From Lachnospiraceae bacterium (GTDB lineage: Bacteria; Bacillota; Clostridia; Lachnospirales; Lachnospiraceae), in contig JAQXZD010000115.1 in the NCBI GenBank assembly GCA_029227035.1, forward strand, positions 1 to 47,436: 47,436 nt of DNA. Reading direction: 5' to 3'. Of the stretch, positions 1 through 47,436 are shown in pieces (the first letter of the stretch is position 1; every line of letters begins with the position of its first letter). Under the pieces are notes generated by a model. It did not search any database. It saw only the letters and a list, made by a program, of their open reading frames with translations, and was not told where the DNA came from. The position numbers and the translations under genes were made by a program.

Positions 1-936
1 AATACGCTTGGAGATACCCACGGTGTCATAAATATTCCGAACCTGCCACGACAGGCTGGAAACCGTCTCCAGTGCTCCCGTTGCCAAAAGCATATAGGAA
101 AACAGCATACCGATGCTCAGCTCCTTCTCCAACACCATACGGCTTCCCACAACGAGAATAATAATGTTTGGCAGATATCCCATCAGAAGCTGAAGCGGAT
201 TCATAATAAACTCCAGTGCAAAGGATTTCACATTTGCAGACACGGTTTCTTTTACCTGCTTATTATATTTTTCCTACAGATGCTCCTCTGCCTTAAAAGT
301 CTTAATCAGCCCTAATCCACCGACCAGATCCACAAACAGGGCATTTGCTTTTCCTTCTGCCACGGAACGCTTCTGCCCCAGTCTGGCGATTGGCTTTCCG
401 GTCAGAAACTGCAGTACCGCAAGCACCGGAACGATACTGAATCCTATCAATGTAAGCTTCCAGTTGATCACAAAGCAGGCTGCCATATAAACGAAAAAAG
501 TGACTATTCCGGCAAGCTGCCAGGTCATAAATGTCGTAATCTGACCGACCAGACTGTTCAGATCGCCATTGATTCTTGAAATGACATCTCCCAGCTTTTT
601 ATTATCCAGCCACCGCATGCTGGCTCTTGTTATCTTTTGATATGTATGCAGACGCAGACGCCGGACAAAACTTTCGCTCAGGTAATTTACCCGGTAGTTC
701 ACCTGATACTCCGCAATCAGATGCAGAACCTGCATCAATACCAGAATCAGTATAAACATGCCAAAGCGCTCAAACTCCAGAGCCGTTATGGCATCTGTCA
801 GATTTCCGACCGTATAGTTGATATAAGCAACCAGTCCCTGATTCAGAATCAGGAAAAACAGTGCCACCCGCAACGCCGGTATGTAATCCTTATTAATGGA
901 CATAAATCTCTTCAGCACGCGTTGAAATTCTTTCAT
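1..936 (-). pseudogene. ABC exporter membrane domain, in-frame stop, runs off the window
   Basis: This is the N-terminal part of a type 1 ABC exporter subunit (fused membrane and ATPase domains). The start at 936 is preceded by an AAAAGGAG ribosome binding site. The first 220 residues carry several hydrophobic helices and the coupling-helix region typical of the family. A TAG codon at 274-276 follows the residues EEHL. The same frame then stays open to base 1 with family-typical sequence, including EKYNKQVKET and VGSRMVLEKELSIGMLF. One base change (CAG to TAG) would explain the stop. The ATPase half lies outside the window, so the substrate cannot be predicted. The gene is either inactivated or the stop is a sequencing error. 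I see no recoding signal. Confidence 0.75.
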
Positions 937-1121
937 AAGATACTCCTTTTCTCCTGTAATTTTCTATCCCACGTAACTCACCACATTATAGCAATATTAT
1001 CGTCTTTTTTCTTTAATATTTTCTTAAATCTCCATGTGGTCCTATTCTTTCTTTTTCTTTTGGTTCTATACACATATCCAGTTGTTGTTATACAATTACT
1101 GAAATGAAAGGATGATGCATT

Positions 1122-1727
1122 ATGGCAAAAATACTTTATGTCTATAACAATCAGGTGTATGCCAATATCACCAACCAATGTGATTGCGCCTGTACATTCT
1201 GCATCCGCCAGCAGTTTGACGGAGTCGGGGATGCCGATACTTTATGGCATAAGACAGACCCAACGCTTGAAGAAATCATTGCCGCAATAGATGCCTTTGA
1301 CTTCTCCGGCTATAAAGAATTTGTATTCTGCGGTTATGGAGAACCAACCTGCGCACTGGACAATCTCATTGCATCCGCACGCTATATCAAGGAAAAAACC
1401 GGACTGCCGATTCGCGTCAATTCCAACGGACTTGGCAATCTTTTTCACCATCGCGATATCGTTCCGGAGCTGTCCACAGTCGTTGACAGTATCTCCATCA
1501 GTCTGAACGCTCCAAACGCGGAGGAATACGATAAAGTAACCCGGCCCTCTTTTCCTCATGCTTATGATGCAATGCTGGATTTTGCAGAGGAGTGTGGCAG
1601 ACTCATTCCACACACCCAGCTTTCTATTGTAGATATTCTTTCTCCGGAAGATATCAGGACATGCCAGAAGATTGCCGACGAACGCGGCGTACATCTAAAG
1701 ATTCGACCATTTGAAAAGAGTGAATAA
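1122..1727 (+). CDS. Small radical SAM protein of the TatD-linked type
   Basis: This is a 201-residue radical SAM enzyme. The cluster-binding CxxxCxxC motif reads CDCACTFC near residues 21-28 and is followed by IRQ. The glycine-rich FCGYGEPT segment near residue 69 is the usual S-adenosylmethionine-binding stretch. The protein ends soon after the barrel core, with no SPASM or other auxiliary cluster domain. That compact form, and the opening around NITNQC, resembles the family often found beside TatD nucleases, although no tatD is present here. The ATG start has the binding site GAAAGGATG upstream. It is transcribed alone, divergently from the ABC exporter, and ends in a strong terminator. 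The substrate is unknown. Radical SAM membership is secure; the subfamily is a guess. Confidence 0.8.
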   Translation: MAKILYVYNNQVYANITNQCDCACTFCIRQQFDGVGDADTLWHKTDPTLEEIIAAIDAFDFSGYKEFVFCGYGEPTCALDNLIASARYIKEKTGLPIRVNSNGLGNLFHHRDIVPELSTVVDSISISLNAPNAEEYDKVTRPSFPHAYDAMLDFAEECGRLIPHTQLSIVDILSPEDIRTCQKIADERGVHLKIRPFEKSE

Positions 1728-1765
1728 AAAAGGGGACCGTACCTGAGTGATACGGTCTCCTTTTT
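1727..1765. terminator. Bidirectional intrinsic terminator
   Basis: A 15-bp stem with one G-T pair (AAAAAGGGGACCGTA against TACGGTCTCCTTTTT) encloses a 9-base loop. It lies between the convergent radical SAM gene and cysK. Runs of A and T on both sides let it work in either direction. Confidence 0.85.
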
Positions 1766-1791
1766 AAACCTCTGCTTTTATTGTTCCTGAT

Positions 1792-2724
1792 TTAGCCCTT
1801 AAACAGATCCGTGGAATAATAACGATCTCCGCTATCCGGAAGGAGTGTAACAATTGTCTTTCCCTTGAATTCCGGTCTCTTTGCTACCTGGATTGCCGCA
1901 GCAAGCGCTGCTCCGGAAGAAATACCAACCAGAACTCCCTCCTCCTTTGCAATCAGCTTGCCATACTCGAAGGAATCCTCATTAGATATCGGAATAATCT
2001 CGTCATATACCTCTGTATTCAGTGCGTTTGGAATAAAGCCTGCGCCGATTCCCTGAATCTTGTGCGGTCCTGCCTGACCGGTAGACAATACTGCTGAAGC
2101 CTCCGGCTCAACCGCTACAACCTTCACATTTGGATTCTTGCTCTTTAAATACTCTCCGGTTCCGGTAATTGTTCCTCCGGTTCCGACTCCTGCTACAAAT
2201 GCATCCACATTTCCATCTGTATCTTCCCAGATTTCAGGACCTGTGGTTTTTCTGTGTGCTGCCGGATTTGCCGGATTATCAAACTGTGCCGGAATGAAAC
2301 TGTCCTGAATCTCCTTATGCAGTTCATCTGCTTTTGCAATGGCACCCTTCATACCCTTGCTTCCATCGGAAAGTACCAGCTCAGCTCCATATGCCTTGAT
2401 AATATTGCGGCGCTCAATACTCATCGTCTCTGGAAGAACAATGATCAACCGATATCCCTTTGCTGCTGCGATTGCAGCAAGTCCGATTCCTGTATTACCT
2501 GAGGTCGGTTCAATAATCGTGGAGCCCGGCTTTAACAAACCGTCTGCCTCTGCCTGCTCAATCATTTCCTTTGCGATACGATCCTTTACGGAACCTGCCG
2601 GATTAAAGTATTCCAGCTTTGCCAGAAGCCGCGCTTCCAGACCGAATTTCTTCTCAATGTGTGTCAGCTCCACAAGCGGTGTATTTCCGATTAATCCTAA
2701 TGTTCCTTCATAAATATGTGCCAT
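1792..2724 (-). CDS. cysK: Cysteine synthase A (O-acetylserine sulfhydrylase)
   Basis: This 310-residue PLP enzyme makes cysteine from O-acetylserine and sulfide in the cytoplasm. The PLP lysine is K47 in NPAGSVKDR. The substrate loop is TSGNTG at 74-79, and the phosphate-binding loop is GTGGT at 181-185. Length and motifs match the CysK family. The start has an ideal site (GAAGGAGGATATTAAA before ATG). It has its own promoter, TTGACA at 2838-2843 and TATATT at 2815-2820, with a 17-bp spacer. A 12-bp motif shared with the iscR promoter lies just downstream. It would supply cysteine to the IscS desulfurase encoded next door, which fits common sulfur-responsive control. CysM is less likely given the sequence. 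Confidence 0.93.
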
Positions 2725-2788
2725 TTTAATATCCTCCTTCTATGCTCATAATTTCGTTTTGTTATCAACCCCCGATAACCATACTGTA

Positions 2789-2843
2789 TTAGTAGGAATT
2801 TATGTGTTGTATTGAATATACACCTAAAAGATGCAACTGTCAA
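2789..2843 (-). promoter_or_regulatory. cysK promoter with Rrf2-type operator candidate
   Basis: The -35 TTGACA (2838-2843) and -10 TATATT (2815-2820) are 17 bp apart. The 12-mer TTAGTAGGAATT occupies 2789-2800 (plus orientation), just after the predicted start of transcription. The same 12-mer lies in the same position at the iscR promoter. Binding by an Rrf2 regulator such as IscR or CymR is inferred. Confidence 0.65.
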
Positions 2844-2861
2844 CTACTTTTTCGTTTTTCG

Positions 2862-3056
2862 TAACTATTCAGAACCCCTTAGAATAAGATGAATAGATTC
2901 GTCATGCTTGCATGTAAGAAGCTATTTATCTTATTTGTAAGGTGGCTCGAATAGAGTCACCGCCCCCAATATGAGCATTTTTAGTCCTGAAGGGACGAGA
3001 AAGCACTCGTAGAGAGTGCGGAAATGCGAATGTTGGGGTTGGGTTCTGAATAGTTA
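2862..3056 (+). repeat. Structured inverted-repeat element A, candidate ncRNA or miniature mobile element
   Basis: The ends form a perfect 16-bp inverted repeat: TAACTATTCAGAACCC at 2862-2877, its complement at 3041-3056. Inside are a 14-bp stem (2883-2896 with 2922-2935) enclosing CATGC-TT-GCATG-TAAG; a GGTGGCTC hairpin at 2941-2961; and a long stem 2964-2972/3030-3038 continued by GCATTT/AAATGC and holding two small hairpins (GTCC/GGAC and GCACTC/GAGTGC). Three stems each contain one pair that is G-U only on the plus strand and A-C on the minus strand, so a plus-strand RNA is favoured. The right end includes the mnmA stop codon. A related element lies at about 6391-6590. I recognise no named RNA family. 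Confidence 0.7.
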
Positions 3057-4133
3057 TGTTTTTTCTATGGTTCCGCCGCAAAGGATATAATCATCCTGAT
3101 AAAAAACTGCCGCCTGTCCGGGCGTCATGGCGCGCTGCGGTTCTTCAAATTCGCAGCGCAGGGTTCCGTCCCCGCATGGATAAAGCATGCACGGTGCACC
3201 GGCATGGGAATACCGCACCTTTCCGATTGCGGCAACCGGTGCTGTCAGTGTCTCCTGTGCCATATAATTTACATTGTCTACATAACACACGCGATTGAAC
3301 AGACTTTGGGACTGACAGAGCACCACTTCATTGGTCTCCGGTCGCAGTTCCTTTACAAAAAGCGGTGTCTGTGAAGAAATCCCCAGTCCTTTTCGCTGTC
3401 CGATTGTATAGTGAATGAGCCCCCTGTGCTGTCCAAGTATCTGCCCGGTCTCATCCACAAAGTTGCCCGGTCTGCTCTCACGCCCGGTCTCCCGCGTGAT
3501 AAATCCCGCGTAATCATGATCCGGTACGAAACAGATGTCCTGGCTGTCCTGCTTTGACGCAACCGGAAGCCCGATTTTCTCCGCAATCTCACGGATTTGC
3601 GGCTTCGTATATTCGCCCACCGGCATCAGAGTATGCATGAGCTGCTGCTGCGTCAGGTTATACAGGGCATAGGTCTGATCTTTTGCCGCTGTCACCGAAT
3701 TTCGAATACTGTATCGTCCGTTTGAAAGGCGGGTAATCCTTGCATAATGCCCCGTTGCAATATAATCCGCACCGATTTCCATTGAACGCTTCAGCAGGGA
3801 TTCCCACTTGACATAGCGGTTGCAGGCAATGCATGGATTCGGAGTCCGCGCTTTCTCGTATTCCGACACAAAATAGTCGATAACCGCTCTCTGAAAATCC
3901 GCTTTGAAATTCATGACGTAATACGGAATCGACAACTTCTCGGCCACTCTTCTTGCATCCTCTACCGCCGACAGACCGCAGCAGCCGCCCTCCTGCGACT
4001 GTGTAAACACATCCTGGTCCTGCCATATCTGCATGGTAACTCCGATGACGTCATATCCCTGCTCCTTAAGCAGATATGCAGCCACCGACGAATCCACGCC
4101 TCCGGACATTCCTACCACTACTTTTTCTTTCAT
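3054..4133 (-). CDS. mnmA: tRNA-specific 2-thiouridylase
   Basis: MnmA adds sulfur to the wobble uridine of Lys, Glu and Gln tRNAs, using persulfide sulfur that begins with a cysteine desulfurase. The PP-loop is GMSGGVDSS at 8-16. The two catalytic cysteines are C101 (in NPCIACN) and C201 (in SQDICFV). The 359-residue length is normal. The open frame extends 74 codons further upstream, but that stretch overlaps iscU and is unlike the family, so I start at MKEKVVVG. The ribosome binding site is weak. It is the last gene of the isc operon, giving the desulfurase a direct client. The stop codon lies in the terminal repeat of element A. Confidence 0.92.
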   Translation of the reverse strand: MKEKVVVGMSGGVDSSVAAYLLKEQGYDVIGVTMQIWQDQDVFTQSQEGGCCGLSAVEDARRVAEKLSIPYYVMNFKADFQRAVIDYFVSEYEKARTPNPCIACNRYVKWESLLKRSMEIGADYIATGHYARITRLSNGRYSIRNSVTAAKDQTYALYNLTQQQLMHTLMPVGEYTKPQIREIAEKIGLPVASKQDSQDICFVPDHDYAGFITRETGRESRPGNFVDETGQILGQHRGLIHYTIGQRKGLGISSQTPLFVKELRPETNEVVLCQSQSLFNRVCYVDNVNYMAQETLTAPVAAIGKVRYSHAGAPCMLYPCGDGTLRCEFEEPQRAMTPGQAAVFYQDDYILCGGTIEKT

Positions 4134-4148
4134 ACCACATACACAAAT

Positions 4149-4180
4149 GCGCCAAGAAACACATATGCATTTCCTGGCGC
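4149..4180 (-). other. Intercistronic hairpin between iscU and mnmA
   Basis: An 11-bp stem (4149-4159 with 4170-4180) has one G-U pair when read as the minus-strand transcript and an A-C mismatch on the other strand. It ends 15 bases before the mnmA start. There is no strong U-run, so mRNA processing or translational control fits better than a full terminator. Confidence 0.55.
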
Positions 4181-4188
4181 AGTCCTTT

Positions 4189-4632
4189 CTAATATACTTC
4201 TTCCGGAGCTTCTTCTTTTTCCCCGATATCGTTGACCGGCTTTTCCAGTCCCTCGATATGGATATGATTCTTTTCTGCGTAATCCCATAACGCAGCATGA
4301 ATCGCTTCCTCCGCCAACAAAGAACAGTGTACCTTGACAGGTGGCAGTCCGTCAAGTGCTTCCATCACCGCTTTATTGGTTACTTCCAATGCCTCCTGTA
4401 TGGTCTTGCCTTTTACAAGCTCGGTTGCCATACTGCTTGTTGCCACGGCCGCTCCGCATCCGAAAGTCTTGAATTTTGCCTCCCGGATAACTCCGTTGTC
4501 ATCAATATCCAGATACATCCGCATGATGTCTCCACACTTTGCATTGCCTACTGTTCCAACTCCGCTTGGGTTCTCCATCTCGCCCACATTACGCGGATTA
4601 CTAAAATGATCCATTACTTTTTCACTATACAT
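4189..4632 (-). CDS. iscU: Iron-sulfur cluster scaffold IscU/NifU
   Basis: This 147-residue scaffold protein assembles Fe-S clusters from iron and IscS-derived sulfur. The three cluster cysteines are C33 (KCGD), C59 (FGCGAA) and C103 (VHCSLL). The C-terminal extension, rich in glutamate, is longer than minimal IscU and typical of clostridial NifU-like forms. Its start overlaps the 3' end of iscS by 8 bases, so translation is probably coupled. GGAGAACAGCA precedes the ATG. Neighbours IscS and MnmA suggest that one sulfur source serves both cluster assembly and tRNA thiolation. Confidence 0.93.
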   Translation of the reverse strand: MYSEKVMDHFSNPRNVGEMENPSGVGTVGNAKCGDIMRMYLDIDDNGVIREAKFKTFGCGAAVATSSMATELVKGKTIQEALEVTNKAVMEALDGLPPVKVHCSLLAEEAIHAALWDYAEKNHIHIEGLEKPVNDIGEKEEAPEEVY

Positions 4633-5815
4633 TGCTGTTCTCCTTTTTCATAAAATCTTCGTATAAAGGTGACATGCTGCGCAAACGTTCAATAATCTTT
4701 TTCAGCGTGTCCACGGTATAATCGATCTCTTCCAGGGTTGTCTCCTCCGAGAGTGTCAGACGCAGGCTTCCGTGTGCAATCTCATGCGGAAGGCCGATTG
4801 CCAGAAGTACATGAGAAGGATCCAGGGAACCGGATGTACATGCTGAGCCGCTGCTTCCGCAGATTCCCGCCTGATCCAGAAGAATCAGCATGGACTCTCC
4901 CTCTATAAAACGGAAGCAGAAATTCGCGTTATTCGGAAGTCTCTTCTGCGGATCGCCGTTCAGACGGCTATACGGAATCTCCTCCAACACGCGCTGAATC
5001 AAATGATCCCGAAGTTTTCTTTCCTGTTCATTATTTTTCTCCATATTGCGGGCCGATATCTCTGCCGCTTTTCCGATTCCGACGATACCCGGCACATTAT
5101 GCGTTCCGGCACGTCTCTGCCGCTCCTGCGCTCCGCCGTGGATAAAGGAGCGAATCTGTACTCCTTTTCGGATATACATGATGCCGATTCCCTTCGGTCC
5201 GTTTATCTTATGACCGCTGGCACTGAGCATATCGATATTCATCTCATCCACATTCAGCGGAATATGGGCAAAAGCCTGTACCGCATCCGTGTGAAATAAA
5301 ACGCCGTGCTTGCGGGCAATGGCACCAATCTCTTTTAATGGCTGAATCGTACCAATCTCATTATTTGCCGCCATCACGGAAATCAGAATTGTGTCCGGGC
5401 GGATGGCCGCTTCCAGCTCATCCAGCCGGATGGTTCCGTTCTCATCCACATCCACATAGGTCACTTCATATCCCTGTTTTTCCAGCCACTCTGCAGTGTG
5501 GAGAATGGCATGATGTTCAATTTTTGATGTAATGATATGCTTTCCCTTTTTTCCATAAGCCTCTGCGGTGGCTTTCAGCGCCCAGTTATCAGACTCACTT
5601 CCGCCGCCCGTAAAATAAATTTCCTCCGCATTTGCTCCAATGACTTTCGCCACACGCTCTCTCGCCTCTGCCACAGCTTTTGCGGTCTCGCCTGCGAAGC
5701 TGTATAAAGCTGACGGATTTCCGTAATGTTCCGTAAAATACGGAAGCATCTCGGATAATACTTCCGGATTTACCTTTGTTGTTGCTGCATTATCTAAATA
5801 AATCATTTTATCCAT
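4625..5815 (-). CDS. iscS: Cysteine desulfurase IscS/NifS
   Basis: This PLP enzyme converts cysteine to alanine and a protein persulfide. The Schiff-base lysine is K203 in SASGHKINGPKG. The catalytic loop cysteine is C326 in GSSGSACTSG, whose length fits the class I (IscS/NifS) type. H101, in EHHAI, is the usual PLP-stacking histidine. At 396 residues it is full length. It lies between iscR and iscU in one operon, with a 48-base gap to iscR. It should feed both IscU and MnmA. Confidence 0.93.
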   Translation of the reverse strand: MDKMIYLDNAATTKVNPEVLSEMLPYFTEHYGNPSALYSFAGETAKAVAEARERVAKVIGANAEEIYFTGGGSESDNWALKATAEAYGKKGKHIITSKIEHHAILHTAEWLEKQGYEVTYVDVDENGTIRLDELEAAIRPDTILISVMAANNEIGTIQPLKEIGAIARKHGVLFHTDAVQAFAHIPLNVDEMNIDMLSASGHKINGPKGIGIMYIRKGVQIRSFIHGGAQERQRRAGTHNVPGIVGIGKAAEISARNMEKNNEQERKLRDHLIQRVLEEIPYSRLNGDPQKRLPNNANFCFRFIEGESMLILLDQAGICGSSGSACTSGSLDPSHVLLAIGLPHEIAHGSLRLTLSEETTLEEIDYTVDTLKKIIERLRSMSPLYEDFMKKENSNV

Positions 5816-5863
5816 CTCTTTTCTTTTTTATTGTCTGTTCAGAACTCTTCCCAACATTTGCAC

Positions 5864-6298
5864 TTATATCACATAATCTTCAGTCTTCTCTTGCTGCCAG
5901 TCCAGCAAATCCTGTAATGTCGTGTTATCCACAACATTTCTGACCGCTTCATCTATCTTCTTCCATAAAATCACGGTAACACAGGCATCCTGCCGCTCAC
6001 AGTTGATTTCATCGTCCTCGATGCAGGTTACCGGTGCCAATGAACCTTCCGTCAAACGAAGAATCATACCAACCGTATAATCTTTCGGCTCCTTGCTGAG
6101 CAGATAACCTCCCTGTGCTCCCCGCACGCTTTTGACGTAACCGGCGCGGTTCAAAACGGAGATAATCTGCTCCAGATATTTGTCTGAGATTCCCTGCCTG
6201 TTAGCAATATCCTTCAAACTGATCGGAGATCCTGTATAATTTGATGCAAGATCAAGCATCATCCTGAGCGCATACCGTCCCTTTGTTGAAATCTTCAT
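5864..6298 (-). CDS. iscR: Rrf2-family Fe-S regulator IscR
   Basis: This 144-residue winged-helix repressor is the first gene of the isc operon. The N-terminal MKISTKGRYALR and the recognition segment YLEQIISVLNRAGYV with SVRGAQGGY are classic for the Rrf2 family. Three cysteines, C92, C100 and C106, are placed like the cluster ligands of IscR. It therefore probably senses Fe-S status and represses its own operon. The cysteine regulator CymR belongs to the same family but normally lacks these cysteines. The operon position supports IscR. A shared motif also suggests that it acts on cysK. Confidence 0.88.
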   Translation of the reverse strand: MKISTKGRYALRMMLDLASNYTGSPISLKDIANRQGISDKYLEQIISVLNRAGYVKSVRGAQGGYLLSKEPKDYTVGMILRLTEGSLAPVTCIEDDEINCERQDACVTVILWKKIDEAVRNVVDNTTLQDLLDWQQEKTEDYVI

Positions 6299-6327
6299 AT
6301 CCGCCTCTCATTTTCACATTCATTTTT

Positions 6328-6374
6328 AATTCCTACTAAAATACTATAATATATACTTAGTATGATTTTGTCAA
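6328..6374 (-). promoter_or_regulatory. isc operon promoter and operator candidate
   Basis: TTGACA (6369-6374) and TATTAT (6346-6351) are separated by 17 bp. AATTCCTACTAA at 6328-6339 is, read on the minus strand, the same 12-mer as at cysK. A perfect palindrome ATACTTAGTAT (6353-6363) lies between the promoter boxes and may be a second contact site. Confidence 0.7.
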
Positions 6375-6390
6375 CACATTTTTATGCATA

Positions 6391-6590
6391 ACTCGAATTA
6401 TTCACAGCGGCAAAGTGAAATCTATAATTCAGGCGTCAAGCTTGCTTGTAAGCCGAATTCTTGATTTCACTTGGTGGGTGAATAGAATTCACCCACCACA
6501 CAGCCTCAGACATAAGCTGCAAAGCAGCGGCAGATGCGCATCGCGCAACTGGTCTGTGGCCTGTGATAGCTATAAACAATTCAAAATAAC
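6391..6590 (+). repeat. Structured inverted-repeat element B, related to element A
   Basis: The outer pairing is imperfect (GAATTATT at 6395 with AACAATTC at 6575; TCACAG at 6402 with CTGTGA at 6561). Inside, a stem 6416-6430/6455-6469 encloses CAAGC-TT-GCTTG-TAAG at 6437-6452. A perfect 11-bp hairpin, GGTGGGTGAAT with ATTCACCCACC, lies at 6473-6497. A branched end follows, with GCTGC-GCAGC and TGCGC-GCGCA hairpins. Order and core bases match element A, with compensating base-pair changes. With the iscR promoter, it fills most of the gene-free interval 6299-6678. The exact boundaries are uncertain. Confidence 0.6.
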
Positions 6591-6678
6591 TTAGGATTCA
6601 TTTAGTTAGAATGGATTTCTTTTATGACTTATGTTAAAATAACAGACAGCGATTACTGAAAAGAAAAGAGGATGAATT

Positions 6679-6942
6679 ATGGCAAAAGGAGCTCTTGCAA
6701 AAAATTATTGGACATTACTGATTCTGATACTTGCCGGTGTCGTACTGGGCGGATTTATCGGACAGTTAACCGCGGACATTCCCGCTTTAAGCTGGCTGAA
6801 CTACGGACGGACTTTTGGCCTGTCTTCCCCGTTGGTACTGGATCTTGGAATTCTGGTTCTCACCTTTGGTCTTACCATCAAAATTACCATTGCGGGAATC
6901 ATCGGAATTGTTCTCGCCATTATTATTTACCGGCTTATATAA
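6679..6942 (+). CDS. DUF4321 small membrane protein
   Basis: This 87-residue protein has two hydrophobic segments (about residues 10-32 and 54-86) around a short polar loop. The ending LDLGILVLTFGLTIKI, followed by a final membrane helix, matches the DUF4321 family, which is common in Clostridia and has no known function. The start has AAGAGGATGAATT before ATG. It is a single-gene unit on the plus strand, preceded by element B and a possible -10 TAAAAT at 6635-6640, and closed by a strong terminator. Confidence 0.8.
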   Translation: MAKGALAKNYWTLLILILAGVVLGGFIGQLTADIPALSWLNYGRTFGLSSPLVLDLGILVLTFGLTIKITIAGIIGIVLAIIIYRLI

Positions 6943-6983
6943 AAATTCCCGGAAACTGTTTTTACCAGTTTCCGGGAATTTTT
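6941..6983. terminator. Bidirectional intrinsic terminator
   Basis: A perfect 18-bp stem (6941-6958 with 6966-6983) with A and T tails lies between the convergent DUF4321 and lacI-type genes. It probably ends both transcripts. Confidence 0.9.
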
Positions 6984-7991
6984 TTACCCTGTAATCCGAA
7001 TCACACTCTCTGTATTTTTTAATTCAAATGGAATCATCTGGTGCAACGCCTGTTGCCCAAGATTAATCATTCCGACTAAAATTTCCATGCTTCGTTTTGC
7101 AATTTCCTCATATTCCTGACAGATTGTTACAATCTTAGGATTATAGTAATTCGCAAGAAGCGTGCCGTCGTATCCCACCATCGAGATATCTTCCGGAACC
7201 CGCAGACCTGCATCCAAAATCGCACGTATCGCACCAACTGCCATCACATCACTCATTGCAAACACCGCTGTAAGCGAACGTTCCTGCTCCAAAAGACGGT
7301 TCATTGCCTGATAGGCACTGTCACAGGAGAATCTCGCGGTTACATAACTCTGCTCATCAAACGCAATTCCATGCTTCTGAAAGCTTCGCAGACACCCCTC
7401 CTTACGTCTCCTGCTCGGTGATGATAACTGTACGTCTCCTCCGACAATCCCGATATTCCGATGCCCGTTATCATACAGATAATCAATTGCCTGCTCCGCT
7501 GCCGCAACATCATCTGTGGATACGGATGACAAATTCTCAAATCCAAGTTCGTCTCCACGGTCTGTGACAAGCACGCACGGCACATCCACATATTGGAAAT
7601 CCTGTCTGAAATTCTGCTCATTACTTCCCAGGAACAAAATTCCCAGCGGTCTGTGCTCTCTGCAAACCCGCAGTGCCTCCTGTACTTCGTTTGCATCTTC
7701 ATCCAGATAATGAACACGCAACGAGTATTTGGATTCGTCCACAATTCCCTGTGCTGCTTCAATCACATTGGAAAAAAGCATGTTCGATGTACCCTTGACA
7801 ATGATCAGAATACTCTTACTCACCGTCTGCTTGAGACACTTCGCATTATGGTTTGGCACAAAATGATTTGCCTGCACAACCTCCATAATTTTTTGTCTTG
7901 CTTCTTCACTAACATCTCTTCGTCCGTTGAGCACTCTTGAAACTGTACTGACCGAATATCCGGCCTCATTCGCAATATCAATAATTGTCAT
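6984..7991 (-). CDS. LacI-family sugar-responsive repressor
   Basis: This 335-residue regulator has the helix-turn-helix TIIDIANEAGYSVSTVSRVL at the N-terminus. The hinge-helix region follows near residues 45-58, then a periplasmic-binding-protein-like effector domain with the typical VGYDGT stretch near residue 273. It is the last gene of the sugar transporter operon, 38 bases after the second permease, so it is probably co-transcribed with its targets. The likely binding sites are the palindromes at 11312-11361, giving negative autoregulation relieved by sugar. The effector cannot be named. Confidence 0.9.
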   Translation of the reverse strand: MTIIDIANEAGYSVSTVSRVLNGRRDVSEEARQKIMEVVQANHFVPNHNAKCLKQTVSKSILIIVKGTSNMLFSNVIEAAQGIVDESKYSLRVHYLDEDANEVQEALRVCREHRPLGILFLGSNEQNFRQDFQYVDVPCVLVTDRGDELGFENLSSVSTDDVAAAEQAIDYLYDNGHRNIGIVGGDVQLSSPSRRRKEGCLRSFQKHGIAFDEQSYVTARFSCDSAYQAMNRLLEQERSLTAVFAMSDVMAVGAIRAILDAGLRVPEDISMVGYDGTLLANYYNPKIVTICQEYEEIAKRSMEILVGMINLGQQALHQMIPFELKNTESVIRITG

Positions 7992-8029
7992 AGCTTCTCT
8001 CCTACTGCTTTAGATCCTTACGTCCGCTA

Positions 8030-8935
8030 TTAACCCTTGACTGCTCCTGCGAGAACTCCTTCGATGATATACTTCTGGCATATAATGTAGAATATAACAA
8101 TCGGTAAAATTGCCATTACCAGAACCGCCATCATTGCACCCCAGTCAATCTGTCCATGACTCTGCTTCAAGAACTGAACTGCAATCGGAATTGTCTTATA
8201 CTTGTTAATATTCAATACAAGACTTGGCAGAAGATAATCGTTCCATACCCACATTGCCTCCAGAATGGCTACCGTAACGGTAGTTGGCTTCAAAATCGGG
8301 AATACAACCCTGAAATATGTCTGCAATGGTGTACAACCGTCAATCATTGCCGCTTCCTCTATTTCAAGGGAGATTCCTTTCACAAATCCGGTAAACATGA
8401 ATACCGCCAGTCCTGCTCCAAATCCAAGATATACAATGATAATTCCAATCGGATTGGACAGATGCAGAATGTTTGCGAATTTAGAAAGCGTAAACATAAC
8501 CATCTGGAACGGTACAATCATGGAGAACAGACATAATACATAGATTGCCTTGGTTACTTTGGTATGTACTCTGGTGATGTACCATGCACACATGGAACAG
8601 CAAACCACAATGAGTAAAACCGAACCTACTGTAATAAACAGTGAATTTCCAAAGCAGCTCCAAAAATCTGTCTTCTTCAATCCGTTCGAGTAATTCAGCC
8701 ATCCGCAGAAAGCTTTCTCAATGCCCGCTACAAATTTGTCCCATCCCTCGGACAGATTTGCTGCTCCCGGGCTGAACGGATATGTAAAGATATAGGCTTT
8801 TCTCTTAAAAGAGTTCATAAGTACCACAAAAATCGGTGAAATCCACAGAATACTGACGATTGCAAAAATCACTGTCAATATCCATCCATGTTTTGCAGCT
8901 CTTACAGTGCTTACATTTTCCTTATTTTTAGCCAT
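8030..8935 (-). CDS. Sugar ABC transporter permease, MalG type
   Basis: This inner-membrane permease has about six helices in 301 residues. The cytoplasmic EAA loop reads EEAAMIDGCTPLQTYFRVVF and would contact the ATPase. The first helix lies near residues 17-38. Its ATG overlaps the stop of the upstream permease by one base, so translation is coupled. No ATPase gene is present in this operon; a shared MsmK/UgpC-type ATPase encoded elsewhere is likely, as in many Firmicutes. Confidence 0.9.
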   Translation of the reverse strand: MAKNKENVSTVRAAKHGWILTVIFAIVSILWISPIFVVLMNSFKRKAYIFTYPFSPGAANLSEGWDKFVAGIEKAFCGWLNYSNGLKKTDFWSCFGNSLFITVGSVLLIVVCCSMCAWYITRVHTKVTKAIYVLCLFSMIVPFQMVMFTLSKFANILHLSNPIGIIIVYLGFGAGLAVFMFTGFVKGISLEIEEAAMIDGCTPLQTYFRVVFPILKPTTVTVAILEAMWVWNDYLLPSLVLNINKYKTIPIAVQFLKQSHGQIDWGAMMAVLVMAILPIVIFYIICQKYIIEGVLAGAVKG

Positions 8936-9792
8936 TAGCTCTCCACCTCCTTGCTTGTTGTCAGCTTATTCTGCAGCAGTGAAATTAATGCAACCAGAAT
9001 AAAGAAGATGACTGCCTTCGCCTGACCTACACCCTGCCATCCGGTAGTACCGTACATGGTGTTGTAGATATTCAATGCAAGAAGTTCGGACATCTGTCCC
9101 GGATTTCCGCCGGTCAGTGCAAGGTTCTGATCGAAAAGTTTGAATCCGTTTGTTAACGTCAGGAATGTACAAATCGTAATCGTCGGCATCAACATCGGAA
9201 GTGTTACATGTCTGAGGAGCTGTAATGAATTTGCTCCGTCAATCTTTGCGGCTTCTATCAGCTCTCCCGGGATATTCTGAATTCCCGCGATATAGATAAT
9301 CATCATATATCCAATCTGCTGCCAGCAGACCACAACTACCATGCCCCAGAAAGCCGTCCACTGAGATGATACAATCGTCTTTGACATATTTGCCAATACG
9401 CTGTTAAAAATCATCAGCCAGATATAACTTAATACAATACCACCAATCAGGTTTGGCAGGAAAAATACGGTACGGAACAGGTTTGTTCCCTTAATTCCCT
9501 TTGTCAAAAGCATTGCGATTGCAAATGATAAAACATTGATAATCAAAACGCATACGATGGTAAACAATGCTGTATACCACAGTGAATGCAGGAATGTTGT
9601 ATCCAGTTTTCCGTTGACAAAAAAGATTTTCGTATAATTCTGCAGGCCTCTCCATTTCCAGTCTGTAACTGTTGTAAATTTACAGAAAGAGAGGAATACA
9701 CCATAAACAAATGGAACAATAAATCCAATTGTGAATGCAATCATCGTCGGCAGTAAAAATATTGGGAAATATTTTTTAATCGCTTTTTCCAT
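8935..9792 (-). CDS. Sugar ABC transporter permease, MalF type
   Basis: This 285-residue inner-membrane permease has six predicted helices. The EAA loop is ELIEAAKIDGANSLQLLRHV. It lacks the long N-terminal insertion of Gram-negative MalF, as is usual in Firmicutes. It pairs with the downstream MalG-type permease and the upstream lipoprotein. A stem-loop between the binding-protein gene and this gene may lower permease expression relative to the binding protein. Confidence 0.9.
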   Translation of the reverse strand: MEKAIKKYFPIFLLPTMIAFTIGFIVPFVYGVFLSFCKFTTVTDWKWRGLQNYTKIFFVNGKLDTTFLHSLWYTALFTIVCVLIINVLSFAIAMLLTKGIKGTNLFRTVFFLPNLIGGIVLSYIWLMIFNSVLANMSKTIVSSQWTAFWGMVVVVCWQQIGYMMIIYIAGIQNIPGELIEAAKIDGANSLQLLRHVTLPMLMPTITICTFLTLTNGFKLFDQNLALTGGNPGQMSELLALNIYNTMYGTTGWQGVGQAKAVIFFILVALISLLQNKLTTSKEVES

Positions 9793-9813
9793 AATGATTC
9801 CCTTCCTTTTTAT

Positions 9814-9847
9814 AAAAGGGAGTAAGTATCACTACCTACTCCCCTTC
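9814..9847 (-). other. Intercistronic stem-loop after the binding-protein gene
   Basis: GGGAGTAAGTA (9818-9828) pairs with TACCTACTCCC (9833-9843). The single wobble is G-U only in the minus-strand transcript. CCCTTTTAT follows. Partial termination or 3' stabilisation of the binding-protein mRNA is likely. Confidence 0.6.
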
Positions 9848-9875
9848 CTTTGTGATCCGGTTTCAGAGTGTCTGA

Positions 9876-11276
9876 TTAGTCCTCTTCGTGAGCCAGTGTC
9901 CACTGCTCTGCCCAACCATCTACGAATGCTGTCTTAACTGCATCCCAATCACCATCACCTGCTGTATATGCTGTAAGTGCACTAACTACACCTTTTCTCC
10001 AGTCATCTACATTCGGAGTTGCATTAAAGCTCCATGCAACGGAAGTCTTGCCGTCTGTCATTAACTTGTTTGCTGCCTGAGCAAATGCATTCTTTGTCTC
10101 ATAATCTCCTGTAAAGGTATCGAATGGAGCTGTAAGTCCCATCTTGTTTGTGATAGCGTCACGTCCTTCGTCAGAAGAAATAGCCCAGTTTAAGAACTCC
10201 AGAGATGCATCAATATCTTCCTGTGAAGCCTTAGCGTTAATTGCCCAGTAGTTCTCTGTACCTACACAAAGTCCCTGGTTAGCATCATCAACACCAAAGT
10301 AAATAGGCATCATAGATAAATCGTCTGCTGTTACGGTATAACCATTGTCAGGGTTGGTCAGTTCTGAGAACTCCCAGTCACCATTCTGATAGAATACAGC
10401 CTCTCCCATTCCAAGCTCAGCTTCTGAACTTAAAGCTCCGGAATTCAGGGTCTTAGGGTCTGCTGCTGAATCAGATACATACATATCCCATACGTTCTTG
10501 AACTGATCCAGATATGTTCCATCAATTGTTGCCTCACCTGCAATCAAATCACATCCATCATCCTTGAACTCATAGTAAAGTGGCATATTTGCCAGATGTC
10601 CGGAGAATCTCCAAGAAGAATTATCATCCAGACCTGCAGAAGCAAATGCCTCAGTAAGATTTGTTCCAAGTGCATCATTAATCTCATCAACACGTCCGTT
10701 GATATCGTCTGCAACTGCCTTTAACTTATCAAAACTGTTAATCTCATCTACTGAGGAAACTACAGCCCCGTCCATTCCGCAATATCCTTCAAGGATTGTC
10801 TTGTTGTAGATGATACCGTAGCACTCATAGCAGTTTGCAATTGCAGCTACCTTGTTATCATAATTTACTACCAAAGACTTATCGGTAAGGTGATTATACA
10901 GGTCAGTTTCGGAAAGATCATAGGTGTAATCATTCCATGTCTGTGCTGCTGTTGTATTACCGACATTGAAGATGGTCGGCATCTTTGACTTAGCCATCTC
11001 AGCCTGAAGTGATGTATTGTACTGTCCTCCTGCTGCGGTAAGAACTGTTACGTCTACACCTGTCTGATCGGTATAAGTGCTTGCCAGCTCCTGCCACGCT
11101 TCATCTGTCTCAGGCTTAAAGTTCAACAGATAAACGGAACCGCTTCCTGATGATGAGGAAGCTGCTGCGCCGGACTGTGTTCCGCTGCTTTCCTCTGCGT
11201 CACTTCCACCGCAACCTGCCAATACACCTGCAACCATTGTTGCTGCTAATAATACTGATACTAACTTTTTCTTCAT
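9876..11276 (-). CDS. Sugar-binding lipoprotein of an ABC importer
   Basis: This is a 466-residue extracytoplasmic solute-binding protein of the carbohydrate (family 1) class. The signal begins MKKKLVSVLLAA and ends in the lipobox LAGC, after which a Ser/Gly-rich linker leads to the folded domain. I start at this Met because AAAGGAGGAAAAAGGT precedes it. A 41-codon extension upstream would only translate the operator array. It is the first and probably most abundant product of the operon. Residues such as YQNGDWEFSEL near the middle are typical of this class. The substrate is probably an oligosaccharide but cannot be specified. Confidence 0.9.
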   Translation of the reverse strand: MKKKLVSVLLAATMVAGVLAGCGGSDAEESSGTQSGAAASSSSGSGSVYLLNFKPETDEAWQELASTYTDQTGVDVTVLTAAGGQYNTSLQAEMAKSKMPTIFNVGNTTAAQTWNDYTYDLSETDLYNHLTDKSLVVNYDNKVAAIANCYECYGIIYNKTILEGYCGMDGAVVSSVDEINSFDKLKAVADDINGRVDEINDALGTNLTEAFASAGLDDNSSWRFSGHLANMPLYYEFKDDGCDLIAGEATIDGTYLDQFKNVWDMYVSDSAADPKTLNSGALSSEAELGMGEAVFYQNGDWEFSELTNPDNGYTVTADDLSMMPIYFGVDDANQGLCVGTENYWAINAKASQEDIDASLEFLNWAISSDEGRDAITNKMGLTAPFDTFTGDYETKNAFAQAANKLMTDGKTSVAWSFNATPNVDDWRKGVVSALTAYTAGDGDWDAVKTAFVDGWAEQWTLAHEED

Positions 11277-11311
11277 ACCTTTTTCCTCCTTTATTTTCAG
11301 TATGCTATTTC

Positions 11312-11399
11312 CGGTAACGTTACCGATAATGTTATCGAGAACATTATCGGTAACGTTTTCGTTAATGTAAGTATACACCAGTTTTGTATTTTTCTGCAA
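11312..11399 (-). promoter_or_regulatory. Sugar operon promoter with four tandem LacI-type palindromes
   Basis: TTGCAG (11394-11399) and TATACT (11370-11375) form a promoter with an 18-bp spacer. Immediately downstream are four 14-bp palindromic sites beginning at 11312, 11324, 11336 and 11348: CGGTAACGTTACCG, CGATAATGTTATCG, CGAGAACATTATCG and CGGTAACGTTTTCG. Each shares its edge CG with the next, so the spacing is exactly 12 bp. The first is a perfect palindrome; the others are near-perfect. Repression by the LacI-type regulator at 6984 is inferred. Confidence 0.8.
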
Positions 11400-11514
11400 G
11401 CATTTATTTATTTTTTGTATATAATACTAGTTTTTATCTTTGGTGTTTGTGCAGATTTACTAAAATGAATTATTCGAGAGTAGTTTTCTGAAAAGTTGAA
11501 ATCTTTGAATAAAA

Positions 11515-11571
11515 TAAAAAAGTCGGGTGACTTCCGGTGGCATCTTTATACCCGGCCTTGTCATCCGACTT
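11515..11571 (-). terminator. Terminator after the 42-residue peptide gene
   Basis: Minus-strand AAGTCGGATGAC (11571-11560) pairs with GTCACCCGACTT (11531-11520) with one G-U, followed by a run of T. Its 5' arm directly follows the stop codon of the small gene. Confidence 0.8.
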
Positions 11572-11700
11572 CTAATATCTGCCTGTCACAAATCTGAGAA
11601 ATGATACAGGCTTGCGTCCCAAACTCCTTGTCCGTTTTACATAATCCTTATAATACTGTACTACCTGAGCAAAGGACATGGTTGGATCAATTGTATGCAT
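11572..11700 (-). CDS. 42-residue orphan peptide
   Basis: A short open frame starts at ATG 11698-11700 behind AAAAGGAGGTGCATTGTG, one of the best ribosome binding sites in the window. A GTG one codon earlier is an alternative start. The product begins MHTIDPTMSFAQVVQYYKDY and ends RPVSFLRFVTGRY-like (actual end PVSFLRFVTGRY). It is basic, has no membrane helix, and may form an amphipathic helix in its first half. It has a promoter upstream and a clean terminator downstream, all signs of a real gene. I do not recognise the family. It fills the otherwise gene-free interval between 11400 and 11842. Confidence 0.7.
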   Translation of the reverse strand: MHTIDPTMSFAQVVQYYKDYVKRTRSLGRKPVSFLRFVTGRY

Positions 11701-11802
11701 CACAATGCACCTCCTTTTACTTATTTTTACATCCTCAACACTTCTATCATATGTTGCTGATACAAAGATGTGTCAAATGAAGTCTTCCTTCATTTCAGGT
11801 AC

Positions 11803-11831
11803 ATTGTAACACTTAGTTTGGTAAAAATCAA
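11803..11831 (-). promoter_or_regulatory. Promoter for the small peptide gene
   Basis: TTGATT (11826-11831) and TACAAT (11803-11808) have a 17-bp spacer. A second candidate uses TTGACA at 11771-11776 with TATGAT at 11746-11751 (19-bp spacer). Between them, AAATGAAG and CTTCATTT form an 8-bp hairpin (11775-11795) in the leader. The first overlaps the end of the phosphatase gene region only slightly. Confidence 0.5.
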
Positions 11832-11842
11832 CAAAAAATATA

Positions 11843-12454
11843 TTAAGGTTTTGTTAACATCGCCTTATTTAATTCTGAAGGGAGGAGATTACACTGCTGA
11901 ATCCGGAACCCGGACGCGGTATTTCCTTCGATAATTGTAATCCCGCCGTTGTGCAGCTTTGTCTTTCCTGTGCCCATTTCATGGTTGGAAAGTCCGGCCA
12001 GAAGCACATTGATTGCAGCGCCGTGGGATACCGCTGCAACCGTCTTATAACCCATGCCGGACAATTCCTCCAGCGCCTGCTGCATCCGCACTCCCACATC
12101 TGCAAAGGGCTCCATCCCGGCACTGCTGTCCTCACTGGCTGCTATGGAAAAGTACTTCTTTCTGTCTTCCACGCATTTTCCTGAAAAAATACCCAGATCC
12201 CTCTCTATCAGTTTCTCCATCGGATATACATCGGATTCTGTCAGCCCGACGCAGGAAGCAATTTCCTCCGCGGTACGGCGTGCCCGCTTCAAAGGGCTGG
12301 TATATACGGCTTCAATTCCAAGTCCCTGCAATGCCTCTCCGCAGGCGTGGGCCTGTGCCACGCCTGCCTCGTTCAACGGAATATCCTCTCTTCCCTGCAT
12401 GCGGTTGATACGGTTCCAATCCGTCTCACCATGCCGGATCAAACAGATTCTCAT
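11843..12454 (-). CDS. Histidine phosphatase (phosphoglycerate mutase-like)
   Basis: This 203-residue member of the histidine phosphatase superfamily has the catalytic RHGE motif at residues 7-10 (IRHGETDWN). The second histidine lies in VSHGAAINVL near residue 143. R57 or R60, in SPLKRARRTAE, fits the conserved phosphate-binding arginine. It resembles CobC, PhoE and GpmB-type enzymes, which act on diverse small phosphoesters, so the substrate is open. It follows the chemoreceptor gene by 24 bases and may be co-transcribed with it. Confidence 0.85.
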   Translation of the reverse strand: MRICLIRHGETDWNRINRMQGREDIPLNEAGVAQAHACGEALQGLGIEAVYTSPLKRARRTAEEIASCVGLTESDVYPMEKLIERDLGIFSGKCVEDRKKYFSIAASEDSSAGMEPFADVGVRMQQALEELSGMGYKTVAAVSHGAAINVLLAGLSNHEMGTGKTKLHNGGITIIEGNTASGFRIQQCNLLPSELNKAMLTKP

Positions 12455-12478
12455 ATGTACTCCTCCGGTTTATGTTTG

Positions 12479-14935
12479 TTAGAATTCAAAAGAGCTCATC
12501 TCTTTTTCAAGACCACTGGAAAGCTCCACAAATCTCTGTGACGATTCCAGCAATTCTGCAAAAGTATCATTCAATACTCGCATAGCCTCTTCCGTCTCGG
12601 TTGTGGAAGCTGCATTCTCCTCTGAGATGGCTGACAAATTGGACATCAGATCGCTCACATGAATTCGAACATGATTACATTCCTCAATGAGCTCTTTGAT
12701 CATGGAAGTCTCAGCTCTGGAATTGGAGATACCCTCTCCCACAATCAAAAACTGATTCTGTGTTGCTTCGAGCTTCTTATTCTGCTCCTCTGTTGCACTG
12801 CTTACTTCTTCCATAATCTGCAAGGTCTGCTTAAACTCCTGTGTCAGCTTATTGATGACATCAGAAATCTTATCTGCCGACTGATCGGACTGATCGGCAA
12901 GCTGTGATATCTCAGAAGCTACTACCGCAAATCCCTTTCCTGCCTCACCGGCACGCGCCGCTTCGATACTTGCATTCAGGGAAAGCAGGTTGGTCTGGCT
13001 TGCAATCTCGGAGATCAATGAAACTGCCTCCCGGATTTCCTCAACGGAGCGGTTTGTTCTTTCAATCTGATCCGCAATCTTTTCGACTCCATCCGTCATC
13101 TTATAATTTGAGACACTTAAGTCATCCAGAATATTCTTTGCTTCCTCGCTTGCCCGCTCCATATTTCCTGCAGACACATCCAACTGATTCACATTTTCCA
13201 CCATCTTATCCATAATATCTCCCATATTCTGAATCTGGTTGGTGGAATCTTCCACATTTTCCGCCTGCTCGGTTGCACCTGATGCAATTCCATGAATGGA
13301 GGCTTTCATCTGTTCGGAAGTATCACTTGTATTTTGTGCCATCTGCTCCAGCTTATTTCCACTCTGGCTCAACTCATCTGCCGCATCGTTCACATGCTTT
13401 AATGTTCCCGTCAGAGTTTCTGCCATACTGTTCAGTGACTGTCCGAATACATCAAATTCATCCCCGCTTCCGGTCTGTGCACGAACGGAAAGCTTTCCTT
13501 CCGAGATTCCGGTCAGTGTTGATTTGAAACCACGAATACTCTTCTGTACACTTTGAATCACATAGACTGCCAAAAGTGCAATCAATGCCAATCCCACTAC
13601 CAATACTACAATAATCAGAGTCAGCATGGATGTTTTTGACACATTGTTCTGTTTCTCAACGTCATTTTGTATTTTGGAGATGGCACTTGCCATATCTTTC
13701 ACACTGGTGTTATTGCTGTTCTTAAGCGAAACAATCGTTAAGTCAGCTTCCTTGATTTCAGCAAAAATGCTTTCGATTTTCTCCATGGAAGCCGTTCCGG
13801 CAGAAATATAATCTTCATTCAGTGTATATAAGGAGATATTCTCCTTCAGCTCTGCAATCTTGTTCTCAATTGCGGTTGCCTGATCGGTCGCATCTTTTCC
13901 CTCTGCCACCGTCATACTGTACTTGGAAAATAAATCATTCAAATTCTCCAGATTTGCATCAAAATCATATTTCCGGTTGTAAGCAATGGCAACCTTCATA
14001 ATCGGAGTCTCTTTTTCTTCCAAATAAAGATCTACGGAAGCTTTTTTGTAATCACGGATATTATAATCCGACAGAGGAATCGCGATGGAAGCCTCTCTCC
14101 AATCCTGTCCGCCGATAAAATTCGCCTTAAAAGTAATGCTGTCCGTATTATTAAACTTCGCAACATCCAGTCCGCTGATTCCGTCTCCATAAGACTCGCC
14201 TAACTGCTCTTTTGTCATTCCGGACAAATCAACCGTTGTACTGCCGTCGAAAGTCACATTGTTCATGTATACATTTCCCGTATACTTAATGCCATCATTT
14301 CCCAGACGGATAAGAATATAATTACGCTTTCCGGTTTCCGGAATGGAAGTCTCATATTTGATATGCTTATAATTTTTTCCGTCAATCTTTACCGTCTTAA
14401 CACTTGCGAGATCATTCTCTACCCACGGTCCGTCAACCCACTCGCTCTCTGACAGCATCTGTGCAAATGTCCCTTCCAGATTCTCGTCCTCTGCTAGAAA
14501 ATCAGCATACAGTCCCTGCTCCTTGGAAAAGCTTCGCTTCGAATAAAGTTCCCGCAATTCTGTCATGTTGGACTGGTTCTGGGAGATGTTTTTCTCTACG
14601 CTTTCCAGATTCTTCCGTACCCCTGCGTCACCATATTTCTTTGCCTGGTTAACTGCAGTCGTCATACTGTCTATATTCTGCATAATTTCATCGTTATATG
14701 AATCATCCAGACTGTATAAAAAGTTTGCCTCAGCAGTCTGATTGGCATTCAGCAGGACATTAATCTTGTTCACGTCCTCCAAAACCATAGCGTTTCCATT
14801 GTTACGGTTAATCATAGCTATTCCGGTGATTCCCAGTATCAGTGTTGTTAACATCGCAACAACTCCCAACAGAATCAGTTTTCCTCGAATGCTCTTAAAC
14901 AACCGTCGCTGTTTCACCTTTGTACGATTTCCCAT
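12479..14935 (-). CDS. Methyl-accepting chemotaxis protein with a beta-type insertion in its sensor
   Basis: This is an 818-residue membrane chemoreceptor. TM1 is at about 19-42 and TM2 at about 437-461. A HAMP segment follows ([17 protein letters not shown]), then a cytoplasmic signalling domain with the hairpin tip [20 protein letters not shown]. The outside domain is a helical bundle (about 43-160 and 325-430) interrupted near 165-320 by a stretch rich in beta-strand pattern. That stretch includes [12 protein letters not shown] and [12 protein letters not shown], which resemble carbohydrate-binding jelly-roll modules. I start at MGNRTKV because the promoter (TTGAAA, 18 bp, TATTCT) overlaps the upstream in-frame codons and AAAGGATT precedes this ATG. 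Confidence 0.88.
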
Positions 14936-14986
14936 AATCCTTTCACTCTTTCGTTTTTTCGTATTTTTTAGCTTCCGTATATGCAT

Positions 14987-15016
14987 AGAATACACTAGGT
15001 TGACCCCATTTTTCAA
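14987..15016 (-). promoter_or_regulatory. Chemoreceptor promoter
   Basis: TTGAAA (15011-15016) and TATTCT (14987-14992) are 18 bp apart. This places the transcription start about 70 bases before the chosen ATG and rules out starts further upstream. Confidence 0.6.
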
Positions 15017-15037
15017 CTAAAAAAATAGTAAAATTTT

Positions 15038-16633
15038 CTATCGGGCATTTGCCGGTTCTACACATACCGATTTGCCTTTTATTTTTACATTTTTCATTGC
15101 CTTAAGAACGTCCCTGCCGTATTCCTGCGGAACCTCCACAAAGGTGTAATTATCATGCATGTCGATGGCACCCACCAGCTTGCCCGGAATGCCTGCTTCT
15201 CCTGCCACAGCTCCCAGAATATCGCCCGGCCGGATCTTCTGATTTTTACCGATGTTGATAAAGAGCCGTACCATACCTTCTTCTGCGCCTGTATCTGCGG
15301 AAAAGACATCTTCTTCCCTGTCTTCTCCAGACAATTCGATTCCGCCGATTGCCTGCTTCAAAAAGGCCGCTGCAATATCCATCGCCGTATAATCGGAATT
15401 GTTAATCTGCTGCTCGATAATGTCAATCATATCCTTATGCTCGCCATCTTCGATAATCTGTCCGATTCCGTCCAGAATCTTATCTGCTTTAATGGCTGCC
15501 ACATCATCCGTAGACGGAATCGGCTGCGCCTTAATCTTCGTCTTACAGTAACGCTGAATTTCTTTTAATTTGTAAACTTCCTTGCCCTTAACAAAGTTAA
15601 ATGCCCGGCCGGTACGCCCCGCGCGGCCGGTACGTCCGATTCTGTGCACATAATACTCATTGTCCTGTGGCAGGTCATAGTTAAATACCGCTTCCACATC
15701 ATCCACATCAATTCCGCGGGCGGCCACATCCGTCGCAATCAGGATATCCGTTCTTCCCTTTCGAAAGCTCTTCATCACGCGGTCTCTCTGCGTCTGTTTC
15801 ATATCACCGTGAATCCCCTCCGCTGCATAACCGCGTCCCTGCAGCTCTGCGGCAAGTTCGTCCACCATACGCTTGGTATTGCAAAATACAAGTGAAAGCT
15901 TCGGATTGTAATAATCCAGAAGACGTGTCAGCACATCCACCTTATCGTTTCGACGTACATCATAGTAATACTGGTCAATATTCGGAACGGTCAGTTCCTT
16001 CTTGGTAATTTTAATGGTCGTGGCATTTTTCTGATACTTCTTGGTAATATCCAGAATCGGCTTTGGCATGGTTGCGGAAAACAGCACCGTCTGCCGGTTC
16101 TCGTTCGGAACATAAGACAGAACGGTCTCAATATCCTCCCGAAATCCCATGTTCAGCATCTCATCTGCCTCATCCAACACAAAGGTATCCACATAATCGC
16201 AACGAATGGTCTTTCGGCGCAAATGATCCATCACGCGTCCCGGTGTACCGATTATAATCGTCGCGCCACCCTTAAGTGCCTTAATCTGTCTTGTAATGTC
16301 CTGCCCGCCGTACACCGGAAGAACCTTGATGCCATGCATATATTTTGCAAGTTTCCGAATCTCCTCCGCACTCTGGATTGCAAGCTCTCTCGTAGGAGAA
16401 AGCACGATTGCCTGTGTTTTTTTAAGGTTCGGATCTACTTTCATAAGAAGAGGAATTCCAAATGACGCCGTCTTTCCGGTTCCGGTCTGCGCCTGTCCAA
16501 TCACATCCACACCACTCATCACAACCGGTATCGCCTGCACCTGAATCGGAGTGGCTTCCTCAAATCCCATCTCTTTAATTGCCCGCAAAAGCTGCGGATA
16601 TAAATTCATTTCTTCAAATCTGACTGTTTCCAT
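15038..16633 (-). CDS. DEAD-box RNA helicase with DbpA-type RNA-binding tail
   Basis: This 531-residue ATP-dependent RNA helicase has all the expected motifs: Q motif near 24-33, Walker A AQTGTGKT at 48-55, DEAD at 154-157, SAT near 187, and HRIGRTGRAGRTG near 335. The final 75 residues (from about 455, VRLFINIGKN) match the DbpA RRM-like domain that binds 23S rRNA in its best-known relative. Roles in ribosome assembly or cold-stress RNA unfolding (CshA/DeaD/DbpA group) are likely. METVRFEEMN is chosen as the start because AAGGAGCAGA precedes it. The gene begins 8 bases after the GGDEF gene ends, so the two probably share a transcript. Confidence 0.92.
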   Translation of the reverse strand: METVRFEEMNLYPQLLRAIKEMGFEEATPIQVQAIPVVMSGVDVIGQAQTGTGKTASFGIPLLMKVDPNLKKTQAIVLSPTRELAIQSAEEIRKLAKYMHGIKVLPVYGGQDITRQIKALKGGATIIIGTPGRVMDHLRRKTIRCDYVDTFVLDEADEMLNMGFREDIETVLSYVPNENRQTVLFSATMPKPILDITKKYQKNATTIKITKKELTVPNIDQYYYDVRRNDKVDVLTRLLDYYNPKLSLVFCNTKRMVDELAAELQGRGYAAEGIHGDMKQTQRDRVMKSFRKGRTDILIATDVAARGIDVDDVEAVFNYDLPQDNEYYVHRIGRTGRAGRTGRAFNFVKGKEVYKLKEIQRYCKTKIKAQPIPSTDDVAAIKADKILDGIGQIIEDGEHKDMIDIIEQQINNSDYTAMDIAAAFLKQAIGGIELSGEDREEDVFSADTGAEEGMVRLFINIGKNQKIRPGDILGAVAGEAGIPGKLVGAIDMHDNYTFVEVPQEYGRDVLKAMKNVKIKGKSVCVEPANAR

Positions 16634-16641
16634 TCTGCTCC

Positions 16642-18279
16642 TTACTTCTGGGATGTGCCCATGGACACATCTTCTGATTTTTGAATATTTCCCACACAAT
16701 AATTATTTCTGCTGAATTTCTTCACCCGGTACAGCATATCATCCGCTGTATGCAAAAAATCCCACATACGGTTTTCTTCCTGTGCCACACCCCAACAGAG
16801 TCCCTGGGACACTGTGACAACCGGAAGCGCTTTCGAATATTTGTGCTCCAACGCCATATCCAGCACCCGCTTCTGCAGCTCTGAAGCCAGTGACACCGCC
16901 TGCTCATAGGAGAAGCCCGTATAAATAATCACAAACTCATCTCCTCCGTATCGTGCACAAAATCCCTTATTTTCTGCGGCAAGGGCACTGATAATCTCTG
17001 CGATTTTCACCAGACAGTAATCACCCTTCTGATGTCCGTAATTGTCATTATATTCCTTAAAATAGTCCACATCCAGTATCTCTACCGTTAAAGGAATCTC
17101 TCCCTTTTTAGCATCTGCATATATTTGTTCCGAATATTCGTTCAGCCGGAAGCGGTTCGCCAGTTTGGTAAGCGGATCCGACTCCGAACGCTGCTGCAAT
17201 ACTTCCTTCTCTTTTTCCGCACGCAGACGCGCCCGGTTCACAATCTCAAGATTGGTACGCAGGCTCACCATACTGTCCACCATTACACGGGTCTCATTCT
17301 CCATCAGCTCTGACAATTCATAATACAAGCCTGCGGCCTTAAGATATTCGGTTTTTTTATCATTCCTTCGGTAAAATTTCAGCTTCAGGGATATTACCTT
17401 CAGATGCAGGTTCGTAATCTTTGTATTGCATACCATCGGCTCCAGCACATTGACAATATGCCAGAAAATGGCATCCTGATCCGTCTCCAGCAGAACAAGA
17501 CAACAGGAATAAAGATCCGAAAAAATATCAAGCATTGCCAGATTGTTCGGAATAATATCATCCAGCATCTGGATACTCACGTCCCGCTTATCTGTCTCTC
17601 CAACCTTGTGATAATACAGAATCTCCACACAACAAACGGATATCTTATCAATGGTTTCCGCATATTCCCAATGATCTCTGTATATCTGCTCCAACATTTC
17701 ACGCGCACTGTCATACCTGCCCAGTTGCAGATTACTCCGCGCCAGATTGACACAGACACAAAGCATATCCTGATGATAATCTTTATTGTCCGGATTCATT
17801 CGTATGCAGTTATATGCCTTTTGAAGGGATTCCTCTGCATCCCCATAGCGTCCTGCTTCCAGATACAGAACCCCTAAGTTTGAATAAAAGAGAATGCTCA
17901 GCTCCGGAAAATGATATGTATCACAATAATGCAGTCCCTGCAGATAATAATCCAGGGCAATCGGAATATTCCCCCTGTTGAGCGCCGCGATTCCAAGATA
18001 ATTGTAACAGTGAATCACCAGCTCCCACTCCTGTGCCTCATTCAGATAAGAGAGCGCTTTTCCCATGGACTCAAAAAAATGGGTACCGTCATTCAATCCA
18101 TAGTAAGTCTCCCCACTATAATAATGTCCCAGTCCCATCAGCTTGAAGTCATCTCTCTGACTGCCGTAATCTATAATATCCTGACTGTATTTTAACGTCA
18201 GCTCCGCATTTCTTCCCCGATTTGCAAGAATCTGTTGTATCCATTGCTGCACCAGATTACTGTATTCGCTAAAAGCCAT
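16642..18279 (-). CDS. TPR-like protein with C-terminal GGDEF domain
   Basis: This is a soluble 545-residue protein. About residues 10-330 are helical repeats of TPR type (for example NYLGIAALNRGNIPIALDYY and NLGVLYLEAGRYGDAEESL). A coiled-coil linker leads to a GGDEF domain with the intact signature YGGDEF, predicting synthesis of cyclic di-GMP or a related dinucleotide. No membrane segment is seen. A start at MAFSEYSN is preferred because GGGGGTTGCG precedes it; an ATG ten codons earlier lacks a site. The repeats probably bind a protein or peptide that controls cyclase activity. The input signal is unknown. Confidence 0.85.
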   Translation of the reverse strand: MAFSEYSNLVQQWIQQILANRGRNAELTLKYSQDIIDYGSQRDDFKLMGLGHYYSGETYYGLNDGTHFFESMGKALSYLNEAQEWELVIHCYNYLGIAALNRGNIPIALDYYLQGLHYCDTYHFPELSILFYSNLGVLYLEAGRYGDAEESLQKAYNCIRMNPDNKDYHQDMLCVCVNLARSNLQLGRYDSAREMLEQIYRDHWEYAETIDKISVCCVEILYYHKVGETDKRDVSIQMLDDIIPNNLAMLDIFSDLYSCCLVLLETDQDAIFWHIVNVLEPMVCNTKITNLHLKVISLKLKFYRRNDKKTEYLKAAGLYYELSELMENETRVMVDSMVSLRTNLEIVNRARLRAEKEKEVLQQRSESDPLTKLANRFRLNEYSEQIYADAKKGEIPLTVEILDVDYFKEYNDNYGHQKGDYCLVKIAEIISALAAENKGFCARYGGDEFVIIYTGFSYEQAVSLASELQKRVLDMALEHKYSKALPVVTVSQGLCWGVAQEENRMWDFLHTADDMLYRVKKFSRNNYCVGNIQKSEDVSMGTSQK

Positions 18280-18328
18280 CGCAACCCCCATCCAAGTAGT
18301 GATATCCATTTACCGGTTCATCAGTGCT

Positions 18329-18362
18329 AAAAAAGTGCTTCTCCTTAGATGAAGAAGCACTT
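18329..18362 (-). terminator. Terminator or 5' hairpin before the GGDEF gene
   Basis: A perfect 10-bp stem (18333-18342 with 18353-18362) is followed on the minus strand by six T. It would end the LytM-like transcript. The promoter at 18368-18396 lies upstream of it, so transcripts from that promoter would begin with this hairpin. Confidence 0.8.
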
Positions 18363-18367
18363 CTATT

Positions 18368-18396
18368 ATTGTATTCGAAAAAAAACGTAAAGTCAA
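18368..18396 (-). promoter_or_regulatory. Promoter of the GGDEF-helicase unit
   Basis: TTGACT (18391-18396) and TACAAT (18368-18373) have a 17-bp spacer. The predicted start, near 18361, falls at the first base of the adjoining hairpin. Confidence 0.65.
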
Positions 18397-18409
18397 ATGC
18401 GTTTTCCTA

Positions 18410-19141
18410 TTATTCCAAGGTATTCATTGCCATCTCCGGCAGATAATCCTTCGGATTTACCGGAGTGCCATCCTTTTCCAATGAAAAATAGACATTGCTT
18501 CCCTCCGTCGCATAATATTTGGTGGGTTCATTGACGTAACCAATGACCTGCCCGCCTTCCACCATATCGCCTTCGGCAAAATTCACTTCTTTCAACTGTC
18601 CGTATACCGCAGTATATCCGTCTCCCAAATCCTGTCTGACCGTGCAGCCCGTTTCTTCATTTTCGCTGATCTGCATGATTTTTCCCCGTGTCATGGCCAG
18701 CACCTTATCATTTACCTGCCCGCCGATTACCATCGCCGGATTGCAGCGGTACTGCTCCAATGTCGGGAAATATATCGTCGTGTCCATACTGTAATCCAAC
18801 AGAATATCTCCCTCTATCGGCCAGACGGCATTTTCCTTTTGAAAATGCAGAGTGTTCTGCTTTGCCGCAGTTTCCTTCGTCTTTTCTGCGCTTTCACTCT
18901 TCTTTTCTTCCGCCACAGACTTTGTTTCGTCCTTTTTCACGACGGTTACCTTCTTCTCTTTTTCCACCGTCTTCTTCGGTACGACTTCATAAGAGGCAGG
19001 AGATGTCTGCTGCGTCTCCTGCGCAATATTTTGTTGATTATTCTTTCGCTCCTGTCCCTTTTCCGTTGCATAGACACCTGCGAATCCAATCGCTCCCGCC
19101 ACGAGACAGGCGACAGCGGCTATATACTGTTGTTTTTTCAT
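18410..19141 (-). CDS. LytM/M23-like envelope protein lacking zinc ligands
   Basis: This is a 243-residue membrane-anchored protein: one N-terminal helix (about 5-22), a Lys/Glu-rich linker, then a C-terminal LytM fold with typical stretches GDGYTAVYGQL, EGDMVEGGQVIG and VNPKDYL. The positions that hold the zinc ligands in active M23 peptidases are replaced (YRCNPAM instead of an HxGxD-type motif, and VYFSLEKDG instead of HLHFE), so it should be inactive. B. subtilis SpoIIQ is a known inactive relative, and a sporulation role is possible. GGAGGAAAGCCC precedes the chosen ATG at 19141. It follows rsmA and ends at a strong terminator. Confidence 0.8.
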   Translation of the reverse strand: MKKQQYIAAVACLVAGAIGFAGVYATEKGQERKNNQQNIAQETQQTSPASYEVVPKKTVEKEKKVTVVKKDETKSVAEEKKSESAEKTKETAAKQNTLHFQKENAVWPIEGDILLDYSMDTTIYFPTLEQYRCNPAMVIGGQVNDKVLAMTRGKIMQISENEETGCTVRQDLGDGYTAVYGQLKEVNFAEGDMVEGGQVIGYVNEPTKYYATEGSNVYFSLEKDGTPVNPKDYLPEMAMNTLE

Positions 19142-19199
19142 TGGGCTTTCCTCCATCATCATTTTGTCTTTGATGACAGTATTTCCACCCACACGCTTT

Positions 19200-20075
19200 T
19201 TATTCAGATATTTGTCTGTCGTATATGATATTGCTCAGTCTGGCAAACTGTTCCAGGGACAATGCTTCCCCTCGGATATTTACTGATACGCCAAGCTCCT
19301 CAATACATGCCTGTATCTCTTCTTTTCCCAGGGAAAAGGCTCCGTAATTATTCAGTCCGTTTGCCAGGGTTTTCCTTCGCTGGTTAAAAGATGCCCGGAT
19401 TACCTGAAACAAAAGCTTCTCGCTTTTTACTTCCACCGGCGGCTTTTCATGCCGTGTGAGCCGGATTACGGCACTTCCTACCTTCGGCTGCGGCATAAAG
19501 TAGCTTGGGGGAACATTGACCACAATCTCCGGCTTTGCATAATACTGAACTGCCAGCGACAATGCGCCATACTCCTTGCATCCCGGCTCCTGCTGCATAC
19601 GATCCGCCACTTCTTTCTGCACCATAATCGTAATGCTGTCTATCGGCACCCGGCTTTCAAACAATGCCATAATAATCGGCGTGGTAATATAATAAGGCAG
19701 ATTTGCCACCACCTTGATTGGCGCTCCTCCGTTGCGTTCCTTTGCAAGCTTTACGATATCCACTTTCAAAATATCCTGATTCAGCACCTCCACATTGTCA
19801 TAAGCAGAGAGCGTGTCCTCCAGAATCGGAATCAGGTTACTGTCAATCTCTACTGCAACCACTTCCCGCGCCGCTTCGCACAGATACTGTGTCATCGTTC
19901 CGATGCCCGGACCGATTTCCAGTACAAAATCATCTTTTTTGATGTCTGCCGCATCAATAATTTCCTCTAGAACATTTGCATTAATCAGGAAATTCTGTCC
20001 AAATTTTTTCTGAAAATTGAAATGATACCGCTGTAAGATTTCAATTGTATTTTTAGGATTTCCCAGAGAAGCCAT
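19200..20075 (-). CDS. rsmA: 16S rRNA dimethyladenosine transferase
   Basis: RsmA (KsgA) dimethylates the two adjacent adenines near the 3' end of 16S rRNA during 30S assembly. The sequence is full length (291 residues). It has KKFGQNFLIN at the N-terminus, the SAM-binding LEIGPGIGTMT near residue 53, and the catalytic NLPYYITTP motif near residue 124. The C-terminal helical domain includes FNQRRKTLANGL. It starts 14 bases after the preceding chemoreceptor, with AAGGTGGAATACA before ATG, so the two are probably co-transcribed. Confidence 0.94.
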   Translation of the reverse strand: MASLGNPKNTIEILQRYHFNFQKKFGQNFLINANVLEEIIDAADIKKDDFVLEIGPGIGTMTQYLCEAAREVVAVEIDSNLIPILEDTLSAYDNVEVLNQDILKVDIVKLAKERNGGAPIKVVANLPYYITTPIIMALFESRVPIDSITIMVQKEVADRMQQEPGCKEYGALSLAVQYYAKPEIVVNVPPSYFMPQPKVGSAVIRLTRHEKPPVEVKSEKLLFQVIRASFNQRRKTLANGLNNYGAFSLGKEEIQACIEELGVSVNIRGEALSLEQFARLSNIIYDRQISE

Positions 20076-20089
20076 TGTATTCCACCTTA

Positions 20090-21811
20090 TTACATTTTAA
20101 AGTATGCAACATCCTGTTGCAGTGACTCAGCCAGCTCTTTCAATTTTCCGGCTGACTCCACCAATACGGACATGCTGTCGTTCAGTTCCTGCATGGAAGC
20201 GGATGTCTCCTGTGCGGAAGCTGCATTTTCCTGTGATATGGCAGACAAACTCTGAATTACATCAATCACACTTGTTCGTGCCACATTACATTCCTGAGCC
20301 TGACCGTTAATCTTATCCGTGCCATCTCTTGATGCGTCGATACCTTCGCTGACACCCTGGAACTGTTCCTTTGTCTCCTGGAACTTCGTCTGCTGATCCT
20401 GCAGTCTCTCATTCACTTCGTCCATCTTATTCAGAGAGTTGCGTGAATTCTGTGCCAATACTTCGATAATCTCTGAAATCTGCTTTGCTGCATTATCAGA
20501 CTGCTCCGCAAGCTGCTGAATTTCCGTTGCAACCACTGCGAATCCTCTTCCGGCCTCTCCGGCACGGGCAGCTTCGATGGAAGCATTCAGGGACAACAGG
20601 TTTGTCTGGCTTGCAAGATTGGAAATCAAAGATACTGCATCCTCTATCTGCTTTACGGATTCATCCGTTGCGCTGATATTGGCAGAAATCTTATGTATTG
20701 CTTCCACAGTCTTGTCGTTTGACTCAAAAAGCTGCTCCATAATCTCTGAAGAAGCATGCTCTGACTGCTGCATCACCTTGGAAGTCTCATCCAGTCTGCC
20801 GATATTGTCCACGATATCCTCAATCAGTCTTCCCATATCATTGACATTGCCTGTTGCTGTCTCAATCTCTTCTGCCTGGGAAACCGCACCCTTTGAAATG
20901 TCTTCCACGGCAGCACTGATATCATTTGCATTGTGACTGGTATTTGAAGTGACATGCACAAGTTCATCACCGGAACTCAGAACAAGCTCTGCCGACTTTT
21001 GAATGTCTCCGACAATCTCCCTCAGTCTGTTTCCAAGTCCATGTACCTCCCGAGCAATCTCACCAAGCTCATCCCTGCGCTGTAAAACTGCCGGATCAAT
21101 CCGAAAGGTCAGATTTCCTTCACCAAGCTCTCGTACTGCTTCCTTTGCCAAACCCATAAATTTTACAACACGCGTTACAATTACCATGCAGACTACACAT
21201 ACCGCTAACAAGATAGCAATTGAAATTCCCGCAATGGTATATGCTCTCTGTTTAATATACGAATCTACATCTTTGCTTGGCATTCCTGCAGATACCATTC
21301 CGACAGTACTTCCATCCGGATTATGCAGCGGAACATAATATGCATAATAACTCTGCTTATTCACAGTGATTCCCTTCAGTGCTATCTCCTGTCCACCTTC
21401 CAGAACTTGCTTTACCACTTCCTCGGAAGCCTGTGTTCCCACAATTCTCTCTCCGGTATCCACATCACACAGAGAAGTTGCCTCTCTTGTATCTCCATAA
21501 AACAAAGTGACGTCCACATCACTGGTACCTGACCAGCTGTCAATGAGTTCCTCATCTTTGGTAATATTCAAATCTCCTTTTACCATATCCCCATCCTGAT
21601 TCAGGGAATACGGTTCATCATTAAATGCCATATATCCTGCCCGCACTGCCTCACAGGTATTCTGGAGACTTGAAAGTGCTTCATCCTCCATTCCTGCTTC
21701 CATGGAGAAAATAGCTATACAGCCAATAACTAAAGATACCGCTACAATCGGAATTAATGTTAACTGCAATAATAACCATTTAATACTTCTGAATTTTTTA
21801 GTCCCTTCCAT
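20090..21811 (-). CDS. Methyl-accepting chemotaxis protein with single Cache-type sensor
   Basis: This is a 573-residue chemoreceptor. TM1 is at about 11-35, an extracellular region at 37-188 resembles a single Cache domain ([37 protein letters not shown]), and TM2 is at about 190-213. A HAMP domain and a signalling domain follow, with the conserved tip [20 protein letters not shown]. Such Cache domains bind small organic acids or amino acids; the ligand here is unknown. It is unrelated in sensor type to the other chemoreceptor in the window. Both imply a motile, or at least chemosensory, cell. A TATAAT lies upstream near 21847, without a clear -35. Confidence 0.9.
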
Positions 21812-21865
21812 ATTGTTTTATCCTTTCATAATTGCTCAAACAATTATATCCTTTCGTAAAATTGG

Positions 21866-21904
21866 ACACACCGGCTCCGGTCATGCCGGCCGAAACCGGT
21901 ATGT
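21866..21904 (-). terminator. Probable terminator of the ATP synthase operon
   Basis: A 9-bp stem (21866-21874 with 21896-21904), with one G-U pair in the minus-strand RNA, encloses a second CCGG-CCGG stem and is followed by a short T-run. It directly follows atpC. Confidence 0.55.
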
Positions 21905-21909
21905 GAAAT

Positions 21910-22323
21910 CTACTTATAATTTGCCACATCAATTCGAATCAAAGCCTTATGCAATGCATATTCCGCCCGCTTCAAATCCAAGTTCTCTGCTTTGGTACGG
22001 ATTCTCTCTTCCGCACGCTCCCTTGCCGCCTCAGCCCGATCCACATCAATCTCATCCGGCCATTCCGCAAGCTCCGCAAGAATCGTTACTTTCTCCCCAA
22101 GGATCTCCGCAAATCCGGCATGCACCGCCGCATACTTCTTCTCTTCGCCATTATGAATAATTACAATACCGGGCTTCAATACTGTCGTCAGCGGAATATG
22201 GTTCTTATATACACCAATCTCGCCGGCTTCCGTATTAAACTCAATCATATCTGCCTCGCCTTTGTAAAAAATACGGTCCGGCGTGATAATTTCTACCTGA
22301 AAAATCTTATCTGCTTCTGCCAT
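21910..22323 (-). CDS. atpC: ATP synthase epsilon subunit
   Basis: The epsilon subunit of the F1 stalk has 137 residues. The N-terminal beta-sandwich begins FQVEIITPDRIFYKGEADMI, and the C-terminal helical hairpin carries an alanine-, glutamate- and arginine-rich stretch (RAEAARERAEERIRTKAENL). It controls ATP hydrolysis and couples the rotor to the c ring. It is the last gene of the atp operon, 30 bases after atpD. Confidence 0.94.
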   Translation of the reverse strand: MAEADKIFQVEIITPDRIFYKGEADMIEFNTEAGEIGVYKNHIPLTTVLKPGIVIIHNGEEKKYAAVHAGFAEILGEKVTILAELAEWPDEIDVDRAEAARERAEERIRTKAENLDLKRAEYALHKALIRIDVANYK

Positions 22324-22353
22324 ATCGCACCCCTTCTACTGCTTCCGGGCATT

Positions 22354-24628
<2,275 letters not shown>

Positions 24629-24651
24629 AATCTACCACCTACCTTCCGCCA

Positions 24652-26707
<2,056 letters not shown>

Positions 26708-26720
<13 letters not shown>

Positions 26721-27235
26721 GTGGATTCACCCATCTCTTTCAATGTCTCATCTACCAATGTGCTCTGGATGTCTGTGTTAATGGAAGCTGCCACAACCTT
26801 CTGTGCCATGAGTGATGCTACCGCAACCATCTCCTGCTTCATGTCATCCATTGCATGCTTCTTTTCCAACTCAGCTTCTTCCTGCGCTCTTTTGACAATT
26901 CGGGAAGCCTCTTCCTTTGCTTCATCAATCAGCTTATTCTGGCTCTTTATGGCCTTCTGTCTTGCCTCCGCAAGAATCGCTTCCGCCTCCTTGTCAACCT
27001 CCTTCAGCTTCGCCTCATACTCTGCCTTTAACGCTGCGGCGCTTTCTTTGTCCGCTTTTGCGTCATCAATCTCTCCGGCAATCCTGTCCTGACGGTCTTT
27101 CATCATCTTTCTTGCCGGATTGAACAACAGGTATGACATCAGCATAACGAGGAAAAACACTGCAATAATCAGTAATATTGCATCAAAAATCAACTGAGGG
27201 TCAAGATTGAATAAAAATGTCTGTTCAGCTAACAA
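26708..27235 (-). CDS. atpF: ATP synthase b subunit
   Basis: The peripheral stalk subunit has one N-terminal membrane helix (about residues 14-36) and then a long charged coiled coil, for a total of 175 residues. The best start is TTG at 27235, preceded by AGAAAGGAGAGCAAGAGA; this gives LLAEQTFLFNLDPQLI (first residue read as Met). An upstream ATG would add 11 to 14 residues that translate the ribosome binding site itself. The coiled coil has the alanine-rich heptads typical of the family. Confidence 0.92.
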
Positions 27236-27284
27236 TCTCTTGCTCTCCTTTCTCCTGCCATACACCATCCGATGCATAACCTAC

Positions 27285-27300
27285 GCACGGAATTCCGTGC
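27285..27300 (-). other. Palindrome between atpE and atpF
   Basis: GCACGGAATTCCGTGC is a perfect 16-bp palindrome in the 77-base gap between the c and b subunit genes. As RNA it forms a 6-bp stem with an AATT loop and could shape segmental mRNA stability, since c is needed in many copies. Confidence 0.5.
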
Positions 27301-27312
27301 ACACCTCTGCTC

Positions 27313-28324
<1,012 letters not shown>

Positions 28325-28328
<4 letters not shown>

Positions 28329-28765
28329 ATAGTCACCTCCTTATTATTATCCTCGCCGGAAGCTGCATCACGTCTTCCGGACAACTTACTCAACGCCTTC
28401 TCCAATAACGGCTGAAGGTACGCAGATATCTTAAGCCCCAATACTCCGAGAAAAGCAGTAAATAAGTTTCCTAATTGAAAATAGCCCAGTATCATAAACA
28501 GAATTACCACTACTACGTACCGCAATACGGATTTTGCAATAATTCTGCGCCTGGCATGTTCTTCGTCACCCAGTGTGACGGAATCCAATATTACCGTTGC
28601 AATATTGATGGCAAGTCCCACCGCAACCGCAATTCCAAACCACAGTCCGGTTGTATACATGAGCTTGTCCTCTACGAACCACACGCCCACAAGCTGAACC
28701 GCAATCCCATAGATTATGATTCCCGCTACCAGACCCGGAAGTGCCTCATTGATTCTTCTTAGCAT
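28325..28765 (-). CDS. atpI: ATP synthase protein I-like
   Basis: This is a 146-residue membrane protein with four predicted helices, between atpZ and atpB where UncI/AtpI is expected. AtpI-type proteins assist c-ring assembly or ion supply. Sequence identity within the family is low, so the call rests on topology and position. MLRRINEALPG is the chosen start (AGGACAGGAATC before ATG). It overlaps the end of atpZ by 20 bases. Confidence 0.75.
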
Positions 28766-28997
28766 GATTCCTGTCCTTATCATCCTTTGGATATAGCTTT
28801 TTTGCCATCCGGAAGATGTTGTTAAATCCGGCCAGCGCCCCTATGAAGAAAAACGGAATCATCATCCATGAGATACCTGTCTTATCTCCAATCCAGATTC
28901 CCAATACACAACAGAGAAATATGGGAACAATCATATTAATTCCAAACTGAAATACCAGAATCAGTGCATTCATCACCTGTCTGTTTTCTCTCTTCAT
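28746..28997 (-). CDS. atpZ: AtpZ/AtpI accessory subunit
   Basis: This is an 83-residue protein with two membrane helices (about 10-32 and 43-62) and a basic tail. The second helix reads WMMIPFFFIGALAGFNNIFRM, typical of the F0F1-ATPase-associated AtpZ family (the -GxxxGxxN- region). AtpZ with AtpI has been linked to magnesium or calcium transport and to ATP synthase assembly. It is the first gene of the operon. AAAAGGAGTACT precedes its ATG. Confidence 0.82.
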   Translation of the reverse strand: MKRENRQVMNALILVFQFGINMIVPIFLCCVLGIWIGDKTGISWMMIPFFFIGALAGFNNIFRMAKKLYPKDDKDRNHAKKNQ

Positions 28998-29009
28998 AGT
29001 ACTCCTTTT

Positions 29010-29037
29010 ATTATACCATTTTTCGTCAATTTGTCTA
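29010..29037 (-). promoter_or_regulatory. Possible atp operon promoter
   Basis: TAGACA (29032-29037) and TATAAT (29010-29015) have a 16-bp spacer. The start would fall within about 8 bases of the atpZ ATG, an unusually short leader. A weaker alternative is TTGCTA with TATAGA at 29034-29062, so the exact promoter is unsettled. Confidence 0.4.
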
Positions 29038-29060
29038 TAAAATATATATTAACTTCTAGC

Positions 29061-29096
29061 AAAAAAGCACACGAAATCATTTGTTTTCGTATGCTT
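29061..29096 (-). terminator. Terminator of the tsaC-upp-comEB operon
   Basis: A 12-bp stem (29065-29076 with 29085-29096), with one G-U in the minus-strand RNA, is followed by six T. It separates the dCMP deaminase gene from the ATP synthase operon. Confidence 0.85.
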
Positions 29097-29103
29097 CATT
29101 TCT

Positions 29104-29583
29104 TTACAACTCCAGGGCAACCTGCCGGCCGCTGTGCTCATATCTGCGCAGCTTGACCCCTGCCGCCTTTAACATCCTCTTAGAGGCCTTCACCGATATG
29201 GTATCCGCGTATTTGTCGCTGTCATAAACAATTTCGCGAATCCCGGACTGAATAATCGCCTTCGCACATTCATTGCACGGAAAAAGCGTCACATAGATGG
29301 TCGCTCCTTCCAGGCTTCCGCCACGGTAATTCAGAATCGCGTTCAGCTCACTGTGAGTTGTATAATAATATTTGTTATCTTCGCCTTCCCGGTTCCACGG
29401 AAACTCATCATCCGAACAGCCCACCGGGAAGCCATTGTATCCCATAGAGAGTATCTTGTGCTCGCTGCTTACAATGCACGCGCCCACCTGTGTATGCGGA
29501 TCCTTGGAGCGCATACCGGAGAGCATTGCGACACCCATGAAATATTCATCCCAGCAGATATAATCCTCTCTCTTTGTCCCCAT
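29104..29583 (-). CDS. dCMP deaminase (ComEB type)
   Basis: This is a zinc deaminase of 159 residues that converts dCMP to dUMP for thymidylate synthesis. The zinc site is the histidine in THSELNAI with the two cysteines in LFPCNECAKAI; the catalytic glutamate is the E of HSE. The ComEB type is the usual clostridial form. It follows upp by only 12 bases, forming a pyrimidine salvage pair. ATG at 29583 is preferred (GAGGTGACGGTG); a GTG three codons upstream is possible. Confidence 0.9.
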   Translation of the reverse strand: MGTKREDYICWDEYFMGVAMLSGMRSKDPHTQVGACIVSSEHKILSMGYNGFPVGCSDDEFPWNREGEDNKYYYTTHSELNAILNYRGGSLEGATIYVTLFPCNECAKAIIQSGIREIVYDSDKYADTISVKASKRMLKAAGVKLRRYEHSGRQVALEL

Positions 29584-29595
29584 CACCGTCACCTC

Positions 29596-30225
29596 TTATT
29601 TGGTGCCGAAAATACGATCTCCCGCATCTCCCAGCCCCGGAACAATGTATTTTCTCTCGTTTAATCTCTCATCCAGTGCCCCAATGTACAAATCCACATC
29701 CGGATGCTCCTCACTCAGGCGCTTCACACCTTCCGGTGCTGCTATGATGCACATAAAATGAATATTCTTAACACCTTTTTCCTTGAGCATGGTCAGGGCT
29801 GCAGACGCAGAACCACCGGTTGCCAGCATCGGATCCACCACAAACACCTCTCTGTTTGCACAATCCTCCGGAAGCTTGCAATAATACTCAATCGGCTCCG
29901 CGGTCTCCGGATCACGGTACAAACCGATATGTCCTACCTTTGCCGCCGGAATCATCTCAAGCATTCCGTCCACCATACCAAGTCCGGCACGCAGAATCGG
30001 AACCACAGCCAGTTTCTTTCCCTTTAACTCTTTGACGGTTGTCTTGCAGATCGGTGTCTCAATTTCCACATCCCGAAGCTCCAGATCTCTTGTTGCCTCA
30101 TAACACTCCAGCATTGCCACCTCACTTGCCAGTGTTCTGAAATCCTTGGAACCGGTATCCGTTCTTCTCATAAGTCCAATCTTATGCTGGATTAACGGGT
30201 GATCCATTACTACTACTTTTGCCAT
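29596..30225 (-). CDS. upp: Uracil phosphoribosyltransferase
   Basis: This enzyme makes UMP from uracil and PRPP in pyrimidine salvage. At 209 residues it is standard. The PRPP-binding loop is [12 protein letters not shown] near residue 130, and the uracil-binding C-terminal region reads [17 protein letters not shown]. It lies between the phosphatase-like gene and dCMP deaminase. GGAGAATAAAAAC precedes the ATG. Confidence 0.95.
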
Positions 30226-30229
30226 GTTT

Positions 30230-30685
30230 TTATTCTCCTTCGTTCAGTTTTTTTACAAGTTTTTTAATTGATTTGCGTAACGTCTCATAACACAACCCAT
30301 ATGCCGGAAGTGCTCCTCCATACGGATCCAGTATCTCCAGTTCATCGCCCACATACTCCGTCAGCACATGAACATTCTCCGGAATCGCATTTTCAAACTG
30401 TTCCAGAATACGTTCCCTCTGTACCTGCTCCATCGCGATAACCAGAGAATCTTCCGTCAGATCTTCCTCTGTCAACTGCTGCGACATGAAGTTCTCCATA
30501 TTGATTCCATTGCTGATCAATACCGCTTCCGCTTTCTGGTTCATCGGCTCCTGAAACTGCACCACCAGCCCCCGCGACAGAATCTCCAGCGGATGCTTCA
30601 ATGTAAAGTCACTGAATATCCCCGCCGCCATTGCTTCTCTGCAGGTTCCTGTCTGTGCCACAAAGATGATCCTGTTATATTCCAT
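30230..30685 (-). CDS. Low-molecular-weight phosphatase-like protein without catalytic cysteine
   Basis: This 151-residue protein has the fold of low-molecular-weight protein tyrosine phosphatases. The phosphate loop, normally CxGNTCR, reads AQTGTCR at 10-16: the nucleophile is Ala10 while Cys15 and Arg16 remain. The general-acid loop LDPYGG near residue 118 is present. Related genes usually sit beside sua5/rpiB/upp in Clostridia, as here. Catalysis by the standard route is not expected; it may bind phosphoproteins or be a vestige. Codon 10 is GCA, so the change from a cysteine codon needs more than one base change. Confidence 0.8.
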
Positions 30686-30716
30686 AATCTATCCTCACTC
30701 TTTCCTGTTCCTGCAG

Positions 30717-31769
30717 TCAAACCTGCACCACTGTATGCCCTGCCGCTTTCAGCAGACGATTCATAATTGCCTGCCCGATACGGGGCGTCTGAAAACTTTC
30801 CGAATAAATCTCATCCGCCTGAACCTCGTCACACTCCCGAAGCAGCTTATACAGATGCTGCGCTATCGCATCCTCATCCGTCCTGCTTCCAATCGACATT
30901 ACCCTGTCTGCCTCATAATATGCTTTTGATTCTTCCGTGGCTATTATCACAACTTTTCTGCCCTCTGCCCGCTTCTGCGCAGACAGCGCATTAATCTTTG
31001 CAATCACCGCGTCCTCCTGCCCTTCCACAATCACCATCTGGGCCTTCGGTGCATAGTGCTTATATTTCATACCCGGTGCCTTTGGCTTTCTGGTGTCATC
31101 CGCGGCAATAATTCCCGGATCCATAATCACGTCTTCCCCCAGCACCTCCGCCAACATTCCGGGTGTGATATATCCCGGGCGGAGCACCATCGGTGTCTTC
31201 TCTGTCAAATCAATGATTGTCGATTCAATTCCGATGCCAACCGGACCTCCGTCCAGTATCATGGCTATGCGTCCTGACAAATCCTCTGCCACATGCTTTG
31301 CTTCCGTAGGACTTGGTCTTCCGGAGGTATTGGCACTTGGCGCCGCAATCAGGCACCCGCTCTTTCGAATCAGTTCCAATGCCACGGGATGTCCCGGCAT
31401 ACGCACCGCAACCGTATCCATACCGCCGGTTGTCTCATACGGTACCGCATCTCCTTTGGGTACAATCATCGTAAGCGGTCCCGGCCAGAAAGCTTCAGCA
31501 AGCTTTTTTGCCTGCGCAGGAACTTTCGCCGCCACGCGCTCCATATCCGAAAAATCCGCAATGTGCACAATCAATGGATTGTCCGACGGACGTCCCTTTG
31601 CCGCATAAATTTTTCTGGAAGCCTCCGGGCGCAGAGCATCCCCGCCGAGTCCATACACGGTCTCTGTCGGAAAAGCCACAAGCTCTCCCTCCGCAATCAG
31701 CCGCCCGGCTTCCTCTATAATCTCTTCATCAATTCTGTCCGGATTGACTTTTTCTATTTTCGTTTCCAT
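30717..31769 (-). CDS. Threonylcarbamoyl-AMP synthase (Sua5 type)
   Basis: Sua5/YwlC makes threonylcarbamoyl-AMP from threonine, bicarbonate and ATP for t6A at position 37 of ANN-decoding tRNAs. The YrdC-like domain (about residues 15-200) has FPTETVYGLGG, AKGRPSDNPLIVH and APSANTSGRPSPT. A C-terminal Sua5 domain (about 230-350) makes it the long form. The start is ATG at 31769, with a weak upstream site (AAAGTGTGA). The gene leads an operon with the phosphatase-like gene, upp and comEB. Confidence 0.92.
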   Translation of the reverse strand: METKIEKVNPDRIDEEIIEEAGRLIAEGELVAFPTETVYGLGGDALRPEASRKIYAAKGRPSDNPLIVHIADFSDMERVAAKVPAQAKKLAEAFWPGPLTMIVPKGDAVPYETTGGMDTVAVRMPGHPVALELIRKSGCLIAAPSANTSGRPSPTEAKHVAEDLSGRIAMILDGGPVGIGIESTIIDLTEKTPMVLRPGYITPGMLAEVLGEDVIMDPGIIAADDTRKPKAPGMKYKHYAPKAQMVIVEGQEDAVIAKINALSAQKRAEGRKVVIIATEESKAYYEADRVMSIGSRTDEDAIAQHLYKLLRECDEVQADEIYSESFQTPRIGQAIMNRLLKAAGHTVVQV

Positions 31770-31808
31770 TATAATCACACTTTATTATATACTTTAATAG
31801 CTTTCCCT

Positions 31809-31838
31809 ATTATATTCTATATAAACTATCCTTGTCAA
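31809..31838 (-). promoter_or_regulatory. Promoter of the sua5-upp operon
   Basis: Consensus TTGACA (31833-31838) and TATAAT (31809-31814) are separated by 18 bp, about 35 bases before the start codon. Confidence 0.8.
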
Positions 31839-31900
31839 ATTGTATATACATTTTTCTGTTTTTCATGCAAGATATGTCAAAAAATAACGATGAAAAATGT

Positions 31901-31929
31901 TTGAAGTGCTTCTTGCTTATATATATAAT
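31901..31929 (+). promoter_or_regulatory. Promoter of the merR-type gene
   Basis: TTGAAG (31901-31906) and TATAAT (31924-31929) have a 17-bp spacer. The region between this and the divergent sua5 promoter is very AT-rich. Confidence 0.65.
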
Positions 31930-31960
31930 ATAATTAAATTCAAAGAAGGAGGACTCTATC

Positions 31961-32551
31961 GTGGAAAAGGTGCGTTACATGATATCTGATGCTGCCGGTA
32001 TGGTTGGTGTGGAAACTCATGTATTACGTTACTGGGAAGAAGAACTCGACTTGACCATTCCGCGCAACGAGATGGGACATCGATACTATACACGCGATAA
32101 CATAGCAGAATTTCAGAAGATTAAGGAGTTGAAGGAAAAGGGTTATCAGCTTAAAGCTATCCGTGCCGCGATACATAAAAACGAAATCCCCCCGGAACCG
32201 CAGATGCTGATTCAGCCGGAAAAAGAAATCCAGGCTCCCGTGAACCAGCTTTCGGCAGAGGAACGGATGGCACAATTCCGGGAACTTATGAGCAGCATTG
32301 TGGGACAGGCCATTGAGCAGAACAATGAAGAGTTAAGCCAGACCATCAGCCGGGAAATTCATGAAACAGTATTAAAAGAAATGAATTACCTCTTTCGGGA
32401 GCAGGAAGATGCCCAGGAGGAGCGATACAAAAAGCTGGATGCCGCAATCCGTGGCAAGCTCCGCGGCAAGCGTTCTCTTTTTGCCAAAAAAGAAAAGCAA
32501 AAGAAGGACAAGTCCCCCAAAGTGGGAGATGCCCTTCCAACCAACTCATAA
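31961..32551 (+). CDS. MerR-family regulator with long coiled tail
   Basis: This is a 196-residue MerR-type DNA-binding protein. The winged helix occupies residues 5-72 (ISDAAGMVGVETHVLRYWEE, then MGHRYYTRDNIAEFQKIKEL). It is followed by a glutamine- and glutamate-rich region and a charged C-terminal tail (KEKQKKDKS). It lacks the cysteines of metal-sensing MerR proteins and any recognised drug-binding domain. Start codon is GTG with AAGAAGGAGGACTCTATC before it. It stands alone, divergent from sua5. Targets are unknown. Confidence 0.85.
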   Translation: MEKVRYMISDAAGMVGVETHVLRYWEEELDLTIPRNEMGHRYYTRDNIAEFQKIKELKEKGYQLKAIRAAIHKNEIPPEPQMLIQPEKEIQAPVNQLSAEERMAQFRELMSSIVGQAIEQNNEELSQTISREIHETVLKEMNYLFREQEDAQEERYKKLDAAIRGKLRGKRSLFAKKEKQKKDKSPKVGDALPTNS

Positions 32552-32552
32552 T

Positions 32553-32594
32553 AAAACAAAGGGCTGTCGCACGAATGCAACAGCCCTTTGTTTT
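32553..32594. terminator. Bidirectional terminator between merR-type gene and ferredoxin
   Basis: A perfect 15-bp stem, AAAACAAAGGGCTGT with its complement (32553-32567 and 32580-32594), has A and T tails and lies between convergent genes. Confidence 0.9.
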
Positions 32595-32613
32595 GTTATT
32601 ATGTCGCTTATCA

Positions 32614-32784
32614 TTAACCCTGAGCGATTGCTCCAGTAGGGCAAACGCCTGCACATGTACCGCAATCTACACAAGAGTTTGCATCGATCTCGTACTGAGA
32701 AGCACCTGCAGAGATAGCTCCAACAGGACACTCGCCTGCACATGTACCACAGCTAACGCATGAATCAGAAATTACGTATGCCAT
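32614..32784 (-). CDS. 2[4Fe-4S] ferredoxin
   Basis: This is a 56-residue clostridial-type ferredoxin, an electron carrier for low-potential anaerobic reactions. Two CxxCxxCxxxCP motifs are complete: C9, C12, C15, C19 and C38, C41, C44, C48. The two halves are internally repeated (SCGTCAGECPVGAI and DCGTCAGVCPTGAI). The start is ATG behind AAGGAGGATTCTAATT. It has its own promoter and terminator, so it is a single-gene unit, consistent with high expression. Confidence 0.95.
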   Translation of the reverse strand: MAYVISDSCVSCGTCAGECPVGAISAGASQYEIDANSCVDCGTCAGVCPTGAIAQG

Positions 32785-32839
32785 AATTAGAATCCTCCTT
32801 ATAAATAATGATCATTATTCGCCTTATCGGCTTAATCGT

Positions 32840-32868
32840 ATTCTATTACAAAAAAAACACAAGTTCAA
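32840..32868 (-). promoter_or_regulatory. Ferredoxin promoter
   Basis: TTGAAC (32863-32868) and TAGAAT (32840-32845) have a 17-bp spacer that contains a T-run. Confidence 0.6.
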
Positions 32869-32906
32869 GCAAAAACCGCTATGTATTTGATTTGGTGCAC
32901 ACTTTT

Positions 32907-34238
32907 TCATCGCTCCAGATTTGCAAATTTTGTGTACTCCGGCAGCCATGCCAGATTAACAGTTCCAATCGGGCCGTTACGCTGCTTGGCAATGATAATC
33001 TCCGAGATTCCCTTTAAATCCGTATCTTTATTGTAATAATCATCACGGTAGATAAACATAACCACATCCGCATCCTGCTCGATGGCTCCGGATTCTCGCA
33101 AGTCTGACAACATCGGTCTGTGATCCGGCCGCTGCTCCACTGCACGGGAAAGCTGGGAAAGTGCCACAACCGGTACATTCAGCTCTCTTGCCAGCGCTTT
33201 TAATGAACGCGAAATATCGGATATTTCCTGCTGACGGCTGTCAGAATTCCTTCCGGAGCCGGACATCAACTGTAAGTAATCGATGATAACCAGCTTCAAA
33301 TCATGCTCCAGCTTATATTTCCTGCACTTACTGCGCAGCTCCGAGATACTGATTCCCGGCGTGTCATCAATAATAAGCTCGGAATCTCCGATAATACCGG
33401 CGCCTTCCACCAGTTTCTCCCAGTCTTCATCCGAGAGATTACCGGTACGGAGTGCCTGCGCATCCACACGCGCTTCCAGAGAGAACAGTCGGTTGACCAA
33501 CTGTTCCTTCGACATTTCCAGGGAAAAAATAGCCGTACACATATTCTCATGAAAAGCAACGTACTGCGCTATATTAAGGACAAAAGCCGTCTTACCCATG
33601 GAAGGACGTGCCGCAACCAGTACCAGATCCGAAGGCTGTAGCCCTGCGGTCCGATAATCCAGATCGATAAAGCCCGTCGGAATTCCCGTCACGGTTCCGG
33701 ACTGCTGGGATGCTTTCTCAATCTTTTCCAAAGCATTCATGACTACCTGACGAATTGGCACATACTCTCCGCTCGTCCGGCTGGAAAGCAGTGCAAACAC
33801 ATCATGCTCCGTCTTGTCCAGAACACTCTCCAAGGATTCTTTTCCCGCATAACACTCATTCTCGATCTCTTCCGTTACCCGGATCAGCTTCCGCTTCATG
33901 GAATTTTCTTTTACAATATTACAATAATATTTGATATTTGCCGAAGTCGGCACACTCCTTACAAGTTCTCCGACAAACTCCAAACTGGATATCTCTCTGG
34001 GTACATCTTTTTCTTTCAGCTTATTCTGCAATGTAACCAGATCCACAGGCTGATTCTCTCCATACAGTTCAACCATGGCCTCAAATAAGATTCCATACTG
34101 CTGGTGATAAAAATCCTCCTTGAGCAGCATCTCCATTGCCGTAACAATCGCATCTTTATCCATAATCATCGAACCGATGACCGACTGCTCTGCCTCCAGA
34201 CTATTCGGCATAATCCGCTTGATTAACGTCTCCTCCAA
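32907..34238 (-). CDS. dnaB: Replicative DNA helicase
   Basis: DnaB is the hexameric 5'-3' helicase at the replication fork. At 443 residues it has the N-terminal helical domain (LEAEQSVIGSM), a linker, and a RecA-like ATPase with Walker A ARPSMGKTAF near residue 210 and the Walker B stretch LVIIDYLQLM. The likely start is TTG at 34238, with GGATAGGAGGAATACGC before it. It follows rplI by 11 bases, in the common Firmicute order gdpP-rplI-dnaB. Confidence 0.95.
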   Translation of the reverse strand: MEETLIKRIMPNSLEAEQSVIGSMIMDKDAIVTAMEMLLKEDFYHQQYGILFEAMVELYGENQPVDLVTLQNKLKEKDVPREISSLEFVGELVRSVPTSANIKYYCNIVKENSMKRKLIRVTEEIENECYAGKESLESVLDKTEHDVFALLSSRTSGEYVPIRQVVMNALEKIEKASQQSGTVTGIPTGFIDLDYRTAGLQPSDLVLVAARPSMGKTAFVLNIAQYVAFHENMCTAIFSLEMSKEQLVNRLFSLEARVDAQALRTGNLSDEDWEKLVEGAGIIGDSELIIDDTPGISISELRSKCRKYKLEHDLKLVIIDYLQLMSGSGRNSDSRQQEISDISRSLKALARELNVPVVALSQLSRAVEQRPDHRPMLSDLRESGAIEQDADVVMFIYRDDYYNKDTDLKGISEIIIAKQRNGPIGTVNLAWLPEYTKFANLER

Positions 34239-34249
34239 GCGTATTCCTC

Positions 34250-34696
34250 CTATCCTTCAATCACTTGTACGGAAAGCTTCGCTGTTACTTTCGGATGAAG
34301 CTTCACCGGAACCTCATAAGTTCCAAGTGCTTTAATCGGTTCGCTCAACTGCATTTTCTTCTTGTCCAGATCCATGCCGGTCTGTTCCTTCGCCGCCTGC
34401 GCAATCTCTTTGGTTGAAACAGAGCCAAAGATTTTTCCGCCTTCTCCGGACTTTATCTTAATAACCACTTTTTTCTGCTCAACTTCCTTTGCCAGTGCCT
34501 GTGCACTTTCCAGATTCTCAGCCGCCACTTTATCCGCATGCTGATTCTGCAGCTTTAAATCGTTCAGATTCTTAGAGGTTGCTTCCACTCCAAGCTTCTT
34601 CGGTAAAATTGCATTGCGCGCATAGCCGTCGCTGACCGTCACAATCTCGCCCTTTTTTCCGAGGGCTTTTACGTCTTCCAATAATATGATTTTCAT
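34250..34696 (-). CDS. rplI: Ribosomal protein bL9
   Basis: This large-subunit protein of 148 residues has a small N-terminal domain (MKIILLEDVKALGKKGEIVT, then YARNAILPKKLG), a long connecting helix and a C-terminal domain. It is standard in length. Its ATG overlaps the gdpP stop by 4 bases (ATGA), so translation is coupled. Confidence 0.96.
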   Translation of the reverse strand: MKIILLEDVKALGKKGEIVTVSDGYARNAILPKKLGVEATSKNLNDLKLQNQHADKVAAENLESAQALAKEVEQKKVVIKIKSGEGGKIFGSVSTKEIAQAAKEQTGMDLDKKKMQLSEPIKALGTYEVPVKLHPKVTAKLSVQVIEG

Positions 34697-36744
34697 TCCT
34701 GTATGTCTCCTTCTTTTAACATCTCATCCAATGTCCATGTAATCATGTGCTTTGCCTGCAAAATCGAACAGTCTGTAAGCTGGGCGCCCGCCACATTTGC
34801 GTGTCCGCCTCCGCCAAGACGTTCCATGATCAACTGCACATTTATCTCATCAATCGAACGGGAACTGATATAAATCTTACCTGCATATTCCGTCAGCACA
34901 AAGGATGCCTTGATGCCGATAATATTCAAAAGTTCATTCGCTGCCTGGGCCCCAACGATGGTAGGGCTCTCCAGATCCTCGCTTGGGCAGACCGCTATGG
35001 CAAAGGAACCACGGTACACCTCTGCATGGCGAACCGCCTCCGCTCTTGCCTTGTAACATGCCATGTCATTACGAAGCATCTTACGCACTCTGGTAACATC
35101 CGCACCGCAACGCTTAAGATATGCCGCCGCCTCAAAAGTCCGGACACCGGTTTTCGTCATAAAGTTATTCGTATCAATCAATATTCCGGCATAAATACAA
35201 TCTGCCTCTGTGGAAGATATCTTGAATCCATCCTGGAAATACTGCAGCACTTCCGCAACCATCTCACAGGCAGAAGATGCATAAGGCTCAATATAAGATA
35301 AAAACGGATTCTCAATGACCTCACTGCCCTGTCTGTGATGGTCAAATACAACCACCGTCTCCGTTCTCTTTAAAAGCTCCGGACACTCCGTATAACTTGG
35401 GCGGTTTGTGTCCACCACCATAACCAGCGTATTGCGGCCGGCCGCTTCCAGAGCCATCTCACTGTTGATAAACATATCTTCCGGATATCCGTTTTCCGGC
35501 GTAAAACATTCCATAAGCGGGCGAATGGAGCTGGTAGGATCATTAATCACAATCTGTGCTTTTTTTCCAAGCACGCGTGCTGCACAGAAGATGCCAATTC
35601 CGGCTCCCAGGGAATCCACGTCCGTCAGACTGTGTCCCATGATAATCACATTCTCGCGGCTTTCCATAATACCATGCAGCGCATGTGCCTTTACGCGCGC
35701 CTTCACACGGGTATTTCGCTCCACCTGCTTTGCCTTGCCGCCAAAGTAAGCAATCTCCTCGCCTTCCTTGACAACGACCTGGTCTCCGCCTCGTCCCAGC
35801 GCAAGGTCAATTGCAGCTCTTGCCTGTTCATAACCTTCATTATAGGAAGATCCCTTGATTCCGACTCCGATACTGAGGGTAATCGCCATCTCATTGCCGA
35901 CTTTAACCGTCTTCACATCCTCAAGAATGCTGAATTTGTCTTCCATCAAAGTCTTCAGATACTTGTACTTGAAAACAACAAAATACTTATCTTTCTCCAC
36001 TTTACGAACCAGCGCATCTATTTTGGCGAAATACTGGTTCACCTTACGATCCACCAATGCAATGAGCAGTGAACGCTTGACATCCTCGATACTGTCCAGT
36101 GCCTCTTCGTAATTGTCAATGTATACCAGTGCAGATACCTGCTTCTGATCCTGATTCTCCTGCTTATAGCGATACAGCTCTGTCTCATCAAACAGATACA
36201 GCGCCGTCAAAAAATCCTCTGAGCCTTCCACATCGATTGTGTCGCTCTGTTCCACAATGGTGTCAAAATAAATCCTGTTCAGGGAAATGCGAAACAGGCG
36301 CTCCTGCTTCTCCACCTGCACATTCTGCGTCCCTTCGTTTTTCTGGAGGAACTCTCTTGTAATGGTGGAAAAAATTGTCGTAATGGACTTATGATAATTG
36401 CGTCCCACACCGGTCAGCTCCGAGAACTGCTCATTTACCCACAGAATCTTCCCGGCGGAATCCAACAGTGCATAAGGTATCTCAAATTCATTCAGAAGCC
36501 TTTTCTGAACCGTGGCATACTGCGTGGCAAAATTGATAATCTCATTGGTCAGATGCGGCTTCGTATAATTATATAAGCCCATCTCCAGTATAAAATACAC
36601 GACAATAAAGCCGGACACAATCGCCCCGACCATAGTATCATAAAAATACAGTCCAACATCTGCCAATACCATTGGTATCGTTAAATACAGAGGCCAGCAC
36701 AGATAAGACTTTAATTTCCCTCTGAATCGTATCTTTGATTTCAT
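34693..36744 (-). CDS. gdpP: Cyclic di-AMP phosphodiesterase GdpP
   Basis: This is a membrane-bound c-di-AMP phosphodiesterase of 683 residues. There are two N-terminal helices (about 14-33 and 36-57), a PAS-like domain (about 80-150), a degenerate GGDEF domain (about 190-330) and a DHH/DHHA1 phosphodiesterase unit. The DHH motifs are seen as IMGHSLTDVDSLGAG, VDTNRPS and VFDHHRQ, and the DHHA1 end as GGGGHANVAGAQL. It controls c-di-AMP and through it potassium and wall homeostasis. I start at MKSKIRF (AAGAAGGACAAA before it); the longer frame overlaps the promoter. Confidence 0.93.
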   Translation of the reverse strand: MKSKIRFRGKLKSYLCWPLYLTIPMVLADVGLYFYDTMVGAIVSGFIVVYFILEMGLYNYTKPHLTNEIINFATQYATVQKRLLNEFEIPYALLDSAGKILWVNEQFSELTGVGRNYHKSITTIFSTITREFLQKNEGTQNVQVEKQERLFRISLNRIYFDTIVEQSDTIDVEGSEDFLTALYLFDETELYRYKQENQDQKQVSALVYIDNYEEALDSIEDVKRSLLIALVDRKVNQYFAKIDALVRKVEKDKYFVVFKYKYLKTLMEDKFSILEDVKTVKVGNEMAITLSIGVGIKGSSYNEGYEQARAAIDLALGRGGDQVVVKEGEEIAYFGGKAKQVERNTRVKARVKAHALHGIMESRENVIIMGHSLTDVDSLGAGIGIFCAARVLGKKAQIVINDPTSSIRPLMECFTPENGYPEDMFINSEMALEAAGRNTLVMVVDTNRPSYTECPELLKRTETVVVFDHHRQGSEVIENPFLSYIEPYASSACEMVAEVLQYFQDGFKISSTEADCIYAGILIDTNNFMTKTGVRTFEAAAYLKRCGADVTRVRKMLRNDMACYKARAEAVRHAEVYRGSFAIAVCPSEDLESPTIVGAQAANELLNIIGIKASFVLTEYAGKIYISSRSIDEINVQLIMERLGGGGHANVAGAQLTDCSILQAKHMITWTLDEMLKEGDIQE

Positions 36745-36775
36745 TTTGTCCTTCTTTCCTATAAGATTACGATAT

Positions 36776-36804
36776 AGTATACCATCTTTACCCCTTAAAT
36801 TCAA
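36776..36804 (-). promoter_or_regulatory. Promoter of the gdpP-rplI-dnaB operon
   Basis: TTGAAT (36799-36804) and TATACT (36776-36781) have a 17-bp spacer, about 30 bases before the gdpP start. Confidence 0.7.
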
Positions 36805-36808
36805 GAAC

Positions 36809-36846
36809 GGCGAGACCTCTGCCGCATTCACGGCATCAGTCCCGCC
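36809..36846 (-). terminator. Probable terminator after the SPFH gene
   Basis: An 8-bp stem (36809-36816 with 36839-36846), containing a G-U pair in the minus-strand RNA, encloses an inner TGCCG/CGGCA stem. The U-run is poor, so strength is uncertain. Confidence 0.5.
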
Positions 36847-36866
36847 ATCTCTTCGCGTTTCCCGTC

Positions 36867-37799
36867 TTACTGGTTTTCCTTCGCAACTTCAACAATTGAC
36901 TTGGACAATCCTGCAATTCCCTGTATATCGGACGGTACGATAATCTTTGTTGCCTTACCGTCTGCTGCCTTTGCAAAGGCCTCCAGACTCTTAAGCTGCA
37001 GTACCGCATTATCCGGAGCAGCCTCCTTGAGCATTCTCAGACCGTCTGCGTTGGCCTGCTGAATCTTAAGGATTGCAGCAGCCTGACCTTCTGCTTCCTT
37101 GACCGTTGCCTCCCGCTTTGCTTCTGCGCGAAGAATTGCGGCCTGCTTCTCTGCCTCTGCGTCAAGAATCGCAGACTCCTTATTTCCTTCTGCCACAAGA
37201 ATCGTGGACTTCTTCTCACCTTCCGCACGAAGAATTGCCTCTCTTCGCTCACGCTCTGCTTTCATCTGCTTCTCCATCGCATCCTGAATTGCTTTCGGCG
37301 GAATGATGTTCTTAAGCTCCACGCGGTTTACCTTAATCCCCCATGGATCCGTTGCCACATCCAGTGTAGAACGCATCTTGGTGTTAATCGTCTCACGGGA
37401 TGTCAGAGTCTCATCCAGCTCCAGATCTCCGATAATGTTACGAAGTGTTGTTGCCGTCAGATTCTCAATTGCCATAATCGGATTCTCAACACCGTATGCA
37501 TACAGCTTGGAATCCGTAATCTGGAAATACACAACCGTATCAATCTGCATGGTTACATTATCCTTTGTAATAACCGGCTGCGGCGGAAAATCCACCACCT
37601 GTTCCTTTAACAGTACATCCTTGGCAATCCGGTCAATAAACGGCACTTTAAAGTGCAGACCCACCGACCATGTGGTCAGATATCCTCCCAATCGTTCCAC
37701 AACTTTGGCATGTGCCTGCGGTACAATCTTGATACAACTGACAAGCAACCACAGAATAATCACTGCCACCACAATTAACGCAATAGCTCCTCCCGGCAT
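36867..37799 (-). CDS. SPFH-domain membrane protein (stomatin/QmcA-like)
   Basis: This is a 310-residue protein with an N-terminal membrane helix (about 5-24), an SPFH/Band 7 domain (about 25-190; PQAHAKVVERLGGYL, then DVLLKEQVVDFPPQPVIT) and a long coiled coil rich in Ala, Glu and Lys. Such proteins form large ring or cage oligomers and scaffold membrane microdomains. It directly follows an NfeD gene, the classical partner, with a 14-base gap. AAAGGAGGATTGGAAA precedes the ATG. Confidence 0.92.
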   Translation of the reverse strand: MPGGAIALIVVAVIILWLLVSCIKIVPQAHAKVVERLGGYLTTWSVGLHFKVPFIDRIAKDVLLKEQVVDFPPQPVITKDNVTMQIDTVVYFQITDSKLYAYGVENPIMAIENLTATTLRNIIGDLELDETLTSRETINTKMRSTLDVATDPWGIKVNRVELKNIIPPKAIQDAMEKQMKAERERREAILRAEGEKKSTILVAEGNKESAILDAEAEKQAAILRAEAKREATVKEAEGQAAAILKIQQANADGLRMLKEAAPDNAVLQLKSLEAFAKAADGKATKIIVPSDIQGIAGLSKSIVEVAKENQ

Positions 37800-37813
37800 T
37801 TTCCAATCCTCCT

Positions 37814-38269
37814 TTAATTTTTTTCAACTATAAGTTTGACACCCTTGATTTCAACAACCTTTGCCAGTTCGTCTGCCTCAATAGTCTCATTATCATTACG
37901 GGACCGGACTGTCCACTCCTGTCCGTGGACAACCGCCTTCCCGGTCTGATCCATGTTGCTGACGCGCTCCGTGATGCGTATGGTCTCACCAATAAGGCTG
38001 TCCGCATTCGTCTGCTGCGTTCTCGAATTGATATATTTTCCCGCCCATGTTCTTGTTGCTGCCAAAAGAACCACAGACACCAGAACAAACAATACAAACT
38101 GCAGAACCGGCGGTGCACCAAAAGCTGCCGCAAGCAATGCCGCCAGAGCTCCTGCCGCAAACCAGATGGACACCAGTCCTACCGTTGCCAGCTCTCCGAC
38201 TATAAATACAATTAGCAAGACAATCCATAATAGAATAAACGGATCTATTGCAGAAAATACATCACCCAT
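37814..38269 (-). CDS. NfeD-family membrane protein
   Basis: This is a short-form NfeD of 151 residues: three membrane helices within the first 75 residues, then a C-terminal OB-fold-like domain (LIGETIRITERVS, VHGQEWTVRS, VVEIKGVKLIV). It lacks the N-terminal ClpP-like protease of long NfeD. It is encoded with its SPFH partner, and the two together probably organise membrane domains or quality control. Confidence 0.9.
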   Translation of the reverse strand: MGDVFSAIDPFILLWIVLLIVFIVGELATVGLVSIWFAAGALAALLAAAFGAPPVLQFVLFVLVSVVLLAATRTWAGKYINSRTQQTNADSLIGETIRITERVSNMDQTGKAVVHGQEWTVRSRNDNETIEADELAKVVEIKGVKLIVEKN

Positions 38270-38350
38270 ATGTGCTCTCCTTCCCCTGTTCTTAATTATA
38301 TGTTCGTCACTATTATTTTAATAAAAAAGCCGACATCCCACAAGCCTTTT

Positions 38351-39556
38351 TTATACACAGCGAATGCATACCACAAATGCCTTGGAATACCGTTCTGCTT
38401 TCCAATACCTCTGCACTGCCGGCTGCTGCACAAGCTTTAATTCCCAGCCATGCATCTCGACCACTTTTCTGGCAATGGACAAGCCCAGTCCGCTTCCGCC
38501 TCCGGTTCCTCTGGATTGATCTCCTCTTGCAAACGGTTCAAATAAATTTTCCGCCTGATCATCCGGAATCATTTCTCCGCTGTCTGCCACCAGTACATAG
38601 ACGTCATCCAGATCCTGCTCCAAAATCAGGCCAATGCGCGTTCCTCTGTCGTTGTGCCGGATGGCATTTGTCAAAAGATTGGTCACAACACGGGATAACT
38701 GGATGGAATCTGCCATCAGCATAATCCGTTCATCCGGAATATCAATCTCCAGCTCCATTCCCGCCGACTCCGCATCCGAATAGATTAATGCCGCATTTTC
38801 CCGCAAAAGCTCACACAAATCCAGTTCCTTTTTATCCAGGGAAAAACCTTCGCTGTCCAGCTTGACATACTCAAAAAGCAGATTAATCAAGTTGTTCATG
38901 CGAAACGCTTTGTTCTGAATGGCCCGCAGATACTGCTGCTGCTTGTCCTCATCCGCCACCATTCCGTCCGCCAATGCTTTCGCATAACCGTTTACCGTTG
39001 TCATCGGTGTCCGCAGGTCGTGCGCGATATCAGAGAGCATCAGGTTCCTCTTCCTGTCATACTCTCTTTCTTCCGCTTCCCGCTCCTCCTGAATCTTCCG
39101 AAATTCCCGAATGGTAATCCGCGCAAAAAAACCTGCTCCGATCAGATACGGCAACAGCACCACAAACGCAATGGCAAGCACAATCAAAAACAGAAAAAAG
39201 GTATCGGTCCTGTCCATCTGGAATACCGTAATATCCGTCTTCAACTGCGGAAACAGATTGGAAAAGAACCCCTGCATCTGCTCTCCCAGCCACTGCATGG
39301 ATTCCCGGGCGCCCACAGGAAGAAACATCTGCAGGGCGCGAATCAACAGCAAAAACAAAATCAGAATCACCAGGAAAAGGATATCCGTTCCTCCCAGCAT
39401 AACCGTTCCATGGTGTTCCGGGAAAAATTCATCCAGAACAATCGGCCAGACCATACGATTGATAAACATCGTAATCCCATAAGCCGCCAGACTCACGATC
39501 AGAAGAATCTGTATAAACTTTTTTATCAAAAACCACTGAAGCTTTTCTTCTCGCAT
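38351..39556 (-). CDS. Sensor histidine kinase
   Basis: This is a 401-residue membrane kinase. Helices are at about 12-34, 57-79 and 120-145, with an intervening loop region that may be the sensor. The phospho-acceptor is H179 in LSDIAHDLRTPM. The ATPase domain has the N box TNLLTNAIRHN and the G boxes VLVADSGEMI and GSGLGLSI. MREEKLQW is the preferred start; it overlaps the end of the response-regulator gene by only a few bases and is therefore coupled. An upstream start would overlap it by about 60 bases. Confidence 0.9.
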   Translation of the reverse strand: MREEKLQWFLIKKFIQILLIVSLAAYGITMFINRMVWPIVLDEFFPEHHGTVMLGGTDILFLVILILFLLLIRALQMFLPVGARESMQWLGEQMQGFFSNLFPQLKTDITVFQMDRTDTFFLFLIVLAIAFVVLLPYLIGAGFFARITIREFRKIQEEREAEEREYDRKRNLMLSDIAHDLRTPMTTVNGYAKALADGMVADEDKQQQYLRAIQNKAFRMNNLINLLFEYVKLDSEGFSLDKKELDLCELLRENAALIYSDAESAGMELEIDIPDERIMLMADSIQLSRVVTNLLTNAIRHNDRGTRIGLILEQDLDDVYVLVADSGEMIPDDQAENLFEPFARGDQSRGTGGGSGLGLSIARKVVEMHGWELKLVQQPAVQRYWKAERYSKAFVVCIRCV

Positions 39557-39563
39557 ATGTACT

Positions 39564-40247
39564 CTAACTCTCCAAACGATATCCCAATCCCCGGATGGTA
39601 CGAATATAAGCAGACGGATCCTCATCCAGCTTTGCCCGCAGCTTACTGATGCAGACCATGATATTGTTGTCCGCTACCACATAGGCATCTTCCCAACCGG
39701 TCTCGTAAATCTGTTGCTTTGTATAGACTTTTCCGGGATGCTTCATGAAAAGCTCCATGATACGATACTCCACGGAGGTAAGCTCGATACAGGTATCCCC
39801 TTTTTTCAATACACACGCCTCCGTATCCAACGTCAGATCCCGCACCGTAATCACCTGCTCTGTCTTCTGCTCTGTTCCAAGCGCATAAAAACGGCGAATA
39901 TTGGAATTCACACGCGCCACGGCTTCCAGCGGATTAAAGGGTTTCGCAAGATAATCATCCGCTCCAAGATTCAGTCCCAGAATCTTCTCCGAATCTGCTC
40001 CCTTTGCCGAAAGAATCATAATGGGAATGTTACTCTCCTTCCGTATCTCCTGAAGCACATGAAATCCGTCCATCTTAGGCATCATGATGTCTAAAATGCA
40101 CAGATTCGGTTTCTGACGGCGCAGCAGGTCAAGTGCCTGCTGTCCGTCCTCTGCTTCAATTACCTGATAATGCTCATTTTCCAGATAGAGCCGGAGCAAA
40201 TCCCGGATTTCCGGCTCATCATCCGCAATCAATACTGTGTACTCCAT
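39564..40247 (-). CDS. OmpR/PhoB-family response regulator
   Basis: This is a 227-residue regulator with a receiver domain (phospho-acceptor D53 in CILDIMMPKMDG; acidic pocket D9, D10; K near 103 in DYLAKPF) and a C-terminal winged helix (about 130-227; ELTSVEYRIMELFMKH, ending IRTIRGLGYRLE). It partners the histidine kinase downstream. The DUF975 gene upstream is separated by 43 bases and is a plausible target or co-operon member. Confidence 0.93.
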   Translation of the reverse strand: MEYTVLIADDEPEIRDLLRLYLENEHYQVIEAEDGQQALDLLRRQKPNLCILDIMMPKMDGFHVLQEIRKESNIPIMILSAKGADSEKILGLNLGADDYLAKPFNPLEAVARVNSNIRRFYALGTEQKTEQVITVRDLTLDTEACVLKKGDTCIELTSVEYRIMELFMKHPGKVYTKQQIYETGWEDAYVVADNNIMVCISKLRAKLDEDPSAYIRTIRGLGYRLES

Positions 40248-40290
40248 ATCTACTCCTCATCCCTTTTAAAAACTGCTCCGATTTGTTGTA

Positions 40291-41064
40291 TTAGTTACTG
40301 TAGCGAAGCTTCTCATACAGTGCTGCGTGTGTTGAATCGCGGTACGGATTCACATAGAAAATTCCAACCAGTCCGAATGTTAACAGAGAAAGAATCTCCC
40401 AACCGATGAATGACAGATCCAGCACAAAAGCTCTCCATTTCTGACCTGACATCATACGCTTGCTCTCTGCGAATGCCTGCTCCTTCGTCATCTCCGGATT
40501 CTCTGCCAGCAGATACGGAATCATCATGTACTGGTATGCCTTAACAATACCCGGAATCACCAGAAGCAAGGTCCACAGGAAAACATACAGATCCCTGAAG
40601 AACATGGTCTTTACCATACTCTTATAATTGCTGTCAAACACATAACCGATATTCCCTACCTGTGCCGGCTCCCGGAGATTTCGGATATAATACCGGTCGC
40701 AGCCGATTTCCACCGGATTGCACACAAACACGTCCAACAGGATACAAAGCGCCATAATGACAAGAAATACTATCGAAGCTCCAATGAAAAATCCGACCAT
40801 ATAAATCGTCAGGGTTTTCTTATCCATACTCTGGATTCTCTCCTTGAACTCCTCATCCTTTGCAAGTTCTTCGATATCCTCCTCTAGACTGCTCTCCTCG
40901 CCGTCTACCGTCTGGTCTGCCTCTTCTCTCCAACTGCTTGATGATGCCACCGAAGTGCCTCCACCCACAAGCAATGCAAAAAGCAGACTGATTAACACGC
41001 TTCGCCAATAATTTCTCTTAAACGAAACCTTCGCTTTTGCTTTCAACTCTGATCTCTTCCACAT
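40291..41064 (-). CDS. DUF975 membrane protein
   Basis: This is a 257-residue multi-helix membrane protein. The N-terminus KAKAKVSFKRNYWRSVLISL and the C-terminal KRMMSGQKWRAFVLDLSFIGWEIL with YRDSTHAALYEKL are diagnostic of DUF975. An acidic stretch (about 50-75) between the first two helices is unusual in charge. The function is unknown. GGGAGGAAATCAT precedes the ATG. The two-component system downstream may regulate it or use it as an accessory sensor. Confidence 0.85.
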   Translation of the reverse strand: MWKRSELKAKAKVSFKRNYWRSVLISLLFALLVGGGTSVASSSSWREEADQTVDGEESSLEEDIEELAKDEEFKERIQSMDKKTLTIYMVGFFIGASIVFLVIMALCILLDVFVCNPVEIGCDRYYIRNLREPAQVGNIGYVFDSNYKSMVKTMFFRDLYVFLWTLLLVIPGIVKAYQYMMIPYLLAENPEMTKEQAFAESKRMMSGQKWRAFVLDLSFIGWEILSLLTFGLVGIFYVNPYRDSTHAALYEKLRYSN

Positions 41065-41135
41065 ATGATTTCCTCCCTTGTTCCATTTGATGTACTTATC
41101 CTACCATGCTTTTCTTACCATAGAACGCGAAGAAT

Positions 41136-41151
41136 CTTAACATTCCCTTAA
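41136..41151 (-). promoter_or_regulatory. Direct TTAAG repeats upstream of the DUF975 gene
   Basis: On the minus strand, TTAAG occurs twice with an 11-bp period (41147-41151 and 41136-41140), a spacing used by OmpR/PhoB-type regulators. The first overlaps the stop codon of the preceding gene. Binding by the response regulator at 39564 is only a suggestion. Confidence 0.3.
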
Positions 41152-42083
41152 AAAGAATCCAAGGCCTTTCTTATTTTCCTGGTCTCCAGTTTTGTTCCAT
41201 AAAAATCTTTTGTGGAACATCCGGCCCGTCCGCCTCCGGCGCAGGCGCAAGCACAGGCACACGCGCAGGCGCAGTGTCCGCCGGAATGACCGCGATAGCG
41301 CCCCGCCGTCGAATGATAAACCGCACCCATACCCTTATGTTTATGATAATAGTCCTTCTTCTCTATCCTTTTACGCAACACCATAAACAGGATACTCACC
41401 AGAATCGGAATACCCACCAGCGCCACCAGAAGCGGATTCTTCAGATATCCCGCGGCAGAAACCTTCATACTGTCTTCCGATGAAAAAGCACTCTCCGGAT
41501 ATGTAATCTCCACTGTCTTACGATTTCCTGCCGGCAGCGAAGTCTCCCATACATAACAGCCGTCCTCTTCCGCATATCCCGCCGATGCCTCCGTGATTCC
41601 GGAACTGTCCCATCGGATTTTTTGGGAATCCACATCGATTTCATCAAACCAGCCCGGCGTATAAGTATATACTCTTGCCGCACCCTCCTGCCTGTACATC
41701 TGATGCTGCCGGAATCGGAAATCAAACTTCACCACTTCTCCGGCATAATACTCCCTGTTAAAATCAATCCGGATATACTCTCCGTCATGATACCAGAATT
41801 GAATCTCATCTATATTGCTGCTCAGTGCCTCAATATCTTCTATGTACTCATTCGGCACACCGATTTTTACCCATTCCAGCGGTCCATCAGACGAACTGTC
41901 CAACACCTTCCATGTAATATGGTAAGTCATGTCCAGCGATCCGTCCTCGTAAGGCTTCACATCTATGGTATAATCAAGAATCTCATCCAGATAACCGGTC
42001 TGGGCAGAGACCGCTTCACTGCTGCAGCCAATGATCACCACCAGAAAACATGCATACATAAAATGCAGAAATTTCTTTAACAC
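41148..42083 (-). CDS. DUF2207-like membrane protein with a Cys-Ala repeat tail, candidate rSAM substrate
   Basis: This is a 311-residue protein. A signal with possible lipobox IIGC (Cys20) leads to an extracytoplasmic beta-rich domain (about 30-205; DGSLDMTYHITWKV, GEYIRIDFNREYYAGEVV) resembling DUF2207. A membrane helix follows at about 217-236, then a basic stretch placing the tail in the cytoplasm. The tail holds SGGH, then six Cys-Ala dipeptides (Cys 271, 273, 275, 277, 279, 281), GGGRAG, Cys289 and STKDFYG. DUF2207 proteins usually have a plain glycine/serine-rich tail here. Start codon GTG overlaps the stop of the radical SAM gene (GTGTTAA), so the two are translationally coupled. The tail is the likely target of that enzyme. 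Confidence 0.8.
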   Translation of the reverse strand: MLKKFLHFMYACFLVVIIGCSSEAVSAQTGYLDEILDYTIDVKPYEDGSLDMTYHITWKVLDSSSDGPLEWVKIGVPNEYIEDIEALSSNIDEIQFWYHDGEYIRIDFNREYYAGEVVKFDFRFRQHQMYRQEGAARVYTYTPGWFDEIDVDSQKIRWDSSGITEASAGYAEEDGCYVWETSLPAGNRKTVEITYPESAFSSEDSMKVSAAGYLKNPLLVALVGIPILVSILFMVLRKRIEKKDYYHKHKGMGAVYHSTAGRYRGHSGGHCACACACACACAGGGRAGCSTKDFYGTKLETRKIRKALDSF

Positions 42084-43450
42084 TTCGCTTCACCTGCCTT
42101 TCCGCGAAGCGGGCATACCTGCTTCATCTGTGCCGAAAATGCCCTGTGCTTTTTACATACCGGATAGTTCCATATCTTTTTCCATGAGTCCTTCTGCATA
42201 TCTCCCAGAGTCTCCTCCGAAAGCCAGCTTTGACAAGGAATTACTTTGCCGTCCGGTGTAACCGCCATATTGCTTAGGCAGGCACCACAGGACGGTACAT
42301 CCAGCCCCAGTGCTTTCAGCTTCTCTTCCGCAATCCAGCCGGGCGAAGTAAAGTTTATCTCCATGCCGTTGGCAAAACAGTATTCCGAAGCTTCCCTGAC
42401 AATCCCGTAGATGACATCCGACGAAAGCTGCGTTACAACGGAATCCTCTTTTACCGCATTTCCGGTAACAATCAGCCCGGAACAGGTGACATACCTTACC
42501 CCCAGCTCCTTCAAAAACCGTAAAGTCTGAACATAATCCTGATTCAGACTGCAAAGCGGCGTATTGATACTGAGATTCAGCCCTGCCGCCAGCGCATTTT
42601 TGATGCCTGCAAGCGTCTTTTCGTAATTCTCTGCCCCCACCAGCCTGTTATGCACTTCCTGATTTGCAGAATAGAACGTCACCTGGACACTGTCCAGTTC
42701 TGCCTCCACCAGTTTTTTACAAAGCTCCGGTGTCAGCAACACTCCGTTGGTATTCAGCCGCGTAATAAACCAGCGCGCATGTGCCACCAGCTCACACAAA
42801 TCCTTCCGCAAAGTCGGTTCTCCACCGGTAAAGGTAATCTGTGGGATTTCCGCTTTCCTGCAATTGTCGATAATCCGTTTCCACTCCTCGGTTGACAACT
42901 CCGGTGTCTCCGCCAGGGCCTGCCCCGCCGCATAGCAGTGCAGACATTTCTGATTGCAATGCCATTGTCCGTTCTGTGCCATGGCAGATACCATGAGATC
43001 CATCCGGTGCGGCGCTGTCATATGCGGTGCATATTCGCCGATACTGAGAAGTCCTATCTCCTGCCGGGGAACCTCCCCGTGAATCACCGCCTCAAAAGTT
43101 TCAATTATGGTACCCAGATCTTCCTTTAACTCCTCATCCGAAACGGAAGGATAAACCTTGCGCACATTATGAAAGACGTCCTGCAGCACAAACTCCAGAT
43201 CTTTCTCGCTCATCTCCCCCGGTCCGAAAGCATTGACACGGTTCACAAACTCGGTCAAAAGGATTGCCCACGATTCATTGAGCGGCAGTATCTCCTGCCC
43301 GTTGAGAATCACAATTGCCGGCGCCGTCCGAAACCAATGGAATTTCGGCGGAATCATGTGAATCCGGATTACGCCGGGACCTTGGGGATCCCAGGTGGTA
43401 TGTATCACATTTTTCCAATTTTTCAGTTCGTATCTCTTTTCCTCTAACAT
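42077..43450 (-). CDS. Radical SAM/SPASM maturase with N-terminal PqqD-like region
   Basis: This is a 457-residue enzyme of the PqqE/peptide-maturase type. The SAM cluster motif is C165-C169-C172 (WHCNQKCLHCY), followed by FTGGEPTLR. The C-terminal SPASM domain has cysteines 388, 391, 406, 432, 446 and 457, sufficient for auxiliary Fe-S clusters. Residues about 40-125 (APAIVILNGQEILPLNES, then acidic helices) look like a PqqD-type peptide recognition domain. AAGGAGCAGAGGG precedes the chosen ATG. Together these features predict modification of a ribosomally made peptide or protein tail. The neighbour with the Cys-Ala tract is the obvious substrate. The chemistry, perhaps thioether formation, is not shown by sequence. 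Confidence 0.9.
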   Translation of the reverse strand: MLEEKRYELKNWKNVIHTTWDPQGPGVIRIHMIPPKFHWFRTAPAIVILNGQEILPLNESWAILLTEFVNRVNAFGPGEMSEKDLEFVLQDVFHNVRKVYPSVSDEELKEDLGTIIETFEAVIHGEVPRQEIGLLSIGEYAPHMTAPHRMDLMVSAMAQNGQWHCNQKCLHCYAAGQALAETPELSTEEWKRIIDNCRKAEIPQITFTGGEPTLRKDLCELVAHARWFITRLNTNGVLLTPELCKKLVEAELDSVQVTFYSANQEVHNRLVGAENYEKTLAGIKNALAAGLNLSINTPLCSLNQDYVQTLRFLKELGVRYVTCSGLIVTGNAVKEDSVVTQLSSDVIYGIVREASEYCFANGMEINFTSPGWIAEEKLKALGLDVPSCGACLSNMAVTPDGKVIPCQSWLSEETLGDMQKDSWKKIWNYPVCKKHRAFSAQMKQVCPLRGKAGEAKC

Positions 43451-43461
43451 CCCTCTGCTCC

Positions 43462-44337
43462 TTACAGTGATAAGATAATTGCACAATTACACAGAACCGT
43501 AAACACCGCCATCACACCAAACCACAGATAGCCGCTTTTGTCCCAACCCAGATGTCCGTGGGGATAATCTGCATAAATTTCATGCAAAGCCTTCGTTGTC
43601 CTATGGGAGAATACAGCGCTTTGAAACAGTGTTTTCAATGATACGCAATCCCAGATTCCAAAAATGGCACATAAGACAATCGCATATTCTAAGGTATTCA
43701 CCCCCGGCAGGCAGAAAAGCCAAAAGCTTAACACTGCCAAAAACAGTGAAAGCACACAGCGTTTCCTGCTCCTTTCATAAAAAAATCGCCTGTCCAGAAG
43801 ATCCAGTGCCTTTTTCTCATAACGCGGAAGCTTTGCACGGATGTGACTCTGCAGCATCCCGTAACATTCCTCCACATGTTTCTGTGCCTCTGAATCTCCA
43901 ATCTCATAATGGAACACCATCTTGTTTGGTCCCTGCCCAATCTGTATTCCGGTATCCTCAAACGACACCCTCCCTGACGAAACGGCGGCATCCATCTCCG
44001 AATAGTAAACAGGACTTTCCTTCCCCCATAAGCCCACGCGCAACGCCTGCGTCGGCTGCAGATAAATCCCAAGCTTCTTGCGCCCTTTTAAGACAAGCGG
44101 CTCGATCACGAGAACCAAAACAAACAAAACCCCAAAAACTCCACAGACTACGTGCATCCAGAAATACTCAAAATGTGTCTCGATATCTGCACAGAAGGTC
44201 AGGAAAGACGGATAAAACGTTGCAAAAATCCATCCCATACGGGATTGTTTCTTCTTTTCAAAATAATAGTCCGAATACTTCGGCAAAAATCCGGGTGTCT
44301 TTCGTATATCCGGCTCCTTGGATTTCTTTTTACTCAT
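43462..44337 (-). CDS. Unrecognised membrane protein in the radical SAM operon
   Basis: This is a 291-residue protein I cannot assign. It has a basic N-terminus (MSKKKSKEPDIRKTPGFLPK), two membrane helices around residues 35-90, a soluble middle part of about 100 residues with beta pattern (VGLWGKESPVYYSEMDAAV, VSFEDTGIQIGQG), then helices near 190-240 and at the C-terminus. No cysteine-rich region or protease motif is seen. GGAAGGAGACGTT precedes ATG 44337. It is 11 bases upstream of the radical SAM gene, so the three genes form one operon. A role in presenting, stabilising or exporting the modified membrane protein is possible but unproven. Confidence 0.7.
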   Translation of the reverse strand: MSKKKSKEPDIRKTPGFLPKYSDYYFEKKKQSRMGWIFATFYPSFLTFCADIETHFEYFWMHVVCGVFGVLFVLVLVIEPLVLKGRKKLGIYLQPTQALRVGLWGKESPVYYSEMDAAVSSGRVSFEDTGIQIGQGPNKMVFHYEIGDSEAQKHVEECYGMLQSHIRAKLPRYEKKALDLLDRRFFYERSRKRCVLSLFLAVLSFWLFCLPGVNTLEYAIVLCAIFGIWDCVSLKTLFQSAVFSHRTTKALHEIYADYPHGHLGWDKSGYLWFGVMAVFTVLCNCAIILSL

Positions 44338-44370
44338 AACGTCTCCTTCCCTTATTCCCATTCAAACGAA

Positions 44371-44394
44371 AAGCACGGGATAACACCCGTGCTT
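44371..44394 (-). terminator. tyrS terminator
   Basis: AAGCACGGG (44371-44379) pairs with CCCGTGCTT (44386-44394), with a few T following on the minus strand. It separates tyrS from the radical SAM operon, whose own promoter I could not locate. Confidence 0.75.
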
Positions 44395-44403
44395 CACATA
44401 TGC

Positions 44404-45633
44404 TTAGTCAATACATTTCAGCTTGGCAAACTTTTTCTTTCCTCTTTTAATCACCCGTCCGTCTCCGGAGAAATCTTCCGGTATATAGCTCGTAGTGATA
44501 TCGGTAACTTTCTCTCCATCCACGGAAACTCCGCCCTGCTGCACAGCACGGCGAGCATCGGAACGGCTGTCCGAAAGAGACGCCTTGACAAGAACTGCCA
44601 TAATATCCATTTTTCCATCCGCAAAATCAGCTTTGGTCACCTCAACCGTCGGCATGTCTGCAGATACTCCGTTTCCTGCGAAAAGTGCATGAGAGGCTTC
44701 TTTTGCCTTCTGTGCTTCTTCCTCGCCGTGTACCAGCTTGGTCAGCTCATAAGCCAGAATCTCTTTTGCCTCATTGAGCTGTGCACCTTCCCAGCTCTCC
44801 ATCTCATCAATCTGCTCCAGCGGAAGGAAGGTCAGCATACGAATGCACTTCAGCACATCCGAATCCGCAACGTTTCTCCAATACTGGAAGAAATCAAACG
44901 GGGAAGTCTTATTCGGATCCAGCCATACCGCTCCGGACTGCGTCTTACCCATCTTCTTGCCTTCTGAATTCAGAAGCAGGTTAATGGTCATAGCATAAGC
45001 ATCCTTGCCCAGTTTACGGCGAATCAGCTCTGTTCCGCCCAGCATATTACTCCACTGGTCATCTCCACCGAACTCCATATTACATCCGTACTTCTGGTAC
45101 AGCGTATAGAAATCGTAACTCTGCATAATCATATAATTGAATTCCAGGAAACTCAGTCCCTTCTCCATACGCTGCTTGTAACACTCTGCGGTCAGCATGC
45201 GGTTAACGGAAAAATGTGCTCCGACTTCGCGCAAAACATCAATATAATTCAAATCCATCAGCCAGTCTGCATTATTGACAAGAAGTGCCTTATCATCTCC
45301 AAATTCAATAAAACGACTCATCTGCTTCTTGAAGCACTCCACGTTATGCTGAATAGTTTCCTTCGTCATCATCTGACGCATATCCGTCCGTCCGGACGGA
45401 TCTCCGATCATGGCCGTACCGCCGCCAATCAACGCAATCGGCTTATTGCCTGCCATCTGCAGACGCTTCATCAGACAAAGCGCCATAAAGTGTCCCACAT
45501 GGAGACTGTCCGCAGTCGGATCAAATCCGATATAAAACACTGCCTTGCCGTTGTTAATCAGTTCCTTAATCTCCTCTTCATCCGTCACCTGCGCAATCAG
45601 ACCGCGGGCAACCAACTCATCATATACTGTCAT
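44404..45633 (-). CDS. tyrS: Tyrosyl-tRNA synthetase
   Basis: This is a class I synthetase of 409 residues that charges tRNA-Tyr. The HIGH motif is HVGH in [15 protein letters not shown] near residue 48, and KMSKS reads KMGKT near residue 228. [12 protein letters not shown] is the tyrosine-binding region. The C-terminal S4-like RNA-binding domain (from about 340) is present. No T-box leader precedes it; instead a small gene lies 28 bases upstream. AGGAGGATAAG precedes the ATG. Confidence 0.95.
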
Positions 45634-45661
45634 CTTATCCTCCTAAAATTATCTAACCTGA

Positions 45662-46066
45662 TTATTTATAACACGCATCATACATTTCCAACAAGAACTC
45701 TCCATACAGACGATGATACTCTTCATGGAATACCGCTGCAATATTCGAATCCCCGGCTCCGTTCATCTGCTCTTCCTCATAGATGGCAAATGCCGTCTCA
45801 TACAAATCCGGATTCTTCTCATAAAATGCCTCCGTCAGACTATCCTGAAACGTAAACTGCGCCGCCTGGGAAAGATTATCCATGAAATCCTCCCTGCTGA
45901 CCGCCCCGCCTTCCTCATAATCCGACAGAAAAATGTGCTTGTCCGATGCCTTGACAAAATCCTCATAGGCATCCTTCACATCCGCATAAGTAAGAGGAAC
46001 GTAATGCTCCTTCCAGTATACATCAAAATCTTCTTTGGTGTGAAATTGTTCTATCATATCTGACAT
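45662..46066 (-). CDS. Small acidic protein of unknown function upstream of tyrS
   Basis: This 134-residue soluble acidic protein is not recognised. It is rich in aromatic and acidic residues (DFDVYWKEHYVPLTYADVKD, FHEEYHRLYGEFLLEMYDAC), probably all helical, with one cysteine near the C-terminus and no membrane segment. MSDMIEQF is the preferred start (GAAAGGATAAATTT before ATG). It is 28 bases upstream of tyrS with no terminator between, so co-expression is likely. Confidence 0.7.
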   Translation of the reverse strand: MSDMIEQFHTKEDFDVYWKEHYVPLTYADVKDAYEDFVKASDKHIFLSDYEEGGAVSREDFMDNLSQAAQFTFQDSLTEAFYEKNPDLYETAFAIYEEEQMNGAGDSNIAAVFHEEYHRLYGEFLLEMYDACYK

Positions 46067-46081
46067 AAATTTATCCTTTCT

Positions 46082-46103
46082 GTAAAACATGCCCCTGTTT
46101 TAC
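46082..46103 (-). other. Hairpin in the leader of the tyrS unit
   Basis: GTAAAACA (46082-46089) pairs perfectly with TGTTTTAC (46096-46103) around a 6-base loop. It lies immediately before the ribosome binding site of the small acidic gene. Confidence 0.5.
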
Positions 46104-46112
46104 GCTGCGACT

Positions 46113-46149
46113 GCACGCGGACATGTCTGTATCCTATCACTTTGTGGGG
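46113..46149. repeat. Left 37-bp direct repeat flanking the toxin module
   Basis: The sequence starts GCACGCGGACATGTCTGTAT and ends CACTTTGTGGGG. It matches 47105-47141 at 36 of 37 bases in the same orientation. It contains the palindrome GACATGTC. Confidence 0.9.
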
Positions 46150-46159
46150 ATTATGCCTC

Positions 46160-46720
46160 CTAACAGACTAAATTAATAATTCTTTCTTCATCCCATAAAT
46201 CATTCGGAAAAATAGTTATATCTTCTTCCTTATGCTTTCTCAAAATTCTCACAGCCTCTTCCCTTGTATTATCATATATATGCAATATATCGCACAAATC
46301 TATTAATTCTTTTACATTACCTAATGATTTATAATATCTGTCCCGGATCTTATCTTTAGGCACATCATGTCCTCCACCGGATACTCTGGCATCTACTCGT
46401 AAAATATTAACTTCCGGATCAATTGTCAAAACAAAGATACACTTAATAAAATAGCCTTCCTCTTTCGCCTTTCGAATGACTCTCATTGGGTATTCTGAAG
46501 ATAGCACTGTTTCGAATGTAAAATCTAACTTGGATTCTATCGCTTCATATCTTTTCTTTTCAACAATCTCTGCCGCCTGCTTATTATCAATCCCCATGGC
46601 TTTGACAATATCATCCGCATTCGTATACTCCCCAACTGTTCCCAAATAATCTGTTATCGTACTCTTTCCCGAACCATTCGGTCCAGCAAATACAAGTAAC
46701 ATTGGTTTTTTAGTTTCCAT
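46160..46720 (-). CDS. Zeta-type toxin kinase
   Basis: This is a 186-residue P-loop protein: AGPNGSGKST near the N-terminus, LDFTFETVLSS and RVSGGGHDVPKDKIRDRY further on, a pattern of the zeta-toxin/UDP-N-acetylglucosamine kinase family. Such toxins phosphorylate cell-wall precursors. It overlaps the upstream antitoxin-like gene by 11 bases. METKKPML is preferred as start because GGAGCTCGAAAAG precedes it; an ATG five codons earlier is possible. The coding sequence is visibly more AT-rich than tyrS. The pair is bounded by direct repeats, suggesting acquisition. Confidence 0.82.
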   Translation of the reverse strand: METKKPMLLVFAGPNGSGKSTITDYLGTVGEYTNADDIVKAMGIDNKQAAEIVEKKRYEAIESKLDFTFETVLSSEYPMRVIRKAKEEGYFIKCIFVLTIDPEVNILRVDARVSGGGHDVPKDKIRDRYYKSLGNVKELIDLCDILHIYDNTREEAVRILRKHKEEDITIFPNDLWDEERIINLVC

Positions 46721-46967
46721 CTTTTCGAGCTCCATTCTCTAATTCCATATACGCTTTATGAGTTTTCATATCATATCTGGCAATCGGTTTTTTGCAAACC
46801 TTAGCTTTTTCCACTGCTGCTTTTACCGCAAATGAAGCCCTCTCATCCATCTCCGCATCCTCTTTGGAAATAATGTTCTGTTCAACCAATTTTCCTTTAT
46901 CCGCTAATGTTACCACTCTAATTGATTTTCCATTTACCTTTCTAATTGATTCATTATAATGAGCCAA
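46710..46967 (-). CDS. Antitoxin-like protein paired with zeta toxin
   Basis: This is an 85-residue charged protein directly upstream of and overlapping the zeta-type gene. The conserved-looking C-terminal part KKPIARYDMKTHKAYMELEN resembles small proteins commonly paired with this toxin type. It lacks a recognised DNA-binding domain. The likely start codon is TTG at 46967, preceded by GCGAGGTGACTGAAA. Its role as antidote is inferred from position and size. Confidence 0.7.
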   Translation of the reverse strand: MAHYNESIRKVNGKSIRVVTLADKGKLVEQNIISKEDAEMDERASFAVKAAVEKAKVCKKPIARYDMKTHKAYMELENGARKDGN

Positions 46968-47104
46968 TTTCAGTCACCTCGCATCCTTTCCAAATTAGTC
47001 CCCCCTTTTCTTGCAACGTGCGCCGCAAGGTGCGCAACTAAACAAGCTGGGAATATTACCTTTGTATAATTCGGCCAAAGCATCTCTCGTGCTGCATTAT
47101 AGTA

Positions 47105-47141
47105 GCACGCGGACATGTCTGTATCCTATCACTTTATGGGG
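47105..47141. repeat. Right 37-bp direct repeat, overlapping the end of rfbC
   Basis: This is the second copy of the repeat at 46113-46149, with one difference (A for G near its end). The rfbC stop codon and the preceding three codons or so lie within it. Confidence 0.9.
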
Positions 47142-47436
47142 CTGTGTGCAATAGTAGACCACTTCTGATCTCTCTCTGCCATATTCAGTGCAGTGCCATC
47201 CGACAACCGGTATCCCTCCGCAGATGCCGTTCCTCGATAGCTTCCCTCTACCTGCGGCCATACAATTCCAATCTCCGGATCGTTCCATGCCAGTCCACCT
47301 TCATCATCCGGGCGGTAAAAATCCGTCACCTTATAACAGAACTTTGCCACGTCACTCAGAACGAGAAAACCATGCGCAAATCCCTCTGAAATGTAGAACT
47401 GCTTGTGATTCTCTTCCGACAGTTCAATTCCATACC
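47129..47436 (-). CDS. rfbC: dTDP-4-dehydrorhamnose 3,5-epimerase, C-terminal part
   Basis: This is the 3' part of rfbC; the gene continues beyond the window edge. Visible sequence YGIELSEENHKQFYISEGFA, then HGFLVLSD, CYKVTDFYRPDDEGG, IWNDPEIGI-like (actual AWNDPEIGI) and WPQ is characteristic of the cupin-fold epimerase in dTDP-rhamnose synthesis. The C-terminus ends ERDQKWSTIAHSPIK, the last residues being encoded by the 37-bp repeat. Rhamnose-containing surface polysaccharide genes probably lie to the right. Confidence 0.92.
   Translation of the reverse strand, partial: YGIELSEENHKQFYISEGFAHGFLVLSDVAKFCYKVTDFYRPDDEGGLAWNDPEIGIVWPQVEGSYRGTASAEGYRLSDGTALNMAERDQKWSTIAHSPIK

Follow-up and report, generated by a model that had tools for sequence, protein, structure and literature searches.

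What would a radical SAM enzyme be doing next to a membrane protein whose C-terminal tail has six Cys-Ala units in a row? The question is raised by a locus in a 47,436-nucleotide stretch of Lachnospiraceae DNA (assembly GCA_029227035.1, contig JAQXZD010000115.1), referred to here as the window. The reading favored below, with a probability of about 0.7, is that the two genes make up a maturase–substrate pair, in which the radical SAM enzyme cross-links the anchored Cys-Ala tail of its neighbor. The locus, all on the minus strand, is laid out as follows:

43462..44337, minus strand: upstream protein with four predicted transmembrane segments (hydropathy scan); start ATG at 44337, stop at 43462
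42077..43450, minus strand: radical SAM/SPASM maturase with RRE, 457 aa from the ATG at 43450
43076..43411, minus strand: RRE/PqqD-like N-terminal domain of the maturase, about residues 14–125 (from PF05402 in an archaeal relative and the predicted model)
42935..42958, minus strand: CxxxCxxC motif for the SAM-binding 4Fe-4S cluster, C165/C169/C172, filled in 23 of 23 aligned rows
42113..42289, minus strand: SPASM/twitch region, C388/C406/C446, filled in 23 of 23 rows
42077..42083, minus strand: GTGTTAA, the 7 bases shared by the end of the radical SAM gene and the start of the tail gene
41148..42083, minus strand: tail protein, 311 aa from the GTG at 42083, with signal/anchor, DUF2207-like beta-sandwich ectodomain, one transmembrane segment and Cys-Ala tail
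41469..41996, minus strand: ectodomain, residues 30–205, a beta sandwich like ribophorin I/OST1 and the M1 aminopeptidase N domain
41364..41453, minus strand: predicted transmembrane segment before the tail, residues 211–240, ending in RKRIEKK (hydropathy scan)
41217..41273, minus strand: (Cys-Ala)6 plus GGGRAGC, residues 271–289, the presumed substrate

For both the upstream gene and the radical SAM gene, the best start is an ATG with an AAGGAG ribosome site; the alternative listed for the latter, a TTG at 43486, is less likely. The GTGTTAA overlap is real and suggests translational coupling, but it does not imply the fixed stoichiometry that the initial annotation read into it. That annotation also described an operon of three genes. 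There are indeed three adjacent genes on the same strand, but the upstream gene lies outside the conserved system: its relatives adjoin the pair in only two of the other 29 loci (L053 and L055; some of the 29 are too short to tell). It is thus a lineage-specific gene, accessory in a few relatives and not part of the core. The numbers of promoter-like sites (4, against 4.1 expected from shuffled sequence) and terminator-like sites (7, against 3.3) do not serve as evidence.

What kind of enzyme is this? In the window, the Pfam models for radical SAM (PF04055, 6e-25) and SPASM (PF13186, 4.3e-9, 37 bits against a cut-off of 21.5) both exceed their cut-offs, and all 23 enzyme members match the PF04055 barrel and, at E≤0.01, PF13186. 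The PqqD-like domain is less visible: the Pfam scan of the window's own enzyme shows none, and PF05402 matches one of the 23 members at E≤0.01 and is above its cut-off in the archaeal relative L017. In the predicted model, however, the N-terminus folds as beta-beta-beta-alpha-alpha-alpha, and the RiPP maturases that best match the model are SkfB and SuiB, with alignments that start at residues 28 and 16, respectively. (EpeE ranks well below these two, and its alignment leaves out the RRE, beginning no earlier than residue 140.) The description of the enzyme as a SPASM radical SAM protein with a PqqD-like N-terminus therefore holds, and by this N-terminal domain it is an RRE-containing RiPP maturase. 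Membership in a named maturase family is another matter: for the five members scanned against NCBIfam, no maturase family was above its cut-off among the best 25 of 72, 74, 71, 67 and 46 matches, and in Pfam and these best-listed NCBIfam matches only generic radical SAM/SPASM models exceeded theirs. Measured against the full seven-Cys SPASM set, three further Cys columns (492, 495 and 503) are filled in five of the 23 rows (L017, L047, L048, L051 and L052) and empty in the window. The Clostridial rows have fewer SPASM cysteines than the archaeal ones, so that the two groups would have different auxiliary clusters and may differ in the reaction as well, a point that weighs against the favored reading.

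The tail itself, present in the window's translation as the initial annotation described it, reads HCACACACACACAGGGRAGCSTKDFYGTKL, with the six Cys-Ala units at residues 271–282. Over 41 aligned proteins, the mean share of the commonest residue is 0.95 in the core of the tail (residues 275–295), compared with 0.59 in the ectodomain, 0.26 in the transmembrane region and 0.39 in the linker, so that conservation peaks in the tail core, well above every other part of the protein. The inner residue of the CXC units is Ala in 476 of 477 cases in Clostridia, 181 of 205 in archaea and 74 of 77 in a group linked to TPM domains. Over 29 copies of the tail, synonymous third codon positions vary, and selection must therefore act on the protein rather than on a DNA repeat. 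A tail with small variations ends all of the 120 homologues listed (the best 120 of 3,871 matches, from a search that favors tail words). Each of 30 archaeal proteins (P0121–P0150) has nine or ten tail cysteines, as in the example CVCACVSCACACACVSCACACA(G/S)GGGF, with which the protein ends; the 24 more distant of the 30 have bodies 38–50% identical to the query. Among the other six of the 36 matches in the search that gave these proteins, P0154 has the tail, P0151 is apparently frame-shifted within it, and P0152, P0153, P0155 and P0156 are without it, being by appearance partial or different proteins.

The rest of the protein is harder to name. The earlier label "DUF2207-like" falls short in the window, where PF09972 gives E 0.076 and 13.7 bits against a cut-off of 24.4, but 19 of the 41 aligned proteins do match at E≤0.1, the best at 5.8e-5. 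The complete tail proteins examined are between 273 and 691 aa long and have a predicted transmembrane segment, unlike the short precursor peptides of a classical RiPP. A TPM domain is fused behind the tail in L049 and, judged by sequence, also in L048 and L050, and is a separate gene in L047. A cytoplasmic position of the tail is less certain in L017, L047 and L049, since there the hydropathy scan marks the Cys-rich tail itself as a transmembrane-like stretch.

How faithfully do tail and enzyme keep together? In the class set (393 genomes, including the window's own) the tail-protein profile gave 11 matches, nine of them with the tail (G000, G171, G227, G258, G264, G314, G332, G337 and G356). 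The other two, in G064 and G429, are weak and show no tail; together with a weak match in G019, they have neither tail nor enzyme in the 12–15 kb examined and were left uncounted. The profile for the enzyme, built without any tail sequence, reached its threshold of E≤1e-60 in 23 of the class genomes, and these fall into two separate groups: eight that match nearly the whole model (E≤2.1e-180), all within the nine tail genomes, and 15 with partial matches (E≥3.7e-68) that cover only positions from 165 on. The ninth tail genome, G337, has its enzyme cut by a contig end. Several copies are broken in other ways: in G258, the enzyme has an in-frame stop and the tail gene runs off its contig, a tail being found at the end of a second contig; G227 has the enzyme together with the beginning of a tail gene on contig C122 and a tail on C115; and in G332, an insertion bearing a transposase splits the tail gene. 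Among the 115 genomes of the archaeal phylum of G831, the enzyme was found in seven at the same threshold. One finding that, by the initial annotation, would refute its proposal, an orthologue of the enzyme without a tail, did not come up in the groups searched: tail goes with enzyme, and enzyme with tail, in all nine class genomes (one enzyme copy being the cut one), and in all seven archaeal genomes the tail lies directly before the enzyme. The core of that proposal, an RRE-SPASM maturase acting on a membrane protein's Cys-Ala tail, thus survives the co-occurrence test; the modification itself we infer.

Searches with the tail DNA alone lead to the same enzyme. Of seven matches in 398 phylum genomes, one is the window, and the other six all have an adjacent enzyme with 38–40% identity to the nearest query. 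The pattern found five of the archaeal tails, the two missed reading SGGG. In the 249 genomes of the phylum that includes a Gottesmanbacteria genome it occurs in that genome only, in two places; the enzyme adjoins the first, and the second is on another contig, the start of its gene probably lying beside the first. The reversed control pattern gave nothing in the 398, 115 or 249 genomes. In a contig search in which the tail was one of six search words, all 15 loci with a relative of the tail protein had both tail and adjoining enzyme, some of them cut by contig ends. These 15 loci and the 120 listed homologues are not independent tests, since the tail supplied some of the search words. Little weight is likewise given to a mirror-tree correlation of 0.90 between the enzyme and the body of the tail protein (22 loci, 231 distances), much of which is explained by shared phylogeny. 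Within the window's genus the pair is sporadic, being present in two of 36 genomes, one of which is the window's own.

Across 30 loci, the tail family is present in all and the enzyme in 28, on the same strand; the two loci where no enzyme adjoins are contig ends, one with a truncated enzyme match (L014) and one with the enzyme on another contig (L058). The next most shared neighbor is LemA (PF04011, scanned in L047), in five related loci (L047–L051), and no other family, proteases and exporters included, is common to more than five of the 30, single neighbors having been annotated in part. The enzyme comes before the tail gene in most loci; the order is reversed in L017, L018, L052, L056 and the other five archaeal genomes, and L056 has two tail genes to one enzyme. 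A partnership that persists whichever gene comes first speaks for two genes that work directly as a pair. In the window, Band_7 and NfeD genes are found about 3 kb farther downstream, and in the archaeal locus L017 the gene after the pair reads like SPFH by eye. A conserved SPFH neighbor was considered and dropped, as no SPFH, Band_7 or NfeD family recurs across loci. Neither is the pair a plasmid-borne system, with no plasmid match in 72,556 records, nor does it appear to be a phage one. The DNA pattern occurs in four viral contigs: in L089, L090 and L092 these are apparent chance frames, and the fourth, L091, is a fragment rich in Gly that ends in (Cys-Ala)3-GGGR, with no such enzyme in its 15 kb record.

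If the two genes form a maturase–substrate pair, how would it work? The membrane protein would be inserted with its beta-sandwich domain outside and, by predicted topology, its C-terminal Cys-Ala tail in the cytoplasm. There, the RRE of the adjacent gene's product, a cytoplasmic radical SAM-SPASM enzyme, would hold the tail region, the radical SAM cluster would make a 5'-deoxyadenosyl radical, and an auxiliary cluster would assist in bonding Cys sulfur to a tail carbon in a sactionine-type thioether, so that a flexible run of Cys-Ala units would become a stiff, cross-linked tail still attached to the protein. Ala is the most likely acceptor, because it stands almost strictly between the cysteines and because ruminococcin C1 has a Cys5-Ala12 sactionine (excerpts of PMC8172795); RumMC2 tolerates Ala at an acceptor position (excerpts of PMC8188230). 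The finished tail presumably stays in place, since no further family such as a protease recurs in more than five of the 30 loci. The separate parts of this reading differ in strength: it is very probable that the tail is the enzyme's substrate, and about an even chance that the product is a Cys thioether. A redox, metal-related or structural role of the mature tail in an envelope-stress-type membrane protein is put forward tentatively. A Streptococcus mutans DUF2207 protein supports tolerance of low pH and peroxide (PMC10457818), and by analogy this makes a role in envelope stress or redox plausible, no more.

The same pairing could be read in other ways. The enzyme might modify the tail by a different radical chemistry, such as epimerization of Ala or Cys to D-residues (which would yield, for instance, a strand of alternating D and L residues), thioethers at Cbeta or some other oxidation. 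This is possible, if somewhat doubtful: the tail is dominated by Cys, and EpeE is well below SkfB and SuiB in the model comparison and aligns outside the RRE. Alternatively, the tail could be an unmodified, metallothionein-like metal-binding segment, the enzyme acting on another molecule or only on a flanking residue. The CxC and CxxC spacing resembles that of metallothioneins, a His-rich stretch lies ahead of the tail in many members, and metal binding by a CxC run would also conserve the cysteines. It would not, however, need a near-strict Ala between them, nor would it explain the pairing with a radical SAM enzyme in 16 of 16 genomes, and the loci share no alternative family of candidate substrates, which makes this improbable.

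It might also be that the pair co-occurs because the enzyme acts on something that the tail protein recruits, the tail serving as a docking scaffold that keeps the enzyme at the membrane while the true substrate is a third molecule. Genomic pairing alone cannot tell a substrate from a scaffold, but the absence of a third family in more than five of the 30 loci and a Cys content rarely seen in docks but usual in substrates of radical SAM enzymes make a scaffold quite improbable. The chance that a low-complexity Gly/Ser-rich tail of a DUF2207/TPM-type protein simply became a Cys-Ala repeat through slippage at the DNA level is close to nil: several members do have Gly-rich stretches ahead of the tail, but synonymous codons vary throughout, the control pattern is absent from all three genome sets and the tail is nearly identical in archaea and bacteria.

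How new is such a pair? As a kind, an RRE-SPASM maturase encoded beside a Cys-rich target is already known, and DUF2207/TPM-domain membrane proteins share the sequence of signal, ectodomain, transmembrane segment and low-complexity end. The ACGX system (TIGR04340 in NCBIfam) has a radical SAM/SPASM enzyme and is named after a Cys-containing repeat; the archaeal enzyme differs, scoring 66.7 against that model's cut-off of 400. QhpC, a subunit of a soluble dehydrogenase, carries sulfur-to-methylene links and, unlike the protein here, has no repeat tail. Its radical SAM enzyme, QhpD, is alike in adding thioethers to a protein substrate rather than a short precursor peptide (excerpts of PMC8172795). 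SkfB, SuiB and CteB (sactisynthases and the streptide cyclase) are likewise RRE-SPASM RiPP maturases but act on short peptides that carry leaders and are later cut and usually exported (excerpts of PMC8172795), whereas here the enzyme would act on the C-terminal tail of a transmembrane protein that has a folded ectodomain, and neither a protease nor an exporter family recurs in more than five of the 30 loci. The closest published case is TIGR04222/MNIO: in excerpts of PMC12452194, TIGR04222 proteins are integral membrane proteins with unstructured, low-complexity, Cys-studded C-terminal tails and adjacent MNIO RiPP-type enzymes. The association there is loose, a third of the genomes with a TIGR04222 gene having no MNIO genes, and the system is mostly from Actinomycetota (same excerpts). 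The TIGR04222 HMM matched none of seven tail proteins (scans at E≤1 or E≤0.01). The claim that no family with this architecture had been described must thus be narrowed in view of the published analogue, but its enzyme is unrelated and its tail predicted on the opposite, periplasmic side of the membrane (excerpts of PMC12452194). Literature searches, with most subscription papers and bioRxiv preprints outside their reach, returned nothing that pairs "DUF2207" with "radical SAM" and, among the matches listed, nothing on a Cys-Ala tail and radical SAM pair. As far as these searches and the Pfam and NCBIfam scans show, what is undescribed is the uncleaved, membrane-anchored tail as target and the reach across bacteria and archaea.

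A maturase–substrate pair would offer a testable function for many uncharacterized proteins (up to 3,871 matches, the best 120 of which were checked for the tail), and a system that needs only two genes is directly testable. One can imagine, speculatively, a cross-domain family with a ribosomally encoded cytoplasmic prosthetic tail built by radical SAM chemistry, in which a rigid ladder of several Cys-Ala thioethers serves as a redox or metal center wired to an extracytoplasmic sensor domain, a permanent, uncleaved and membrane-anchored counterpart of the sactipeptides. If the enzyme does modify the tail, RiPP-type radical chemistry would extend beyond small secreted peptides to the maturation of cytoplasmic tails that stay fixed on membrane proteins, in both bacteria and archaea. 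Taken with TIGR04222/MNIO, this would suggest that two unrelated classes of enzymes have converged on the Cys-studded tails of membrane proteins.

The Cys-Ala tail is not confined to the end of a protein. In one Bacillota group (loci L047-L051; proteins P0157-P0170), a TPM domain follows the tail, or the tail is fused N-terminal to TPM, and at L047-L051 a LemA gene comes next to this tail/TPM arrangement. With TPM sequence behind it, the tail can thus be internal to a longer protein.

At locus L060 of genome G332 (8528-10267), the tail gene is split by a transposase-bearing insertion and the adjoining enzyme gene is intact; this insertion is a naturally occurring disruption of the pair. At L061 (about 5960-7345), in the related genome G258, an in-frame TAA lies within the radical SAM gene, and the contig ends within the Gly-rich stretch of the tail gene. 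A viral contig, L091, carries a Gly-rich protein fragment (5856-6152) with the C-terminal end CACACAGGGR. The enzyme was not found in this 15 kb record, and the ending would be either a match by chance or a stray short tail.

Other genes in the window, by Pfam family, include:

36867-38269, Band_7/SPFH (PF01145) and NfeD (PF01957) genes, side by side
46160-46967, zeta-toxin-family protein (PF06414) with a small gene upstream

The zeta-toxin-family protein and the small gene upstream of it resemble a toxin-antitoxin pair.

Within the enzyme family, three extra SPASM Cys columns are occupied in archaeal and some Bacillota enzymes (L017, L052 and L047) compared with the window's group, and the auxiliary clusters thus seem to have been altered inside a single family.
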